A program made the translations under genes and the position numbers. Positions 1 through 64,000 of a DNA stretch of 64,000 bases are shown in pieces (the first letter of the stretch is position 1; each line of letters starts with the position of its first letter). Location of the stretch: NCBI GenBank assembly GCA_017394865.1, contig JAFPWT010000011.1, forward strand, positions 1 through 64,000, given 5' to 3'. Source of the stretch: Bacteroidales bacterium (GTDB lineage Bacteria > Bacteroidota > Bacteroidia > Bacteroidales > F082). A model generated the notes under the pieces. It ran no database searches, was not told the DNA's origin, and worked only from the letters and a program-made list of their open reading frames with translations.

Positions 1-1
1 C

Positions 2-238
2 GGTTATCGAGTTAAATCACAACGAGGTATCGATTTCAGAAAATGGGCCAACAAAGTGTTGAAAGAGTACCTTCTTCGTGGTTATGCCATTAACCAACGG
101 ATTGAACGTTTGGAACAACGGGTGAGTAAAACCGAAGAGAAGATAGTGGCGGAACGTGGGGAAGTGGATGAAATTGTAAAGAATCTTTACACCGACTGTA
201 AAAAATCTTTACAGTTCCTTGAAATCTTTAAATCTTAA
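2..238 (+). CDS. RhuM-like protein, C-terminal part (5' end outside window, probably 3'-truncated)
   Basis: The reading frame is already open at the window edge and encodes GYRVKSQRGIDFRKWANKVL followed by KEYLLRGYAINQRIERLEQR, which I recognise as the conserved core of RhuM (virulence protein RhuM / Fic-associated) family proteins. That family normally continues well past the coiled-coil LEQRVSKTEEKI. Here it changes to unrelated residues and stops about 30 codons later. The last 20 or so codons are formed by the palindromic operator DNA of the next operon (175-214), so the 3' end looks replaced rather than native. It may be a decayed gene. The family assignment is from memory of the motif; the cellular role of RhuM is not well established. 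Confidence 0.55.
   Translation, partial: GYRVKSQRGIDFRKWANKVLKEYLLRGYAINQRIERLEQRVSKTEEKIVAERGEVDEIVKNLYTDCKKSLQFLEIFKS
175..214. promoter_or_regulatory. Tandem palindromic operators upstream of sigma-54 promoter 1
   Basis: Two inverted repeats lie 21 bp apart start to start: TGTAAAGAATCTTTACA (175-191, perfect apart from the centre base) and CTGTAAAAAATCTTTACAG (196-214, 7-bp arms). The same pair with the same 21-bp phase recurs at 4928-4967. Each sits 52 bp upstream of a TTGGCAC element. Inference: paired dimer sites (upstream activating sequence) for the response regulator encoded at 2726-4069. Confidence 0.8.
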
Positions 239-265
239 ATCATTGAATATTAAATATTTGTACTA

Positions 266-282
266 TTGGCACAATAGATGCT
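266..282 (+). promoter_or_regulatory. Sigma-54 (-24/-12) promoter of the first permease gene
   Basis: TTGGCAC at 266-272 is followed after five bases by ATGC (278-281), placing the GG and GC dinucleotides at the spacing required by RpoN. Transcription should begin near 293, just before the start codon at 312. The operators upstream and the NtrC-class activator encoded in the same operon support a sigma-54 reading. Confidence 0.75.
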
Positions 283-311
283 TGCCCATATTCGTTTTCT
301 AATGAATCATT

Positions 312-2687
312 ATGAGCAGCTACCTGAAATTCCTCAGCCGAAACAAGCTTTACACCGCGATTGAGGCGGTGGGGTTGGCCGTGAGTTTGGCCTTTGTGGT
401 CATCATCTTCTGCTACGTGGCGCAGCAAATCGCCGTCACGCGCGAGAATCCGCACCGGAAGGAGATTTACGGCGTGACGTTCCAGAATCTGATGAAGTTT
501 GATTACGGAATGAAAGAGACCATTGGGGAAAGCATTCCCGAGATTGAAGCCGTCACCGAGTTTGGATACATCTATGGCACAGAACTGAAGGTTGACGATA
601 GGTTAAGCCGTAAAGTGGAAGTGCTGGGTTGCGACCGTGACTTTTTCGACTTTTTTCCCGTTCAGTTTGCGGAAGGGAATCCCGACAGATTCAACGAGGC
701 AACAACGGCTTTTGTGTCGGAGAGCTTGGCCCAAACCCTTTCGGAATCGGGCGAGGTGGTCGGGCAAACCATCCATCTTTTTAAGCGTGACTTCACCATT
801 GTGGGTGTGTTCACCGACTTGGGTACCTCGCTTTTCTTCCATGTTCCCGATGTGATTGTCAATGTGGACATCAGCGATGGCATGCAATACTATGCCGGTC
901 TCAATAGTCCAGGTCGTCCAGCCAATGTGTTTGGCACCGTGCAACTTTTCATAAAGACACACCCTGGAGCTGAACGTGAAGCTGTGAGGGAGAAACTGGC
1001 GGCGACCTTGGAGGTTTTCTACAGAAAGATTTTGGGCAGTGATTACCCCATCGACCATGAAAAAGTCGGACTGGTGCGCTTAGACGAAGTGTTTTATACC
1101 GAAGCGGAAAGCAGTTTCAAGAAAGGCGACAAAGTGATGATGCACAGCCTGTTGGCGGTGGGATTGCTGTTGCTGATTTCTTCGATGTTCAACTACATCA
1201 ACCTCAATGTCGCCTTGACCAGTAAGCGAGCCAAGGAGATGGCCACGCGGCGGTTGCATGGCGCCACCAAGGGCCGAATCATCGGGAAATATCTGCTAGA
1301 GTCGTTGGCATTTACCACGGTGTGCATGGTGTTGGGCATCCTGCTGGCCGAGGCGCTTGTGCCTTTGGTCAACAGGTTGCTGGGCGGTGATATTGGTGTA
1401 AAGGTTTTACTTTCACCACCCTATTTGCTTGCCTATCTGCTGATGGTAGTTGTGGTGGCTTTTTTGGCGGGCATCATCCCTGCTATGGTGGTGTCACGGG
1501 CCAAGCCCATCGACGTGGTGACGGGAGCCTTCCGTTTTCGCAACAAGATGGTGCTCTCGAAGGTGTTCATCGTGCTTCAAAATGTCATCGCCATCGTGTT
1601 GATTGCCTTGGTGATCACGATGGAGGTGCAGATGCGCCACATGGAACGGAGGCCTGTGGGCTGTCGAACGGAGAATCTGTTTGTGATTCAGTCGGTCTTA
1701 ACTGGCGACGAGGCCTTTGAAAACGACTTGATGGCCTTGCCCTGCGTGAAGCGAATGGGACATTCTTACGGTCATCCTGGCGGTGCCTATATGGGTGCCA
1801 ATTGGGTGCGCCTCAACGATCCTGACAATAGGATTTCAGTGAGATACTTGATGTGCGACACGGCAGCTTTCGACATGTACGGCTTTGACATCAAGGCGAT
1901 GTACGGCCAGATTGAGGAAGGCAGATGGTTGCCTACGCAAGGGTTGCTAGAGAGTCAGATGGGAATGCCGATGGAAGATTTCAATCCCGACTCGTTAGGG
2001 ACATGGTACAAACGTAATGTCGGCTATGACCTATGCGGTGTGGTGGGTGATTTCGCCACCAAGGACGCGGCGCATGTGGTGGACGAGTCTTTCGGCGCGG
2101 TGCAGATTGTTGGGAAGGAGCCTATGTTCGAATGGGTCCATTTCAATCCTGTGCTGGAAATTGTGGGCGACCATGCCGAAGCTCGCAAGGCCATTGAAGC
2201 GGTGTATGAGAAGCACATGAGTAATAAAGAAGTATATTGGGAGCCTTGGGTGATGGAATATATCGACGACCTGCTGCTGAAACATCTTGAAGGCACCAAA
2301 AACAAGATGCGTCTTGTGGATTTGTTTATGGCGGTGGCGGTGTTGCTGTCGCTGCTCGGCCTGGTGGCCATGAGCACGCATTTCGCCTCGGAGTGCGAGA
2401 AGACCATCACCATCCGCAAGGTGTTTGGCGGCACAATGCAGAGCGAGATACGGCGCAACCTGCGCGATTACGTCATTATGATTCTGATTGCCAATGTTAT
2501 TGCCATACCCATTGCGGTGTGGGTGTGCGGGCGTTATCTGGAGGATTTCGTCTACCGCATCGACTTGTATCCGTGGATCTTTGTGGTGACGGTGTTGCTG
2601 TCGTTTGCGATTGCCATCGGCTCGGTGTTGTGGCAGATCGTGTCGGTGGCTCGGGTGAATCCGGTTTGGGCGTTGAAGAAAGAATGA
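312..2687 (+). CDS. FtsX/MacB-type ABC transporter permease (copy 1)
   Basis: A 791-residue membrane protein of the FtsX/MacB permease family. TM1 is at about residues 18-41, then a MacB-type periplasmic domain to about 270, TM helices near 276-298, 325-350, 372-395 and 415-438, a second periplasmic domain, and three C-terminal TM helices after about 670. The motif LVAMSTHFASECEKTITIRK before the last helices is shared with the paralogues at 6434 and 8794, as is the N-terminal YLKFLSRNKLY. Such permeases work with an ATPase, an HlyD-type adaptor and TolC in envelope export or lipoprotein handling. It is the only transporter gene before the regulators and is transcribed from the sigma-54 promoter at 266. 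The substrate cannot be told from sequence. Confidence 0.85.
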   Translation: MSSYLKFLSRNKLYTAIEAVGLAVSLAFVVIIFCYVAQQIAVTRENPHRKEIYGVTFQNLMKFDYGMKETIGESIPEIEAVTEFGYIYGTELKVDDRLSRKVEVLGCDRDFFDFFPVQFAEGNPDRFNEATTAFVSESLAQTLSESGEVVGQTIHLFKRDFTIVGVFTDLGTSLFFHVPDVIVNVDISDGMQYYAGLNSPGRPANVFGTVQLFIKTHPGAEREAVREKLAATLEVFYRKILGSDYPIDHEKVGLVRLDEVFYTEAESSFKKGDKVMMHSLLAVGLLLLISSMFNYINLNVALTSKRAKEMATRRLHGATKGRIIGKYLLESLAFTTVCMVLGILLAEALVPLVNRLLGGDIGVKVLLSPPYLLAYLLMVVVVAFLAGIIPAMVVSRAKPIDVVTGAFRFRNKMVLSKVFIVLQNVIAIVLIALVITMEVQMRHMERRPVGCRTENLFVIQSVLTGDEAFENDLMALPCVKRMGHSYGHPGGAYMGANWVRLNDPDNRISVRYLMCDTAAFDMYGFDIKAMYGQIEEGRWLPTQGLLESQMGMPMEDFNPDSLGTWYKRNVGYDLCGVVGDFATKDAAHVVDESFGAVQIVGKEPMFEWVHFNPVLEIVGDHAEARKAIEAVYEKHMSNKEVYWEPWVMEYIDDLLLKHLEGTKNKMRLVDLFMAVAVLLSLLGLVAMSTHFASECEKTITIRKVFGGTMQSEIRRNLRDYVIMILIANVIAIPIAVWVCGRYLEDFVYRIDLYPWIFVVTVLLSFAIAIGSVLWQIVSVARVNPVWALKKE

Positions 2688-2725
2688 TATACAAATTGTT
2701 TTTTTTGTATTTTTGTTTCCTGATT

Positions 2726-4069
2726 ATGCCTAAACTTAAATCCAAAATCCTGGTCGTTGACGACAACGCCGGCATACGGTCGGCGTTGAAAATATTGTTG
2801 CCCATGCGCTTCGAAGAGGTGGAACTGATTGCCTCGCCGAAAGAATTGGTGAGTACCATGCGGACCTTCAAGCCCGAAGTGGTTTTGCTCGACATGAACT
2901 TCGAGACCGACATCAACACGGGCAACGAAGGGCTTTACTATCTCTCTCAACTGAAGCACGACTTCCCCGAGGTGGAGGTGGTGCTCTTCACGGCCTACGC
3001 CGACATCGCTTTGGCCGTCGAGGGGATGAAACGCGGGGCTTTCGACTTTGTGGTGAAGCCTTGGGATAACGCCAAATTGTTGGGGATTCTCGAGGAAGCT
3101 TGCAAGAAACACCGCAAGACCACGGGGAAGGCATCTACTGTCGAGCCTGCACCAGCGATGCGCTGGGGCGAGAGCGAGGCGATGAAACAGTTGCACGAGA
3201 TGGTGATGAAGGTGGCTCCCACTGATGCCACGGTGCTCATCACGGGCGAGAACGGCACGGGTAAGGATGTGCTGGCCAACGAGATTCACCGCCTCTCACC
3301 ACGTAACGCGAGACCGATGGTGGGTGTTGACATTGGTGCCATCACGGATACCTTGTTTGAAAGTGAGATGTTTGGCCATGTGAAAGGGGCCTTTACCGAT
3401 GCCCATGCCGACCACATCGGCAAATTTGAGCAAGCCAACGGCACTACGCTATTCCTCGACGAGATCGGCAATGTGCCGCTGAGCCAACAGGCCAAGCTGC
3501 TGCGCGTGATCCAAAACCGCAGTATTACCAAGGTGGGCGACACCAAGTCGGTGCCTATCGACATCCGCCTGATTTGTGCCACCAACATGGACTTGGCAGC
3601 GATGGTCAAGGAGGGGCGTTTCCGCGAGGATTTGTATTACCGCATCAACACGGTGTCGCTGCACCTGCCGCCTTTGCGCGAGCGCACTGACGAGATTGTG
3701 CCTCTGGCGGAGGCATTCGTGCTGAAATATGCCGAACAATACCACCGTGCGGCCAATGGACTCTCCGAGGAGGCCAAGCAGCTGTTGTTGCGGTGCCGCT
3801 GGAGCGGTAACATCCGTGAGTTGCAGAATTGCATTGAGAAGGCGGTCATCTATTCAGAGACGGAGCTGGTGCGTGCCGAGGACTTGCAAATCCGTGCTTC
3901 CGAACTGACCGAGGCCCAAGCGACACAAGCCGAGTCGTTGGAGGATGCCGAGGAAAAGGTGATTCGTCAGGCCATGAAGCAATACAACGGCAACTTGTCG
4001 TTGGTGGCCAAGGCGTTGAAAATCAGCCGTCCGACATTGTACAGCCGTCTGAAGAAATACGGGATATGA
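2726..4069 (+). CDS. Sigma-54-dependent response regulator (NtrC/AtoC class)
   Basis: A 447-residue three-domain activator. The receiver domain has acidic Asp12/Asp13, phospho-acceptor Asp56 in EVVLLDM, and Lys111 in KPW. The AAA+ domain has Walker A GENGTGKD (174-181), the sigma-54 contact loop GAFTDA (221-226) and Walker B FLDEIG (243-248). A Fis-type helix-turn-helix closes the protein (LSLVAKALKISRPTLYSRL). The start at 2726 gives a standard MPKLKSKILVVDD receiver; an ATG at 2684 overlapping the permease stop would add 14 hydrophobic residues and is less likely. The kinase gene overlaps its stop codon, so the two form a two-component pair. Its probable targets are the two palindrome-bearing sigma-54 promoters at 266 and 5019, one of which drives its own operon (positive autoregulation, inferred). 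Confidence 0.95.
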   Translation: MPKLKSKILVVDDNAGIRSALKILLPMRFEEVELIASPKELVSTMRTFKPEVVLLDMNFETDINTGNEGLYYLSQLKHDFPEVEVVLFTAYADIALAVEGMKRGAFDFVVKPWDNAKLLGILEEACKKHRKTTGKASTVEPAPAMRWGESEAMKQLHEMVMKVAPTDATVLITGENGTGKDVLANEIHRLSPRNARPMVGVDIGAITDTLFESEMFGHVKGAFTDAHADHIGKFEQANGTTLFLDEIGNVPLSQQAKLLRVIQNRSITKVGDTKSVPIDIRLICATNMDLAAMVKEGRFREDLYYRINTVSLHLPPLRERTDEIVPLAEAFVLKYAEQYHRAANGLSEEAKQLLLRCRWSGNIRELQNCIEKAVIYSETELVRAEDLQIRASELTEAQATQAESLEDAEEKVIRQAMKQYNGNLSLVAKALKISRPTLYSRLKKYGI

Positions 4070-4923
4070 GCACTTGGATTTGGATAGCGGTAGTCGTTGT
4101 GGCGGTGGTGGTGGCCGTCGTGGTCACTTTTGTGCTGACGCGGCGGCACGACACCAAGAAGGTGTCGTTCATGATGGATGCCTTGGAGGACGGTGAGCTG
4201 AACTTCAGGTTTCAGGAGAAGTCGGCGCTGAACCGTGCCTTGAACCGCATCCGTGGCATCTTCGAGCGCAGGTCGGCTGCAGATGAGTCGGCATCATGGA
4301 GCAGGCTGTTTCGGGTGATCACCCACGAAATCATGAACACCGTGGCTCCTATTGCCTCGTTGAGCGATGCGCTTTCCAAGGAAGAGGATTTGGACGTGAA
4401 GGCCGGGCTAGAGACTATCTCGGCCTCATCGAAAGACTTGATTCGTTTTGTGGAGTCGTACCGCAGCATTACCCAGGTCACATCGCCGGTGCGTAAGGCC
4501 GTGATGGTGGATGAGCTGATGGACAGGGTGCTGCGCCTCAACAAAGTCAAAATCGCCGAGCAAGGCGCCACCTTGACCTATCAAGCTAAGACCCCCGACC
4601 TGCTCATCTTTGCCGATGAGGGACAAATCATGCAGGTGTTCAACAATTTGATCAAGAATGCCGTGCAGGCTGGCGCCACTTCCATCCGTATCAGCGCCGA
4701 CCTCAACATGGACGACCAAACCGTCATCCGTGTGGCCAACAACGGCAAGGCTATTCCGTTGCGGCAGATCGACGAGATCTTTGTGCCGTTCTATACCACC
4801 AAGCCCAACGGCACTGGCATCGGCTTGAGTCTGTCGAAACAAATCATGGTGAAGCATAACGGCACCTTGAGTCTGGAGCAGAGTGATGACAACGTGACCA
4901 TCTTCACGCTCGTGTTCAAGTAA
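4066..4923 (+). CDS. Minimal membrane-anchored sensor histidine kinase
   Basis: A 285-residue NtrB-like kinase that starts inside the stop of the regulator gene (ATGA overlap). One N-terminal TM helix (about residues 5-25) anchors it. There is essentially no extracytoplasmic segment and no recognisable PAS or HAMP domain. The DHp helix carries the phospho-acceptor His87 in RVITHEIMN. The ATPase domain has the N box NNLIKNAVQAG (194-203) and the G box GTGIGLSLS (249-257). The missing sensor domain suggests that it senses the membrane, a partner protein or a cytoplasmic cue, possibly one of the adjacent permeases. That is inference. Confidence 0.93.
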   Translation: MSTWIWIAVVVVAVVVAVVVTFVLTRRHDTKKVSFMMDALEDGELNFRFQEKSALNRALNRIRGIFERRSAADESASWSRLFRVITHEIMNTVAPIASLSDALSKEEDLDVKAGLETISASSKDLIRFVESYRSITQVTSPVRKAVMVDELMDRVLRLNKVKIAEQGATLTYQAKTPDLLIFADEGQIMQVFNNLIKNAVQAGATSIRISADLNMDDQTVIRVANNGKAIPLRQIDEIFVPFYTTKPNGTGIGLSLSKQIMVKHNGTLSLEQSDDNVTIFTLVFK

Positions 4924-4927
4924 ACAT

Positions 4928-4967
4928 TGTAAAGATTCTTTACACCGACTGTAAAGATATTTTACAG
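4928..4967. promoter_or_regulatory. Tandem palindromic operators upstream of sigma-54 promoter 2
   Basis: TGTAAAGATTCTTTACA (4928-4944) and CTGTAAAGATATTTTACAG (4949-4967) repeat the arrangement at 175-214: the same spacer CCGA, the same 21-bp phase, and the same 52 bp to the TTGGCAC element. Arms are conserved while the palindrome centres differ, as expected for protein-binding sites. Confidence 0.8.
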
Positions 4968-5018
4968 ATTCATCATTTCTTTATTCTTTAAATAACAGAA
5001 TATCAATTGATTGTGTTT

Positions 5019-5035
5019 TTGGCACGACAAATGTT
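5019..5035 (+). promoter_or_regulatory. Sigma-54-like promoter of the tolC-permease-hlyD operon
   Basis: TTGGCAC (5019-5025) with ATGT (5031-5034) at the -12 position. The -12 GC is GT here, so the match is weaker than at 266. Spacing to the upstream palindromes is identical, which supports the assignment. Confidence 0.65.
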
Positions 5036-5065
5036 TTCACGCATCGCATCAAAATACATGTTGTG

Positions 5066-6418
5066 ATGAAAGTTAATAATTTGTTTAGCCTTGTGATGTT
5101 GTTTCTTGGCGCCTTGACTTCGGTCAAGGCCCAAGACACCGTCACGATGAACTTGAAAGACTGTATGAACTATGCCGTGGAGCATTCTACCAAGATGCGT
5201 GTCCAACAGGCGGACAACCGGGATGCGCAAATCGACCGACGAGATGCCATCCTCGCTGCTTTTACGCCACAGGTGAGCGGCAACACCTACGCCTATTATA
5301 ACTTCGGACGTAGCATCGACCCTGAGACCAATACCTACAGCGTGATCACCTCGTTCCATAATGGCTATAGCCTCTCGGCCGGGATATATCTATTCAATGG
5401 CTTCCAGGCGGTCAACAACCTCAAAATCACCAAGACCGCGCAGCAGATGGGCCTGTCGAGGGAACAGCAGACCGAGGACCAGATCTGCCTCGCCACCATG
5501 GAAGCCTATTGCAATGTGCTCTATTATACCGAACTGGAGAAAGCCCTGCAGGGACAGGTTTCTACGGCTGAAAAGGCATTGCAACTGGCTTCGAGACAAG
5601 AAGAATTGGGCCAGAAATCCCATGCCGACGTGGTGCAGATGCAAAGCGACCTGGCTGAGCGACAATACCAGCTTACCACCTGCCGAAATAACCTTAATAA
5701 CGCGTTAATCACTTTGAAAGATGTGATGTTTTGGCCCGTTGAGGAGCCGCTGAAGATTGATGGAAGTATCGCCCAGCAGTCGCTTCTGGTCACTGCCCCC
5801 GTGGATGTTCAGACCATGGTGGCACAAGCCCAACAGTCCATGCCTTCAGTGCTCCTCGCCGAAGGCTCTTTGAAAAATGCCCAACTGGCTCTCAAAACCG
5901 CTAAATGGCAACTGCTTCCCTCGCTGGCCCTCTATGGCGGCTGGTCGTCAAGCTACTTCACCTATCCTGGTCGAGACGGTTATGTGTCAACCCCCTATTT
6001 CGATCAAATCAAGAACAACCGAGGCGAATATGTCCAACTTTCCCTGAATATCCCCATCTACGACCGGCTCTCCAGCCATTCCAACATCGCCAGGCGGAAG
6101 AACGCTTATGACCGTGCCCGGGCTGATTATGACCAAGCTTTGCGCGATGTGGAGGCCGAGGTCTTAAGGGCTGTGGCCGACCGCGACGGCGCCGCTGACG
6201 CTCTTCATCAGGCGGAGGTCCGCGCCTCCTTGCAAGAGGAAGCTTTTGCCTTGAATAACAAACGCTTCGAGCAAGGGCTGATCTCTTCCATTGAATACCA
6301 GACGGCTTCGAACAATTATCTGAACGCCCTTGCGGAACAAATGAATGCCAGGCTTCAATACTTTATTAGAAATAGCGTTGTAACTTATTATAAGGGCGTG
6401 CCGTATATAGAACAATAA
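5066..6418 (+). CDS. TolC-family outer membrane efflux protein
   Basis: A 450-residue outer membrane efflux protein. The signal peptide is MKVNNLFSLVMLFLGALTSV ending near KAQ. Two repeats of long alpha-helical coiled coil follow, with the family hallmarks LKDCMNYAVEHSTKMR at the start of the first repeat and LNIPIYDRLSSHSNIARR before the second coiled coil. It would form the outer membrane channel for the permease/adaptor genes downstream. The ATG at 5066 is preferred over an in-frame GTG one codon earlier because it starts a clean signal peptide. It is the first gene after the second sigma-54 promoter. Confidence 0.92.
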   Translation: MKVNNLFSLVMLFLGALTSVKAQDTVTMNLKDCMNYAVEHSTKMRVQQADNRDAQIDRRDAILAAFTPQVSGNTYAYYNFGRSIDPETNTYSVITSFHNGYSLSAGIYLFNGFQAVNNLKITKTAQQMGLSREQQTEDQICLATMEAYCNVLYYTELEKALQGQVSTAEKALQLASRQEELGQKSHADVVQMQSDLAERQYQLTTCRNNLNNALITLKDVMFWPVEEPLKIDGSIAQQSLLVTAPVDVQTMVAQAQQSMPSVLLAEGSLKNAQLALKTAKWQLLPSLALYGGWSSSYFTYPGRDGYVSTPYFDQIKNNRGEYVQLSLNIPIYDRLSSHSNIARRKNAYDRARADYDQALRDVEAEVLRAVADRDGAADALHQAEVRASLQEEAFALNNKRFEQGLISSIEYQTASNNYLNALAEQMNARLQYFIRNSVVTYYKGVPYIEQ

Positions 6419-6433
6419 AACACTTCAACAATA

Positions 6434-8776
6434 ATGAAAACATACCTGAAATTTTTATCCCGAAATAAGTTGTATGCCGCTATTGAGTTCATCGGGCTGA
6501 GCGTGGCCTTGGCCTTCGTCATCATCAGCTTCTGCTACGTGGTGCAGCAGTATGCCGTCACGCGCGAGAACCCTGACCGCGAACGGATTTATGCCTTAGG
6601 ACTTAATGGCATGACCAATTCCTATGGCATGAAGGAGGTTGTCGACGGCAAACTGCCCGAGGTGGAGGCTGTGACGCATTTCCATTTCCACGAGAAACAG
6701 CGAATCTTTGTCGGTGAGCAACTGTTTAACGGAGGCCTGCTGAACTGCGACCGCGAGTTCTTCGACATCTTCCCCGTTACGTTCAAGGAAGGCAATGCCG
6801 ACCTGATGACGGAGGCCAGAGTGGGATTCGTCTCCGAAAGGTTGGCCAATCTGATTGAAGGAGAGGTCATTGGACGACAGATCAAGGCGGGTGGCGACAC
6901 GCTGACCATTATGGGTGTCGTCACCGACCTGGGGAGTTCCTTGATGTACGATTGGGACGTCATCGGCAATATTGCCGTTAGTCGACGTGAGTCCAATATG
7001 AAGCAGAATGCCCACAATTGGTTCAGTGGTGATATGCTAACCTTCATCAAAGCGCAACCTGACACCGACCGTGAAAGTCTGGCCGAGAAGCTGAACGCGC
7101 TTTGTGCCGAAGCGTATGGGGAGAAAATGGTTATGAAGGATAAGATGCAGATGCTACGTTTGGACGAAATTTATTTCAACGAAGTGAACGCGCATCTGCA
7201 TCGGGGTGATAAATCCATGCTGCGGACAATGATCATCGTGGGGCTGGTGCTTCTGATTTCAGCACTCATCAACTACATCAATCTGAATGTGGCTCTCACT
7301 GGAAAACGTGCCAAGGAAATGGCTTCGAGGCGACTGCTAGGAGCACAGAAGTCTGACATTGTTTGGAAGTTCCTCGGCGAGGCGTTTGTTTTCACCTTGT
7401 GTTGCTTTGCGGTGGGTCTGGCCATCGCCTATGCCATTACGCCAGGCATCAACCGCCTGTTGGCCTCGGATGTTCCTGTTGAAATACCATTCGGGCTGCG
7501 TTATCTTGCAGTTTATCTGCTGATGGTCGTCGTGGTGTCGCTGTTGGCTGGATTCCTGCCAGCTGCCATTATCTCTCAAACCCGTCCCATTGATGTGGTG
7601 AAAGGCACCTTCCAGTTCCGCAGTAAGAAGACGCTCTCGAGGATCTTCATCGTGGTGCAAAATGTCATCGTGGTCATCCTCATCGCCTTGGTGTTGACGA
7701 TGGAACTTCAGATGCGCCACATGGTGGAGCGTCCTATGGGCTTGAATTTAAAGAACCTCTATTTTATGCGAACCGATATGGACCGAAACGACCTGAAAGG
7801 GGCTTTCGTGGACGAACTCCGTGCTTTGCCTTGTGTAAAGGAAATCGCTTCCATCAGTAGCGTCCCTGGTATTGGTGGAATGCGGGTCGGCGTGAAGAAA
7901 AAGGACAGTGACGAGCAGACAATGGTCAACATGCTGATTGGTGACAGCGTCGCATACCGGCTTCTGGGTCTTGAATTGGTGGAGAAGTTCAAGGAACCCG
8001 AAAGTACGGGTATGGGAGGTGATTTCTATATGACGCAGACGACTTTCGCGGCGATGACGGGATTGCCTTATGGCGTGTATAACTTTGATACGCTACAGGC
8101 CTGGAAGGCTCAAAACTTCAGTTTCGATAACTGTGGCGTTCTTAAAGACTTCAACATGCTGGATGCGCTTCATGCTACCGATGAGGACTTAACCTTTGTT
8201 TATGCTGGGGGCGCTTTTGACGTACACGACCCCCTTTTGCTTGAAATCACGGGCGACCATAAGGAAGCCAAACGCACCATTGATGCGCTGCTGAAGAAAT
8301 ACTTGGAGCAAGCTTTTGGTACCTATCTTGAACCGGCAAGCGATGACTTTGTGGAGAACTTGATTGCCAAGCAATACGTCAAGACCCAGCGGCAAATGAG
8401 ACTCGTTGAGATTATTTTGGCAGTAGCGGTGTTGTTGGCCTTGCTTGGTTTGGTGGCCATGAGCACTCATTTCGCTTCGGAAAGAGAGAAGACCATCGCC
8501 ATTCGCAAGGTGTTTGGCGGCACGATGGAGAGCGAGACGCGGCGCAATCTACGTGAATATCTCATCATGATGCTTATTGCCAATGTGATTGCCATCCCCA
8601 TCGCTGTATGGCTCTGTGGCCGCTACTTGGAAGGCTTCGCCTATCGCATCCCTACCTATTGGTGGATTTTCGCCATCGCTGTGGTGTTGTCGTTCGTTAT
8701 CGCCATCGGCTCGGTGCTGTGGCAGATTGTCTCGGTGGCGAAGGTAAATCCTGTGATGGCATTGAAAAAAGAATAA
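6434..8776 (+). CDS. FtsX/MacB-type ABC transporter permease (copy 2)
   Basis: A 780-residue permease, 15 bp after the tolC-like gene. It has the same layout as the protein at 312: N-terminal TM helix, MacB-like periplasmic domain, a block of four helices at roughly residues 265-430, a second periplasmic domain and three C-terminal helices. The first 45 residues are nearly identical to those of copy 3, with a long shared stretch ending FCYVVQQYAVTRENPDRERI. The C-terminal block LVAMSTHFASEREKTIAIRK is also shared. This points to tandem duplication. Its periplasmic domains differ more than its membrane parts, which suggests different partners or cargo. Confidence 0.85.
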   Translation: MKTYLKFLSRNKLYAAIEFIGLSVALAFVIISFCYVVQQYAVTRENPDRERIYALGLNGMTNSYGMKEVVDGKLPEVEAVTHFHFHEKQRIFVGEQLFNGGLLNCDREFFDIFPVTFKEGNADLMTEARVGFVSERLANLIEGEVIGRQIKAGGDTLTIMGVVTDLGSSLMYDWDVIGNIAVSRRESNMKQNAHNWFSGDMLTFIKAQPDTDRESLAEKLNALCAEAYGEKMVMKDKMQMLRLDEIYFNEVNAHLHRGDKSMLRTMIIVGLVLLISALINYINLNVALTGKRAKEMASRRLLGAQKSDIVWKFLGEAFVFTLCCFAVGLAIAYAITPGINRLLASDVPVEIPFGLRYLAVYLLMVVVVSLLAGFLPAAIISQTRPIDVVKGTFQFRSKKTLSRIFIVVQNVIVVILIALVLTMELQMRHMVERPMGLNLKNLYFMRTDMDRNDLKGAFVDELRALPCVKEIASISSVPGIGGMRVGVKKKDSDEQTMVNMLIGDSVAYRLLGLELVEKFKEPESTGMGGDFYMTQTTFAAMTGLPYGVYNFDTLQAWKAQNFSFDNCGVLKDFNMLDALHATDEDLTFVYAGGAFDVHDPLLLEITGDHKEAKRTIDALLKKYLEQAFGTYLEPASDDFVENLIAKQYVKTQRQMRLVEIILAVAVLLALLGLVAMSTHFASEREKTIAIRKVFGGTMESETRRNLREYLIMMLIANVIAIPIAVWLCGRYLEGFAYRIPTYWWIFAIAVVLSFVIAIGSVLWQIVSVAKVNPVMALKKE

Positions 8777-8793
8777 CAATGAGAAACAATCCA

Positions 8794-11127
8794 ATGAAAT
8801 CATACCTCAAATTCCTCTCAAGAAACAAACTCTACACCGCCATCGAGTTTATCGGCTTAAGCGTGGCCCTGGCCTTCGTCATCATCAGTTTCTGCTACGT
8901 GGTGCAGCAATATGCCGTGACGCGTGAGAACCCTGACCGTGAGCGGATATACGCTGTGGGTACCGCTGACTTGATCAACTGCTATGGCATGAAGGAAATC
9001 ATCGACGGCAAACTGCCCGAGGTGGAATGTGTCAGCCATTTCAAGTTTCAGACGGAACAGCTAATTCATGTTGGCGAGCAGAACTTCGTGGGCACGGCGC
9101 TCGTTTGCGATGTTGAATTTTTTAGCATCTTTCCCGTAAGGCTCAAAGAAGGCAGTCCTGATATGCTTTCGGAACGCAACATCGTGTTCATTTCAGAGAA
9201 TCTGGCGAAGAAACTCAACGACGTCCCAGTTGGGCAACGGTTGATCGTGCAAGACGATACGTTGAGCATCATGGGCGTCATTGCCGACAAAGGCAGTTCG
9301 TTGCTTCCCGATTTTGACGTGATGTATAGCTTTGAATATGGACAATCGTACTTCGCCAAGAGTGATCGCGACAATCCTTTCCATAGCTTTGCCGATATCG
9401 GCACTTTCATCAAAGTGAGGCCCAATGTGGACCGTGAAGAACTGGCCGAAAAGCTGAAGGGCTTGTACGCCGACAGGAAGTCATTCCTATTGACGGAACA
9501 GGAACCCTCACTGGTTCGTTTTGATGAGTTGTTTTTCCGGTCGGGTTATACTGGCTTGAACAAGGGCGACCGCTCCATGCTTCGCACGATGATCGTCATC
9601 GGACTGCTACTGCTCATCTCGGCTTTGCTGAACTACATCAACTTGAATGTCGCCCTCGTCGGGAAACGCGCCAAGGAGATGGCTTCGCGTCGGCTGCTCG
9701 GGGCACAGAAAACGGATATTATAGGTAAATACTTGGTTGAGTCGTTCGTTTTCACGCTGTTATGCTTCCTCTTGGGCTTGCTGATCGCCGAAGCCATTAC
9801 TCCTTTAGTGAACCGTCTGATGCGGGCTGACGTGCTGATTTCCATACCGTTTTCATGGCATTATCTTTTGGCCTATCTTGTGATCGTAATCGTGGTTTCG
9901 CTGCTTGCGGGCATCATCCCGGCTGCCATCATCGCCAAGACCCAACCCATCGACGTGGTGCGGGGCACCTTCCGCTTCCATAACCGCATGGTGCTCTCGA
10001 AGGTGTTCATCGTGGTGCAAAACATTATTGCCATCGTACTGATTTCCATCGTATTGACCATGGAACTTCAGATGCACCACATGGAGGACCGCTCGATGGG
10101 ATTGAACTTGGAGAATCTTTATTTCTTAGATTCCGACCTCGACTTCACCAAAGAAAAGGAAGCCTTAGTGGAAGATCTCAGAGCCTTGCCTTGCGTGAAG
10201 GAATTGGCCTCGGCGGAGAACATTCCTGGAGTAGTGCGTATGCAATTAGGTTTGAAAAAAATCCATGAAACCGAACCGAAGACTTACGTTCCGACCCTCT
10301 CTTGCGACACGGCGGCGTTCCGAATGTTGGGCTTCGAAGTGAAGGAACAATTCTTGGATGCTGCCCCAAACACCTTCTGGATTACCGAGACCACTGCAGC
10401 TGGCATGACGGGATTGCCTTACGGCGACTATAACTTCGACACCATCGAGATGTGGAGAAGCAATACCATAGGCAACAAAGTGTGCGGAGTGATTGCCGAC
10501 TTCAAGATGCAGGACGCCTTGCATGTGACCGATGAGGAGTATGTGTTGGTTTACGGCAACTATGGATGGAGGTCCGAGTCAAGTGTGCTGATGGAGATCG
10601 TGGGCGACCACCGCGAGGCCAAACGAGCCATTGATGCTGTGTACAAAAAGCATTGCGAGAAGGTGTTTGGCACCTACATGAAACCTGGTTACAACGACTT
10701 TGTGGAGGATGTGATTAACGCCAACTACGGTAAGACACGCCGTCAGATGCGCCTCATCGAGATCATCATGGTGATGGCCGTGCTATTAGCTTTGCTTGGA
10801 TTAGTGGCCATGAGCACGCATTTTGCTTCAGAGCGCGAGAAGACCATCGCTGTGCGCAAGGTGTTTGGCGGAACGATGCAGAGCGAGATACGCCGCAACT
10901 TGAAGGAATACATCGTCATGATTCTGATTGCCAATGTGATAGCCATTCCCGTAGCCATCTGGCTTTGTGGACGTTATTTAGAGGGCTTCGCCTATCGCAT
11001 CGAGCTGTATCCGTGGTTTTTCGTGGTCACGGTGGCGCTGTCGTTCGTCATTGCCATCGGCTCGGTGCTGTGGCAGATCGTCTCCGTGGCGAAGGTGAAT
11101 CCCGTTACGGCGTTGAAAAAAGAATAA
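8794..11127 (+). CDS. FtsX/MacB-type ABC transporter permease (copy 3)
   Basis: A 777-residue paralogue of copies 1 and 2. The start at 8794 (MKSYLKFLSRNKLY) matches the starts of those copies and leaves a 17-bp gap like the one before copy 2. An ATG at 8779 would add MRNNP. Topology and motifs are as in copy 2, including VAMSTHFASEREKTIAVRKV in the last third. Near-identity with copy 2 at both ends and divergence in the periplasmic middle indicate a recent duplication with diversification of the soluble domains. It belongs to the sigma-54 operon that begins at 5019. Confidence 0.85.
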   Translation: MKSYLKFLSRNKLYTAIEFIGLSVALAFVIISFCYVVQQYAVTRENPDRERIYAVGTADLINCYGMKEIIDGKLPEVECVSHFKFQTEQLIHVGEQNFVGTALVCDVEFFSIFPVRLKEGSPDMLSERNIVFISENLAKKLNDVPVGQRLIVQDDTLSIMGVIADKGSSLLPDFDVMYSFEYGQSYFAKSDRDNPFHSFADIGTFIKVRPNVDREELAEKLKGLYADRKSFLLTEQEPSLVRFDELFFRSGYTGLNKGDRSMLRTMIVIGLLLLISALLNYINLNVALVGKRAKEMASRRLLGAQKTDIIGKYLVESFVFTLLCFLLGLLIAEAITPLVNRLMRADVLISIPFSWHYLLAYLVIVIVVSLLAGIIPAAIIAKTQPIDVVRGTFRFHNRMVLSKVFIVVQNIIAIVLISIVLTMELQMHHMEDRSMGLNLENLYFLDSDLDFTKEKEALVEDLRALPCVKELASAENIPGVVRMQLGLKKIHETEPKTYVPTLSCDTAAFRMLGFEVKEQFLDAAPNTFWITETTAAGMTGLPYGDYNFDTIEMWRSNTIGNKVCGVIADFKMQDALHVTDEEYVLVYGNYGWRSESSVLMEIVGDHREAKRAIDAVYKKHCEKVFGTYMKPGYNDFVEDVINANYGKTRRQMRLIEIIMVMAVLLALLGLVAMSTHFASEREKTIAVRKVFGGTMQSEIRRNLKEYIVMILIANVIAIPVAIWLCGRYLEGFAYRIELYPWFFVVTVALSFVIAIGSVLWQIVSVAKVNPVTALKKE

Positions 11128-11139
11128 AACTAAAAAACT

Positions 11140-13491
11140 ATGAATATGATTACCGACAAACTCATCAAAATTCTCTCACTCGGAATAGGTCTTGCCATCG
11201 GTATAGTCCTCATCGCCAAGGTGTGCTTCGAGCTTTCGTACGAGAGCTTCTATAAAGATGTGGAGCGTATCTATCTCATTGATACTCATTACGAACAGCA
11301 AGGCGAGAAACACGATTTTTCCCAGACAAGCGGCGCTATCGCCCCGGGCTTCAAAGCCGAAGTGCCTGGCGTGGAAGAGGCGACACGTTACACTTTTTAT
11401 TATAGCAGCGAGCGTTTTGTCGATGAAGACAACAACGTCATCTCAGGCCGCATGGTACTCGCCGACTCCTGTTTCTTCAAGGTGTTCGATCGCCCAATTC
11501 TGGCTGGCGACCCGGCAAAAGCTCTCTCCAAACCGCTCTGCGTAGTGGTGTCGGAGACTTTCGCCAAGAAACTCGGCGGTGTGGAAGAATGCATCGGAAA
11601 AAACATCTCCAATGAGGACGACCCTAACCGCAAGTTCACCGTCGAGGGCGTGTTCAAAGACTTCCCCGAAAACGGCGAGTTTCACTTCAGCATCCTGGGT
11701 TCGTTGGTGACGCTCCCCTCGTGGAGCACTGAAAACTGGTTCGGCAATGACCGTTATTTCGGCTTTGTAAAACTTCAGCAAAGCGTTGATTATAAATCAC
11801 TTGGCGAGGCTATCCGTAGAATGCAGGAAGCACATCAGCCAATGGAGGAGCTTGAGAAAAACAGCACGGTGCTGTGGTATTATCTCGAGCCTTTCAGCGA
11901 TGTTCACACCTCCGAGTCGTACGTGCGCTCGATGGTGATTCTGCTGACAATCACCGCCGCCTTGCTGATAACCATTAGCCTGCTCAACTACATCCTCGTT
12001 GTGATTTCATCGATGGTGCGCCGCGCCAAGGAGATAGGCGTGCGCAAATGCTATGGTGCCAATTCGTTCGACATCCACTGGCTGCTGGCTCGCGAGGCAT
12101 TCCTGCATCTGCTACTGTCATTGGCGTTGGCTGCCGGTATCATATTTGCATCTAAAGGCTTGATAATTAACCTATTGGATGTGCCGTTCGAGACCTTGCT
12201 CATCCCTCGAAGCGTCTTCGTCATCAGTCTGGTGCTGATATTCGTGTTGCTCGTGTCGGTCTTCGTACCGGCTCAGCTTTACATGCGAATCCCAGTCTCG
12301 GTGGCGTTCCGCAACTATACCGAGAACTCTCGCCGTTGGAAGATAGGTCTGCTCGGCGTGCAGGTGTTCATCAACGTCTTTATTGCCGTGATGGTCATCG
12401 TCGTTGCTATGCAATATCGCCAAATGAACAATTCCAACCCTGGCTACGAGCCTGAAAACCTTTATTACATGAGTTTTTACAATGGCAATAAAGGTACAGA
12501 AAAGATCGTGGCTCAAACACTTATGCAATTCCAGGAGGTTTATGGCGTGGAGGCAGGCAACTCGCTGCCATTCATCGGCTTTGGTGGCGACAATATCATG
12601 CTTCCTGGTGACGACCGCCAGCTTTTCAACGTGGCTGACGGCTACGAGGTCACTCCTGGCTATTTCGATCTGCTTGGCATCGAGTTTATCGAAGGCCATG
12701 AACCTTCTGATGTGTCGGAAGTCGTTGTCTCTGAAAGCTTTGTGAACCGAATGAACGAGTTTGCCGATTGGAGCGACGGCGCTGTGGGCAAGATTGTGAA
12801 CATCACTGGTCATGAAGACGCGGATAAAATAATGGAACTGAGAAGTTTTACCATCTCTGGCGTGTATCGCGATATCCGAATCGGAGACCTCGTCTATATT
12901 GATGAGAGGCCGAGCGTGCTGTTCTACGGCACCCTTGATGACGACGAGTCGTATCTGCCGATCCTGATTTTCCGTACCAACGAGAAACTCAACGATGCCA
13001 CAATGCAGAAGCTCACGAGTGCTGTCTCCGATGCCCTCAACGGGAAAGAGGTGGAGATATTCTCGTGGAAAGAGTCGATGCGCAAGGCTTATGACGGCAG
13101 CCTTAAGATGCGCAACACCGTCCTCATTGGCTCAGTCTTCGCCATGCTGATAGCAATCATCGGCCTCATCGGCTTCGTCCGTGACGAGTCGAACCGACGC
13201 AGCAAGGAGATGGCAATCCGCAAAATCAACGGCGCCACAGCCTCCGACGTACTCCGCATCTTCGCCTGGGACGTGCTGCGACTCTCGCTGATAATGTCAG
13301 TATTGGCGTGTATCTTCACCTATTTCGTTGCCGACAAATGGCTCGAGCAGTTCGCTGAAAAAGTCGCTCTCTCGCCACATTACTTCATCCTTGGTGCCGT
13401 GGTTGTCTTGCTTGTCGTGACTGTGGTAGTCGTGTTGAGCAGCAACCGCGTTGCCCGGATGAATCCTGTTAAATCTTTGAAGAATAATTAA
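11140..13491 (+). CDS. FtsX/MacB-type ABC transporter permease (copy 4, divergent)
   Basis: A 783-residue permease with the same domain order but clearly more distant from copies 1-3. Its N-terminus is MNMITDKLIKILSLGIGLAI and it lacks the YLKFLSRNKLY motif. Internal helices lie near residues 265-290 (VILLTITAALLITISLLNYI). The FtsX-like signatures RRAKEIGVRKCYGAN and RSKEMAIRKINGATASDVL occur in the two membrane blocks. The spacing of 12 bp before and 14 bp after indicates cotranscription. It may pair with one of the other copies as a heterodimer, since FtsX/MacB permeases act as dimers. Confidence 0.83.
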   Translation: MNMITDKLIKILSLGIGLAIGIVLIAKVCFELSYESFYKDVERIYLIDTHYEQQGEKHDFSQTSGAIAPGFKAEVPGVEEATRYTFYYSSERFVDEDNNVISGRMVLADSCFFKVFDRPILAGDPAKALSKPLCVVVSETFAKKLGGVEECIGKNISNEDDPNRKFTVEGVFKDFPENGEFHFSILGSLVTLPSWSTENWFGNDRYFGFVKLQQSVDYKSLGEAIRRMQEAHQPMEELEKNSTVLWYYLEPFSDVHTSESYVRSMVILLTITAALLITISLLNYILVVISSMVRRAKEIGVRKCYGANSFDIHWLLAREAFLHLLLSLALAAGIIFASKGLIINLLDVPFETLLIPRSVFVISLVLIFVLLVSVFVPAQLYMRIPVSVAFRNYTENSRRWKIGLLGVQVFINVFIAVMVIVVAMQYRQMNNSNPGYEPENLYYMSFYNGNKGTEKIVAQTLMQFQEVYGVEAGNSLPFIGFGGDNIMLPGDDRQLFNVADGYEVTPGYFDLLGIEFIEGHEPSDVSEVVVSESFVNRMNEFADWSDGAVGKIVNITGHEDADKIMELRSFTISGVYRDIRIGDLVYIDERPSVLFYGTLDDDESYLPILIFRTNEKLNDATMQKLTSAVSDALNGKEVEIFSWKESMRKAYDGSLKMRNTVLIGSVFAMLIAIIGLIGFVRDESNRRSKEMAIRKINGATASDVLRIFAWDVLRLSLIMSVLACIFTYFVADKWLEQFAEKVALSPHYFILGAVVVLLVVTVVVVLSSNRVARMNPVKSLKNN

Positions 13492-13505
13492 AAACTAGTT
13501 ATATT

Positions 13506-14774
13506 ATGGAACACTCAATGGACAGAAAAATCGAAAAGAAAAAAGGCTTTGCGCTAGCGTTTTCTAAGAAAGCGTTGCCGTATTGGGGTGCGGCTTTGCT
13601 GCTCGTCTTTATCCTTTGGCTTATCTTCAGGGACGACTCGAAGAAACTGCGCATCGATGCCGACAACATCAGCATTGCGACGGTGACTTCGGGCGAGTTC
13701 AACGACTATATCCGCATCAGCGGACAGGTGGCACCGATGACGACGATACAAATCAGCCCCTTGGAAGGCGGTGTGGTGCAACAGATTGTCACAGAGGAAG
13801 GCAGTCGCGTCAAGGCGGGGGATGTCATCGTCATCCTCAGCAACGAGAACCTCGACATGCAGATCCTTACCTCGGAGGCCGACCTTGCCGAGAAGGAGAA
13901 CATCCTGCGCAACACCATGATACAGATGGAACAACAGAAGCTGAGCGTGGAGCAAGAGAAGCTGCAGCTACAGATGGAGGTGCAACGCAACCGCCGCACA
14001 TACGAGGCGCAGCAAGCACTTTACAACGACGGCCTCATCGCCCGCGAGGACTTCCTGAAAGCCGAAGAGGACTATGAACTCTCGAGCAGCCGCCTCAGGC
14101 TGGTGGAGAACCGCGCCAAACAAGACAGCCTTCACCGCTCGGTGGAAATCGACCGGATGCGCGAGAGCCTTGAAAACATGCGCGTGAACATGATGATGAT
14201 CCGTAAGCGCAAGGAGAACCTGACCATCAAGGCACCCATCGACGGCGAGTTGGGTCTCTTGGATGTCGTGCTGGGGCAGTCGGTAGGGGCAGGCTCGAAG
14301 ATAGGACAAATCAACAACCTCGACAGCTACAAGATTGAGGCTCAGATCGACGAGCATTACATCGACCGCGTGACACCAGGCTTGGAGGCCACCTTTGAAC
14401 GGCAGAGCGAACATTATCAGGCGCAGATCCGCAAGGTATATCCCGAGGTGCGCGACGGCAAGTTCAAGGCCGACTTCAAGTTCATGGAGCAGCAGCCCGA
14501 GAACATCCGCAGCGGCCAGACCTATTACCTCAACCTGCAACTCGGCCAGCCCGTGGATGCCGTGCTCATCCCGCGTGGTGCCTTCTATCAGAAGACGGGC
14601 GGCAAGTGGATTTATGTGCTCTCATCTGATGGCAGCAAGGCCACGAGACGTGATATCCGCATCGGCAGGCAGAACCCGCAGTATTACGAGGTCATAGAGG
14701 GCTTGGAGCCTGGGGAGAGGGTGATTACTTCGTCGTATGATAACTTTGGGGAGAGTGATGTTTTGGTGTTTTGA
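13506..14774 (+). CDS. HlyD-family periplasmic adaptor (membrane fusion protein)
   Basis: A 422-residue adaptor. A cytoplasmic N-terminus is followed by one TM helix (about 23-41), a biotinyl-lipoyl-like half motif (IRISGQVAPMTTIQISPLEG), a long alpha-helical hairpin at about 110-235 rich in Glu, Gln and Arg, the second lipoyl half (IKAPIDGELGLLDVVLGQSV), then beta-barrel and membrane-proximal domains. It should link the inner membrane permeases to the TolC-like channel at 5066. It is the last gene of the operon; a terminator follows at 14901. An internal Met at 13518 is an alternative start. Confidence 0.9.
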   Translation: MEHSMDRKIEKKKGFALAFSKKALPYWGAALLLVFILWLIFRDDSKKLRIDADNISIATVTSGEFNDYIRISGQVAPMTTIQISPLEGGVVQQIVTEEGSRVKAGDVIVILSNENLDMQILTSEADLAEKENILRNTMIQMEQQKLSVEQEKLQLQMEVQRNRRTYEAQQALYNDGLIAREDFLKAEEDYELSSSRLRLVENRAKQDSLHRSVEIDRMRESLENMRVNMMMIRKRKENLTIKAPIDGELGLLDVVLGQSVGAGSKIGQINNLDSYKIEAQIDEHYIDRVTPGLEATFERQSEHYQAQIRKVYPEVRDGKFKADFKFMEQQPENIRSGQTYYLNLQLGQPVDAVLIPRGAFYQKTGGKWIYVLSSDGSKATRRDIRIGRQNPQYYEVIEGLEPGERVITSSYDNFGESDVLVF

Positions 14775-14778
14775 GGGA

Positions 14779-14838
14779 CTCCTCCGCCGCTACACGGCAC
14801 CCCCTAGATTGCTTCGTTACTCGCAATGACAGGAGGAC
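14779..14838. repeat. Intergenic inverted-repeat sequence
   Basis: The 3' flank of the hlyD-like gene holds nested inverted repeats: CTCCTCC (14779-14785) against GGAGGA, enclosing ATTGC (14808-14812) against GCAAT (14823-14827). The inner part, ATTGCTTCGTTACTCGCAAT, resembles dispersed intergenic repeats I have seen in many bacterial genomes. Only one copy lies in this window, so the dispersed nature is not shown here. The rest of 14839-14900 shows nothing I can name. Confidence 0.35.
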
Positions 14839-14900
14839 GGGGCAGATAAGACCATTAGACTATGAGTGGTTGACACGGGAGGGGGTGTTTGGGGTACGAA

Positions 14901-14935
14901 AAAACCCTAACTGCTTGATTGTCAGTTAGGGTTTT
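14901..14935. terminator. Bidirectional rho-independent terminator
   Basis: A perfect 13-bp stem: AAAACCCTAACTG (14901-14913) pairs with CAGTTAGGGTTTT (14923-14935) around a 9-base loop. The minus-strand side continues into a run of six T, so it ends the tRNA-Glu transcript; on the plus strand it can end the hlyD operon. Confidence 0.85.
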
Positions 14936-14944
14936 GGAAATTGG

Positions 14945-15021
14945 TGGTAGTCTCTCCGGGATTTGAACCCGAGTTACCAGGATGAAAACCTGACGTCCTG
15001 ACCAGACTAGACGAAGAGACC
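14945..15021 (-). tRNA. tRNA-Glu (anticodon UUC)
   Basis: Read on the minus strand, the acceptor stem is GGTCTCT/AGAGACT with a G1-U72 wobble. The anticodon loop TTTTCAT, flanked by TCAGG/CCTGG, gives anticodon TTC. The T arm has the loop TTCAAAT. CCA is encoded at 14945-14947 and a second CCA follows at 14942-14944. It has its own promoter at 15046-15075 and is followed by the strong hairpin at 14901. Confidence 0.95.
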
Positions 15022-15045
15022 ACTTCGTGTCAAAATTTGACGCTG

Positions 15046-15075
15046 CAAAATTACATAAAAATATCTTCCCTGCAA
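15046..15075 (-). promoter_or_regulatory. Housekeeping promoter of tRNA-Glu
   Basis: On the minus strand, TTG (15073-15075) lies 19 bp upstream of TAATTTTG (15046-15053), matching the Bacteroides -33/-7 consensus. A perfect 13-bp palindrome GTCAAAATTTGAC (15029-15041) lies between the -7 box and the tRNA 5' end. Confidence 0.7.
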
Positions 15076-15094
15076 CAAAAACCCCGAAATTTTT

Positions 15095-15937
15095 TTATTC
15101 GACTGTGACAGAGATCTGGAACTGCTTGTTTTTCATACTGTTAAGTGGATGAGCATAGAAATAAACTTGGTCATCGCTTAAAGCATTCAACAAGCCGAAA
15201 CCGAATTTTGCCTCCAGTCCCATCTTGAACCATTGGTTGTAAAAGTCGAATCCACCTCCAAACTCCAGCGCCAAGTCACCCGTTTTGTTCTTCAACCAAT
15301 TGAAATTCTGGTTCTTCTTCTTGAACGAGAAGTACAGTTTGGGGTTGACTCCGGTGATGAGATAGGCGGCCACGTTGTTGTATCGCTTCGACCGGTATTT
15401 CAGATGCAGTGGGAACTCCAAACAGCTCAGGTAGGGGTTGTGCGAGCCAGCGGTCATGATCTTTTTGCCGTCGGTCTGGTTGATCTGAAGCGTGTATCGG
15501 TAATTGATCTCGCTGAGGCTGAAGGTCGGGGTAAAACGCAGGTTGATGTACTCGCCCAGTCGCAAGTCGCCAATTAAGCCTATAGAGAAACCGATCCTTG
15601 GGATTGATCGCATCAATCGGTTTAGCGTGTCGCGCTCGACGTTGATGATCTGATAGCTTTGAAAATTTTCTTCCGAAATAGCCAACCCGTAGTTGGAGCT
15701 GCCGACAGAAGTGGGCAGATCTTGGAAGTTGGTGTAAACGTGATTCTGGTAATCTTCCTTCATGATCAGGTTGTAGTCCAAGAAGTTGGCACCGAGCATG
15801 AATCCGAAATGATAAGGAGCCTTGTCGTAGTTCTGCAAATAGATGATTTTGCGGCCCTGAGCCTGCACTCCAGTGACGCAAGCCATGGCAAGGATGAAAA
15901 GAAAAGCTATCTTGATGGTCTTTTTCACAGTGTTCAA
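15095..15937 (-). CDS. porT: PorT-family outer membrane protein (type IX secretion)
   Basis: A 280-residue protein with a signal peptide (MNTVKKTIKIAFLFILAMAC, ending near VQAQ) followed by beta-barrel strands with aromatic ends. The segment PYHFGFMLGANFLDYNL and the glycine-rich strands match the PorT family. PorT is needed for type IX secretion of proteins across the outer membrane in Bacteroidetes. Position downstream of a ubiE/menG gene is, from memory, the usual place of porT in this phylum. It is the last protein gene of the leftward operon starting at 18890. The other T9SS genes are not in the window. Confidence 0.75.
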   Translation of the reverse strand: MNTVKKTIKIAFLFILAMACVTGVQAQGRKIIYLQNYDKAPYHFGFMLGANFLDYNLIMKEDYQNHVYTNFQDLPTSVGSSNYGLAISEENFQSYQIINVERDTLNRLMRSIPRIGFSIGLIGDLRLGEYINLRFTPTFSLSEINYRYTLQINQTDGKKIMTAGSHNPYLSCLEFPLHLKYRSKRYNNVAAYLITGVNPKLYFSFKKKNQNFNWLKNKTGDLALEFGGGFDFYNQWFKMGLEAKFGFGLLNALSDDQVYFYAHPLNSMKNKQFQISVTVE

Positions 15938-15968
15938 TTTAAAACATTATAACGTCTTTAAGGTGTTT

Positions 15969-16688
15969 TTATTGTGTTTTGTCGCTGCTTTTTGCGACGA
16001 TTCCATGATACAAGGTAACGATGCCTCCGCTGAGTCTTTTGGCTTTGACTTGACGTAGCCCAGTGTCGTGCAGCATTGCGCAAAAGGCGTCATTGCCGGG
16101 GAAAGCGGCAACCGATGTGGGTAGGTATTGGTATGCGGTGGGATGTTTCGAGACAAGCCGACCCAATCGGGGGAGGAGGGCGGTCGAATACCAGCGGTAA
16201 GGCGCGGCAATCAAGGGATTCTTGGGGTGTGAGAACTCCAAAACGGCCACCTGTCCGCCGTCACGGCACACCCTTGTCATCTCACGGAGTCCAGCCTCAC
16301 GGTCGGCGAAGTTGCGGACGCCGAAGGCCACAGTCACCGTGTCGAAACTGCCATCAGCAAAGGGCATCTTGACCACATCACAGGTCTCAAGGTGGATGCG
16401 TTGGCTTAACTTTTTTTTGTGGATTTTCGTTCTGCCCTTCTCCATCATCTTTTCGGAAAGATCGATGCCGGTGATATGCGCTTCTGGGTTGTCGTGGGCT
16501 AGCCGTATGGCAAGGTCGGCGGTGCCAGTGGCCACGTCAAGGATGGTCTTTGGGTGCTGTCTTGTCACTAGCCGAGACGTCTTCCGTCGCCAGATTTTGT
16601 CGATGTGGAACGATAGGAGATGATCCAGAAAATCGTAGTGTGACGAGATGTCGTCGAACATCTCGGTGACGGCCTTCTGCTCACTCAT
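15969..16688 (-). CDS. menG: Demethylmenaquinone methyltransferase (MenG/UbiE)
   Basis: A 239-residue SAM-dependent methyltransferase. The SAM-binding motif I is ILDVATGTADLAIRL (about residues 50-65), followed by GIDLSEKMMEKGR and the family motif VTVAFGVRNFADREAGLREM. The C-terminal VAAFPGNDAFCAMLHDTGLR is also typical. It catalyses the last step of menaquinone synthesis; Bacteroidales use menaquinone for anaerobic respiration. Its start overlaps the 3' end of the upstream kinase gene by 8 bp, so translation is probably coupled. Confidence 0.93.
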   Translation of the reverse strand: MSEQKAVTEMFDDISSHYDFLDHLLSFHIDKIWRRKTSRLVTRQHPKTILDVATGTADLAIRLAHDNPEAHITGIDLSEKMMEKGRTKIHKKKLSQRIHLETCDVVKMPFADGSFDTVTVAFGVRNFADREAGLREMTRVCRDGGQVAVLEFSHPKNPLIAAPYRWYSTALLPRLGRLVSKHPTAYQYLPTSVAAFPGNDAFCAMLHDTGLRQVKAKRLSGGIVTLYHGIVAKSSDKTQ

Positions 16689-17658
16689 GGCTGATGCGTT
16701 GGACTTCTTCGGAGAGCCTTTCCTTTTTGATGGGCACCACGCCTACTTCTTCGCATACCTGCCCTCCGGCGAGGTTGGATAACGAGGTGATGGCTTCTGA
16801 GGATGCGTGCAGGGCGACGCACAAGGCGGCGACGCTTAACACGGTGTCGCCGGCTCCCGACACGTCGACGATGTTGCGGGGATGGGCGGGGAGATGGTGA
16901 AACGTGTCGTCATGTAACATCATCACGCCTTTCTCTGATAGGGTGACCATCAGATATTGGCAGTTCAGCCGCTTCTGGAGCGTCAGCATGGCCTGCTGAA
17001 GCGCCTCGGGGGTCTCGGCGGTCACGCCGAGACCCTCTCGGAGCTCTTTGGCATTGGGCTTGAAGAGCGTCACGCCTTGATAGGCGAAGAAGTTCTTCTT
17101 CTTGGGGTCGACGGCCACGGGGATGCCATTTTTATTGGCTATTGCCGTGATGGTCTGGATGGCCTTTTCCGAGAGAACCCCCTTGTTATAGTCCTGTAGG
17201 ATGATGACGTCGAAACGATAGTCGCTCATCGCAGCGCTGATGGCATTGAAGAGAGCCTCGTGCTCAAAATCGGTGAGGTCGGAGGTGTCTTCTTCGTCCA
17301 TGCGGAGCACTTGCCGGTCTCCGTCGAAAATACGGTGCTTGACAGTGGTCTTGCGGGTTGGGCTCATCGCTAAAAAACGGGTGTCGAGCCCCGCTTCTTC
17401 CATCAGTTTGAGGAGGGTCTTACCGCTGTCGTCGTCGGTGATCACAGAGCAGAGGATGGGCGTCGCTCCCAGGGCTTTCAGGTTGAGCGCCACGTTGGCA
17501 GCACCACCCATACGTGCAAAGCGTGTCTTCACGTTGACGATGGGCACAGGAGCCTCAGGCGACATGCGCTCGACCACGCCTTTCGAATAGACGTCGATCA
17601 TCACATCGCCGACCACTAGGGCCTTCAGACCGTTAAACCGTTCGAGTAAGTCCTCCAT
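16681..17658 (-). CDS. PfkB-family kinase, D-glycero-beta-D-manno-heptose-7-phosphate kinase type (RfaE1)
   Basis: A 325-residue ribokinase-fold sugar kinase. The features are LKALVVGDVMIDVYSKGVVE at the N-terminus, the substrate segment ARMGGAANVALNLKALGA, VDPKKKNFFAYQGVTLFKPN in the middle, and the anion-hole/catalytic motif DVSGAGDTVLSV with the catalytic Asp. This matches the kinase half of HldE, a role in ADP-heptose synthesis for LPS core. The nucleotidyltransferase half is absent, as in organisms with separate RfaE1 and RfaE2. The start codon abuts a 7-bp tandem repeat at 17658. Confidence 0.85.
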   Translation of the reverse strand: MEDLLERFNGLKALVVGDVMIDVYSKGVVERMSPEAPVPIVNVKTRFARMGGAANVALNLKALGATPILCSVITDDDSGKTLLKLMEEAGLDTRFLAMSPTRKTTVKHRIFDGDRQVLRMDEEDTSDLTDFEHEALFNAISAAMSDYRFDVIILQDYNKGVLSEKAIQTITAIANKNGIPVAVDPKKKNFFAYQGVTLFKPNAKELREGLGVTAETPEALQQAMLTLQKRLNCQYLMVTLSEKGVMMLHDDTFHHLPAHPRNIVDVSGAGDTVLSVAALCVALHASSEAITSLSNLAGGQVCEEVGVVPIKKERLSEEVQRISHE

Positions 17659-17685
17659 TCTGTCTTCCGTCTTCTGTCTTCTTAA
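17658..17685. repeat. 7-bp tandem repeat between kinase and aminotransferase genes
   Basis: Four heptamers read TTCTGTC, TTCCGTC, TTCTGTC, TTCTTAA. They fill the whole 23-bp gap, touch the kinase start codon and include the aminotransferase stop codon. The same type of polypyrimidine heptamer occurs at 36946, 47493 and 49777. Confidence 0.75.
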
Positions 17686-18890
17686 TGAAGCTTTGCCAGC
17701 GCTTCTTTGATTCTTCTTGCAGCCTCAACTAATTTATCCAGTGAGGTGGCATAAGAGAGGCGGATGCAGTCGTCGTTGCCGAAGGACTTGCCGGCTACGC
17801 AGGCTACATGGGCGTTATAGAGCAGCCACATGCAGAGGTCGTCGCTGCCGTTGATGACGGTCTGGCCATCGGTCTTTCCGTAGTACGACTTCACCTCGGG
17901 GAACACGTAGAAGGCTCCAGCGGGGGTGTTGCACTTCACGCCAGGAATCTCGTTCATCAGCTTTACGAGGGTGTCGCGACGCTCACGGAAGTTCTTCAGC
18001 ATGAATTGGATTTCAGGCGAGTTCTCGGGGCAGAGCTCGAGAGCCTTCACCGTGGCGGCTTGGGCGATGGTGCAGATACCCGAGGTGATCTGGCCTTGGA
18101 TCTTGTTGGTGGCCTTCACGATGGCCTGTGGAGCAGCGATGTAGCCGATACGCCAGCCGGTCATGGCATAACCTTTGGCCACACCGTTCACGATGACGAG
18201 GCGGTCCTTGAGGAACTCGAACTGGCCCATGCTCTCGTGCTTGTGTTCATATTGGATGAACTCGTAGATCTCGTCGGAGATGATGATGATATTGGGATAC
18301 TTCCTCAGCACCTCGGCGATGGCGGTAAGCTCGGCCTTGGTGAACACGGAACCGCTGGGGTTGCAGGGGGTGTTGATGAGCAGGGCCTTGGTCTTGGGCG
18401 TGATGGCTTTCTCGAGTTGTTCAGCGGTGATCTTGAAGTCGTGGGCCATGTCGCTCTTGACGATGACGGGCACGCCACCGCTCAGCTTCACCATCTCGGG
18501 ATACGATACCCAGAACGGGGCGGGGATGATGACCTCGTCGCCGTCGTTGATGATGGCCAAAAGGACGTTGTTGATGGCTTGCTTGGCGCCGTTGGAGACC
18601 AGGATGTCGGTGTCCTTGTAATCGAGACCGTTGTCGCGTTTCAGTTTGTTGGCGATGGCCTTGCGCAGTGCGGGCGTGCCAGGCACAGGCGGATAGTGCG
18701 TGTCGTTGTTGTTGATGGCGTCGATACCGGCTTGCTTGGCGGTTTCAGGGGTGTTGAAGTCAGGTTCACCGATGCTCAGGCTGATGACATCGATACCTTG
18801 TGCTTTCAGTTCACGGCTCTTGTTGGTCATGGCCAGTGTGGCTGACTCGGCCATGTTCAGAACTCTGTTGGAGAGGATGATTTCGCTCAT
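17682..18890 (-). CDS. Pyridoxal-phosphate aminotransferase, class I (aspartate aminotransferase type)
   Basis: A 402-residue fold-type I aminotransferase. SLSIGEPDFNTPE is the N-terminal family motif, NTPCNPSG (about 173-180) binds the substrate carboxylate region, SDEIYEF follows, and Lys239 in NGVAKGYAMTGWRIGY should hold PLP. The C-terminal Arg lies in DDCIRLSYATS. This subgroup usually acts as aspartate or prephenate aminotransferase; the exact donor cannot be set from sequence. It is the first gene of a leftward operon with a -7 box at 18932. Confidence 0.92.
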   Translation of the reverse strand: MSEIILSNRVLNMAESATLAMTNKSRELKAQGIDVISLSIGEPDFNTPETAKQAGIDAINNNDTHYPPVPGTPALRKAIANKLKRDNGLDYKDTDILVSNGAKQAINNVLLAIINDGDEVIIPAPFWVSYPEMVKLSGGVPVIVKSDMAHDFKITAEQLEKAITPKTKALLINTPCNPSGSVFTKAELTAIAEVLRKYPNIIIISDEIYEFIQYEHKHESMGQFEFLKDRLVIVNGVAKGYAMTGWRIGYIAAPQAIVKATNKIQGQITSGICTIAQAATVKALELCPENSPEIQFMLKNFRERRDTLVKLMNEIPGVKCNTPAGAFYVFPEVKSYYGKTDGQTVINGSDDLCMWLLYNAHVACVAGKSFGNDDCIRLSYATSLDKLVEAARRIKEALAKLH

Positions 18891-18931
18891 GGTTCAATAT
18901 TTTAATTTGTAAATTCTCTTTAAAAAGTCTG

Positions 18932-18939
18932 CAAAGATA
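18932..18939 (-). promoter_or_regulatory. -7 box for the aminotransferase-kinase-menG-porT operon
   Basis: On the minus strand the sequence reads TATCTTTG, matching TAnnTTTG, about 40 bp before the start codon at 18890. No clear -33 TTTG is seen at the ideal distance. Confidence 0.55.
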
Positions 18940-18980
18940 CGAAATTCTCATTTCTTCCTTCTTAATTCTTAATTCTTTTG

Positions 18981-18988
18981 TACTTTTG
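18981..18988 (+). promoter_or_regulatory. -7 box for the 19006-lpxD operon
   Basis: TACTTTTG matches TAnnTTTG and lies 17 bp before the ATG at 19006. Two CTTAATT heptamers (18961-18974) precede it in place of a clear -33 element. Confidence 0.5.
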
Positions 18989-19005
18989 CGCAAAATTTGA
19001 TACAA

Positions 19006-19518
19006 ATGGATCCCATTCTCGTAGCTGTTTTAATAGCTGGGGCCGTGTTGATTGCGGCCGGTGTCTTTTTCATCTCCCGGATTTATAAGTCTAAGGAAAG
19101 GGAATTGAAGCTGAAAACTTTGTCGGAGGTGCGTATTTCAAATTCAAAGATGGTCACTCCCCTCAAGATTCAAGCTTGTGAGCGTCTGTTGCTTTTTTTG
19201 GAGCGCTCCCAACTGCCGGTGCTGGTGAAGAGGATCTACACTCCGGGCGCGGCGAGAGAGGTATTTCATATCTCGCTGCTGCATAGCGTCGAGGAGGAGT
19301 TCGAGCATAATCTGGCACAACAGCTTTATGTCGGCAATGCTACGTGGACCGCGGTGAAAAGTGCCAAGGAGGAACTGGTCAACCAGATCAACACCACTTT
19401 CGATAAGGCTGAAGATGGCACGGATGTTGCTCTTATCGCCCAGGCTTTGGTGGCTCTGCCTAATCCTTTTGTGGAACAGGCCATCGAATTGCTGAAAAAG
19501 GAATTTAAAGAAATCTGA
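19006..19518 (+). CDS. Membrane-anchored protein of unknown function
   Basis: A 170-residue protein. Residues about 5-25 (PILVAVLIAGAVLIAAGVFF) form a single TM helix, followed by a Lys/Glu-rich linker and a soluble helical domain (TPLKIQACERLLLFLERSQL). I recognise it as a conserved Bacteroidetes hypothetical that precedes lpxD but know no function. The ATG at 19006 starts directly at the TM helix. It lies 9 bp upstream of lpxD, so the two are cotranscribed, and a link with lipid A synthesis or envelope assembly is possible but unproven. Confidence 0.8.
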   Translation: MDPILVAVLIAGAVLIAAGVFFISRIYKSKERELKLKTLSEVRISNSKMVTPLKIQACERLLLFLERSQLPVLVKRIYTPGAAREVFHISLLHSVEEEFEHNLAQQLYVGNATWTAVKSAKEELVNQINTTFDKAEDGTDVALIAQALVALPNPFVEQAIELLKKEFKEI

Positions 19519-19527
19519 TCTAAGACA

Positions 19528-20568
19528 ATGAAATTTACAGCGTTACAAATCGCAGCCTTGCTGGGCGGAACCGTGGAAGGCGACCCGAACGTGGAAGTGT
19601 GGAACGTCGCTAAAATCGAAGAAGGCGCACCCGGCATGTTGAGCTTCTTGGCCAACCCGAAATACATCCCTTACATTTATGAGACTGCATCGTCAGTGGT
19701 CATCGTCAATAATAGTTTTGTAGCTGAAAAAACCGTTCCCGCCACGTTGATCCGTGTGGAGGATGCTTATGCCTCTTTCGCGAAGTTGCTGGCATATTAC
19801 GACCAGATGTCGCAAGACAAAAAAGGCGTCTCGTCGCTTGCTTTTGTGTCTTCAACTGCCAAGTGTGGCGAGAATCTCTACCTCGGCGAGTTTGCTTTTG
19901 TGGGGGAGAACGTCACTATCGGTAACAACGTGAAAGTCTACCCGCAGGTGTATATCGGCGACGGATCTGTCATCGGTGACAATACGATTCTTTACCCAGG
20001 TGTGCGTTTGTACCGTAATACTGTGGTGGGTCAACGTTGCATTATTCATGCTGGCGCGGTGATTGGAGCTGATGGCTTTGGTTTTGTTCCGCAGCAGGAT
20101 GGCCACTACGATAAGATTCCGCAAGTGGGCAACGTGATGATCGACGATGACGTGGAGATCGGTGCCAATACTACGATCGACCGGTCTACCATGGGTTCCA
20201 CACATATCCACAAGGGCGTGAAACTCGACAACTTGATCCATCTTGCCCATAACGTCGAGATTGGTGAAAACTCGGCTTTGGCGGCGCAAGTGGGGGTGAG
20301 CGGCTCTACCCATCTTGGCAAAAACTGTGTGGTGGGCGGACAGTCGGGTTTTGTGGGGCATCTGCACATCGCTGACGGTTCGAAGTTCGGCGGCCAGTGC
20401 GGCATTATGGGTAGCATCAGGGAAGAGAACCAGGAGTTCATGGGTACCCCCATTCAACCTCTCAGACAGTACCTCGTGTCCAATGCCCGTTTCCGCCATA
20501 TCGACGAGATGGCGCGTAAACTGGAAGCACTTGAAAAAGAGTTGGCTGAACTGAAATCGAAGCAGTAA
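19528..20568 (+). CDS. lpxD: UDP-3-O-(3-hydroxyacyl)glucosamine N-acyltransferase LpxD
   Basis: A 346-residue acyltransferase for the third step of lipid A synthesis. The N-terminal uridine-binding domain ([20 protein letters not shown], then SFLANPKY) is followed by a left-handed beta helix of hexapeptide repeats from about residue 105 to 310 (such as [20 protein letters not shown]). The catalytic histidine lies in [15 protein letters not shown] (His241). The C-terminal helix ends in a Lys/Glu coiled segment. The length fits the family. It is followed by lpxC and lpxA, with a separate promoter before lpxC. Confidence 0.96.
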
Positions 20569-20579
20569 GGCGATTTTTT

Positions 20580-20610
20580 TTTGGTATTATGGAAATTTTC
20601 CCTATTTTTG
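20580..20610 (+). promoter_or_regulatory. Housekeeping promoter of lpxC-lpxA
   Basis: TTTG (20580-20583), a 19-bp spacer and TATTTTTG (20603-20610) match the Bacteroides sigma-ABfr consensus exactly. A 6-bp inverted repeat CTTGAG/CTCAAG (20620-20641) lies in the predicted leader before the ATG at 20654; its role is unknown. Confidence 0.75.
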
Positions 20611-20653
20611 CCCGTTTTTCTTGAGGGAATTTTAACTCAAGTTTGCTATTTTT

Positions 20654-21574
20654 ATGGAAGAAAAACAGTGTACTCTTAGAAAAAAGGTCAGCGTAACCGG
20701 GGCAGGACTGCATACCCGTCAGTGTGGCACTCTTACCTTTAACCCGGCTCCGGTCAACACAGGCATCCGCTTCCGCCGCGTTGACCTCGAGGACAGGCCT
20801 ATCATTGAGGCTGACGTTGACAATGTCATCGATACGACTAGAGGTACCACCTTGGGAAAAGGCGGTGTGAAAATATATACCGTTGAACATGTACTCGCTT
20901 CCCTTCGGGGAATGGGGATCGATAATGTCTTGATCGACATTGACGTGGAAGAGATGCCGATCATGGACGGCAGCGCGAAGGAATTCGTCAAAGTGTTGAA
21001 AGAGGCCGGCATCGTGCAGCAGAACGCTTTGCGCGATTATTTCGTGGTCAAGGAACCGATCACTTACCGCAACGATGTTCTGGGCATCGAGCTCTCCATC
21101 GAGCCGTGCGATACCTTCCAGATCGACGTCACCGTGAAATACAACACTCGCGTATTGGACAAACAGAGTGCCTCGTTGCGTGATCTAAAGGACTTTGAAA
21201 CGGAAATCGCCCCTTGCCGCACTTTTGTGTTCCTTCATGAACTGGAGACCCTCCTCAGCCGTAACCTTATCAAAGGCGGCGACTTGACTAATGCTATTGT
21301 GTTTGTCAATAAAAACGTCTCCTCCGAGGAATTGGATCACATCGCAGCCTTCTTCAAGAAGCCGAAAGTGGAAGTCAAAGAAGGTGGTGTCTTGAATAAT
21401 GTGGACCTTTATTTCGACAATGAACCGGCACGTCACAAGTTGCTGGATGTCATCGGCGACTTGACTTTGGTGGGGAAACCTATCAAAGGTCATGTAAAAG
21501 CTTATAAACCAGGTCACTTCTCCAATACCTCCTTCGCCAGAAAGATTAAGCATTCCATGCTTCAGGAAGACTAA
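20654..21574 (+). CDS. lpxC: UDP-3-O-acyl-N-acetylglucosamine deacetylase LpxC, without the FabZ domain
   Basis: A 306-residue zinc deacetylase, the committed step of lipid A synthesis. Visible active-site residues are Glu78-His79 in TVEHVLAS, zinc ligands His261 and Asp265 in ARHKLLDVIGDL, and His288 in KPGHFSN. MDGSAKEFVK is the other family motif. The length equals E. coli LpxC (305). In Bacteroides and relatives, LpxC is usually fused to a C-terminal FabZ dehydratase of about 150 residues. Here the frame stops after KIKHSMLQED and lpxA begins 12 bp later, so the fusion partner is missing. Confidence 0.96.
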   Translation: MEEKQCTLRKKVSVTGAGLHTRQCGTLTFNPAPVNTGIRFRRVDLEDRPIIEADVDNVIDTTRGTTLGKGGVKIYTVEHVLASLRGMGIDNVLIDIDVEEMPIMDGSAKEFVKVLKEAGIVQQNALRDYFVVKEPITYRNDVLGIELSIEPCDTFQIDVTVKYNTRVLDKQSASLRDLKDFETEIAPCRTFVFLHELETLLSRNLIKGGDLTNAIVFVNKNVSSEELDHIAAFFKKPKVEVKEGGVLNNVDLYFDNEPARHKLLDVIGDLTLVGKPIKGHVKAYKPGHFSNTSFARKIKHSMLQED

Positions 21575-21586
21575 ACCGTAATTGTC

Positions 21587-22372
21587 ATGAACCAACCCTC
21601 CGCCTATATCCATCCGAACGCTCGAATTGCTGATAATGTCAAAATTGAACCGTTTGCCTGGATAGGTGAAGACGTTGAAATCGGCTCCGGTACATGGATA
21701 GGCCCCAATGCCACCATCATGGACGGCGCCCGTATCGGCAAGAACTGCAAGATCTTCCCCGGTGCAGTGGTCTCTGCCGTCCCGCAGGACTTGAAATATC
21801 AAGGTGAAACGACGTATTGTTATATTGGCGATGGTACCGTCATCCGCGAGTCGGCAACGGTCAACAAAGGCACGGCAGCCTCGGGGAAGACAGTGGTAGG
21901 CAAGGATTGTCTGCTGATGGCTTTCACCCATGTGGCTCACGATTGCTATCTTGGAGATCATGTCATCATGTCGAATGTGGCTTCATTGGCCGGACATATC
22001 GTTGTTGACGACTGGGCTATTCTCGGAGGATTGGCCGCAGTGAGCCAGTTCTGCCGCATCGGTGCACATGTGATGATCTCGGGTGGCGCCATGATTAATA
22101 AGGATATCCCTCCGTTTGTCAAGACGGGTACGGGTTATCCGGTGTCATACGCTGGTGTGAATTACATCGGCCTGGGCCGCAGAGGTTTCACCAAAGAGCG
22201 TATCTATGCCATTCAGGATATTTATCGCGTGATCTATAGCGGTGGCATGAACGTTTCCCAAGCGGTTCAATACATAAAAGAAAATCTTCCTCAGTCGGAA
22301 GACCGAGATCTGATCGTGAACTTCATCGAGAGCTCCAAAATCGGAATCATGAAAAATACAGTTGGTGAATAA
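21587..22372 (+). CDS. lpxA: UDP-N-acetylglucosamine acyltransferase LpxA
   Basis: A 261-residue left-handed beta-helix acyltransferase, the first step of lipid A synthesis. Hexapeptide repeats run from about residue 10 to 185, with the family signature SAVPQDLKYQGE. The catalytic histidine is His118 in FTHVAHDC, equivalent to E. coli His125. A C-terminal helical domain follows (RRGFTKERIYAIQDIYRVIY). The last 26 bp overlap the 3' end of the convergent glycosyltransferase gene. Confidence 0.97.
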   Translation: MNQPSAYIHPNARIADNVKIEPFAWIGEDVEIGSGTWIGPNATIMDGARIGKNCKIFPGAVVSAVPQDLKYQGETTYCYIGDGTVIRESATVNKGTAASGKTVVGKDCLLMAFTHVAHDCYLGDHVIMSNVASLAGHIVVDDWAILGGLAAVSQFCRIGAHVMISGGAMINKDIPPFVKTGTGYPVSYAGVNYIGLGRRGFTKERIYAIQDIYRVIYSGGMNVSQAVQYIKENLPQSEDRDLIVNFIESSKIGIMKNTVGE

Positions 22373-23456
22373 GTTCGCCGACTTTTTCTTTGCTGTAGCG
22401 TTCCTCGATCTTATTTCTTAAATCATCAACCTTATAATTATAATAGGTGTGGCAGCATTGATCCATGGCCTCAACCAGAGCTGCAGTGTCTTTTGCGGGC
22501 ACCAAGATGCCGTTGCTTTCGTCAACGATCTCGGGGAGAGCCCCTACGTGGGTGGCGATCACGGGCAGACCGCAGGCCATGGCTTCCAGTAAAACGATGC
22601 CGCCGGTCTCATAGTTGCTCGGCAGCACAAAGAAATCGCCCGTGGCCAGTTCGTCCACTAGCGCCTGACCCTGAAGCAGTCCTGTAAATCGTACTCGGTC
22701 GGTGAGTTCCAGTTGAACAGCCTTTTGTTTCATGGCCTCCAAATCCATGCCTTCGCCAATCAAAACCGCTTGGAAGGAGTCTCCTTTGTCTTTCATGACC
22801 TTTAGGGCTTCCAGCAAGCCGCTGATGTTCTTCGACTGGTCTTCGAAACAACTCACGTGAACGATTTTCGGTACCTCGTTGTGGTGGGGGATGGGCTTGA
22901 ACAGGTTGACATCCACTACGTTGGGTAGAATTTGGTAGTTGGGGTGGTTTAACCCATGGTTTTGCATGGCTTGTGCCAGGATCTCGCTCACGGTAGTGAC
23001 CGCCTTGGCATTGCGAACCACCTTTCTGGTCAACTTTTTGCGGAGCCAGCCGCTGAAGTCGTTGCCTGGGAGGTAGCGCGACCAGTGTTCGGTGATGATG
23101 TAAGGCGTCCCGTGGAGCCGTTTCTGCCGGAAGGCCACCAGCCCCATACGGGTCAGCACGTGCACATGGATCAAATCAGGCTTTCCGGCGAGCTGCAGGC
23201 CTTTTAAACAGGCTCGGTAATAACGCCAGGCGGAACGAAGCTTGCCTCTTTTTTTGTAATAGATACGGATGGTATCGACGCCGTTTTCCGTGGTGCGTTC
23301 GATGTCGTATTTATCTTTGGCTTGCTCGTCGGGGTGGACGTAAACTACTGTCACCTCATCGTGGAGGGCTGCAGCTTCGGCATGACGTTGCACAAACAAC
23401 CCGAACATTGGATCGTATTTATGCGGATACCATCGTGCCAGGAAAACAACCTTCAT
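22347..23456 (-). CDS. Glycosyltransferase family 4
   Basis: A 369-residue GT-B glycosyltransferase. The N-terminus MKVVFLARWYPHKYDPMFGL and the C-terminal nucleotide-sugar site YETGGIVLLEAMACGLPVIA, with the E-x7-E type motif, identify family GT4. The donor and acceptor sugars cannot be read from sequence. The start overlaps the lolA-like gene stop by 4 bp, and the gene converges on lpxA, so a role in surface polysaccharide or LPS synthesis is plausible. Confidence 0.88.
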   Translation of the reverse strand: MKVVFLARWYPHKYDPMFGLFVQRHAEAAALHDEVTVVYVHPDEQAKDKYDIERTTENGVDTIRIYYKKRGKLRSAWRYYRACLKGLQLAGKPDLIHVHVLTRMGLVAFRQKRLHGTPYIITEHWSRYLPGNDFSGWLRKKLTRKVVRNAKAVTTVSEILAQAMQNHGLNHPNYQILPNVVDVNLFKPIPHHNEVPKIVHVSCFEDQSKNISGLLEALKVMKDKGDSFQAVLIGEGMDLEAMKQKAVQLELTDRVRFTGLLQGQALVDELATGDFFVLPSNYETGGIVLLEAMACGLPVIATHVGALPEIVDESNGILVPAKDTAALVEAMDQCCHTYYNYKVDDLRNKIEERYSKEKVGELIHQLYFS

Positions 23457-23995
23457 CGCATGTCGATGATTTCAACGTTGGGATAGGCTTTCTTGTCGAA
23501 GGTAAAGAAGCCTTTGGAATATTGCTGGTCGAACTTCATCTCGGTGATGTTAAGGATGAGCTTGGCGTCCTCGTCGACGATTATTTCCAGTTTTTTGAGG
23601 TTGCCTTTCTTGTCAATGTCGGCGGTGATGCCTGAATCGTCTCTTTCGAGATTGTCAAGGATCTTAAAAGGATTGTCGTCATCGGTGGCGTTGCCTACCA
23701 TAACTTCTTCGTCCTCAATGATATATTGCCATGTTGTTTTCCCGTCGGAGATGGCATGTTGATCTTCCAAAATGACCTTGTAGGCCTTGTCCTGAAAGTA
23801 TGCCTTACCTTCTTTTGCCTCTTCCGGTTTGCTGGCGCCGCTTATGGTTTGGTAGGTGAATTTCACCTCCATGTTTTTATGGCTGCGGATCGTTTGAGCG
23901 AGTTTTTTAATGGCGTCGCTATTGCTTTGGGCGAACAAAGAGCTTGAGGCCATTAACAGGATGATGCCTACGATGAAAGGGATGTGTTTTTTCAT
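23453..23995 (-). CDS. LolA-like periplasmic lipoprotein carrier
   Basis: A 180-residue protein with a signal peptide (MKKHIPFIVGIILLMASSSL, ending near FAQ) and a half-barrel domain of the LolA/LolB type: VKFTYQTISGASKPEEAKEG, then ISDGKTTWQYIIEDEEVMVG. LolA shuttles lipoproteins from the inner to the outer membrane. It is sandwiched between the ftsK and GT4 genes with 4-bp overlaps on both sides, which is a common order for this gene pair in Bacteroidetes as I recall it. Confidence 0.82.
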   Translation of the reverse strand: MKKHIPFIVGIILLMASSSLFAQSNSDAIKKLAQTIRSHKNMEVKFTYQTISGASKPEEAKEGKAYFQDKAYKVILEDQHAISDGKTTWQYIIEDEEVMVGNATDDDNPFKILDNLERDDSGITADIDKKGNLKKLEIIVDEDAKLILNITEMKFDQQYSKGFFTFDKKAYPNVEIIDMR

Positions 23996-26580
23996 ATGCC
24001 TTGATCTTTGAGCTCCAGATCCTTCAAAATCTGTTCCAAAGCGAATTCGTTGGCTACTTTTACTTCTCTGGATTTGCTTCCCGAGAAGGGGCCTACGATG
24101 CCGGCAGCCTCCAGTTGGTCGATGATGCGGCCGGCTCGGTTGTAACCGAGCTTCAGCTTGCGCTGAATCATCGAGGTGGAGCCCTGCTGGGTCTGCACCA
24201 CGATGCGGGCGGCATCCTCGAACAGCGGGTCGCGTTCGTCGCCGTCTTCGAAGTCACCGCCTTCGCCGGCTTCCTCGTCGGGCACCTCAGGCAGCAGGAA
24301 TGGCTCGCTGAAACCGCGTTGCTCGCCGATGAAGCTGGTCACTTCTTCCACCTCGGGGGTGTCGATGAAAGCGCATTGCAGACGCACCATGTCGTTACCA
24401 GTGGAGAGTAGCATATCGCCACGACCCACCAGCTGGTTGGCGCCGCTCTGATCGAGGATGGTCTTCGAGTCGACTTGCGAGATGACGCGGAAAGCAATAC
24501 GTGCGGGGAAGTTGGCCTTGATGGAGCCAGTGATGATGTTGACCGAAGGACGCTGGGTAGCGATGATCAGGTGGATGCCGATGGCACGGGCCAACTGGGC
24601 CAAACGGGCGATGGGCGCCTCCACGTCGCGGCCTGCCGTCATGATGAGGTCGGCAAACTCGTCGACGACCAAAACGATGTAAGGCAGGTAACGATGTCCC
24701 TCGGTGGGCAGTAGCCTGCGGCTCTTGAACTTTTCGTTGTATTCAATGATATTGCGGCACTGGGCAGCCTTCAGCAGGTCATAACGCTGATCCATCTCGA
24801 TGCAAAGCGAGTTAAGCGTGCGCACCACCTGCTTCACGTCGGTGATGATGGCGTCCTCCGAATCGGGCAACTTGGCCAGATAATGGCGCTCGATGCGGTT
24901 GTAGAGGGTGAGTTCCACCTTCTTCGGGTCGACCATGATAAACTTCAAGTCGGAGGGGTGCTTGCTGTAGAGCAGCGAAGCGATGATGGCGTTCAGGCCG
25001 ACCGACTTACCTTGTCCGGTGGCACCGGCCATCAGGATGTGGGGCATCTTGGCCAGGTCGAACACATAGGTCTCGTTGGAGATGGTCTTGCCGATGGCGC
25101 AGGGCAGCGCATATTTGTTGTTCTGGAACTTCTCGGAAGCCAGCACGCTCTTCATGGATACCGTTTCAGGCTTCTTGTTCGGTACCTCGATACCGATGGT
25201 GCCTTTGCCTGGGATGGGGGCGATGATACGGATACCCAAGGCGGCAAGACTCAATGCGATGTCATCCTCCAGGTTTTTGATCTTGGAGATACGTACGCCG
25301 GCGGCGGGAACGATCTCATATAAGGTGACCGTGGGACCGATGGTGGCCTTGATCTTGTCGATCTGGATGCCGTAGTTGCCCAAGGTCTCAACGATCTTGT
25401 TCTTGTTGGCCTCCAACTCCTCGTTACTCACTTCGGCACGCTTGTCGCCGTAGTCGTTGAGCAGGTCGAGTCCCGGGAACTTGTAATCGCTTAGCTCGTA
25501 ATGCGGGTCAAAAGGGGTGTCGATGGTGCGATGCTCCTTGCCATCTGCCACGGTCTTCTCGTCAGGGGTCTCTTCGATCTCCAGCTTTATGTTGTCAGTG
25601 GGAGTGACGACTTCTAGCGTGGTGTCGGTGGTGGTATTGTCAGGTTTTTCAGTGTCGTCGGGGGCGTCCTTGATGATGTTTTCAGCGGGACGGTGAATCA
25701 CCGTGATGGGTGGCAAATCTTCATCGTCAAAATCCTCTGGGTCGATCTCGTCGTCAGGATCTAAATCGTTGTCGTGGTGGTCAAGGTCTTCGCCGTCGTT
25801 GTTGTCGTCGATTTCAGGATTTTCCTGCTGCTGTTGCTCTTTTTGTTGTTGTCGGAGTGCCTTGCGTTCGGCCCTGCGCTCGCGCCATGCTCTGATGGTA
25901 TCGATGTTCAGGTTGTACTGGAACAGGAGGTAGAGCAGGAAGACAAACACGAGGACTAGTATGACGCCTGAATTGCCCATGAAGCTATGGATGTTGTCGT
26001 TCATGAACTTTCCGACGGCACCGCCGAAGATATTGCAAACCCTGTTGCTTGCCACGGAGTCGATGAAAGCAAATAGCAGGGGGAACCATGCCAATGCCAT
26101 GATGGCGTGCTTCCATAGGTTCCAGATCTTGATCTTGGTGCCTATGGCGAAATGTAATCCGATAATGATCAGCAGATAAGGGAAGAACAGGGCACCGATT
26201 CCGAACGACTCTTTCACCAGGACTTGGGCCAGGTACGACCCGAATCGGCCTGTGATGTTGTCTGATTGGATGCTCTTGCCGAAGAGTGTCGAGCCTGTTT
26301 CGTTATAGGAACCGAAATAGTTGTAAAAATAGGAGAGGAGGGCCAGGGTGAGGAACAGGGCGATGCAGAGGATCAGGAATCCCACCGCGTAGCCGATCCT
26401 GGGGTCTTTCTCGCGGGGCTGGCGCTCTTTCTGCTCCTTGACTTTTTTCTCTTTTTTCGGCTTCTTCTCTTCAACTTTTTTCTTGGGTTCCTCTTCGGTG
26501 ATGCTTATAACTTCTTCCTCAACCTTTTTCGGTTGTGGGGTGGGTTTGATCTTGTTCTCTCTTATCTTGTTTTCAGCCAT
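23992..26580 (-). CDS. ftsK: DNA translocase FtsK
   Basis: An 862-residue translocase for chromosome dimer resolution and septal DNA clearance. A charged Lys/Glu-rich N-terminus precedes four TM helices (about residues 60-220). A long acidic linker follows (DDNNDGEDLDHHDNDLDPDD). The motor has Walker A GATGQGKSVGLN (near residue 517) and Walker B IVLVVDEFADLI. The C-terminal winged-helix gamma domain (GSTSMIQRKLKLGYNRAGRI) reads polarity sequences on the chromosome. Length fits Bacteroidetes FtsK. It sits 15 bp downstream of the signal peptidase gene. Confidence 0.96.
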   Translation of the reverse strand: MAENKIRENKIKPTPQPKKVEEEVISITEEEPKKKVEEKKPKKEKKVKEQKERQPREKDPRIGYAVGFLILCIALFLTLALLSYFYNYFGSYNETGSTLFGKSIQSDNITGRFGSYLAQVLVKESFGIGALFFPYLLIIIGLHFAIGTKIKIWNLWKHAIMALAWFPLLFAFIDSVASNRVCNIFGGAVGKFMNDNIHSFMGNSGVILVLVFVFLLYLLFQYNLNIDTIRAWRERRAERKALRQQQKEQQQQENPEIDDNNDGEDLDHHDNDLDPDDEIDPEDFDDEDLPPITVIHRPAENIIKDAPDDTEKPDNTTTDTTLEVVTPTDNIKLEIEETPDEKTVADGKEHRTIDTPFDPHYELSDYKFPGLDLLNDYGDKRAEVSNEELEANKNKIVETLGNYGIQIDKIKATIGPTVTLYEIVPAAGVRISKIKNLEDDIALSLAALGIRIIAPIPGKGTIGIEVPNKKPETVSMKSVLASEKFQNNKYALPCAIGKTISNETYVFDLAKMPHILMAGATGQGKSVGLNAIIASLLYSKHPSDLKFIMVDPKKVELTLYNRIERHYLAKLPDSEDAIITDVKQVVRTLNSLCIEMDQRYDLLKAAQCRNIIEYNEKFKSRRLLPTEGHRYLPYIVLVVDEFADLIMTAGRDVEAPIARLAQLARAIGIHLIIATQRPSVNIITGSIKANFPARIAFRVISQVDSKTILDQSGANQLVGRGDMLLSTGNDMVRLQCAFIDTPEVEEVTSFIGEQRGFSEPFLLPEVPDEEAGEGGDFEDGDERDPLFEDAARIVVQTQQGSTSMIQRKLKLGYNRAGRIIDQLEAAGIVGPFSGSKSREVKVANEFALEQILKDLELKDQGI

Positions 26581-26595
26581 AGTCGTCGTCTTTTG

Positions 26596-28143
26596 TTATT
26601 TGGGAATTCTGAACATCCGGCTCCAGCGGATGCCGCCTTTTTCCTTGTCGAGCGAGAGCCAGATGAACACGGGCTTGCCGACGATGTGGTTCTCGGGGAC
26701 GTAGCCCCAGTAGCGTGAGTCGGCGGAGTTGTCGCGGTTGTCGCCCATCATCCAGTAATAGTCCATTTCAAAGGTGTAGCTGTCGGCAGGCTGGCCATCG
26801 ATGAGGATCTGGTCGCCGTTCACTTTCACGTCATGAAGTTCGTAGGCATGGATGATGCGTTCGTAGAGGGGCAGCGTGCGTGTGTTCAGCTGGACAGTAG
26901 CTCCTTTTTGGGGAATATAGATGGGTCCGAAGTTGTCGGGATTCCATGGATAGAGTTCTGGGTTGTTTGGGAAGAGGAAGGAGTCGGTATCTTGTCCTGC
27001 GGGACTGACGTCGATGGTAACACTTGTGATGAAAGGTAATTCGCGCAATTCGGCGGCCGTCTTCTCGCTGATGTTGAGGAGGTAAGCGTTGCTGGGATAT
27101 CCTTGGGGATGATAAACCTCTGTGATGTCGTATTTCTCGAGGACTCTCGGGTTGATGGGGTCGCCCTTGGTCACAACGGTGTAGTGGTGTTGCATGTTCT
27201 CAGGCATGAAAGCCTTTTCGCCATTGATATATACGATGCCGTCGACGATTTTCAGGGAGTCGCCGGGCATGCCGATAAGGCGCTTCACGTAGTTTTCACG
27301 TTTGTCGATGGGGTGGGCGATGACCTTGCCACCTGGGGGGAGAGGCATGCCTTTGTAGGTCAGCCTCCCGTTGTTCCAAACCGCCTCACGGCCGTTTTCT
27401 TGGATGAGGTCATAGTAGTTGTAACTGCTCTGGAAGTTCTCGCATACGGTGTCGCCTGCGGGATAGTTGAATACGATGGGATCGTAGCGTTTGATGCTGG
27501 TGATGCCGGGATAGCGATGGTAAGGCAGCTTGATCCATTCCAGATAGGATTTTTTGGTGGAGCTGAAAGGCAGGGTGTTGTGTACGAAAGGGAACGACAG
27601 AGGCGTGTTCGGGCGCTTGGGTCCGTAATGGATCTTGCTCACAATCAGGTAATCGCCGACGCAGAGCGATTTCTCCATGCTGGGGGTTGGGATGGTGAAG
27701 GCCTCGAAAACGTAAGTGCGGATGATGAGTGCGGCCACCACGGCAAACACGATGGCATCGAACCACTCGCGACCAGTCGATTTCTTGGGACGTTTGGTCT
27801 TCTCAGGATCCTGATAAGGGGCGTCTTTCACGATGAGCGGGAAGAAGATGAAAGGCAAAACAGCCGCCATGAACTCCTCCCATACTTTGAACTTGCCAAA
27901 ACACTTGCCCAACTCGATGAGCATCAAAAACAACATGAAGATGTTGATATAGGGGAAGATGATGAAAAACCACCACCAGAACTTCTTGTGCTTCTTGATG
28001 ATCTTCAGCATCACAAAGATGTTGAAATAGGGGATGATGGAATAATAGCCCTTTTGTCCGGCGGCCTCGAACTGCTTCCAGCAGAAAGCAAAGGGGATGG
28101 TGAATAGGGCGGGGATGATGAGAATGAAAAGTATTAATGACAT
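26596..28143 (-). CDS. lepB: Signal peptidase I, long Bacteroidetes form with N-terminal membrane domain
   Basis: A 515-residue signal peptidase. The N-terminal part (about 1-110) holds three or more TM helices (such as IIFPYINIFMLFLMLIELGK) and is not part of classic LepB. A further TM helix near 132-150 precedes the catalytic Ser in IPTPSMEKSLCVGDYLIVSK (near residue 154). The general base Lys lies in NYVKRLIGMPGDSLKI (near 286). A large insertion separates the boxes GMPGD and the C-terminal box YWMMGDNRDNSADSRYWG. It cleaves Sec signal peptides at the outer face of the inner membrane. It heads the leftward operon with ftsK, lolA and GT4. Confidence 0.95.
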   Translation of the reverse strand: MSLILFILIIPALFTIPFAFCWKQFEAAGQKGYYSIIPYFNIFVMLKIIKKHKKFWWWFFIIFPYINIFMLFLMLIELGKCFGKFKVWEEFMAAVLPFIFFPLIVKDAPYQDPEKTKRPKKSTGREWFDAIVFAVVAALIIRTYVFEAFTIPTPSMEKSLCVGDYLIVSKIHYGPKRPNTPLSFPFVHNTLPFSSTKKSYLEWIKLPYHRYPGITSIKRYDPIVFNYPAGDTVCENFQSSYNYYDLIQENGREAVWNNGRLTYKGMPLPPGGKVIAHPIDKRENYVKRLIGMPGDSLKIVDGIVYINGEKAFMPENMQHHYTVVTKGDPINPRVLEKYDITEVYHPQGYPSNAYLLNISEKTAAELRELPFITSVTIDVSPAGQDTDSFLFPNNPELYPWNPDNFGPIYIPQKGATVQLNTRTLPLYERIIHAYELHDVKVNGDQILIDGQPADSYTFEMDYYWMMGDNRDNSADSRYWGYVPENHIVGKPVFIWLSLDKEKGGIRWSRMFRIPK

Positions 28144-28192
28144 GTCATGATGTGATTTTCAGTGTAAACGTCGGCTTCATAAAAAACGTGTG

Positions 28193-28200
28193 CAAAAGTA
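28193..28200 (-). promoter_or_regulatory. -7 box for lepB-ftsK-lolA-GT4
   Basis: TACTTTTG on the minus strand matches TAnnTTTG, 50 bp before the lepB start. It lies only 11 bp from the outward-facing V-ATPase promoter, so the two divergent promoters share a compact AT-rich control region. Confidence 0.6.
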
Positions 28201-28210
28201 CGAAAAAAAA

Positions 28211-28241
28211 TTGGAAAAAGTAAGGTTTTTTGTTATCTTTG
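28211..28241 (+). promoter_or_regulatory. Housekeeping promoter of the V-ATPase operon
   Basis: TTG (28211-28213), a 20-bp spacer and TATCTTTG (28234-28241) match the Bacteroides consensus; the first gene starts at 28278. Confidence 0.75.
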
Positions 28242-28277
28242 CACCCAAATTTATAAGGTAATACAACAAAGATAACT

Positions 28278-28889
28278 ATGCAGGATAAACTTCAAGAATT
28301 AACCGACAGGCTCTATAATGAGGGTCTCTCGAAAGGAAAACAGGAAGGCGAGGAGCTGATCCAGAAAGCCCATGCCGATGCCGATGCCATTGTGGCCCAA
28401 GCAAAAGCTGAAGCGGAACGCATCATCGCCCAGGCCAACAAAGAGGCCGAAGAGCTGAAGACCAAAGTGACCGCCGACGTCAAGATGGCTGCCACGCAAA
28501 GCATCGCCGTCACCAAACAGGAGATTGAACAAATGGTGGTGACCAAGACCGCCACCGAAGGCGTGAAAGCCAATATGGGCAATGCCGAATTTGTGAAAGA
28601 ATTGATCATGAACGTGGTGAAGGCCTTCAATCCGCAAAACGCTTCACCCGTGGCACTCGACCTCATCCTTCCCGAAAGCCTGAAAGCCCAAGTGGAGCCT
28701 TTCGTCCAAAATGAAATTGCCAATCAGTTCAAAGGCGAAATCAAAGTGGACTACTCCAAGAAGATGAACGGCGGCTTCAAAGTGGCTCCGCGCGACGGAG
28801 GCTATGTGCTCCAGTTCACCGACGACGAGTTCACCCAACTCATCGCCAACTATATGCGTCCTGCCACCAAGAAAATCCTCTTCGGCTGA
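28278..28889 (+). CDS. ntpE: V-type ATP synthase subunit E
   Basis: A 203-residue peripheral stalk subunit. The N-terminal half is a continuous Ala/Glu/Lys coiled coil (HADADAIVAQAKAEAERIIA), and the C-terminal half is a compact globular domain (GEIKVDYSKKMNGGFKVAPR) as in family members. It anchors the catalytic head to the membrane part of the rotary enzyme. First gene of the operon, sharing one base with the next gene. Confidence 0.9.
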   Translation: MQDKLQELTDRLYNEGLSKGKQEGEELIQKAHADADAIVAQAKAEAERIIAQANKEAEELKTKVTADVKMAATQSIAVTKQEIEQMVVTKTATEGVKANMGNAEFVKELIMNVVKAFNPQNASPVALDLILPESLKAQVEPFVQNEIANQFKGEIKVDYSKKMNGGFKVAPRDGGYVLQFTDDEFTQLIANYMRPATKKILFG

Positions 28890-29467
28890 TGGAGAACTAC
28901 GTCTATATCGTGGCTGGGTTGCCGGAGCTGACCTCGGGTTTCGAGAATACGAGCTTCGACTATCAGGCTGTCAAGGAAAGCATCATGGAACTGCTCTCCG
29001 AGAAAGACCAGCAGCTGGTCGAACTCATGGAGGAAGGCTTCGATGAGAATACCCTCGGCCCTGAATTCTACACAAAGGCCGCCGCGTCGAAAAACCGCTT
29101 CATCCGTGAGTATTTCGACTTCGATGCACGTCTGCGTAACATGAAGGTGAACTATCTGGCCAAACGGCTTGGAAAGAAAGGGGAAGACTACATGGTGGAG
29201 CTGCCCGATGCCGACTTTGAGGAAGAGAGTCAGATACGTTCCATCCTCGAGGATGCCGATTTCGTGGACCGTGAGCAGAAACTGGATGAGCTGAAATGGG
29301 AAAAAGCCTCCGACATCGCCATCATGGATTACTTCAACATGAACACCATCCTCTCTTTCTTGGTCAAGGCCAAGACCATCCAGCGCTGGGCTGAACTCGA
29401 CCCCGTGAAAGGACAGGAGATGTTCAAGAAACTGGTGGATGAAATAAGAAATAAAAATCAACAATAA
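28889..29467 (+). CDS. DUF2764 protein of the V-ATPase operon
   Basis: A 192-residue soluble protein beginning MENYVYIVAGLPEL. I recognise it as DUF2764, which sits between the E and A genes in Bacteroidetes and some other V-ATPase operons. The protein is mostly helical and acidic (ELPDADFEEESQIRSILEDA). Genes for subunits C and F are absent from this operon, so DUF2764 may fill one of those structural places; that is an inference from position. From memory, many relatives are longer than this one. Confidence 0.85.
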   Translation: MENYVYIVAGLPELTSGFENTSFDYQAVKESIMELLSEKDQQLVELMEEGFDENTLGPEFYTKAAASKNRFIREYFDFDARLRNMKVNYLAKRLGKKGEDYMVELPDADFEEESQIRSILEDADFVDREQKLDELKWEKASDIAIMDYFNMNTILSFLVKAKTIQRWAELDPVKGQEMFKKLVDEIRNKNQQ

Positions 29468-29470
29468 GAT

Positions 29471-31219
29471 ATGAAAACTACAGGAAAAGTTACAGGAATC
29501 ATTGCAAACCTGGTCACCGTCGAGGTGAACGGCCCTGTGGCACAAAATGAGATCTGCTTCATCGACTTGGCCGGCGTCAAGATGATGGCAGAGGTCATTA
29601 AGGTGAACGGGAACAAAGCCTCCGTGCAGGTGTTTGAGAGCACCCGCGGCCTCCAAATCGGCGACAAGGTCGAATTCCAAGGCTACATGCTTGAGGTGAC
29701 CCTCGGCCCGGGTCTGCTTTCGAGCAATTTCGACGGCCTGCAGAACAACCTTGCCACCATGGAAGGTGTGTTCCTCAAGAGAGGTGAATATACCAAGCCG
29801 TTGGATGAGAATAAATTATGGGACTTCACACCTATCGCTGAGGTGGGACAACAGGTGGTTGCCGCCGACTGGTTGGGCGAGGTCAAAGAAGGCTGGCTGC
29901 CCCACAAAATCATGGTGCCCTTCAGCTTTGAAGGTACCTACACCGTGAAAAATGTGGTTCCCGCTGGTCAATACAAGATCACCGACACCATCGCTATTCT
30001 GGTCAATGCCGACGGTGAGGATGTCCCCGTGACGATGACCCAGAAATGGCCCGTCAAAGTGGCCGTGGGTGGTTTCGTCGAGAAGCCTCGTCCCTTCAAG
30101 GTGATGGAGACCGGCGTTCGCACCATCGACACACTGAATCCCATTGCGGAAGGCGGCACGGGCTTCATCCCGGGACCTTTCGGCTGCGGCAAGACCGTGC
30201 TGCAACATGCCCTCGCCGAACAAGCTGATGCCGATGTCATCATCATGGCAGCCTGCGGTGAGCGTGCCAACGAGGTGGTGGAGATCTTCACTGAGTTCCC
30301 CGAACTGAAGGACAAACATACCGGACGTAGCCTGATGGAACGTACCATCATCATCTGCAACACCTCCAACATGCCGGTCGCTGCCCGTGAGGCTTCCGTC
30401 TACACGGCCATGACCCTCGGCGAATACTACCGTGCCATGGGCATGAAGGTGCTGCTGCTGGCCGACTCCACCTCACGTTGGGCACAGGCCCTCCGTGAGA
30501 TGAGTAATCGTCTGGAAGAGCTTCCCGGTCAGGACGGCTTCCCCGTCGACCTGTCGGCCATCATCTCCAACTTCTACGCACGTGCAGGATTCGTGAAACT
30601 CAACAACGGCCAGTCGGGCTCCATCACCTTCATTGGAACGGTGTCGCCTGCCGGCGGTAACTTGAAAGAGCCGGTGACCGAGAGTACCAAGAAAGCAGCC
30701 CGCTGCTTCTACGGCCTCTCGCAGAACCGCGCCGACAAGAAACGTTATCCCGCCGTCGACCCCGTTGACTCTTACTCTAAATATCTAGAATATCCAGAAA
30801 TTATCGAATACTTGGATAACAAGATCGAAAAAGGCTGGGTCGACAAAGTGGTTAAGACCAAATATATCATCCGTAAGGGCAAGGACGCCTACGAGCAGAT
30901 CAACATCTTGGGTGATGATGGTGTACCGATGTCGTACCACGAACAATACTGGAAATCGGAGCTTATCGACTTTGTGATCCTGCAGCAAGACGCTTTCGAC
31001 GACATCGACGGTTGCTCGCCTCTGGACCGCCAGAAGTTCATGCTCGACCTGGTGCTGGGCATCTGCGACCGCTCGTTCAAGTTCGACAATTTCGAGCAGT
31101 GCACTACCTACTTCAAGGGTCTGATCAACATCTGCCGTCAGATGAACTACTCCGAGTACCAGTCGGAACAATTCAACAAATACCTGAACCAGCTTAAGGA
31201 GGAACTGAACCATGAGTGA
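29471..31219 (+). CDS. ntpA: V-type ATP synthase catalytic subunit A
   Basis: A 582-residue catalytic subunit. The P-loop is GPFGCGKTVLQH (near residue 238), preceded by the A-specific bulge domain (about 110-200). The catalytic Glu region is MAACGERANEVVEIF, and ADSTSRWAQALREMSNRLEE is the conserved nucleotide-site segment. Three copies alternate with subunit B in the head that couples ATP hydrolysis or synthesis to ion flow. The 3' end overlaps the B gene by 8 bp. Confidence 0.97.
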   Translation: MKTTGKVTGIIANLVTVEVNGPVAQNEICFIDLAGVKMMAEVIKVNGNKASVQVFESTRGLQIGDKVEFQGYMLEVTLGPGLLSSNFDGLQNNLATMEGVFLKRGEYTKPLDENKLWDFTPIAEVGQQVVAADWLGEVKEGWLPHKIMVPFSFEGTYTVKNVVPAGQYKITDTIAILVNADGEDVPVTMTQKWPVKVAVGGFVEKPRPFKVMETGVRTIDTLNPIAEGGTGFIPGPFGCGKTVLQHALAEQADADVIIMAACGERANEVVEIFTEFPELKDKHTGRSLMERTIIICNTSNMPVAAREASVYTAMTLGEYYRAMGMKVLLLADSTSRWAQALREMSNRLEELPGQDGFPVDLSAIISNFYARAGFVKLNNGQSGSITFIGTVSPAGGNLKEPVTESTKKAARCFYGLSQNRADKKRYPAVDPVDSYSKYLEYPEIIEYLDNKIEKGWVDKVVKTKYIIRKGKDAYEQINILGDDGVPMSYHEQYWKSELIDFVILQQDAFDDIDGCSPLDRQKFMLDLVLGICDRSFKFDNFEQCTTYFKGLINICRQMNYSEYQSEQFNKYLNQLKEELNHE

Positions 31220-32537
31220 GAAAGCATTCCAACGCATCTATACCAAGCTGACCGCCATCACCAAGGCTACCGTGACCCTTGAGGCGCAGGGCGTCTCCAA
31301 CGACGAGCTGGCCCTCGTGGCTGGACGTCTGGCCCAGGTGGTGAAAATCAAAGACAACAGCGTCACCCTGCAGGTGTTCGGTGGCACCGAGGACATCCCC
31401 ACCAATGCCGAAGTGACCTTCTTCGGAGAGCCGCCTTCACTGAACGTGAGCGATGACCTTGCCGGCCGTTTCTTTAACGCCTATGGCGAGCCCATCGACG
31501 GCGGTCCGGCTGTGGAAGGCGAGAAACGCCAGATCGGCGGTCCATCGGTGAACCCCTACAAACGCCGTCAGCCCTCACAGCTGATTCCCACAGGTATCGC
31601 CGGCATCGACTTGAACAATACCTTGGTCTCCGGCCAGAAGATCCCCTTCTTTGCCGACCCCGACCAACCTTATAACCAAGTGATGAGCATGGTGGCCCTC
31701 CGTGCCGATGTGGACAAGATCATCCTCGGTGGCATGGGTCTTACCAACGATGACTACCTCTTCTTCAAGAACCAGTTTGAGAGTGCCGGTGCTCTGCACA
31801 AGATCATCAGCTTCGTGAATACCACCGACCAACCTCCTGTCGAGCGTCTGCTGATCCCCGACATGGCCCTGACCGCGGCGGAGTACTTCGCCGTCGATAA
31901 GAACGAGAAGGTGCTGGTGCTGCTCACCGACATGACCCTCTACGCTGATGCCTTGAGTATCGTGAGTAACCGTATGGACCAGATCCCGTCTAAGGACTCC
32001 ATGCCAGGTTCGTTGTACTCTGACTTGGCAAAGATTTACGAGAAGGCCGTGCAGCTGCCCGACGGCGGTTCCATCACCATCATCGCTGTGACCACGTTGA
32101 ACGACGGTGATATCACCCACGCCATCCCTGATAACACTGGATATATCACCGAAGGTCAGCTCTTCCTGCGTGCCGATCCCGACTCGGGCAAGGTCATCGT
32201 CGACCCGTTCCGTTCGCTGTCGCGTCTGAAACAGCTGGTGCAGAACAAGAAGACCCGTGAGGACCACAGTGCCGTGATGAACACCTCGGTGCGACTCTAT
32301 GCCGATGCTGCCAACGCCAAGACCAAGTTGGAGAACGGCTTCGACTTGAGCGATTATGACCTGCGTTGCCTCGACTATGCCAAGGAATACGCCACAAGAC
32401 TTCTCGCCATCGATGTCAACATCCCTATCGAGGAGATGCTCGATACCGCATGGGAGTTGTTTGGTAAGTACTTCACCAAGGCTGAAACAGGTTTGAAGGA
32501 AAAACTCATTGAAAAATATTGGAAAGAGAAACAATAA
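31212..32537 (+). CDS. ntpB: V-type ATP synthase subunit B
   Basis: A 441-residue regulatory subunit of the A3B3 head. It lacks a true P-loop, having SGQKIPFFADPDQPYNQ in that region, as expected for subunit B. Other B-type signatures are GRFFNAYGEPIDGGP near the N-terminus and LVLLTDMTLYADALSIVSNR. C-terminal helices end SEKYWKEKQ-like (KLIEKYWKEKQ). The start lies within the end of subunit A. A 13-bp gap leads to the small gene at 32551. Confidence 0.96.
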   Translation: MSEKAFQRIYTKLTAITKATVTLEAQGVSNDELALVAGRLAQVVKIKDNSVTLQVFGGTEDIPTNAEVTFFGEPPSLNVSDDLAGRFFNAYGEPIDGGPAVEGEKRQIGGPSVNPYKRRQPSQLIPTGIAGIDLNNTLVSGQKIPFFADPDQPYNQVMSMVALRADVDKIILGGMGLTNDDYLFFKNQFESAGALHKIISFVNTTDQPPVERLLIPDMALTAAEYFAVDKNEKVLVLLTDMTLYADALSIVSNRMDQIPSKDSMPGSLYSDLAKIYEKAVQLPDGGSITIIAVTTLNDGDITHAIPDNTGYITEGQLFLRADPDSGKVIVDPFRSLSRLKQLVQNKKTREDHSAVMNTSVRLYADAANAKTKLENGFDLSDYDLRCLDYAKEYATRLLAIDVNIPIEEMLDTAWELFGKYFTKAETGLKEKLIEKYWKEKQ

Positions 32538-32550
32538 AAACAATGGTGTT

Positions 32551-32736
32551 ATGACAACAGGATATTTTAGTATGCTAACAGCCGCGACATCAGGATATTT
32601 TAGTGTGCTAACAATCGCATTATTATTTTGTTTATTAGTTTTTATACCGATTGTTATTACTATTATTGTTGTGGTGAAAAGTCGTCGTAATATCAAAAGG
32701 TTAGAAAAAAAACTTGGTAAAGACCATCGAAAATAA
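32551..32736 (+). CDS. Small single-helix membrane protein inserted in the V-ATPase operon
   Basis: A 61-residue protein. Two copies of an 11-residue repeat (GYFSMLT and GYFSVLT) open it, one hydrophobic helix follows (about 22-45, CLLVFIPIVITIIVVV), and it ends in a basic tail RRNIKRLEKKLGKDHRK. The repeats are encoded by a 23-bp direct repeat (32558-32580 and 32591-32613, 22 of 23 bases identical). The stretch 32538-32738 is much richer in A and T than the flanking genes. The ATG at 32551 is chosen because it follows the subunit B stop. I do not recognise a family. It could be a regulator of the complex or a recent insertion; the tight spacing (2 bp to subunit D) suggests it is translated. 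Confidence 0.6.
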   Translation: MTTGYFSMLTAATSGYFSVLTIALLFCLLVFIPIVITIIVVVKSRRNIKRLEKKLGKDHRK

Positions 32737-32738
32737 TT

Positions 32739-33353
32739 ATGGCCATCAAATTTCAATATAACAAGACTTCGCTCAACGAGCTCAACAAGCAGTTGAAGAC
32801 CCGTACCCGTGCTCTTCCTACTTTAAAGAGTAAGGAGAGTGCCTTGCGTATGGAGGTGAAGAAAGCCAAGGAACGTTCCGAGGATCTTGTGGCCAGGCTG
32901 AACGATGAGTTGCAGTCGTACGAATATATGGTTAGGCTTTGGAACGAGTTCGAGCCTGGGCTGATCACCATCACTGACGTGAAGCTGAAGACCGTGAAGA
33001 TCGCCGGTGTGCCTACGCCCGCCCTTGAGGAAGTGCTTTACGAGGTGAAAGACATCAACCTGTTCACTAAGCCGATGTGGTTTGCCGATGGCGTACAGAT
33101 CCTCAAGAACTTGGCCCAGCTGGGCATCGAGTCGGAGATCTACACCGAGGCGGCACGCATCCTCGACTACCAGCGTAAGAAGACCACCCAGAAGGTGAAC
33201 CTCTACGAGAAGGTACAGATTCCCGGTTACATCGAGGCCATACGTAAGATCAAACGATATATGGAAGACGAGGAGAACCTCTCCAAGGCCTCCCAAAAAA
33301 TCGTGAAAAACAAACACATACTTGAAGAGGAGGAGGCTGCCTATGGTAACTGA
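32739..33353 (+). CDS. ntpD: V-type ATP synthase subunit D
   Basis: A 204-residue central shaft subunit. Long N- and C-terminal helices form the coiled-coil rotor: TSLNELNKQLKTRTRALPTL near the start and ARILDYQRKKTTQKVNLYEK near the end. These are characteristic of subunit D, which transmits rotation between the head and the membrane ring. Its last 11 bp overlap the start of subunit I in another frame. Confidence 0.9.
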   Translation: MAIKFQYNKTSLNELNKQLKTRTRALPTLKSKESALRMEVKKAKERSEDLVARLNDELQSYEYMVRLWNEFEPGLITITDVKLKTVKIAGVPTPALEEVLYEVKDINLFTKPMWFADGVQILKNLAQLGIESEIYTEAARILDYQRKKTTQKVNLYEKVQIPGYIEAIRKIKRYMEDEENLSKASQKIVKNKHILEEEEAAYGN

Positions 33354-35121
33354 AATGACGAAATATGACTTCATCCTCATGAGCGGCGACGCTGATGCTT
33401 TCCTCGCGAAGCTTCAGGAGATCGGGCTGGTAGATATTACCCGTTCCGTGAAGCCTGTCGACGAGCAGTCGGAAAAGCTCTCCTCAAGGATTAACATTTT
33501 CCGCAGAGCCCTCACGGTTTTGAAGGAAGTGAAGCCCGCCGAACATCCTGGTAAGCATCAAGGCCGTCTCGCTTCGCAAGTGCTTGAGGCCGTGACAGAG
33601 AAGGACAACCTAACGGCACAACTCAGTCAATGCCGCAAGGATTTGGAAGAGCTGCTGCCATGGGGACGCTTCAGCAAGGACGACATGGAGAAACTGAAAC
33701 AATGTGGGCTGAAACTCCATTTCTATAAATCAAAAACTGTCGATCCGGTTTGGAAAGAACAGTATGCCTTGAACGAGATTGCCACCGTGGATGGTTACAC
33801 CTATTTTGTAGTGGTATCTGACACTGATGACTATGAGTTCCCACTCAAGGAACTGCCAGCCCTTGAACGCGACAGCGCCGCGGTGGAGCAGGAGATTGCC
33901 ACATTGGAGGCTTCCATCGCCGAGAAGGATCAGCTGCTTTCAGAGTTGAAGTGCTACGAAGTGGAAATCCAGGCGTCGATGGACAAAACGTTGTCGGACC
34001 TTGATTTGCATTTGGCAGGCGTCTCTGGCGAGAAGGCTGCCGATGACTATCTGACGGTTTTCGAGGGGTTTGCTCCTGCCGACAAGGAAGCCGCGCTATG
34101 TGAGATGCTCGATAAAGAGAACGTCTATTATGTGGCTGACAAGGCTGTGGTGGACGACAATCCGCCCATCAAACTGAAAAACAACAAGTTTGTCTCGATG
34201 TTCGAGATGCTCACCGATATGTACGGCCGTCCCAAATACGATGAGTTCGACCCGACGGTGTTCATCTCCATCTTCTTCATGCTGTTCTTTGCTTTCTGCA
34301 TGGGCGATGCGGGCTATGGTCTCGTGCTCATCTTAGGCAGTCTTGCACTGAAGAAGAAACTGGGTAAAATTGCTCCATTGGGTATCACCTTGGGTATTGC
34401 CACCACCATCATCGGTGTGTTGTTCCACACCTTCTTCTCCACGGATATGTTGGAGTGGAGCTGGCTCCCCGATGTGGTGAAGAAGTGCATGGTGCCTAAG
34501 GAATTGTTTGGCTTCGACGGGACAATGGTTTTGGCTATCCTTGTTGGTATCGTGCACATCTGCCTTGCTATGATCGTGAAGACCTACCAGAGTACCAAGG
34601 TAAAAGGCTTTGCCAACTCTTTGGGTACCTGGGGCTGGACATTGCTCATTGTAGGTGGCATCATCGTGGGTGGTCTCGCCTTGATGGGGGTGATCGACAA
34701 TGCGGTGACGAAGTGGGTGATCATCGTTTTAGGTGGTCTCTCCGCTTTGGGCATCTTCTTCCTTAACGACTTGCACCGCAATCCTTTGCTCAATGTGGGC
34801 TCAGGGTTGTGGGAGACCTATAACACGGCTACGGGTTTGCTCGGCGATGTGTTGAGTTACCTGCGTCTGTATGCTCTGGGCCTGGCTGGTGCCAAGCTCG
34901 GCGAAGCCTTCAACGCTATTGGCTTGCAGGCTTTGGGTGACGGTGGTGTAGGTTGGGTCTGGTTCATCCTCATCGTGGTCGTCGGTCATGTGCTGAATGT
35001 CGCCATGTGTATCTTGGGTGCTTTCGTGCATCCTTTGCGACTTAACTTCCTTGAGTTCTTCAAAAACTCCGGTTATGAAGGCTCGGGACGAAAATACAAT
35101 CCTTTGAAGACAGAGAATTAA
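33343..35121 (+). CDS. ntpI: V-type ATP synthase subunit I (a-type stator)
   Basis: A 592-residue stator subunit. The cytoplasmic N-terminal half (to about 300) contains coiled-coil hairpins and alpha/beta lobes. The C-terminal half has seven or eight TM helices beginning with VFISIFFMLFFAFCMGDAGY, a family hallmark. The ion-path Arg lies in LGDVLSYLRLYALGLAGAKL. The ATG at 33343 (MVTEMTKYDFIL) is preferred over an upstream in-frame ATG at 33322. It forms the ion half-channels facing the K ring. Confidence 0.95.
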   Translation: MVTEMTKYDFILMSGDADAFLAKLQEIGLVDITRSVKPVDEQSEKLSSRINIFRRALTVLKEVKPAEHPGKHQGRLASQVLEAVTEKDNLTAQLSQCRKDLEELLPWGRFSKDDMEKLKQCGLKLHFYKSKTVDPVWKEQYALNEIATVDGYTYFVVVSDTDDYEFPLKELPALERDSAAVEQEIATLEASIAEKDQLLSELKCYEVEIQASMDKTLSDLDLHLAGVSGEKAADDYLTVFEGFAPADKEAALCEMLDKENVYYVADKAVVDDNPPIKLKNNKFVSMFEMLTDMYGRPKYDEFDPTVFISIFFMLFFAFCMGDAGYGLVLILGSLALKKKLGKIAPLGITLGIATTIIGVLFHTFFSTDMLEWSWLPDVVKKCMVPKELFGFDGTMVLAILVGIVHICLAMIVKTYQSTKVKGFANSLGTWGWTLLIVGGIIVGGLALMGVIDNAVTKWVIIVLGGLSALGIFFLNDLHRNPLLNVGSGLWETYNTATGLLGDVLSYLRLYALGLAGAKLGEAFNAIGLQALGDGGVGWVWFILIVVVGHVLNVAMCILGAFVHPLRLNFLEFFKNSGYEGSGRKYNPLKTEN

Positions 35122-35134
35122 TAACAATAATTAA

Positions 35135-35605
<471 letters not shown>

Positions 35606-36928
35606 TCACCATTGGAACAAATTCATCCCGAAAGTGAACTCGGCGTAGTCGATGACCACCTCGTGGACCTTCATGAAGGAACCTACGAACATATTGCGGT
35701 CCTCACCGAGGTAATACTTGAAACCTAAACGGCCATAGAAGGTCCGGTAACAAGGGGGAAGGTACATGTCTTCGAAGTTGCTCTCCGAAGACTCTGCCAG
35801 CCCCCATGTTTTTTTCTGGTCGGTGCCGTAATAGATGCCGTGCCAGAGGTAATAGGCACCGCCGAGGCAGAAGGCGAAACGATTGTAGTTGATCTCGAAC
35901 ATCGCCGAGGGGGCCAGATGCAGGCCGCGGGCAAAACTGTATTCCATCAACGGGATGGCGTCGTCGCCGGTGAAATAGGCATCGCCATCATTGAATCGCT
36001 GAACCGCTTTTTCGTACATACGCTTGGTCTCGCCGGTCCACCCAAAATCCAAAGCCACATCATAACTGAATTTAGGATGGAACTGTCGGTGGAGGCCCAA
36101 TTGGACTACGTCAGCGAAATAATAAGGACGTTCTGAGGGCATATCGGAAACCATGGTGCCATCGGGCATCTGGTAGCTGTTCATCCATTCGTTGGTTTGA
36201 AGCAAACCCACGGAGTTGGAGGCAAACAGCGAGGTGGTCTTCTGAAATGCAGGACGGGGTTGCTCTTTGGGGAGGAGTTGGGGCCTCCCATTGGGATGGT
36301 AACGTACCCCGGCGAGCCAGCTGAACACGTTGATGCCGCAGTTGGGCAGACGGAAGGCAGCATTCGACGAATGGGAAAATTGATAACGTAGCAACAGGTC
36401 CACATTATCTTCAATCATAAAGGTCGGACCGGCATCGATGGCCAGGTGAACGTTGACCACTGAGCCGATGAACTCGTCGCCGTGTTTGGTCCAGAATGAG
36501 AGACCGCCCATTAGGTCATAGTCGAACGACCAGTATTTGCCACGGTAAAAATGCCCGTTCATGAAGGCACCCGTCGAGATGCAGTCGCCTAGCGGACGCC
36601 ACATCTCGCATTCATTGCCGTTTTCGTTTCTATACTTATATTGAACGCTATCAACGTTATTCTTCTCAAAACGGAGAAAAGCCCCGTAAACTGGGTAGTT
36701 GAAGTCCTTCTCCCACTGCGCCCGACCGTCAGTCTGGCGAGCCACACGAAGGTCGAGACCGTATTGCGGAAGCACCTTCATGTAAGCATGATAGGGCTCA
36801 AAGGGAAAATAATTCCCGAGACGACCATCAACTTCCCAAATGTTGCGTGAATCCTTCCAGAGGTTGTTCTGGGAGAAAAGGAAAACAGGCGCTAATAAAA
36901 ACGCTAAAAACAAAAATGATTTCTTCAC
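35606..36928 (-). CDS. PagL-like acyloxyacyl hydrolase (lipid A deacylase type)
   Basis: A 440-residue exported protein. The signal peptide is MKKSFLFLAFLLAPVFLFSQ. The central motif YQFSHSSNAAFRLPNCGINV resembles the catalytic region of PagL and related lipid A 3-O-deacylases (His-Ser followed by N-A, then P-N-x-G-x-N). Beta-barrel strands with aromatic girdles surround it (GKYWSFDYDLMGGLSFW). The protein is larger than PagL (about 150 residues), with an extra C-terminal part. A role in trimming lipid A or other envelope lipids is inferred. Confidence 0.65.
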   Translation of the reverse strand: MKKSFLFLAFLLAPVFLFSQNNLWKDSRNIWEVDGRLGNYFPFEPYHAYMKVLPQYGLDLRVARQTDGRAQWEKDFNYPVYGAFLRFEKNNVDSVQYKYRNENGNECEMWRPLGDCISTGAFMNGHFYRGKYWSFDYDLMGGLSFWTKHGDEFIGSVVNVHLAIDAGPTFMIEDNVDLLLRYQFSHSSNAAFRLPNCGINVFSWLAGVRYHPNGRPQLLPKEQPRPAFQKTTSLFASNSVGLLQTNEWMNSYQMPDGTMVSDMPSERPYYFADVVQLGLHRQFHPKFSYDVALDFGWTGETKRMYEKAVQRFNDGDAYFTGDDAIPLMEYSFARGLHLAPSAMFEINYNRFAFCLGGAYYLWHGIYYGTDQKKTWGLAESSESNFEDMYLPPCYRTFYGRLGFKYYLGEDRNMFVGSFMKVHEVVIDYAEFTFGMNLFQW

Positions 36929-36945
36929 AACAATAAAATTAAATA

Positions 36946-36994
36946 CTCCTCACTCCTCACTCCTCACTTCTCACTTCTCACTTCTTACTCCACG
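36946..36994. repeat. 7-bp tandem repeat reaching into the cysS 3' end
   Basis: Consecutive heptamers read CTCCTCA three times, CTTCTCA twice, then CTTCTTA and CTCCACG. The array fills the gap between the PagL-like gene and cysS and supplies the cysS stop codon and last codons (WSKK). Confidence 0.8.
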
Positions 36995-38468
36995 TAGTTC
37001 CGTCCTTGCCGTCTTTTAAAACAATATCGTATTTGGCGAGCTCATCGCGGATGAGGTCGCTGGTGGCCCAGTCCTTGCGAGCGCGGGCTTCCTTGCGGAT
37101 GCCGATGATGGTCTGCATGAGGCCTTCCACCAAGTCGCCGTTGCCTTCGGAAGCATTGCTGTCCACAAGGCCGAGGATGTCGAAGATAAACTCGTTGAGG
37201 GTCTTGTTGAGCAGTTCCAGTTCCTTGGCGTTGATTTGTGCCTTTCCGTCCTTGATGGTGTTGACGATACGTACCAATTCAAAGAGATTGGCGATGACGA
37301 TGGGACTGTTGAAGTCGTCGTTCATGGCATCGTAGCAGGCGTCCACGGTCTTCTGAATGTCGAGGTCGGCAGCGCCTTCAGCGGCTTTCAGGCTTTGTGC
37401 TGTCTTCACGCCTTCCATCATGCGGTTGTAGCCCTTCTCAGCGGCTTGCAGCGCTTCGTTGCTGAAGTCCAAGGTGCTGCGGTAGTGAGCCTGCAGGATG
37501 AAAAAGCGGATAGTCATTGGGCTATAGGGCTGGGCGATCATCTCTTCGCCTTTGGCGTTGAGGTGGTGGCCGTTGAAGAACTCGTCGAGGGTGATGAAAT
37601 TGCCTAACGACTTGCCCATTTTCTGTCCACCGATAGTGATCATATTGTTATGCATCCAGTAGACGACGGGCTGTTTGCCGTTGGCCGCCATGCTCTGGGC
37701 GATCTCCGATTCGTGGTGCGGGAACATCAAGTCCATGCCGCCGCCGTGGATGTCGAAAGTCTCACCGAGGTATTTGCAGCCCATGGCCGAGCATTCCATA
37801 TGCCATCCCGGGAAGCCGTCGCTCCAAGGTGAGGGCCAGCGCATGATGTGCTTCGGCTCTGCTTTTTTCCACAAGGCAAAGTCGACAGGGTTGTGTTTTT
37901 CCTCCTGGCCACTCAGCTCACGAGTGGTGTTGAGCATCTCCTCGAAGTTGCGGCCCGAAAGGATGCCGTAGGGATGCTCCTTGTTATATTTCTCGATATC
38001 GAAATACACGCTGCCGTTTTCCACGTATGCGAAGCCGTTATCCAAGATTTTCTGCACCATGGCGATTTGCTCGATGATATGCCCTGAGGCATGTGGCTCG
38101 ATGGACGGGCGCAGCACGTTGAGCTTGTCCATGGCGGCATGGTAGCGGTTGGTATAGTATTGTGCCACCTCCATGGGCTCGAGGTTCTCGAGGCGAGCTT
38201 TCTTGGCGATTTTGTCCTCGCCATCGTCGGCATCATGCTCTAAGTGCCCCACGTCGGTGATGTTGCGTACGTAGCGCACCTTGTAACCGAGGTGTCTCAG
38301 ATATCTGAAAACCAAGTCGAAGGTAATGGCAGGACGGGCGTGGCCCAGATGGGCGTCGCCGTAGACAGTGGGACCGCACACGTACATGCCGACATGCGGG
38401 GTGTTTAAGGGTTTAAACGGTTGCTTGCAGCGTGAGAGGCTGTTATAGATGTATAAGGCGTTTTCCAT
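36978..38468 (-). CDS. cysS: Cysteinyl-tRNA synthetase
   Basis: A 496-residue class I synthetase. The HIGH-type motif lies in [20 protein letters not shown] (about residues 29-48) with a zinc-binding Cys, the second zinc region is [14 protein letters not shown], and the KMSKS-type loop is [12 protein letters not shown] (near 270). It charges tRNA-Cys. Length fits the family. A -7 box at 38488 drives it. The 3' end is formed by a heptamer repeat. Confidence 0.97.
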
Positions 38469-38487
38469 TTTTTGAAAAAAATTTTTG

Positions 38488-38495
38488 CAAAAATA
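38488..38495 (-). promoter_or_regulatory. -7 box for cysS
   Basis: TATTTTTG on the minus strand, 20 bp before the cysS start. It is divergent from the plus-strand box at 38517. Confidence 0.55.
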
Positions 38496-38516
38496 CGAAT
38501 AAAAGATGAAAAACCA

Positions 38517-38524
38517 TATCTTTG
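38517..38524 (+). promoter_or_regulatory. -7 box for the small membrane gene at 38577
   Basis: TATCTTTG matches TAnnTTTG; about 45 bp of leader precede the ATG at 38577. Confidence 0.55.
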
Positions 38525-38576
38525 CATGGATTTAACCATTTAGAAGTTGCACCCGACACGTATTAGGGGTAAAAAA

Positions 38577-38825
38577 ATGAAAAGAAAGAATGGACTTGGA
38601 ATCGCTGGTTTTATTATTGGTCTTATTGGCTTGATTTTATCATGGATTCCGATCGTTAATCTCTGGGGTGTTATTTTGTGCGGCATAGCTTTCCTGCTTT
38701 CATTAATCGGCTTGTTCCTGAAGGGCAGGAAGAAGGGTATGGCTATCTTTGGTCTTATCTTCTCAATCGCTGGATTTATATTGTTCTATGCGGTCTACGC
38801 AGGTCTTGCGGCTGCAATGGGCTAA
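38577..38825 (+). CDS. Small DUF4190-like membrane protein
   Basis: An 82-residue protein with a basic N-terminus (MKRKNGLGIAGFIIGLIGLI) and three hydrophobic helices separated by a basic turn FLKGRKKG. The Gly-rich GLGIAGFIIGLIGL and KKGMAIFGLIFSIAG halves resemble the DUF4190 family of small membrane proteins of unknown function. The start at 38577 is the only ATG in frame and is preceded by an A run. It is a single-gene unit with its own promoter and a strong terminator. Confidence 0.7.
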   Translation: MKRKNGLGIAGFIIGLIGLILSWIPIVNLWGVILCGIAFLLSLIGLFLKGRKKGMAIFGLIFSIAGFILFYAVYAGLAAAMG

Positions 38826-38846
38826 TAATTTACACTTTTTGTGACA

Positions 38847-38876
38847 AGCACGGGCGGTTTCGTCCGTGCTTTTTTT
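38847..38876 (+). terminator. Rho-independent terminator after the 38577 gene
   Basis: AGCACGG (38847-38853) pairs with CCGTGCT (38864-38870) around a 10-base loop, followed by a run of seven T. Confidence 0.85.
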
Positions 38877-38932
38877 GTGTTTGCCGTGAGCAAAAAAAGA
38901 AGAAAACAAGAACAATGAATCAATCCTTTTCG

Positions 38933-38940
38933 TACCTTTG
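38933..38940 (+). promoter_or_regulatory. -7 box for kbl
   Basis: TACCTTTG matches TAnnTTTG, 33 bp before the kbl ATG at 38974. Confidence 0.6.
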
Positions 38941-38973
38941 CGGCCAAAGAAATCTTTTTAAAACATTTATACC

Positions 38974-40161
38974 ATGTACACTGATTTTCAAGAATATCTG
39001 AAAAAGGAATTGGCTCAGATCGAAGCCGATGGCCTCTACAAGCATGAACGCATCATTGAGAGCGCCCAGGGCGCTGAAATCATGGTTGGTGGCAAGGTTT
39101 GCCTCAACTTCTGCGCAAACAACTATCTCGGCCTCGCCGACAATCCGGAGCTGATCCAAGCCGCTAAGGAAGGCATGGACAATCGTGGCTACGGCATGGC
39201 CTCTGTGCGTTTCATCTGTGGCTGCCAGGACCTCCACAAGAAGTTGGAAGCCAAGATCGCTGAGTTCTTCGGCACTGAGGACACCATCCTCTACGCTGCT
39301 TGCTTCGATGCCAATGGCGGTGTGTTCGAGCCTCTGCTCGGCGCTGACGATGCCATCATCTCCGATGCCCTGAACCACGCTTCCATCATCGACGGTGTGC
39401 GTCTTTGCAAGGCCCAGCGTTTCCGCTATGCCAACGCCGATATGGCCGACCTCGAGAAACAGCTCCAAGATGCTCAGAATTGCCGCTTCCGCCTCGTCGT
39501 CACCGACGGTGTGTTCTCAATGGACGGCAATGTATGCCCCCTCGACAAGATCTATGAACTGGCCCAGAAATACAACGCCATGGTGATGGTCGACGAGAGC
39601 CACTCTGCTGGCGTGGTCGGCAAGACCGGTCGTGGTGTCACTGAGCATTTCAATCTCCGCGGAAAGATCGAGATCCTGACTGGTACCCTCGGTAAGGCCT
39701 TTGGCGGCGCCATGGGTGGCTTTACCACTGGTAAGAAGGAAATCATCGACATGCTGCGTCAGCGTAGCCGTCCGTACCTCTTCTCCAACTCGATGGCTCC
39801 TGGCCTCGTGGCCGCTGGCATCCGCATGTTCGAGATGATGAGCGAGACCAATGTGCTCCAAGACAAGCTCCACGCCAACACCGAATACTTCATCAAGAAG
39901 ATGACTGAAGCTGGCTTTGACTGCAAACCCTCACAATCCGCTATCTGCGCTGTGATGCTCTACGACGCCCCACTGTCGCAGAAGTTTGCCGCCAAACTGC
40001 AGGAAGAAGGCATCTTCGTCACCGGTTTCTACTATCCTGTGGTGCCGAAGGGACAAGCCCGTATCCGCGTGCAGGTGAGCGCTGCCCATGAGCGTGAGCA
40101 CCTCGACAAGTGCATCGCTGCTTTCGTGAAGATCGGTAAGGAACTTGGCATTCTTAAATAA
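38974..40161 (+). CDS. kbl: Glycine C-acetyltransferase (2-amino-3-ketobutyrate CoA ligase)
   Basis: A 395-residue PLP enzyme of the alpha-oxoamine synthase family. It cleaves 2-amino-3-ketobutyrate with CoA to glycine and acetyl-CoA, the second step of threonine breakdown. NFCANNYLGLADNPELIQAA is the N-terminal family motif, VDESHSAGVVGKTGRG holds the PLP-stacking region, and Lys241 in LTGTLGKAFGGA binds PLP. The threonine dehydrogenase gene lies 0.8 kb downstream on the same strand, supporting this role over related synthases such as serine palmitoyltransferase, which cannot be fully excluded. Confidence 0.9.
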   Translation: MYTDFQEYLKKELAQIEADGLYKHERIIESAQGAEIMVGGKVCLNFCANNYLGLADNPELIQAAKEGMDNRGYGMASVRFICGCQDLHKKLEAKIAEFFGTEDTILYAACFDANGGVFEPLLGADDAIISDALNHASIIDGVRLCKAQRFRYANADMADLEKQLQDAQNCRFRLVVTDGVFSMDGNVCPLDKIYELAQKYNAMVMVDESHSAGVVGKTGRGVTEHFNLRGKIEILTGTLGKAFGGAMGGFTTGKKEIIDMLRQRSRPYLFSNSMAPGLVAAGIRMFEMMSETNVLQDKLHANTEYFIKKMTEAGFDCKPSQSAICAVMLYDAPLSQKFAAKLQEEGIFVTGFYYPVVPKGQARIRVQVSAAHEREHLDKCIAAFVKIGKELGILK

Positions 40162-40224
40162 TTAAAATTTGAATTAGAATTTAGTTGGAGCGAGAGAAAC
40201 CTCTAAATTCTCAATTCTAAATAA

Positions 40225-40265
40225 AAATCGGCTGGCCTCGATGAGGCCAGCCGATTTCTTCTTTT
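40225..40265. terminator. Strong bidirectional terminator after kbl
   Basis: A 15-bp stem (40225-40239 with 40243-40257; core GGCTGGCCTC/GAGGCCAGCC) is followed by a T-rich tail on the plus strand and preceded by A-rich sequence, so it serves both kbl and the convergent lipoprotein gene. Just upstream, 40171-40219 forms a weaker imperfect inverted repeat (GAATTAGAATTTAG against CTAAATTCTCAATTC). Confidence 0.85.
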
Positions 40266-40278
40266 TGTCAGAAGGTTG

Positions 40279-40833
40279 TTATCTGTTGATGAATTCCCCT
40301 TTAGGAATATAAAGTTTAACGGAGAATGTGTCGTCATCCTTCAGGACTCCGTCAAGTGTGAGCTGGAATGCATCGTCGTTAAGAGTGATGGTCATCGAGC
40401 CACTCTTGAAGATGGAAGTGTTTTCAAAGTCGGTTCCATTGATGTGGCCTCCCCATTCGTCCGCGAAGTTAGCGTAGGAGCTGTTGTACAACCAATGTTT
40501 GTCAGGGCTGAAGAACTTGTTGGCGAACATCATGTAAGTCGGATCAGTGTTGTGACCTCCTGCTAAGTCGTATGTTTTGTTGAGGCCATCATCGCCTATT
40601 TCACATTCGAATGTGTAGTCGGGATGGGCTTGTTCGTTTTCCGTGGCCGTGTTGCATGTGATATAATACACTGTGCCTTGTTGTTCAACGCTTACATAAC
40701 CAATCACTTCGCGGGTGTCTCCGTTCCAAGTCAACTCGTTCTTTTGAACTATCGTTTCCTTATTACATGCGGTAAATAGCATGACTGCTGCTGCGAATAC
40801 AAATAAGAGCTTTGCTTTCATTTTTATTGTCAT
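40279..40833 (-). CDS. Putative lipoprotein of unknown function
   Basis: A 184-residue protein with a lipoprotein signal: a basic start, hydrophobic stretch and lipobox LFTAC with the acylated Cys near residue 23. The mature part is rich in Asn, Asp and Thr with short beta strands (GSMTITLNDDAFQLTLDGVL). I do not recognise a domain. It lies between kbl and tdh on the opposite strand. An internal Met at codon 5 is an alternative start. Confidence 0.75.
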   Translation of the reverse strand: MTIKMKAKLLFVFAAAVMLFTACNKETIVQKNELTWNGDTREVIGYVSVEQQGTVYYITCNTATENEQAHPDYTFECEIGDDGLNKTYDLAGGHNTDPTYMMFANKFFSPDKHWLYNSSYANFADEWGGHINGTDFENTSIFKSGSMTITLNDDAFQLTLDGVLKDDDTFSVKLYIPKGEFINR

Positions 40834-40881
40834 TTAAGGTTAATAATTAAGAAATCTGGATGCAATGATACAAATTTTATT

Positions 40882-40889
40882 TAAATTTG
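40882..40889 (+). promoter_or_regulatory. -7 box for tdh
   Basis: TAAATTTG matches TAnnTTTG, 39 bp before the ATG at 40929. A weaker box for the lipoprotein gene, TATCATTG, lies on the minus strand at 40863-40870. Confidence 0.5.
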
Positions 40890-40928
40890 CAAGCTTTTTA
40901 TTGAAGAATCATACAATAAGTACTAGAT

Positions 40929-41876
40929 ATGAAAAAGATATTGATTGTTGGTTCCGGCGGACAGATCGGAACAGAATTGGTGAAGAAGCTCCGTGCTACC
41001 TACGGCAACGAAAACGTAGTGGCCTCGGATCTTCGCCCTTTGACCGGTGAGATCGCTGAAAGCGGTCCTTTTGAAAGAGTCGACTCGACACAGATCATGC
41101 AGATCGTCGATGTGGTGAAACGCTACAACATCGATACCATCTATAACCTCGCCGCCATCCTTTCGGCCACGGCCGAGAAGAACCCTATGCTGGGTTGGAA
41201 CGTCGGCATCGGCTCATTGGTGAACTGCCTTGAGACGGCCCGTATCTTCAACTGCGCCGTCTTCACACCTTCATCCATCGGTGCTTTTGGCGCTTCAACG
41301 CCTCACGACAATACACCTCAGGATACCATCCAGCGTCCTAATACCATCTATGGTGTGACCAAGGTGACGGGTGAGCTGCTGAGCGACTATTACTTCACTC
41401 GCTTTGGTGTGGATACCCGTAGCGTCCGTTTCCCAGGCCTCATCAGTAACCTGACACTGCCTGGTGGCGGCACCACCGACTATGCCGTGGAGATCTACTA
41501 CGCTGCTGTGAAGGGCGAGAAGTTCTACTGCCCCATCAGCAAAGGCACCTACATGGATATGATGTACATGCCTGATGCTCTGGATGCCATGGTCGACATC
41601 ATGGAAGCCGATCCGACCAAGTTGGTACACCGCAACTCGTTCAACGTGACGGCCATGAGCTTCGACCCGGAGATCATCTACAACGCCATCAAGAAGTATT
41701 ATCCGAACTTTGAGATGGAGTACAAGTTCGACCCGATCCGTCAAGCCATTGCCGACAGCTGGCCGAACAAGATGGACGACAGCTGCGCCCGCGCCGAGTG
41801 GGGCTGGAATCCCAAGTACGATCTCGACAAGATGACGGTCGACATGATCGAAACGCTGAAAAAGAAGCTGCTGTAA
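40929..41876 (+). CDS. tdh: L-threonine 3-dehydrogenase, SDR type
   Basis: A 315-residue extended short-chain dehydrogenase. The NAD site is ILIVGSGGQIGTELV, the catalytic Tyr and Lys lie in NTIYGVTKVTGELL (near residues 141-145), and the family segment VRFPGLISNLTLPGGGTTDY marks the threonine dehydrogenase subgroup rather than sugar epimerases. It oxidises threonine to 2-amino-3-ketobutyrate, the substrate of Kbl encoded nearby. It has its own promoter and terminator. Confidence 0.9.
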   Translation: MKKILIVGSGGQIGTELVKKLRATYGNENVVASDLRPLTGEIAESGPFERVDSTQIMQIVDVVKRYNIDTIYNLAAILSATAEKNPMLGWNVGIGSLVNCLETARIFNCAVFTPSSIGAFGASTPHDNTPQDTIQRPNTIYGVTKVTGELLSDYYFTRFGVDTRSVRFPGLISNLTLPGGGTTDYAVEIYYAAVKGEKFYCPISKGTYMDMMYMPDALDAMVDIMEADPTKLVHRNSFNVTAMSFDPEIIYNAIKKYYPNFEMEYKFDPIRQAIADSWPNKMDDSCARAEWGWNPKYDLDKMTVDMIETLKKKLL

Positions 41877-41901
41877 TCAAGTAGTTTTCCATTTGTAAAA
41901 G

Positions 41902-41933
41902 AATAGCGGGGATGTTGAATCTCCGCTATTTTT
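41902..41933. terminator. Terminator between tdh and the convergent receptor gene
   Basis: AATAGCGG (41902-41909) pairs with CCGCTATT (41923-41930), extended by weak pairs, with a T-rich tail. It can serve both converging genes. Confidence 0.75.
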
Positions 41934-41960
41934 ATAATTGTTGGGAATGATAGAAATCAA

Positions 41961-44069
41961 TCACAATACCCTGTAAACCAACTCCAAACTCACATACCGG
42001 CTGTTCGCCTTATACGAGCTATAGGAGATGTAATAAGGGTTGAAGGTGTAGTTGTCCTCTTTGTTCCAGTTGAAGATGTCGTAGGCGTTCAGCAGCACCG
42101 AGAGGCGTTTGTCGAAGAAGTCGGCACGGAGACCGCAGTCGATGCCGTAGGCGGTCTGGCTGGTTGCGAAGAGGGTTTGGGTGGGGGAGTTGTAATAGGC
42201 TGTGGCGTGGACTTCGAGCTTGTCCCAAAGCTTCGCCCAGGTGCCGAGACGGAGGTTATAGGACCATAATTCACTGCGAATTACACTGTCTTGGGTCTTG
42301 TCGTACAAGGTCTCGATGTAGGAGTCGAATACATTGGCCTCAAGGCGGACGTTGAAGGTGGCACTGGGACGATAAGTGAGATTGAGTTCGCCACCGGCCT
42401 CATAATATTGGTTTAGGTTGACAGGCTTGGTATAGGGCACCACACGTCCGAAAAACGCGTCATAAGCAACATCGCTCACCTGGTTGATGGCATTAATGGA
42501 ATTGTTGAAATAGCCTTTCACATTTACCGAGCCGAGGTTTTCCCAATATTTCGACCACGAAAGCTCGAAAGCGTCGATTAATGTTGGCTTAAGCAAGGGG
42601 TTACCTGTTGTGAAACTCTCTTCTTCGTAGTTGATGCGCCGTGTGAAATAACGCATCCAAGGGTAGCTGGTCTTGCGGGTGTAGCCAAGGCTGAAGTTGT
42701 GCTGCGACTCGGTGCGGTAGGAGAGATGCAGCGAGGGCATCAGATGGGAAAAATGCATCACGGTGTCGTACTCGGGCGTGTCGAAGTAACGTGCCCATAA
42801 GAAGGTGGTCTCGTAACTCAGTCCCGGCTTGATAGTCAGCCGTCCAAAATGATGTTGCACCATGATGACTCCAGTCACAAAATCTCTGCTGAACTTGCGG
42901 TTTTCGGAGCGCATCCAGTCGGTGACGTAGCCGTCGGTGCCCAGAGTGTCATAGAGACCAACGTTGTTGTCGGGCTTAAAAGTGTTGGTCAAACTGATGT
43001 ATAGCTCGCCGTTTTTATGGTAGGGATAGGTGTATTCCAACTTTTCCTCGTTGCCGATGTCAACAAAATCATTGGTTTGTCGGATGTTGCGGTTTAAGAA
43101 AGACTGTTCCTTGAAAGTACGCACTTCTTTTGCTGTATTACCTCCAAAATCGTATTCCGAGTTGATTTGCAAGCCCAGTGTGTGGCCTGGCTGCTGGAAC
43201 CGGTGCTGCCAACTCATCCCCATTGAGCCATATGACATGGTTTGGCGGTTGTCGTTGAAGATGCTGTACTCGTATTCCCCGATTTCGTGGATGTATTCTT
43301 TCCTATAAGTGTTTGATAGGGAAGATTTGCTTTCGATATTCGGAATGATGTTGAAATACACCATGAAGTCGTTCTGATCATCGGGATGGTATTCTCCTTT
43401 GAGAAAGACTTCCATGCTGTAATACCGTGTCGTATCGTCGCTGTAGGAACGGATGTAGGTGGCGGTGTCCATCATCCCTCGCTCTTGGTCTACAAAGGAA
43501 TAGCTGTATTTGTCGGTGTGCTTTGTGGTGTTGGAATAGGTACCTTTCAGGTTGGCGGTGAAGGCAAATTTCTGGTTGCTCCAGATGTAGGAGATCCAAG
43601 GGGAGAGCTCGGGATGGGTGTTGGATTGAATGCCTATGCTGAGATGGCGTTCGGAGCTTGCTTCGCCGTTGGTGATGATGTTGATGACACCGGTGTCAGT
43701 CTCGGTGGTATAGCGTGCCGAGGGATTGGTCATCACTTCGATGCGTTCGATGTTTGCCGCGGTCACCTGCTGTAGATAGTTCTTTTGGCTTTCTTCGTCG
43801 AAATGGGAGGGCTTGCCATTAATGAAAATCTCCACTTGGCTCACGCCGCGAAGGGTGATGTTGCCTTCGGTGTCGACTTTCACGCCTGGCACGTTCTGGA
43901 GCGCGTCTGACACAGTGCCTTGTTGCCCCTTGGGGTCACGGCTGAGGTGGTACACCACCGTCTCGCCTTCGTTGACGAAGACGGGTCCTTGTCCTGGCTC
44001 CTGTGCGTTAAGCGGCAGGCTAAATAGCCATAACAGCAGGGCGATTAGGATATGGTGACGGCGGTTCAT
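41961..44069 (-). CDS. TonB-dependent receptor-like outer membrane protein
   Basis: A 702-residue outer membrane receptor. The start at 44069 gives a signal peptide MNRRHHILIALLLWLFSLPL ending near NAQ. A plug domain follows at once (SDALQNVPGVKVDTEGNITL, then INGKPSHFDEES and IERIEVMTNPSARY), with no N-terminal carboxypeptidase-like domain. The rest is a large beta barrel of the OMP_b-brl_3 type, ending SRYVSLELVYRVL with a terminal hydrophobic strand. The ligand is unknown. Its own -7 box lies at 44091. Confidence 0.88.
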   Translation of the reverse strand: MNRRHHILIALLLWLFSLPLNAQEPGQGPVFVNEGETVVYHLSRDPKGQQGTVSDALQNVPGVKVDTEGNITLRGVSQVEIFINGKPSHFDEESQKNYLQQVTAANIERIEVMTNPSARYTTETDTGVINIITNGEASSERHLSIGIQSNTHPELSPWISYIWSNQKFAFTANLKGTYSNTTKHTDKYSYSFVDQERGMMDTATYIRSYSDDTTRYYSMEVFLKGEYHPDDQNDFMVYFNIIPNIESKSSLSNTYRKEYIHEIGEYEYSIFNDNRQTMSYGSMGMSWQHRFQQPGHTLGLQINSEYDFGGNTAKEVRTFKEQSFLNRNIRQTNDFVDIGNEEKLEYTYPYHKNGELYISLTNTFKPDNNVGLYDTLGTDGYVTDWMRSENRKFSRDFVTGVIMVQHHFGRLTIKPGLSYETTFLWARYFDTPEYDTVMHFSHLMPSLHLSYRTESQHNFSLGYTRKTSYPWMRYFTRRINYEEESFTTGNPLLKPTLIDAFELSWSKYWENLGSVNVKGYFNNSINAINQVSDVAYDAFFGRVVPYTKPVNLNQYYEAGGELNLTYRPSATFNVRLEANVFDSYIETLYDKTQDSVIRSELWSYNLRLGTWAKLWDKLEVHATAYYNSPTQTLFATSQTAYGIDCGLRADFFDKRLSVLLNAYDIFNWNKEDNYTFNPYYISYSSYKANSRYVSLELVYRVL

Positions 44070-44090
44070 GTCGACTTGCTTTTGTTTTGG

Positions 44091-44098
44091 CAAATTTA
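44091..44098 (-). promoter_or_regulatory. -7 box for the receptor gene
   Basis: TAAATTTG on the minus strand, 22 bp before the start codon at 44069. Confidence 0.55.
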
Positions 44099-44141
44099 GT
44101 GAAAAAACGTCACGACCCGAATTCAATCGGAGAAAAATTCA

Positions 44142-44149
44142 TACCTTTG
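44142..44149 (+). promoter_or_regulatory. -7 box for the YitT-family gene
   Basis: TACCTTTG on the plus strand, 22 bp before the ATG at 44172; divergent from the box at 44091. Confidence 0.6.
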
Positions 44150-44171
44150 CCGCTTCAAAAAAATCAATCCT

Positions 44172-45119
44172 ATGAAAAACGAGAAACTGAAACAGCAGAT
44201 TGTGTCGTATCTATTATTGGTGCTTGGCTCGGCCCTGTTTGCCGTGGGCGATGTGATGTTTGTGAACCCCTACCATCTGGCACCTGGCGGTGTATATGGC
44301 CTCGCCAACGTGTTCAATGCCATGTGGGGATGGAAGATCTCCCTCGCAGGTATCTGCATGGATATTCCACTGCTGATTATCGGTACGATTATACTTGGTC
44401 CCAAGTTCGGTGTCAAGACGGTGATTTCGGTGATCTTGATTCCTGTATTCACCTTCCTGATGGAAACCACCTGGGGATACCAGCCTTTAATTCATGACGG
44501 ATTGTTTACCAGTTCCGAGGGGTTGACTAGTTACCTCACTTATATGGTGGGCGATGTGGAGTATTATTTTCAACCTGACATGTTCTTGAACACGGTGGTG
44601 GCGGGTTTGATCTATGGCGTGGCTATTGGTGTTATCTTCCGTTCGGGAGCCACCTCAGGAGGCTCTGACATCATTGCCATGATTGCTCATAAATACACGA
44701 AAATCAGCCTTGGCACCTTGGTGCTGATCGTCGATAGCATCATCTCGTTGACCACATTGTTGGCCTTCAAGGACATCCGTTTTCCGATCTACTCCATCGT
44801 CTTGATTTTCATCGAGAGCAAGATCATCGACCTCGTGGTAGAAGGCGTGAAGAGCTACAAGACGGCTTTCATTGTCACGGACAAGATCGATGAAGTGCGG
44901 GACTTCATCATCAAGGATTTGGATCGCAGTGGCACCGTGTTTGCCGGCAGCGGCCTTTATCAAGGTGCCGAGCGCAAGATGATCTACGTCACCCTCAACC
45001 GCTCTGATTTGGTGAAATTAAAGGCTAATCTTCGCTTCCTTGATCCTAACGCTTTTGTCAACGTCATCGAAAGCTCCGAGATCATGGGTAACGGCTTTAA
45101 GGCTCTTCCTACGGAGTAA
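44172..45119 (+). CDS. YitT-family membrane protein (DUF161 + DUF2179)
   Basis: A 315-residue membrane protein with five to six TM helices in the first 215 residues (such as SYLLLVLGSALFAVGDVMFV) and the repeated motif LAPGGVYGLANVFN / SGATSGGSDIIAMI. The C-terminal soluble DUF2179 domain is present (AFIVTDKIDEVRDFIIKDLD). The family is widespread; transported substrate or function is not firmly known. Single-gene unit. Confidence 0.88.
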   Translation: MKNEKLKQQIVSYLLLVLGSALFAVGDVMFVNPYHLAPGGVYGLANVFNAMWGWKISLAGICMDIPLLIIGTIILGPKFGVKTVISVILIPVFTFLMETTWGYQPLIHDGLFTSSEGLTSYLTYMVGDVEYYFQPDMFLNTVVAGLIYGVAIGVIFRSGATSGGSDIIAMIAHKYTKISLGTLVLIVDSIISLTTLLAFKDIRFPIYSIVLIFIESKIIDLVVEGVKSYKTAFIVTDKIDEVRDFIIKDLDRSGTVFAGSGLYQGAERKMIYVTLNRSDLVKLKANLRFLDPNAFVNVIESSEIMGNGFKALPTE

Positions 45120-45138
45120 CCAATACCGCTTTGCGTCA

Positions 45139-45705
45139 TTAACTCCAGAATAACAATTGCTGTATCGTCACTGGAAAGTAAGCCTGCTCCAATTGGTGGA
45201 TCTTCGCTGCCAGGGAGTCAGGCGTTTCTTTTTGGTCTAATGTTGTGTAAGCCTGAAGGATGATTTCCCCGCTGTCGTAAATCTCGTTTACATAATGGAT
45301 GGTGATGCCTGAGAAGGCTTCCTTTGCGGCCACCACGGCTTCGTGGACATGCTCACCGTAGAAGCCCTTGCCACCGTATTTGGGCAACAGGGCTGGATGG
45401 ATGTTGACGATATGGCGGGGATAGGCTTCAATTAAACCAGCGGGAATCTTCCATAGGAAACCGGCCAAGACGATCAAATCCAATTTTAGTCCAGCCATTT
45501 CTTCGATGAAATCAGCACTACTGAACTCCGCTTTGGTGACCATCCTCACGGGAATGCCCAGTTTTTTGGCCCGCTCGATAGCATAGGCCTTGGGGTTGTT
45601 GCAGACCACGTTGACGATCTCAACGTCATGGTTGTCCTTAAAATATTCAGCGATGCGCTGGAGGTTGGTGCCGTTGCCGGAGACGAATATCGATAAGCGT
45701 TTCAT
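45139..45705 (-). CDS. purN: Phosphoribosylglycinamide formyltransferase
   Basis: A 188-residue transformylase of purine synthesis. It adds the formyl group from 10-formyl-THF to GAR. The N-terminal MKRLSIFVSGNGTNLQRI binds the phosphate, the formate-binding/catalytic segment is HPALLPKYGGKGFYGEHVHEAV with Asn-His in IVNIHPAL, and ITIHYVNEIYDSGEII holds the catalytic Asp region. It follows the large exported-protein gene by 2 bp, so it may be at the end of a transcript continuing from ftsZ. Confidence 0.95.
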   Translation of the reverse strand: MKRLSIFVSGNGTNLQRIAEYFKDNHDVEIVNVVCNNPKAYAIERAKKLGIPVRMVTKAEFSSADFIEEMAGLKLDLIVLAGFLWKIPAGLIEAYPRHIVNIHPALLPKYGGKGFYGEHVHEAVVAAKEAFSGITIHYVNEIYDSGEIILQAYTTLDQKETPDSLAAKIHQLEQAYFPVTIQQLLFWS

Positions 45706-45707
45706 AA

Positions 45708-48035
45708 TCAGTTGTTAACGATTCTAATAATTACATCATCATGGGTCTTGAGGTCGAACCAAACATAGTAATAATCCCCTGACTTGCGGAATTTATAAAA
45801 CCGTAGGTCCTCGAAACGAATGGGAGAAGGACAAAGCAGGGTGAAGCCTTTGATTTCATCACCGTTGTTGGTCAGTCGGATGTGTTCCTCGTCAATGATT
45901 TCGTAATTCACGTGGAGCAGTCCGCTATAGTAGTCAAGGTAGGTCTTGATGGTCATGGGCAACATCTTGTGCTCGTCACGCAGATTGGCGATGCGCTCGA
46001 AGGCGTGGTTCATGCCGGGCAAGGCCACGATAGTGCTGTCGGCGTCGTAGGTCCAGAAGGTTCTACCAGGCCATACCCAAGCGGGGTAGATGTGGGTGAT
46101 GTGGACATCGTGGTTGTCGACAAGGCGTTGCAAGCGTTGGTCGCTATAATAGAAATCCCAGTCGTTGTCGTTAACGGCTTCCAAGGTGGAAGGGGTGCAC
46201 CAAGCAAGGAAATCAGGCGAGAACAGGCGGTGTTGGGTCGGAGGGAGGCTTCCAGAGGAGATGCTTCCTGAAAAATAGTCGAATCCAACGATGGTGGTGA
46301 CTTGCCGATTAGGCAACGCATCGCCGAAGCCTGGATAGGGTTGCATCAGGTTGTTGTCGAAGCACCACTGGTTCATGCGGTTTTCCTCATAGTAGGCATT
46401 CCACAGATATTTGATGCCGTGGCTTTGCCATTGTGATGCGGCGTGATATTTCGACTGACGGTCCAATCCGTCGCAAATCATATCCTCGCGGTTGTTGCTT
46501 AACCTGTTGTTGTAACCATGGTCGATCCAGGTGGTTGACTTGTAATGGCGTCGCATGTAGTCCAAGGCTTCCTTGAGATTGTCTGGGGTGGTGGTATATT
46601 GCTCCGGCGTGTGAAGACAGATATCGAAGTCCAGTCTGTATAGCTGGTCTAATAATTTCTTGAATTCCTTGTCGGTCTTAATGGTACTGTGCAAGCCTTT
46701 GAAAGCTCCTCGACTGACGGCTTCGTTGGTCACCTGATCGGGGTTGTTGTAGAAAACGCTTTTGGTGACAGGGATGCCGTAATACACAAAACCTCCAATG
46801 GCGTCTTTAGCTTTAGTGACCTTTTCGCTGCCAAAGAGCACGGCACGGTGGGTGCGGATGTCGGTCCAGTCGGCGTGTTCGGTGAAAATGATGCCTGACT
46901 CATAGCCATAGGGGATGGGCATGATACGGGGCAGGTTAGGGACGTCATTGCCTTCATAGAGCGTGATGAAGTGGTCCCACTGCATGCCTTCATATATAGG
47001 TCGGCAGGAAATGTCCTCGAAGTAATCCATTACTGTGTCGCTCAAAGGATAATGGATCATCGGATGGTCGCGCCAGTAGTCAAGGTTGAAATAGGCGACC
47101 CGGTTGACGGCGTCGAACTGGGTGGAGGAGATGCCGGTTTGATGATAGGAAATCACCGTGTGGTCGCCTTCGCCTACTTTGAAGCCTTCTCGGTCGAGGT
47201 AATACTCGGGCTGAAATACCACGGTGTCGACAGCCATGTTCCTCCTGTAAATGGTCATGGTGCTGTCGCTGAAAGGAACGACGAGCGCCTGGCGCAGCAG
47301 ATGGCAATTTTTATGAAATGTGCAAAAGGGGGAGATGATCAACCTGTTTTCACGCTGAAGGAAGCTGATGTAGGTGGTGTCGATTCCCGAAACCGCTATT
47401 CCTTCTTCGTTGAAGGGATGGTATTCTGAGATGGTATCGCCATCGAGGATATATTCTGTTAACATCCCATATTTTTCACTCTCCATTCCAAACTCCTCAC
47501 TCCTCACTCCGAGGTAACTTTTCATCTCCCACGGAGTAATCTCTATTGATGCGTTGTCGAACCAAAGGTTTTCTTTCTCTCGATTCCAGATGAAGGTGCT
47601 GATTTTTCCATTGCCGATATAATCAGCGGGGAAGTTCAGGTCGAGGTGCATCCTCGACCATACGGTGGTGTCGTTGACGAAGTTGGCCAGTGGATAAGAG
47701 TTCCAGTATTTGTTGCCTGTTTCGTCATCGATACTGAATGCGACTACGGCGCGTGGCGTTGTGCTTTCTGTTCTAAACAGAAACTCGTATTTGATGTTGA
47801 TGTTTTGTCGGGGGTACAGTTTGCCTGCCTCTACAACATATCCTAGGCCATATTCTAGGGTAGAGTCGCAGATGCAGACGTAGGTGCCTTCAAGGGCGGT
47901 GCTGTCAGCGGTGATATGCAGGTTTAGCCACGGCGGATACCAAGTATATTGGTTCTCGAAGTCGTTGCTGTATAGCTGGGCTTTTGCGGTTAGCCCAGCT
48001 ATCAGCAGTAAAATGGTGAATATCAGCCGACGCAT
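45708..48035 (-). CDS. Large exported protein of unknown function
   Basis: A 775-residue protein with a signal peptide (MRRLIFTILLLIAGLTAKAQ). An N-terminal beta-rich part (about 20-165) looks like a carbohydrate-binding jelly roll (YSNDFENQYTWYPPWLNLHI). The centre has features reminiscent of polysaccharide deacetylase or related barrel enzymes: GIIFTEHADWTDIRTHRAVL, DFDICLHTPEQY and STTWIDHGYNN, with repeated His/Asp that could bind metal. This is a resemblance only; I could not assign a family. A 7-bp tandem repeat at 47493-47510 lies in frame and encodes part of GVRSEEFGMESEKYGM. It sits 9 bp after ftsZ, which suggests a link to cell wall or envelope work. Confidence 0.7.
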   Translation of the reverse strand: MRRLIFTILLLIAGLTAKAQLYSNDFENQYTWYPPWLNLHITADSTALEGTYVCICDSTLEYGLGYVVEAGKLYPRQNINIKYEFLFRTESTTPRAVVAFSIDDETGNKYWNSYPLANFVNDTTVWSRMHLDLNFPADYIGNGKISTFIWNREKENLWFDNASIEITPWEMKSYLGVRSEEFGMESEKYGMLTEYILDGDTISEYHPFNEEGIAVSGIDTTYISFLQRENRLIISPFCTFHKNCHLLRQALVVPFSDSTMTIYRRNMAVDTVVFQPEYYLDREGFKVGEGDHTVISYHQTGISSTQFDAVNRVAYFNLDYWRDHPMIHYPLSDTVMDYFEDISCRPIYEGMQWDHFITLYEGNDVPNLPRIMPIPYGYESGIIFTEHADWTDIRTHRAVLFGSEKVTKAKDAIGGFVYYGIPVTKSVFYNNPDQVTNEAVSRGAFKGLHSTIKTDKEFKKLLDQLYRLDFDICLHTPEQYTTTPDNLKEALDYMRRHYKSTTWIDHGYNNRLSNNREDMICDGLDRQSKYHAASQWQSHGIKYLWNAYYEENRMNQWCFDNNLMQPYPGFGDALPNRQVTTIVGFDYFSGSISSGSLPPTQHRLFSPDFLAWCTPSTLEAVNDNDWDFYYSDQRLQRLVDNHDVHITHIYPAWVWPGRTFWTYDADSTIVALPGMNHAFERIANLRDEHKMLPMTIKTYLDYYSGLLHVNYEIIDEEHIRLTNNGDEIKGFTLLCPSPIRFEDLRFYKFRKSGDYYYVWFDLKTHDDVIIRIVNN
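47493..47510. repeat. 7-bp tandem repeat inside a coding region
   Basis: CTCCTCA occurs twice, followed by CTCCGAG, the same heptamer as at 36946. It is read in frame in the exported-protein gene. Confidence 0.65.
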
Positions 48036-48044
48036 GGCTTCGGT

Positions 48045-49688
48045 TTAGTCGACGCGTTGGTGGAGGTAAGAGTTCTCGGTGCTGATGCCTTGGCTGGAGG
48101 CGGAATACTCAGAGACCTCGTCTTCGAAGGGGAGCTCTTCAAAGTCTCTGTTGCGGCGCATGTAAGCAGGCTCGCGTTCCAGTTCTTCAAGGCCTTTCTG
48201 GGTCTTGAAGTTCAGGCTCAGGGCTCTGAGACGGTTGCGTTTCAGCTCTTCTTTTGGGTCGTAGGGTTTCTCCTTGGGCTCTTCCAGCACCAGAGTCTCC
48301 GTTTCAACGGCGGCTGCCTGCGTAGTGTGGATCTCTGCCATGTTGGAGATCTCGAAGCTTTCATCTTCGTTGTTACCTCCGGCGAACGGGTTGTCGAATA
48401 CTTTCACGGTAGGCGTTGACGCTGTTTGTTCCGGCTTGAAGAAGGAGGTTTCCGTGGTTTTGGCCTCGGGCTTCTCGTTCAGCGTATGGATCACGGCATG
48501 CGGAGTGTCGTCGTCTTCGTCTTCGGGAAGTGGTTCAGCGGGTGTGGGCTCGGCTGTCGGTGTCACGACGGCTTCGGGCTTTTTCTCTTCCTCATCGAGG
48601 CGGTGGACGGTGCGTTTCTCGCTGTCGCAGGGCGTTACAGGAGTGCAGACCACGGGTCCTTGTTGGATATTCTCGAGTTTGTTCTTGGCTTGAGTTGCCG
48701 GAATGGTGCGGGTAGAACGTTGGTTGTCGAAGCCGGTGGCGATGAGGGTCACGCTGATGTCTTCGCCCAGCGATTCGTCGACGCCGTTGCCCCAGATCAC
48801 GTCGGAGCAGTTGCCGCAGATGCTTTGTGCGTATTCGGTGATCTCCACCACTTCGTCGAGCGATACTTCGTCGGAGCCAGAGGTAATGTAGATGAGGATG
48901 TTCTTGGCACCATCGATGTTGTTGTCGTTGAGCAACGGTGAGTTGATGGCCAGCTTGATAGCTTCCTCAGCGCGGTTCTCGCCTTTGGCGCGACCGGTGC
49001 CCATGATGGCTTTGCCGCTGTCTCTCATGACGGTCTTGACATCCTCGAAGTCGACGTTGACGTAGCCGGTCACGGTGATGATCTCGGCGATGCCTTTGGC
49101 AGCGGTGGCAAGCACGTCGTCAGCCTTCTTGAAGGCATCGGTGAGTTTCATGTTGCCATAGGTGTCGCGGAGTTTGTCGCTGCTGATGACGATGAGGGTG
49201 TCGACGTGTTTCCTGAGTTCCTCGATACCGGCTTGGGCCTGTTGTTTGCGGCGGCGTCCCTCGCATTCGAAGGGGATGGTGACGATGCCGACGGTGAGGA
49301 TGCCTTTGTCTTTGGCGATACGCGCCACTACGGGAGCGGCGCCAGTGCCGGTGCCACCGCCCATACCAGCAGTAACGAATGCCATCTGGGTGTTCTCATC
49401 AAGGACTTTGTCGATCTCTTCCTCGCTGCTCAAGGCGGCTTCACGGCCCACAGCGGGGTCGTTGCCAGCACCGAGTTGGCGTTTCCCAAGGTGTATCTTG
49501 GTGGGGACAGTGCTACGCATCAAGGCTTGGTAGTCGGTGTTGCAAAGCACAAAATCGACGCCTTGGATGCCTTCTTGGAGCATGTGGTTGACGGCATTGC
49601 CTCCGCCTCCTCCCACGCCAATCACTTTGATATAATTGGCGGGTTTTTCGTACATGGGTCTGAACATGTCGTTTTTAAATTCTTCCAT
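48045..49688 (-). CDS. ftsZ: Cell division GTPase FtsZ
   Basis: A 547-residue tubulin homologue that forms the division ring. IKVIGVGGGGGNAVNHM is the first nucleotide loop and GGGTGTGAAPVVARI the tubulin signature (near residue 110). The core ends near residue 330. A long acidic, Pro/Thr-rich linker follows (KPEAVVTPTAEPTPAEPLPE), then a basic C-terminal region (ELKRNRLRALSLNFKTQKGL) and a tail. The extended tail is usual for Bacteroidetes FtsZ. Last gene of the dcw series, 17 bp after ftsA. Confidence 0.98.
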   Translation of the reverse strand: MEEFKNDMFRPMYEKPANYIKVIGVGGGGGNAVNHMLQEGIQGVDFVLCNTDYQALMRSTVPTKIHLGKRQLGAGNDPAVGREAALSSEEEIDKVLDENTQMAFVTAGMGGGTGTGAAPVVARIAKDKGILTVGIVTIPFECEGRRRKQQAQAGIEELRKHVDTLIVISSDKLRDTYGNMKLTDAFKKADDVLATAAKGIAEIITVTGYVNVDFEDVKTVMRDSGKAIMGTGRAKGENRAEEAIKLAINSPLLNDNNIDGAKNILIYITSGSDEVSLDEVVEITEYAQSICGNCSDVIWGNGVDESLGEDISVTLIATGFDNQRSTRTIPATQAKNKLENIQQGPVVCTPVTPCDSEKRTVHRLDEEEKKPEAVVTPTAEPTPAEPLPEDEDDDTPHAVIHTLNEKPEAKTTETSFFKPEQTASTPTVKVFDNPFAGGNNEDESFEISNMAEIHTTQAAAVETETLVLEEPKEKPYDPKEELKRNRLRALSLNFKTQKGLEELEREPAYMRRNRDFEELPFEDEVSEYSASSQGISTENSYLHQRVD

Positions 49689-49705
49689 CGTATTATTTTT
49701 TTTAA

Positions 49706-51076
49706 TTATTCATCAATTTCGTTTTCCTCAGAGAAGATCTTGGTAATGATCTTGGTGATGTCGAAGGAGCGTTTTCTTCCTTCTCTTTCTCTCTTCTGCC
49801 TTCTGCTTTCTGTCTTCTGGCTCTTTTCTTCTATCACCTCTTCCTCTTCGGGTTGTTCGTCAACTGGTTGGATGTTCACGAAAGGTCTCTTGGGATGCTT
49901 GAGGTTTTCCATCTTCTCTTCGTACTCGGCGCGGGCGATACCTTCGATGACGAGGCCGATACCGGTGGCGAACATGGGGCTTGCCATCTCTTTGGAGGTG
50001 CCTTCGGTGAGGTGTTCGTTGGGATAGCCGATGCGGACATCGAGTCCGGTCTTGAACGCGGCCAGTTGCTGGATGTGCTTCATCATGGCACCGCCTCCGG
50101 TGAGCACGATGCCGGCGATGAGTTTATGCTGGGAGTTCACCTTCTGGACTTCGTAGTTGACGAGGTCGAAGATCTCTTCCATACGGGCTTGGATGATGCT
50201 GGCGAGGTTCTTGAACGAGATCTCTTTGGAGGCTCTGCCGCGGATACCGGGGATGGAAACGAGCTCGTCGTCGCGGTTCTCGCTGGCCACGGCTGATCCG
50301 AACTTCACTTTGACATCCTCAGCGTAGCGGCGGATGATGGCGCAGCCCTTGCTGATGTCCTCGGTGATGATGTTGCCACCGAAGGGGATGACGGCGGAGT
50401 GGTAGATCTTGCTCTCGTGGAAGATGGCGATGTCGGTGGTGCCGCCGCCGATGTCAACCAGGGCGACGCCGGCTTCCATCTCCTCCTCATCGAGTACGGC
50501 CTCTGCCGAAGCGATGGGCTCCAGGATCATATGGTTCATCTCCAGGCCGGCACGCTCGATGCATTTCTTGATGTTCATGGCCGCAGCGGTCTGTCCGATA
50601 ATGACGTGGAAGTTGGCTTCCAACTTGCTGCCCAACATGCCTTTCGGGGTGGTGCCGATTTCACCGTCGACGAAATACTCCTGGGGGATGACGTCGATGA
50701 TCTCTTCGCCGGGGATCATGTTGATCTTAAAGGTGTCCTGACGCAGTTTTTCCAGCTCCTCGTCGGTGATCTCCGTATCGCGGTTGTCGCGCATCAGCAC
50801 GCCACGATGCTGCAAGCTCTTGATGTGCTGGCCCGCGATGCCCACGTCGACCGACTTGATGTCGACGTTTGACTGCGCTGCGGCTTCATCAACAGCCGTC
50901 TTGATGGCGTTGACCGTCTCGTCGATGTTGGTTACGATACCTCTGCTTACTCCTGTCGAGGCGGCTTTGCCGCATCCTAGGATTTCAATTCTTCCGTTGG
51001 CACCTTTTCTGCCCACGATGCATGCGATCTTGGTGGTGCCGATGTCTAATCCGACAATGATTTTTCCTTCACTCAT
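49706..51076 (-). CDS. ftsA: Cell division protein FtsA
   Basis: A 456-residue actin-like protein that tethers FtsZ to the membrane. IIVGLDIGTTKIACIVG is the phosphate-1 motif, GVALVDIGGGTTDIAIF phosphate 2, and GIVLTGGGAMMKHIQQL the adenosine motif; the 1C domain lies near residues 85-160. The C-terminal linker (about 390-430) is very charged, SQKTESRRQKREREGRKR, and is encoded by a 7-bp tandem repeat at 49777-49818. The last residues may form the amphipathic membrane helix (FDITKIITKIFSEENEIDE). Confidence 0.97.
   Translation of the reverse strand: MSEGKIIVGLDIGTTKIACIVGRKGANGRIEILGCGKAASTGVSRGIVTNIDETVNAIKTAVDEAAAQSNVDIKSVDVGIAGQHIKSLQHRGVLMRDNRDTEITDEELEKLRQDTFKINMIPGEEIIDVIPQEYFVDGEIGTTPKGMLGSKLEANFHVIIGQTAAAMNIKKCIERAGLEMNHMILEPIASAEAVLDEEEMEAGVALVDIGGGTTDIAIFHESKIYHSAVIPFGGNIITEDISKGCAIIRRYAEDVKVKFGSAVASENRDDELVSIPGIRGRASKEISFKNLASIIQARMEEIFDLVNYEVQKVNSQHKLIAGIVLTGGGAMMKHIQQLAAFKTGLDVRIGYPNEHLTEGTSKEMASPMFATGIGLVIEGIARAEYEEKMENLKHPKRPFVNIQPVDEQPEEEEVIEEKSQKTESRRQKREREGRKRSFDITKIITKIFSEENEIDE
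49777..49818. repeat. 7-bp tandem repeat within ftsA
   Basis: Six heptamers read TTCCTTC, TCTTTCT, CTCTTCT, GCCTTCT, GCTTTCT, GTCTTCT. They stay in frame and encode the charged linker near the FtsA C-terminus. Confidence 0.7.
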
Positions 51077-51080
51077 AATT

Positions 51081-51857
51081 TTATTTTTTTGTACACACGA
51101 TTTGGTTTTTATATTTCAGATTCATCGTTTTGTAATCTTCCATCTCGCTGGTGCCTTGGTATTTCTCCAACAGGACTTTGAGCCGGTGGAGCTTGTCGCT
51201 TACCGCGCAAGTGTCGCCCAAGATCACTTGAACCGGAAGGTTGTTGACGATAACTTCGTTTTCTTTGTCGGTGTTTCTGTAGATCTGCCCGATATGTTCC
51301 TTAAGGAAAGTGTCTTTTTCAATGGCTTCTGCGATGGCCAGGGCTTCTGCAAGACCTGTGTCATGATACAGGCTGTCGGCGATGTTGCTGTTTTTGACGG
51401 GCATCGCGAACTGATAATTTCCGCTGGCGATGATCAGGTGGGGCGTATAATGGGGACTCGTCGGAATGATGTATCCGTCGCGGGTAATGTAGACCGATTG
51501 CCCGTCGTGGTTGTATACGCGGAGCACAGGATCGTATTCTTTGACGGAGACGCGCAGGGTGTCTTTAAGGTCGATGTAAGCGGCCGACTGGGCAATCCAA
51601 AGATTGTCATTGAGCATCTTGCTCACTTTTTTCAAGTCGACTCTGCCGATGGCGGTCTGGTGCTCTATGCCGCAAAGTGCGCGGATATGGGCTGTGAGAC
51701 TGTCATACTCGATAAAGCCTGAGTGTTTGTTTTCCGCAACGACCCGTACGTCTTTTAGGGGTGTATCGAGATACACCTTGCGACCGAAAACAAAGAGCGT
51801 GATGAGCGCAGCCCCGGTGACGACCCACAATATGATGCTTAACACTTTCTTTACCAT
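51081..51857 (-). CDS. ftsQ: Cell division protein FtsQ
   Basis: A 258-residue bitopic protein: short cytoplasmic N-terminus, one TM helix (about 6-24, ILWVVTGAALITLFVFGRKV), then a POTRA-like and beta domain outside (SKMLNDNLWIAQSAAYIDLK). FtsQ joins FtsL and FtsB at the division site. The assignment rests on topology and on its place between murC and ftsA. The ftsQ start overlaps the murC stop by 7 bp. Confidence 0.9.
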   Translation of the reverse strand: MVKKVLSIILWVVTGAALITLFVFGRKVYLDTPLKDVRVVAENKHSGFIEYDSLTAHIRALCGIEHQTAIGRVDLKKVSKMLNDNLWIAQSAAYIDLKDTLRVSVKEYDPVLRVYNHDGQSVYITRDGYIIPTSPHYTPHLIIASGNYQFAMPVKNSNIADSLYHDTGLAEALAIAEAIEKDTFLKEHIGQIYRNTDKENEVIVNNLPVQVILGDTCAVSDKLHRLKVLLEKYQGTSEMEDYKTMNLKYKNQIVCTKK

Positions 51858-53191
51858 TGGCTTATCATTGTTTTCAGGGGTTCAACAAAACGGTCGATAT
51901 TGCCTGCGCCCATGGTGACCAGCAGTTCGGGCTTGCGCTCGGCGATGACCTCGAGCAGGTTTTCCTTGGGGCAGAGGCTTTTGTCGTTTATTCTCACTTT
52001 CTCTAACAGCGCTTGCGAGGTGATCCCTTCGATAGGCTTCTCGCGAGCAGGGTAGATGTCGAGTAAAATCAGGCTGTCGGCCATTGCCAGACTTTCGGCA
52101 AACTCTTCCATGAAATCGCGTGTACGAGTGAAAAGATGCGGCTGGAAGACGAGCGTCATCTGTTTGGTCGGGAACGACGCTTTAATGGCCGACAAGCAAG
52201 ATTTTATTTCTTCTGGATGATGTGCATAATCATCAATGTAAACGTATTTTTCGTTTCTGACTTTAACGTCAAAGCGGCGTTTCACACCTTGGAAGGAGCT
52301 CAGGGCATGGTCAATCTCGTCGGCTTGCAGCCCGATCTGTCTGGCTGCAGCGAAGGCGGCGGTGGCATTCAGCACATTGTGTTTGCCGGCCATGGGAAGT
52401 TTGACGTTGGTCGTAGTGCCCTCGGCAGTGATGGTGAAGTCGGTGATGCCCTGCTCCGACCGTAGAATAGCGGCCTTGTAATCGCATCCTTCACCGAATC
52501 CGAAACGCAATATCTTCGTGGCTTTGACGTCGAGGCCTTCTTTGACGATGACGACTTTTTCGGTGAGCTGTGCAAAGTCGTTGAAACCTTCTACAAGGTG
52601 TTTCTGGTCACCATAGATGTCGAGATGGTCGGCGTCGATGGCGTTGATGACGCTGACTTCAGGGTGGAGCTGCAGGAAGGAACGGTCGAACTCATCGGCT
52701 TCCACCACGAGGGTGCTATCGGTGCCTTTGCCCAGCAGCAGGTTGCTGTTGAAGTTGTTGGCGATGCCGCCGATGAAGGCAGTGGTGTCGCGTCCGCAGG
52801 TGTGGAGGATGTGTGCCGTCATGGCCGTGGTGGTGGTCTTCCCGTGGGTTCCGGCGATGGCGATGGTGAAGTGTCTGTTGGAGATCTCGCCTAGGGCAGC
52901 GGCGCGTTTCAGCATGGGGATGCCGCGCCGTTTGATTTCTTCGATCTCCTTCAGGTCGGCGGGGACGGCCGGGGTGTAAATCACTTTGTCGATGAGGGCA
53001 GGCAATAGTTTTGGATTGTCTTCATAATGGATTGCCATGCCCTCATCTTCCAACAGTTTGGTGAGTGGGGAAGGGGTAAGGTCGTAGCCCGACACCTCTG
53101 CACCTTGGCTGTGGTAATACCTTGCCAGGGCGCTCATGCCGATGCCGCCTATGCCTAAGAAATAAATCCTATTTGTTCCCCTATTGTTCAT
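51851..53191 (-). CDS. murC: UDP-N-acetylmuramate-L-alanine ligase MurC
   Basis: A 446-residue Mur ligase. YFLGIGGIGMSALARYYHSQ is the UDP-binding N-terminal loop typical of MurC, AIAGTHGKTTTTAMTAHILH the ATP P-loop (near residue 110), VVEADEFDRSFLQLHPEVSV and NAIDADHLDIYGD the central Mur motifs, and RRFDVKVRNEKYVYIDDYAH with HP the C-terminal ligase domain. All three domains are complete. It overlaps murG by 4 bp and ftsQ by 7 bp. Confidence 0.97.
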   Translation of the reverse strand: MNNRGTNRIYFLGIGGIGMSALARYYHSQGAEVSGYDLTPSPLTKLLEDEGMAIHYEDNPKLLPALIDKVIYTPAVPADLKEIEEIKRRGIPMLKRAAALGEISNRHFTIAIAGTHGKTTTTAMTAHILHTCGRDTTAFIGGIANNFNSNLLLGKGTDSTLVVEADEFDRSFLQLHPEVSVINAIDADHLDIYGDQKHLVEGFNDFAQLTEKVVIVKEGLDVKATKILRFGFGEGCDYKAAILRSEQGITDFTITAEGTTTNVKLPMAGKHNVLNATAAFAAARQIGLQADEIDHALSSFQGVKRRFDVKVRNEKYVYIDDYAHHPEEIKSCLSAIKASFPTKQMTLVFQPHLFTRTRDFMEEFAESLAMADSLILLDIYPAREKPIEGITSQALLEKVRINDKSLCPKENLLEVIAERKPELLVTMGAGNIDRFVEPLKTMISQW

Positions 53192-54276
53192 TGCTTTATG
53201 TTTCTCAAGATAATATCGACGATGTCGTCGGCAGCGTTCGGACGGGCGAACTCGCCGATGTTGGCCTTCATCGCTTCCTGTTTGTCTTTGTCGTCAAGAA
53301 GCTGTTGAAGTGTGGGTATCAGTTTTTGTTCCGTCTCGTTGTTGCGGACCATCATGGCTGCGTCTGCTTCGACGAGTTGCATGGCGTTTTTGGTTTGATG
53401 GTCTTCGGCAGCAGTGGGCAGCGGCACAAAGATGACGGGCTTCTGCACCAGGGCAAGTTCCGAGATGGACATGGCGCCGGCGCGTGAGATGACGGCGTCG
53501 GCCACGGAATAGGCGTAGTCCATGCGGTCGATGAAGACGGTGGGTTTCACCTGTTCCTCCAAACCGAGTGCCTTCACCTCTTCCTGTGCTTGGGTGATAT
53601 AGGTCTTTCCGGTCTGCCATATGAGTTGTATGTCGGTGCCTTTGAGGGCGGCAAGCTGTGCGCTGATGCCTTTGTTGATGCCCAGAGCGCCTTGACTTCC
53701 GCCGACCAGCAGCACCACGGGCTTGCTGGCATCAACATTGAAGTAGGCAGCGGATTCCTGACGGTCACAGTTGCCGTTGATATTGCCACGGAGTGGGTTG
53801 CCAGTGAAGTGGATCTTCTCTTTCGGGAACCACTGCTCCAGTCCGTTATAGGCTACACAGATGGCACAAGCTTTCTTGCCGACATTGCGGTTGGTCTTGC
53901 CTGGGTAGGAGTTCTGCTCTTGGATGATGGTCGGGATATGTAGGAAGTTTGCAGCTTTTAGCGTGGGACCGCTGGCGAAGCCACCTACACCGATCACTGC
54001 ATCGGGCTTGAATCTCTTTAATATTCTCGCGGCCTTGTTCATGCTGTCGAAAATCTTGACGGGCAAGATGACGGATTTGACACTCTTCGTGAATCCACTG
54101 ATCCAAAGCCCTTCAATCGGGTAACCGGCTTTCGGCACACGATCCATCTCCATGCGTCCCTTAGCGCCGATGAAAAGGATCTCCGCCTCGGGACATCTGC
54201 GTTTCAACGCGTCCGCTATCGCTATCGCCGGGAAGATATGCCCGCCTGTTCCGCCTCCACTAATGACAAATCTCAT
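53188..54276 (-). CDS. murG: Lipid II synthase MurG
   Basis: A 362-residue GT28 glycosyltransferase that adds GlcNAc to lipid I. The N-terminal glycine loop ISGGGTGGHIFPAIAIADAL binds the lipid pyrophosphate; VGGFASGPTLKAANFLHIPT follows. The UDP-GlcNAc site is in VLLVGGSQGALGINKGISAQ and AVISRAGAMSISELALVQKP. Complete length. Overlaps ftsW and murC by 4 bp each. Confidence 0.97.
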   Translation of the reverse strand: MRFVISGGGTGGHIFPAIAIADALKRRCPEAEILFIGAKGRMEMDRVPKAGYPIEGLWISGFTKSVKSVILPVKIFDSMNKAARILKRFKPDAVIGVGGFASGPTLKAANFLHIPTIIQEQNSYPGKTNRNVGKKACAICVAYNGLEQWFPKEKIHFTGNPLRGNINGNCDRQESAAYFNVDASKPVVLLVGGSQGALGINKGISAQLAALKGTDIQLIWQTGKTYITQAQEEVKALGLEEQVKPTVFIDRMDYAYSVADAVISRAGAMSISELALVQKPVIFVPLPTAAEDHQTKNAMQLVEADAAMMVRNNETEQKLIPTLQQLLDDKDKQEAMKANIGEFARPNAADDIVDIILRNIKQ

Positions 54277-55586
54277 GATTCGGTTATTATTTGTTCGGTT
54301 TCTACTTTTTCTTCTGTTTCGCTTTCTGTCGTTTCTTCGTTCCGTTCCTTGTTTTCTGTATCTTCAACGCTTCGTGTAACGCTCAAGATCATTCCTATGG
54401 CAAAACCTGTCATGAGCATCGAGGTGCCTCCTTTGCTAACGAAGGGCAGCTGTTGCCCAGTGATTGGCAGCAGTCCTGTCGAGACCCCCATGTTGATCAT
54501 GGCCTGCATGATGAGGATGAAGGCGATGCCGAACGACATCATGGCTCCGAAGGTCAAAGGCCGTTTCTTCATGACGAGGACGGTTCGCGTGAGCAGAATG
54601 ATATACAGGAGCATGACGAAGGCTCCTCCAACCAGCCCGTATTCCTCTATGATGATGGCGTAGATGCAGTCGTTGTAGGGCTTGGGCAAGAAGTTACGCT
54701 GTGTGCTTTTGCCTGAACCTTTGCCGAATAAACCGCCTCTGGCAACAGCCATCTTGGCGTACATCTTCTGCCTGTTGCTATCGGTGATTTTCAAGGTTTT
54801 GCGAGCGGTGCTGTCGGCGACGGCGCCTTCTTCCTTTTTGGTTCGCGACTGCCAAGTCTTCACACGGCTGACTCTGGGTTTTTTCTTTATTCTTTCCTGC
54901 AAGCTGGCGTCTTTTGGGTGTAGATTGGCCTCGGCGACCAACTTATCATATCTGTTTTGCCTGATGGTTGCCACCGTCTCATCGGTCAGGATGTAAAGCG
55001 TGAGGCCTAGTACCGCGATGCCAAGGATGATCAGGATGTGTTTGAATTTGATCTGTCCAATGAAGAGCATCACGATGCATACCGTGAAGAGCATGGCGGC
55101 GGTGGAGAGGTTCTCTGGGAAAATAGGTGTTACAATCAGGAAGATGGGCAGGAAGATGGGAACAATGAGATCCTTGAATTTGTAGTCCCGGCTGTTCCAG
55201 ATGACAATGTATTTTGCTAAATAAACAATCAGAACGATTTTTGCGATCTCGCTGGGTTGGAATCCCATGAAACTTCTAGAGGCGTTGTGGCTTCTATCGC
55301 CCATGAAAGTGGTGAATATTAGCAGGATGAAGCAGAACAGCAGCACCAACTCGATGGCCCGTGAATAGCGACGGTAGTTGATCCTTGAGGCGATGAACAT
55401 CGTGACGAATCCTCCAAATACTGTGGCGGCATGTCTGATCAGGATTTGCTTGTTGTAAGCCCCGATGTTGTCGTAAGCCTCCTTACTGGTGGCACTGTAA
55501 ACCGCGATCAATGAGATGATGCCGAGCATGAGCATCACCACCCAGATGACACGGTCGCCTTTCAATATTTTGTTGATCCAACTCAC
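54273..55586 (-). CDS. ftsW: Peptidoglycan glycosyltransferase FtsW
   Basis: A 437-residue SEDS protein with about ten TM helices that polymerises septal glycan from lipid II. Motifs are LIAVYSATSKEA in the first helix, RSFMGFQPSEIAKIVLIVYL, VARGGLFGKGSGKSTQRNFL and GQQLPFVSKGGTSM. A basic loop of about 75 residues (about 215-280) between helices and a Glu/Thr-rich cytoplasmic tail (NKERNEETTESETEEKVETE) extend the protein. Family enzymes usually have an Asp in the large extracytoplasmic loop; here the corresponding stretch reads TPIFPENLSTAAM, with Glu-Asn instead of the usual Asp-x-Gly context. Confidence 0.93.
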   Translation of the reverse strand: MSWINKILKGDRVIWVVMLMLGIISLIAVYSATSKEAYDNIGAYNKQILIRHAATVFGGFVTMFIASRINYRRYSRAIELVLLFCFILLIFTTFMGDRSHNASRSFMGFQPSEIAKIVLIVYLAKYIVIWNSRDYKFKDLIVPIFLPIFLIVTPIFPENLSTAAMLFTVCIVMLFIGQIKFKHILIILGIAVLGLTLYILTDETVATIRQNRYDKLVAEANLHPKDASLQERIKKKPRVSRVKTWQSRTKKEEGAVADSTARKTLKITDSNRQKMYAKMAVARGGLFGKGSGKSTQRNFLPKPYNDCIYAIIIEEYGLVGGAFVMLLYIILLTRTVLVMKKRPLTFGAMMSFGIAFILIMQAMINMGVSTGLLPITGQQLPFVSKGGTSMLMTGFAIGMILSVTRSVEDTENKERNEETTESETEEKVETEQIITES

Positions 55587-55599
55587 GTTGCTTCCTCTT

Positions 55600-56154
55600 T
55601 TAGCAGGTCTGATTCAGTTTCTTTACTTCTTCCACAAATTGGTTGCCTCTATCGTCGTAGTCCATCCCGTGGTCCTTGCAGGCAGGCGAGAAGAGGACGA
55701 GGTCGTTCTCCTCGGCAATGATGGAGGCCATACGGACGGCTTCTTCGATGGAGTTGGCGCCGTAAATCTCCCTCACCGCGCCGCGGAACGTCATCTCAAT
55801 GTTTTCTTGCTCGCTTCCGATGCTGATGATGGTTTTCACCTTTTTCCGGGCGGTGTCGATCAGCTCGCTGTAGTTGCTGTGGAACGAGCCTCCCACAATC
55901 CACACTACTGGGTTGACGATGTTTTCGAAAGTGAACCATGTGGCGTTGACGCTCTCGGCTTTCGAGTCGTCATAAAACATGACACCGTCGATTGTGTTGA
56001 TGTACTGTTGGCGGTGCGATATGGTGTTGAAGTCGCCCATGCATTTCTTGATGTTCTCGTTTCTGATTTCAACGATCTTCGACGAGATGCCTGACGCCAT
56101 GTTTTCTTGGCGTTGTGGCTTTAGGGTTTCCGCTTTTGCAAATAAGTATCTCAT
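55600..56154 (-). CDS. MurD remnant: C-terminal Mur ligase domain only
   Basis: A 184-residue protein at the position of murD, between mraY (14 bp upstream) and ftsW. It resembles only the C-terminal third of MurD: QENMASGISSKIVEIRNENI, His47-Arg48, YDDSKAESVNATW (residues 61-73) and DDRGNQFVEEVKKL. Complete MurD has about 440-450 residues. The UDP-MurNAc-Ala domain and the whole ATP-binding domain (GTNGK-type P-loop) are missing. Some ligase residues are changed: the GG-x-DKG type loop reads VGGSFHSNY, and the segment after SPAC lacks the usual substrate-contacting Phe. The frame is open and has its own ATG, so it is not a simple frameshift. It cannot be an active ligase alone. It may be a remnant, or a domain with a new binding role. 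Confidence 0.75.
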   Translation of the reverse strand: MRYLFAKAETLKPQRQENMASGISSKIVEIRNENIKKCMGDFNTISHRQQYINTIDGVMFYDDSKAESVNATWFTFENIVNPVVWIVGGSFHSNYSELIDTARKKVKTIISIGSEQENIEMTFRGAVREIYGANSIEEAVRMASIIAEENDLVLFSPACKDHGMDYDDRGNQFVEEVKKLNQTC

Positions 56155-56168
56155 GTCTATTATGTTTA

Positions 56169-57443
56169 TTATCTAATTTTGAAGGTGATCAATGTAAATG
56201 CGGCCAGCAGGATGGTGATGATCCAAAACCGGATGGTGATTTTTACTTCATGATGGACGGTGTTGTGCCCTTCGCCGTAGCCTTTGAAGGTGACGGTGCT
56301 GTTGGGCCATGCTTTTTGGAAATCGCTGTAGCTCGTCCGGAAGTGGTCGTGCAACGGGCCTTTCTTCCAGATGCGGTGTTTCTTGCCTGTCTTGACGAAG
56401 CGTTTCACGTCGAGGTCGGAGAGGATCTCGAAGAGGAATACGCCGCAGAGCAAGGGCAGCAGCAGCTCTTTGTGCAAGAGGATGGCTGCGACGGCGATGA
56501 TGCCACCGATAGTGAGGCTGCCGGTGTCGCCCATGAAGATCTGAGCAGGGAAGGAGTTGAACCACAGGAAGCCGATGAGAGCACCGACGAAAGCGGCCAG
56601 GAACACTACCAGCTCTTCGCTGCCGGGGATATACATCAAGTTGAGGTAGTCTGCTGTCTTGATGTTACTGGAGATATAGGCTAGTAGTAACAAGGTTAGC
56701 CCGATGATGGCGGAGTTGCCTGAGGCCATGCCATCCATGCCGTCGTTGAGGTTGGAACCGTTGCTGACGGCGGCCACGATGAACACGGTGAGCAATACGA
56801 GGAAAATCCAGGCTAGTTTATACATCCAGTTGGGTCCGGCCCATTTGAACAGGTCGGCGTAATTCAAGTCGTGGCTTTTCACGAAGGGGATGGTGGTTCG
56901 GGTCGACTTCACTTTTGAAGTTTCCATCACGACTTCCTTGTTTTCTTCATTTTTTTCCACTTGGACGGTCATGGTCACGGCAGGGCTGAAACGCAGTGTC
57001 AATCCCACGATGAGGCCGAGTATAACCTGTCCTCCCAGTTTTACGATCGGCTTCAGGCCGTCTTTGCGTTTTTTGAAAGTCTTGATATAGTCGTCGGCGA
57101 AACCGATGATGCCAAGGATCAAGGTGGTGGCGACCATCAGGATGGTGTAGACGCTGTGTAGTTTGCCGATGAGCAGGATGGGAATCAGGATGGCCGCGAT
57201 GATGATGACGCCGCCCATAGTGGGTACGCCTTTCTTTGCCGTGTTATACGGGTCGGTCTTCTCGTCACGCTGGGTTTCGACGATTTGTTTCCGTTTCAGC
57301 ATCTTGATGAACCAGTTGCCGAACCACACGGAGACGACCAGCGCGAGGATAAGGGCAATGGCGGCACGGAAGGTGACGTAGGTGAAGACGCCTGCACCTG
57401 GAAAATCAATGCTATTTAAATATTTAAACAGATAGTATATCAT
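56169..57443 (-). CDS. mraY: Phospho-N-acetylmuramoyl-pentapeptide transferase MraY
   Basis: A 424-residue membrane enzyme with about ten TM helices that makes lipid I. Motifs are the Asp-Asp pair in IIGFADDYIKTFKKRKDGL, NLNDGMDGMASGN, and the C-terminal FKGYGEGHNTVHHEVKITIR preceded by LHDHFRTSYSDFQK (MraY-specific). A hydrophilic insertion of about 40 residues (VEKNEENKEVVMETSKVKST) is typical of Bacteroidetes MraY and explains the length. Follows murE after 3 bp. Confidence 0.97.
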   Translation of the reverse strand: MIYYLFKYLNSIDFPGAGVFTYVTFRAAIALILALVVSVWFGNWFIKMLKRKQIVETQRDEKTDPYNTAKKGVPTMGGVIIIAAILIPILLIGKLHSVYTILMVATTLILGIIGFADDYIKTFKKRKDGLKPIVKLGGQVILGLIVGLTLRFSPAVTMTVQVEKNEENKEVVMETSKVKSTRTTIPFVKSHDLNYADLFKWAGPNWMYKLAWIFLVLLTVFIVAAVSNGSNLNDGMDGMASGNSAIIGLTLLLLAYISSNIKTADYLNLMYIPGSEELVVFLAAFVGALIGFLWFNSFPAQIFMGDTGSLTIGGIIAVAAILLHKELLLPLLCGVFLFEILSDLDVKRFVKTGKKHRIWKKGPLHDHFRTSYSDFQKAWPNSTVTFKGYGEGHNTVHHEVKITIRFWIITILLAAFTLITFKIR

Positions 57444-57446
57444 GGC

Positions 57447-58901
57447 TTATTTCTCCTTTAATGCTTTTGACAGCTCTTCTTTGTCGTCGAAGTGCCGCTT
57501 CTCTCCTTTGATGATCTGATAGTCTTCGTGTCCTTTGCCGGCCAGCAGGATGATGTCGCCTTTCTGGGCCAGTGCCACAGCGGTGCGTATGGCTTCGCGA
57601 CGGTCGGTGATGGAGAGTACCTTGCGCGTCTCGTCAGCGCTGATGCCTTCTTTCATCTGGCGAATGATCTCATCGGGATCTTCGTTGCGGGGGTTGTCGC
57701 TGGTGAGGATGACCTTGTCGCTGAGTTTTACGGCAACGGCGGCCATCTCGGGCCTCTTGCTGGTGTCTCTGTTTCCGCCGCAGCCAGCCACTGTGATGAG
57801 GGATTGCCCAGGTTTCCTCACTTCATTAATGGTTTTCAGCACGTTTTCCAGGGCGTCGGGGGTGTGGGCGTAGTCGACAATGCCGACGATGCCGCTGTCG
57901 CTGTGTACCATGTCGAATCGCCCGTTGGCACCATGCAGTTTGCTGATCTCGACCAGCAGCTCGTTTTTGTCGAATCCCAGTGCGAGCGCTGCACCGTAGA
58001 TGGCAAGGATGTTGCTGGCGTTGAAACCGCCGACCAGCAGGGTGTGAAGCTCGGTGCCATTGACCTTCATGAGCATGCCGTCGAAGTGGCTTTCCAGCAC
58101 GATGCCTTTGTAGTCGGCATCATGTTTCAGGGCGTAGCTTAGCTTACGTGCTTTGGTGTTTTGCAACATCACGGCGCCGTTCTTGTCGTCGAGGTTGGTC
58201 AGTGCGAAGGCATCCTGAGGCAGGTCGTCGAAGAATTTCTTCTTGGCGTTGCGGTAGTTGGCCATGGTCTTGTGGTAGTCGAGATGGTCGTGGGTTAGGT
58301 TGGTGAAGATGCCTCCGGCAAAATGCAGTCCTGCAACGCGGTGCTGATCAACGGCGTGGGAGCTGACCTCCATGAAGGCGTATTCGCATCCGTGGTCCAC
58401 CATTTTTCTGAGCAAAGCGTTTAACTCTACGGGATCGGGAGTGGTATGGGTGGAGGGGACGACTTCGTGGTCGACGATGTTCTCGATGGTAGAGAGGAGC
58501 CCACAGGCGTATCCGGCGTCGCTGAAGAGGCGATAAAGCAGGGTGGCGATGGTGGTCTTGCCGTTGGTTCCCGTCACGCCTGTCAGCTTCAGCTGCCGCG
58601 AGGGGTTGCCATAGAAGTTGGCGGCTGCTACGCCTAGCACATATGCGCTGTTGTCTACTTTGATGTAAGTGACGTTTTCACGCAGTGTCTTGGGTAACTT
58701 CTCGCACACGATGGCGCTGGTGCCTTTGTCCAAAGCGTTTTCAATATAGGCGTGTCCGTCGGTCTGGGTGCCTTTCACAGCGAAGAAAAGAGTGCCGGGA
58801 GCCACGTCGCGTGAATCGAACGACACTTTGTCGATGTCGATGTTCTTGTCGCCGATGAGCTCCAACAGGTTGCAGTTTACTATAATGTCTTTGAGTTTCA
58901 T
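57447..58901 (-). CDS. murE: UDP-MurNAc-L-Ala-D-Glu:meso-diaminopimelate ligase MurE
   Basis: A 484-residue three-domain Mur ligase. The start at 58901 (MKLKDIIVNC) overlaps the ftsI stop (ATGA) and gives the usual N-terminus. FDSRDVAPGTLFFAVKGTQT binds the UDP substrate, GVTGTNGKTTIATLLYRLFS is the P-loop, and the C-terminal TSDNPRNEDPDEIIRQM contains DNPR, the motif for meso-diaminopimelate. So the peptidoglycan is predicted to be of the DAP type. Complete, in contrast to the MurD-like gene two positions downstream. Confidence 0.97.
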   Translation of the reverse strand: MKLKDIIVNCNLLELIGDKNIDIDKVSFDSRDVAPGTLFFAVKGTQTDGHAYIENALDKGTSAIVCEKLPKTLRENVTYIKVDNSAYVLGVAAANFYGNPSRQLKLTGVTGTNGKTTIATLLYRLFSDAGYACGLLSTIENIVDHEVVPSTHTTPDPVELNALLRKMVDHGCEYAFMEVSSHAVDQHRVAGLHFAGGIFTNLTHDHLDYHKTMANYRNAKKKFFDDLPQDAFALTNLDDKNGAVMLQNTKARKLSYALKHDADYKGIVLESHFDGMLMKVNGTELHTLLVGGFNASNILAIYGAALALGFDKNELLVEISKLHGANGRFDMVHSDSGIVGIVDYAHTPDALENVLKTINEVRKPGQSLITVAGCGGNRDTSKRPEMAAVAVKLSDKVILTSDNPRNEDPDEIIRQMKEGISADETRKVLSITDRREAIRTAVALAQKGDIILLAGKGHEDYQIIKGEKRHFDDKEELSKALKEK

Positions 58902-60943
58902 TTCCTTGCTAGTGTTAATTTGATCAAACCTCCCGCTCGCAATGAATCGCCTGCAGGTACAGATTGTTGAACGACTTGTCCGTGTCCCTCGAAAGTGGTG
59001 ATCCATCCCATGTTTTCAAGCAGGTAGATGGCGTCGGTGACGTTCATCCCTTTGGTGTCGGGTACTACCATGGGTGCATATTGCGACGGGTCGGTGACGG
59101 GTTTGTATTCGACGAGTTTGGATTCGTCTTTCTCTAATGGTGTTTCAATCAGTCCTTTGATGCGGATGGCGTATACTCTGTCGGCGATTTCCCTGAAGAT
59201 CGGAGCGGCCACTGTGCCTGCAGCTCTATGGGCCTTGTTGACCACCACGATGCAACTGTATACTGGCTGTTCGGCGGGGAAGAATCCCACGAAGGTGACG
59301 TTGTAGTTTCTTTCAGCCCTGCCTTCCGCATTGATCCATTCATAGGAATGGGTCTTCTCGTTATAGAGCTTTGCCGTGCCGGTTTTACCTGCGATACCGT
59401 ATTCGGTGCCGTTCTGTCTCTTGGCAGTGCCGCGCAACACAACGCCTTGCAGCATGCTTTGGATGGTGTCGATGGTCCTTGGTGATGCGATATGTTCGTT
59501 GAGCACCACGGGATCGATGGTCTGGAGCGTGACGCCGTCTTTCCTTACCTCTTTGACGAACATGGGTTTCATCATCCGGCCGTCATTGGCAACGGCATTG
59601 TATAGCGTGAGGATTTGCAAGGGCGACAGTTTAACCTCATAGCCGATTGACATTCTGGACAGCGAAGTCTTCCACCATACATCTTTGTTGTGTATGGGGT
59701 GCTTGATTTCGGGTGCGGCTTCTCCAAGTATACCCGTGTTCAACCGCTGGTTCAGTCCCAGGCTATAGAGGCCGTCGATGTATTCTTCGGGGTGGTTTCC
59801 GAAATAGTCGGTGATCAGTTTTGCGGTGCCTTTGTTGGACGACTGCTCAAACACTTCGCGGATGGTTACCCAGCCGCTTTCGTTGATGGCGTGGTCGTCG
59901 GCCATCGGCTTGCCGCCAAAGCTGAGTTTCGATCCGGCTACGCCGATGTTGACGTTTCTGGTGTTGACGTTGAGTTCCGGATGTTTCTCCAGCAGCACCA
60001 GCATGGAGGCCAGTTTGAAGGTGGATCCAGGTTCGATGCCGTCGGCGAGGGCAAAGTTGTAGTCTTCACGGCATTGGTTGGTGGAATAGTCGCGCTGGAG
60101 GTTGGTGAGGGCTTTTATCTCGCCTGTTTTTACATCCATGACAATGGCGCAGCCTTGATAGGCGTTGTTCTCGATGAGGGCGTCGCGCAGTGTGCGCTCG
60201 GTGATGTCTTGGATGCCAATGTCAATGGTGGTAACGATATCGTTGCCGTTGACGACTTCGATATTGTTCTCGTCTTCGACGGGAACCCAGATGTTGTTGT
60301 CGCCATCGTGTATTTTGCGTTGCTTGTGCAGTCCGTCTTTTCCACGCAGGATGGTGTCGTAGGCGCTTTCAAGTCCGACAATTTTGCCTTTCTTGATGTA
60401 CCCAACGATACGTCCCGCCAGGGGGTCGTAGGGGTGGATGCGGATGAATCTGGGATCTTTTTTGAGGAGTCCCACTGTTTTATTCCCTTGATGGAAGATG
60501 CTGCATTTCTCAAGTTCGTGGTATTGGGCCAGCGTGGCATTGGCGTCGAGACGATAGTCTTTCTTGTTGCCTTTTTTGGCGTTGCTGATGCTCTCTTTCC
60601 ATTGCTTGACATTTTTTCTGGGGAACATCTCAGCCAGCTTTTGGCACAGTTCGTCCAAGCCCTTTTTAAAGATGGTGTCGGGAATGGCGGAAGGGTTGAT
60701 GCCGACTTCGAAGATCGGGACGTCGGTGGACAGTATGCTGCCGTCGCAGGCGAGGATGTCGCCTCTCGAAGCCTGTACGGTATCGTAACGGGTCTCCATC
60801 TGTTCGGCAAGGGCGCGTAGCTCATCGCCTTCCTTGGTTTGGACAAGAACGGCTTTGACCAATATCAATATCCCTACCGCCAGCACTGCGATATATACCA
60901 GGAACGTCCTGATCATACTCTTCGTTTTCGGGTCCCGTTTCAT
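58898..60943 (-). CDS. ftsI: Septal transpeptidase FtsI (PBP3) with PASTA domain
   Basis: A 681-residue class B penicillin-binding protein. One TM helix (about 10-32), then a dimerisation domain (about 55-220). The transpeptidase has SxxK in PGSTFKLASM (near residue 305), SxN in EQSSNKGTAK and KTG in GIAGKTGTAKLY. A C-terminal PASTA-like domain (VVPDTKGMNVTDAIYLLENM) is present. It cross-links septal peptidoglycan with FtsW. It overlaps ftsL by 4 bp and murE by 4 bp. Confidence 0.95.
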   Translation of the reverse strand: MKRDPKTKSMIRTFLVYIAVLAVGILILVKAVLVQTKEGDELRALAEQMETRYDTVQASRGDILACDGSILSTDVPIFEVGINPSAIPDTIFKKGLDELCQKLAEMFPRKNVKQWKESISNAKKGNKKDYRLDANATLAQYHELEKCSIFHQGNKTVGLLKKDPRFIRIHPYDPLAGRIVGYIKKGKIVGLESAYDTILRGKDGLHKQRKIHDGDNNIWVPVEDENNIEVVNGNDIVTTIDIGIQDITERTLRDALIENNAYQGCAIVMDVKTGEIKALTNLQRDYSTNQCREDYNFALADGIEPGSTFKLASMLVLLEKHPELNVNTRNVNIGVAGSKLSFGGKPMADDHAINESGWVTIREVFEQSSNKGTAKLITDYFGNHPEEYIDGLYSLGLNQRLNTGILGEAAPEIKHPIHNKDVWWKTSLSRMSIGYEVKLSPLQILTLYNAVANDGRMMKPMFVKEVRKDGVTLQTIDPVVLNEHIASPRTIDTIQSMLQGVVLRGTAKRQNGTEYGIAGKTGTAKLYNEKTHSYEWINAEGRAERNYNVTFVGFFPAEQPVYSCIVVVNKAHRAAGTVAAPIFREIADRVYAIRIKGLIETPLEKDESKLVEYKPVTDPSQYAPMVVPDTKGMNVTDAIYLLENMGWITTFEGHGQVVQQSVPAGDSLRAGGLIKLTLARK

Positions 60944-61287
60944 TGCTCTTCTTGCTTTTTGCTTCTGACGATTCTAGTTTCCATCGATTCCTTGATGCCA
61001 TCCTTGGCCAACTTGTCGATCATGATAGTTTGGGTCGATTCTTTGGTAAATGCTGATTTTGCGTAGGTGTGTTGCACTTTGAGGTCGCGGAGTTGGACGG
61101 TATTGGCTTTGATGGCGCGGCTGGCGCTTTCGGCGATGTAGGCGTTGGTGATGATCAGCATCAGCAGCACGGTCACGTAGACCATGAAAGGAAAGATCTT
61201 GGAGAAGTCTTCGCGGGTGAGGAAGTTTCCTCCTAAGATTTTCATGACGTTTCCCTTTTTGGAAGTCTTTCTTCTTTCTCTTCTCAT
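60940..61287 (-). CDS. ftsL: FtsL-like cell division protein
   Basis: A 115-residue bitopic protein. The N-terminus MRRERRKTSKKGNVM is very basic, a TM helix follows (about 34-54, FMVYVTVLLMLIITNAYIAE), then a short coiled coil (ESASRAIKANTVQLRDLKVQ). It matches the size, topology and gene position of Bacteroidetes FtsL-type proteins. Sequence alone is weak evidence, as FtsL is poorly conserved. One bp separates it from rsmH. Confidence 0.8.
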   Translation of the reverse strand: MRRERRKTSKKGNVMKILGGNFLTREDFSKIFPFMVYVTVLLMLIITNAYIAESASRAIKANTVQLRDLKVQHTYAKSAFTKESTQTIMIDKLAKDGIKESMETRIVRSKKQEEQ

Positions 61288-61288
61288 C

Positions 61289-62182
61289 TTATTTCCTTTC
61301 TGCGATTCTGAGTTTTGCGCTTCGTGCCCGGCTGTTGGTGGCGATTTCTGTTTCGGAGGGTACGATGGGTTTTCTATTTATTATAATATAAGGTGTCAAT
61401 GGGTTGCCGAAGAAGTCTTTCTCTTCGATGCCCTCGGCGTTGCCTGTTCGTGTGAAGTTTTTCACCAGACGGTCTTCGAGGGAGTGGTAGGAGAGGACGA
61501 CGAGGCGGCCTCCCGGATTGAGCACGTCGGCGCACTGGCTGAGGAAGGCGGTGAGGGCTTCCGTCTCGTGATTCACTTCGATGCGGAGGGCTTGAAAGAT
61601 CTGCGCCAGTGTCTTGTTTTCGTGGCCGCGGGGAAGACGCCCTTCCACGGCTGCCTTCAGTTGCGAAGTGGTCTCGATGGGACTTGCCTCGCGTGCCATG
61701 ATGATGTCGGAAGCCACCAGATGAGCGTTCTGCACTTCGCCGTAAAGGCTCAGTACACGGGTGAGGGCGGCGTGGTCGTAGGTATTGACGATGTCGGCGG
61801 CGTCGGTGGGGTTCGACTGGCTCATGCGCATGTCGAGCCTCCCCTCGAAACGGGTGGAGAAGCCTTTTTCAGGGGTGTCGAACTGGTGCGACGACACGCC
61901 GAGGTCGGCGATGATGCCGTCGAGTTTGCCGTTGTGGTACAGCTGGATGAAGTTTTTGAAATAGCTGAAGTTCTGCGGGATGAAGGTGAACCGCTCATCG
62001 TCGATGACGTTGGCGGCGGCGTCTTCGTCCTGGTCGAACGCATAGAGATGTCCAGTGCTGAGCCGTTCCATGATGGCACGCGAGTGTCCGCCTCCGCCGA
62101 AGGTGACATCGGCATAGGCGCCTTCGGGATTGATCTTCAATCCTTCCAGACATTCGCTCAATAACACTGGTTGATGGTACAT
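61289..62182 (-). CDS. rsmH: 16S rRNA (cytosine1402-N4)-methyltransferase RsmH
   Basis: A 297-residue SAM-dependent methyltransferase. MYHQPVLLSECLEGL is the N-terminal family signature, YADVTFGGGGHSRAIMERL motif I, DGIIADLGVSSHQFDTPEKG the catalytic region and GGRLVVLSYHSLEDRLVKNF the C-terminal signature. It modifies C1402 in the decoding centre. Position after mraZ is the conserved dcw order. Confidence 0.97.
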   Translation of the reverse strand: MYHQPVLLSECLEGLKINPEGAYADVTFGGGGHSRAIMERLSTGHLYAFDQDEDAAANVIDDERFTFIPQNFSYFKNFIQLYHNGKLDGIIADLGVSSHQFDTPEKGFSTRFEGRLDMRMSQSNPTDAADIVNTYDHAALTRVLSLYGEVQNAHLVASDIIMAREASPIETTSQLKAAVEGRLPRGHENKTLAQIFQALRIEVNHETEALTAFLSQCADVLNPGGRLVVLSYHSLEDRLVKNFTRTGNAEGIEEKDFFGNPLTPYIIINRKPIVPSETEIATNSRARSAKLRIAERK

Positions 62183-62193
62183 CGTAACTCGTT

Positions 62194-62658
62194 TTAAATT
62201 CCAAATTGTAACTCTGAGAACAATTCTTCCACGCCTTGGGCGAGGTCTTCTGTAGAGATGGCGCTGACACGTTCGTCGTATTTGGCTTTATCCCAGATTT
62301 CCATGTTGGTGAACATGGAGTCGATGACGACATCTTTGGTCATGCCGCTGCGTTCCAGAAGCTCTTTGGGGATCTGGAGACGTCCGTTGGCGTCGAGTTT
62401 CACGCGTTTTACACCATCGAGGTATTTACGCATGATGTCGAGCTTGCGGCGGTCGAAGGTGTTGACCTGCATCAGGATCTCGCGGCGGCGGTTCCAGTCG
62501 CTGATGGTGTAAAGCTCCAGATAAGTGCCGTGCAGTCCCGGACGAAGGATGAAGTCCTCCTCGGTCTGGCCGCCCAACTGCTCCCTGAAATCGGCGGGAA
62601 GCATCAGTCGGCCTTTCGAATCGAGCTTGCAATTGAATGTTCCAGTAGGGTTACTCAT
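62194..62658 (-). CDS. mraZ: Transcriptional regulator MraZ
   Basis: A 154-residue protein of two AbrB-like domains, with the paired motifs KLDSKGRLMLPADFREQL (first domain) and KLDANGRLQIPKELLERSG (second). MraZ forms a ring and represses the dcw promoter by binding short direct repeats. The start at 62658 (MSNPTGTF) fits the family; an upstream in-frame ATG at 62712 would run through the promoter repeats. Predicted operator repeats lie at 62691-62730. Confidence 0.93.
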   Translation of the reverse strand: MSNPTGTFNCKLDSKGRLMLPADFREQLGGQTEEDFILRPGLHGTYLELYTISDWNRRREILMQVNTFDRRKLDIMRKYLDGVKRVKLDANGRLQIPKELLERSGMTKDVVIDSMFTNMEIWDKAKYDERVSAISTEDLAQGVEELFSELQFGI

Positions 62659-62679
62659 CTCTTTTAATTTTTCAGAGAG

Positions 62680-62730
62680 CAAAATTATGCATTTTTTACC
62701 ATTTTTTACCATTTTCCCCCACTTTTTTCA
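62680..62730 (-). promoter_or_regulatory. dcw promoter with 10-bp MraZ-type operator repeats
   Basis: On the minus strand the -7 box TAATTTTG (62680-62687) precedes the mraZ start by about 22 bp. Directly upstream come four 10-bp units in exact register: AAAATG-type copies at 62691-62700 and 62701-62710 (both GGTAAAAAAT), 62711-62720 (GGGGGAAAAT) and a degenerate one at 62721-62730. TGG recurs every 10 bp, like the TGGG-type MraZ boxes known from other bacteria. They cover the -33 region, so binding would block the promoter. Confidence 0.75.
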
Positions 62731-62747
62731 GCCAAAAGGTGGATTAG

Positions 62748-62820
62748 TTTTCAACAATTTTATCAACAGGGTTGTTAATTAATGTTAATTTATTGAAAAT
62801 CAATAAAATAGATATCAACA
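62748..62820. other. AT-rich cluster of DnaA-box-like 9-mers
   Basis: TTTTCAACA (62748-62756), TTATCAACA (62760-62768) and ATATCAACA (62812-62820) each lie within one to three mismatches of TTATCCACA. The stretch between is AT-rich with inverted TTGAAAATCAA. With only three weak boxes and no other origin features, this may be chance in an AT-rich spacer. Confidence 0.25.
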
Positions 62821-62834
62821 AGAAAAAAAAACGA

Positions 62835-62873
62835 GTAAGACGGTCTTACGTATGGAATTTGTTTGTATTTTTG
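62835..62873 (+). promoter_or_regulatory. Palindrome and promoter of the glsA-like gene
   Basis: A perfect palindrome GTAAGACGGTCTTAC (62835-62849) is followed by the -7 box TATTTTTG (62866-62873). The palindrome covers the expected -33 position, so it may be a repressor or activator site. The ATG follows at 62897. Confidence 0.55.
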
Positions 62874-62896
62874 TAAGTTAATTGAGTCATTGGCCT

Positions 62897-63775
62897 ATGG
62901 AGGATAAGTACGGTAATCTCATCGATCTCAGGAAGATATTCGAGTCGAAGGCACCCAAATTAATGAAACGGATGCCCAATTGGTTGTTCCGTCGTATCCA
63001 GCATCTGCTGCACGAAGAGGATATCAACAGGGTGTTGAGTACCTATGGTCACTTGGAAGGTGTGGACTTCGTCCATGCGGTGGTCGATGACTTCAACCTG
63101 AACATCGTGGTTGAAGGATCGGAAAACCTGACGGCTTCGGAGCGTATCTTGGTGGCTTCGAATCATCCGCTGGGTGGACTCGATGGCATCGCGCTGATCG
63201 GCACCGTCGGTAACTATTGCAAGGACCCTGTCACCCCGGTCAACGATTTCCTGATGTTCATCAAAAACCTCCAACCTATCTTCATTCCAGTCAACAAGGC
63301 TGGAAAGGGCGTGTCTGGCCTGCAGGACAACCTCCGCCTCTTCAATCAGACCTTCGAGGGCGACCGCGCCATCTGCTACTTCCCCTTCGGCCTCTGCTCA
63401 CGCAAGTCCAAAGGAGGCAAGATCATGGACTTGGACTGGAAAAAGACGTTTGTCGCCAAGTCGAGAGAATACCACCGCGACATCATCCCCACCCATATCG
63501 ACGGAAGGAACTCCAAATTCTTCTACAACCTTGCCAGATTCCGTAAACGTCTGGGAATCAAGGTGAATGTGGAGATGGCCTTCCTTCCTGACGAATTCTT
63601 CAAGCAACGGAACAAGACACTTACCATCGTGTTCGGAAAACCGATTCCGTGGCAGACTTTCGACAATCGCTACACCGATGTACAGTGGGCTGAAAAGCTG
63701 CGCTGCTTCTCTTACAACCTAACCCCTGGGAAGGATCTTGTGTTTGATCCCGACCAGGACTATCAGATTCCGTGA
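62897..63775 (+). CDS. Acyltransferase, glycine-lipid O-acyltransferase type (GlsA-like)
   Basis: A 292-residue acyltransferase of the PlsC fold. The catalytic HxxxxD box is ASNHPLGGLDGIALI, and FIPVNKAGKGVSGLQDNLRL and ICYFPFGLCSRKSKGGKI are the other blocks. The ATG at 62897 is preferred to an upstream in-frame TTG. The following gene is an N-acyltransferase-like gene, as in the glsB-glsA pair of Bacteroides thetaiotaomicron that makes glycine lipids. The assignment rests on this pairing; a generic lysophospholipid acyltransferase remains possible. Confidence 0.7.
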   Translation: MEDKYGNLIDLRKIFESKAPKLMKRMPNWLFRRIQHLLHEEDINRVLSTYGHLEGVDFVHAVVDDFNLNIVVEGSENLTASERILVASNHPLGGLDGIALIGTVGNYCKDPVTPVNDFLMFIKNLQPIFIPVNKAGKGVSGLQDNLRLFNQTFEGDRAICYFPFGLCSRKSKGGKIMDLDWKKTFVAKSREYHRDIIPTHIDGRNSKFFYNLARFRKRLGIKVNVEMAFLPDEFFKQRNKTLTIVFGKPIPWQTFDNRYTDVQWAEKLRCFSYNLTPGKDLVFDPDQDYQIP

Positions 63776-63793
63776 TAAAACATCATTGAAGCT

Positions 63794-64000
63794 ATGAAAA
63801 CCATTATCGACCCTATACCTGTAGACAAACTCCTTGAGGAACTGACCGTGGATCGGTTCATCAGGAAGACGAACAATGGCAAGAACGAGTTGTATATTGT
63901 GGACGCCTTCAACGCTCCCAACGTGATGCGTGAGATCGGACGTCTGCGTGAGATCAGTTTCCGGGATTCGGGCGGCGGCACAGGCCTCGACTGCGATCTC
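63794..64000 (+). CDS. N-acyltransferase, GlsB/OlsB-like (3' end outside window)
   Basis: The first 69 codons of a gene that runs past the window edge. It begins MKTIIDPIPVDKLLEELTVD and continues DAFNAPNVMREIGRLREISF, which resembles the start of OlsB/GlsB-type N-acyltransferases (GNAT-related). It starts 18 bp after the GlsA-like gene, so the two are cotranscribed. In Bacteroides, GlsB acylates glycine and GlsA then adds the second acyl chain. Only the N-terminus is visible, so the call is provisional. Confidence 0.65.
   Translation, partial: MKTIIDPIPVDKLLEELTVDRFIRKTNNGKNELYIVDAFNAPNVMREIGRLREISFRDSGGGTGLDCDL

Follow-up and report, generated by a model that had tools for sequence, protein, structure and literature searches.

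A stand-alone MurD C-terminal domain in Bacteroidales that carry a MurL homologue, and its possible derivation from an isoform of murD

In the 64,000-nucleotide stretch of Bacteroidales DNA analysed here (hereafter the window), a short open frame lies between mraY and ftsW, the place at which canonical murD likewise sits (Table 1). MurD is a textbook essential enzyme and a drug target. A sequence-only reading of the window had proposed that this place holds only the C-terminal ligase domain, in an open frame with its own start, without a P-loop and with intact flanks (14 bp to mraY and 13 bp to ftsW), and profile searches and coordinates bear out each of these points. The 184-aa protein matches Pfam Mur_ligase_C (1.8e-7, 32.5 bits, cut-off 28.4). 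Its match to the NCBIfam murD model TIGR01087 (5.3e-32) is limited to profile positions 279-440 of 441 and, at 111.5 bits, falls below the cut-off of 211.95, so that the protein does not qualify as a MurD ligase. A Pfam search found no Mur_ligase_M (PF08245), the ATP-binding middle domain with the P-loop and catalytic Lys, at 55600..56154; six Mur_ligase_M loci lie elsewhere in the source genome, two of them inside the window. For the ftsW neighbour, the RodA model ranks second after TIGR02614 among the NCBIfam profiles. The source assembly measures 2.08 Mb in 19 contigs and is 73% complete.

Table 1. Coordinates of the stand-alone MurD domain gene, of selected codons within it and of its dcw neighbours in the window.
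Feature	Position	Strand	Details
murC	51851..53191	-	TIGR01082 419 bits, above cut-off; Mur_ligase_M present
murG	53188..54276	-	TIGR01133 297.3 bits, above cut-off
ftsW	54273..55586	-	downstream neighbour, 13 bp gap; top match TIGR02614 237.2 bits, below cut-off 337.5
stand-alone MurD C-terminal domain gene	55600..56154	-	184 aa, ATG start; C-terminal end of domain 2 and domain 3
Asp63 codon (E. coli MurD D317 position)	55966..55968	-	Asp in 63/63 stand-alone proteins
Arg48 codon (E. coli MurD R302 position)	56011..56013	-	Arg in 55/63, Lys in 8/63 stand-alone proteins
ATG start of the gene	56152..56154	-	lies 18 residues ahead of the xMAS Met (17 for the internal Met of full-length MurD)
mraY	56169..57443	-	upstream neighbour, 14 bp gap; TIGR00445 240.1 bits, above cut-off
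murE	57447..59006	-	NF001126 633.2 bits, above cut-off; Mur_ligase_M present

The predicted structure of the protein has a mean pLDDT of 78, with low values before about residue 50 (34-row alignment), and its 33 top Foldseek matches are MurD structures that identify the fold of domain 3. In sequence and fold the lone domain is like domain 3 and the end of domain 2 of canonical MurD (the borders of these domains are those we assume for the 184-aa protein), but at about 185 aa it is without domain 1 or the ATP-binding domain, and D-Glu contacts are often lost. Weaker matches include 6h5e and 8r6s, which we take to be MurT of GatD/MurT and the Mur-ligase-like subunit of plastid RNA polymerase; these are likewise Mur-ligase folds outside the classical ligase step, although the matched chains of 394 and 539 residues are unlike a lone C-terminal domain.

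Ligand positions were compared in what we take to be the E. coli MurD numbering, in which K348 and S415 are presumably contacts of D-Glu, and R302 and D317 presumably contacts of the nucleotide. In the protein from the window the R302 and D317 positions are retained, and the K348 and S415 positions do not hold Lys and Ser. The earlier claim that several substrate-binding residues are altered is thus borne out at the K348 and S415 positions. Among 63 stand-alone proteins, Lys is found at the K348 position in 12 and Ser at the S415 position in 37, so that the retained set differs from what a D-Glu ligase needs. Because it has no ATP-binding domain and its D-Glu contacts are often gone, the lone domain is not a D-Glu ligase.

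How, then, does the source organism obtain its D-Glu? Contig C4 of the assembly encodes a full MurD-type ligase of 417 aa with its own C-terminal domain (TIGR01087 314.6 bits, above the cut-off, over positions 1-439). It is preceded by a MurL homologue, the two frames (13542-14906 and 14899-16152) overlapping by 8 bases. The latter protein scores 254.9 bits over 358 positions of NF041275, and since this is under the Xanthomonadales equivalog cut-off of 700 bits we term it a MurL homologue only. The C4 ligase bears the specificity Glu and Arg of MurD2 (NVFEEHLDH, GGFDRD), as do all 18 MurD2-type ligases compared (18 of the 19 loci given); in one genome, G036, the MurD2-type ligase and MurL lie on separate contigs. 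A profile search for the glutamate racemase MurI gave no match in the 73% complete assembly. In the portion of the review by Ogasawara and Dairi available to us, Xanthomonas MurD2 is described as adding L-Glu, which MurL then epimerises, and as turning into a D-Glu ligase when Glu197 and Arg358 are jointly replaced by Asp and Lys; Bacteroidales are not among the taxa named there for MurD2-MurL (PMC8788868). The arrangement found here is alike in pairing a MurD-type ligase that has the Glu and Arg with an adjacent MurL homologue where MurI is not found, and differs in that the Bacteroidales MurL scores far under the Xanthomonadales cut-off and that a stand-alone MurD domain is present in addition. 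Given the C4 ligase, the MurL homologue, the MurD2 residues and the lack of a murI match, D-Glu in the source organism would most likely be made by MurD2-MurL, with epimerisation after ligation. The sequence-only reading had left the choice between an intact MurD at a different locus, the lone domain being retained for some other function, and D-Glu added in another way. Each proves partly apt: the C4 ligase over the cut-off and the conservation of the lone domain fit the former, and the gene pair, its residues and the missing MurI point in part to the latter.

This pattern extends to the order. Of 295 genomes sampled from it, 97 have a MurL homologue, none of which scores above the NF041275 cut-off. 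We compared 80 of the 96 other MurL-positive genomes with 80 of 198 MurL-negative genomes, the latter chosen by handle order with G052 excluded. MurI passed its cut-off in 0 of 80 MurL-positive genomes (13 had weak matches below it) versus 74 of 80 MurL-negative ones, which together with the lack of a match in the 73% complete source assembly led us to reject MurI as the D-Glu source. Two MurL-negative genomes, G087 and G110, likewise have no MurI, and an overlooked MurL is therefore possible there. Sequence comparison gives good support to the view that MurD2, by adding L-Glu, and MurL, by epimerising it, would make both the canonical MurD ligase and MurI dispensable.

Several further observations concern the ligases themselves. 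Forty-four MurL-positive genomes retain a full-length dcw MurD though no MurI passes the cut-off. We considered whether these are dead enzymes and rejected this, since the 42 of the 44 that were aligned have every checked site intact (the P-loop Lys and the E157, H183, K198, R302, D317, K348 and S415 positions). Open frames of 885-996 aa occur in G114, G142, G218 and G308, where identical frame lengths for the MurL and MurD2 matches point to possible MurL-MurD2 fusions; frames in the same size range in G019, G021, G024, G028 and G031 have the MurD2 match only. On contig C12 of G000, at about 97000-100000, lies an 824-codon open frame with a Mur ligase, and the part after the ligase resembles, we presume, alanine racemase.

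Within the genus, 32 of 36 genomes, the window's included, have a readable stand-alone copy at this position; the genomes without a readable copy are G002, G003, G006 and G013, and in G003 the contig stops short of the place. Because the short gene recurs in place in this way, a collapsed deletion at the locus, which had been raised as a concern, is ruled out. Full-length murD at this place in relatives, the observation that would have spoken against the sequence-only reading, is seen in other families and in none of the 32 readable genomes of the genus. A scan of named genomes, with a search pattern biased toward the genus, yielded 76 loci, 76 of 76 with an open copy and ftsW nearby. They are titled Bacteroidales, Bacteroidia or, once, Candidatus Limimorpha equi, and the names of several indicate gut samples from buffalo, sheep, goat, yak, deer or horse.

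Across the order, the 80 MurL-positive genomes comprise 30 with a stand-alone copy, spanning 18 further families, 44 with a full-length gene, 2 contig-edge cases and 4 without a match that scores like dcw MurD (L155 and L157 were excluded as contig-edge). The 80 MurL-negative genomes comprise 1 with a stand-alone copy (G050), 78 with a full gene, one of them split across two contigs, and 1 contig-edge case (G087). The difference in the stand-alone state is highly significant (Fisher p 1.9e-10), and eight families contain both states. In a sample of 138 genomes from the phylum there was no stand-alone copy besides that of the window; two of these genomes gave no match, and one extra 88-aa piece was found at a contig start. 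Among the genomes examined, then, the lone domain recurs in the order almost only together with a MurL homologue. A search of the literature, mainly of freely readable papers, found nothing on a stand-alone MurD C-domain, on a MurD isoform or on MurL in Bacteroidales. The copy in G050 (L240, 3423-4058) is divergent; in this 98% complete assembly no MurD, MurD2, MurL or MurI was detected, and one of its four Mur_ligase_M loci is murE.

The gene of the lone domain is under selection at the protein level. Its median dN/dS is 0.19 over 410 non-independent pairs (maximum 1.05; pairs were retained only at an ftsW dS between 0.1 and 1), compared with 0.17 for ftsW, 0.11 for murE and 0.09 for mraY. 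On the strength of this median, of the open frame in all 76 named loci and of the Asp present in every one of the 63 stand-alone proteins, we rejected the idea of a pseudogene. The word "degenerate", used of this domain in the sequence-only reading, thus suits the ligase site and not the gene, which is under purifying selection. Among the pairs listed, mraY shows similar dS but two ranges of dN, about 0.03-0.09 and about 0.21-0.24, suggestive of a segment that differs, or aligns differently, in part of the genus.

The history of the truncation was approached with two quick trees, which differ in what they allow. On a tree of FtsW and MraY (119 of 140 rows, 20 genus rows having been thinned out and 1 lacking FtsW; the 35 MurL-negative rows are for the most part the loci with the best score), the stand-alone state requires 16 changes, of which at least 9 are forced by well-supported branches. 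Such branches unite stand-alone and full-length sisters in G084/G194, G108/G212, G069/G183, G129/G231 and G040+G159/G257. A single stand-alone clade is rejected on these proteins (AU p 2e-11) in a test with 28 of the 31 non-genus stand-alone rows and 18 of 41 full rows, from which G038, G157 and G050 were omitted as they fall outside the MurL clade of the 119-row tree. The tree of the C-domain itself (178 columns, 60 rows: 18 slower-evolving, hand-chosen stand-alone rows and 42 full rows) has 11 changes and does not reject one clade (AU p 0.40), and only in 2 of 10 cases is a stand-alone copy closest to the full MurD of its own family. Since FtsW and MraY reject one clade, though the C-domain tree does not, truncation has likely happened repeatedly; a less likely alternative would be transfer of an already truncated gene.

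Full-length MurD proteins have an internal Met nine residues before the Gly that precedes one further residue and HN (as in MTLEELALQGKHN), 17 residues ahead of the xMAA Met. In 42 of the 63 stand-alone proteins a Met stands at precisely this distance from the xMAA position, and in another 15, among them that of the window (one residue off), it is at most two residues away; the other 6 have none within two residues. In most, the Met so placed is the first of the frame. Among scored full-length rows, 38 of 40 MurL-positive ones and 30 of 35 MurL-negative ones have the internal Met (two rows misfit the motif). So do 26 of 27 rows scored for further orders and classes of the phylum, out of 29 loci that had the highest scores in the 138-genome sample. 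By alignment, its column holds Met in 70, Ile in 6 and Leu in 1 of 77 rows (0.91). Met conservation alone proves little, because two other MurD Met columns are similarly conserved (0.88 and 0.90) and because, among solved MurDs, that of S. agalactiae also has Met here, with Leu in E. coli and Ile in A. baumannii. The Met may be structural.

In Flavobacterium johnsoniae, A at -3, -6, -12 and -13 together with low structure is described as favouring initiation (PMC6847099). At the internal ATG of MurL-positive genes, A occurs at -3 in 71%, at -12 in 66% and at -13 in 61% of cases. Other internal ATGs have 35, 41 and 20% at these positions and a local folding energy of -11.1, compared with -4.7 at the conserved one. 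A-6 is not enriched (21% and 7%, the former in MurL-positive genes). In MurL-negative genes A-3 and A-12 both reach 67%, A-13 only 23%, and the folding energy is -6.8. When codons were shuffled synonymously, with amino acids fixed and codons drawn from the usage of each genome, the site proved less structured than expected in MurL-positive genes (z +1.18, 38 genes, p 1e-10 versus other positions) and in MurL-negative genes (z +0.81, 30 genes, p 9e-7); the z-scores for A and for GC are significant only in the former (p 0.19 and 0.08 in the latter). The low-structure signal peaks at the internal ATG or, in genomes from outside the order, no more than six codons away, and is absent at four other MurD Met columns and at the corresponding site of MurD2, where Met is found in 0 of 15 usable rows. 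Single A positions can be high elsewhere, with A-3 at 84% and 68% at Met column 344 and A-12 at 62% and 55% at Met column 284. Taken as sequence, the context in full-length murD appears to resemble that of translation starts in Bacteroidota more than the encoded amino acids require, whereas the other conserved Mets and MurD2 do not. A codon-usage dip near the domain junction, present for reasons of folding, is a possible cause of the same signal.

These observations lend themselves to an explanation in which murD would yield, besides the ligase, a C-domain isoform with a non-ligase job that was kept where the ligase became dispensable, and we hold this to be slightly on the probable side. In full-length murD of Bacteroidota, translation would also begin at the conserved internal ATG, a step with moderate support, giving a product of about 185 aa whose role is not that of a ligase. 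Once MurD2-MurL had taken over D-Glu installation and the canonical ligase and MurI had become dispensable, the ligase part would have been lost, probably more than once, and what remained of the gene would encode nothing but the isoform, from the same Met onward. The broadest form of this idea seems to us plausible without quite reaching an even chance: murD would be a two-product gene throughout Bacteroidota, with a phylum-conserved internal start for a C-domain isoform that has a further role in the growth of the envelope, and lineages with MurD2-MurL would repeatedly have reduced the gene to that isoform. As to its role, the isoform could dock to or regulate the membrane-side precursor complex (MraY, MurG, FtsW) or another Mur ligase. 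That the lone domain docks to the MraY/MurG/FtsW complex is a guess that we would expect to fail about twice as often as it held. Its context is the location of the gene, with mraY and ftsW on either side, and the reported binding of Thermotoga MurD, MurE and MurF to MurG and MreB (PMC6420597).

The chief alternative is domain reuse without any isoform, in which 5' deletions after the arrival of MurD2-MurL turned a structural Met into a start and the role exists only in the truncated lineages. We regard this as possible but rather doubtful. It can draw on the hydrophobic residues of the Met column, which include Met in the proportions given above, on the Met of S. agalactiae MurD and on a C-domain tree that permits a single origin, but it does not account for a start-like context, beyond an amino-acid cause, in full-length genes that include MurL-negative ones and those of other orders, or for the absence of this context in MurD2. 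The remaining explanations dispense with a role of the protein or return it to ligation. A remnant on its way to loss, that is, a pseudogene not yet deleted, would fit the erosion of ligand residues in many lineages and the 4 of 80 MurL-positive genomes without a match scoring like dcw MurD; the low dN/dS, the uniformly open named loci and the invariant Asp argue against it, and we consider it very unlikely. Scarcely better off, and in our view marginally worse, is action in trans, with the lone domain lending its surface to the ATP-binding domain of MurD2 or another Mur ligase: the kept R302 and D317 positions are presumably nucleotide contacts, as such a role would have it, but MurD2 carries a C-terminal domain of its own and the Lys of the K348 position is missing from most stand-alone proteins.

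Two further explanations set the protein aside altogether. Were the frame kept only for translational coupling between ftsW and mraY or for operon spacing, with the protein unused, the gaps of just 14 and 13 bp to the neighbours would be natural, but coupling requires a frame and not conserved amino acids or a conserved fold, which makes this reading highly improbable. An assembly or binning artefact might be suspected in a genome that is 73% complete and in 19 contigs; as the same structure is found in many other assemblies and families, we rejected it and give it practically no credence.

Conservation of a MurD domain in the absence of the ligase would imply that MurD has a function other than ligation, and the naturally shortened copies would indicate which part of MurD is responsible for it. 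In D-Glu metabolism, the 97 of 295 sampled genomes of the order that have a MurL homologue would stand apart from their MurI-using relatives.
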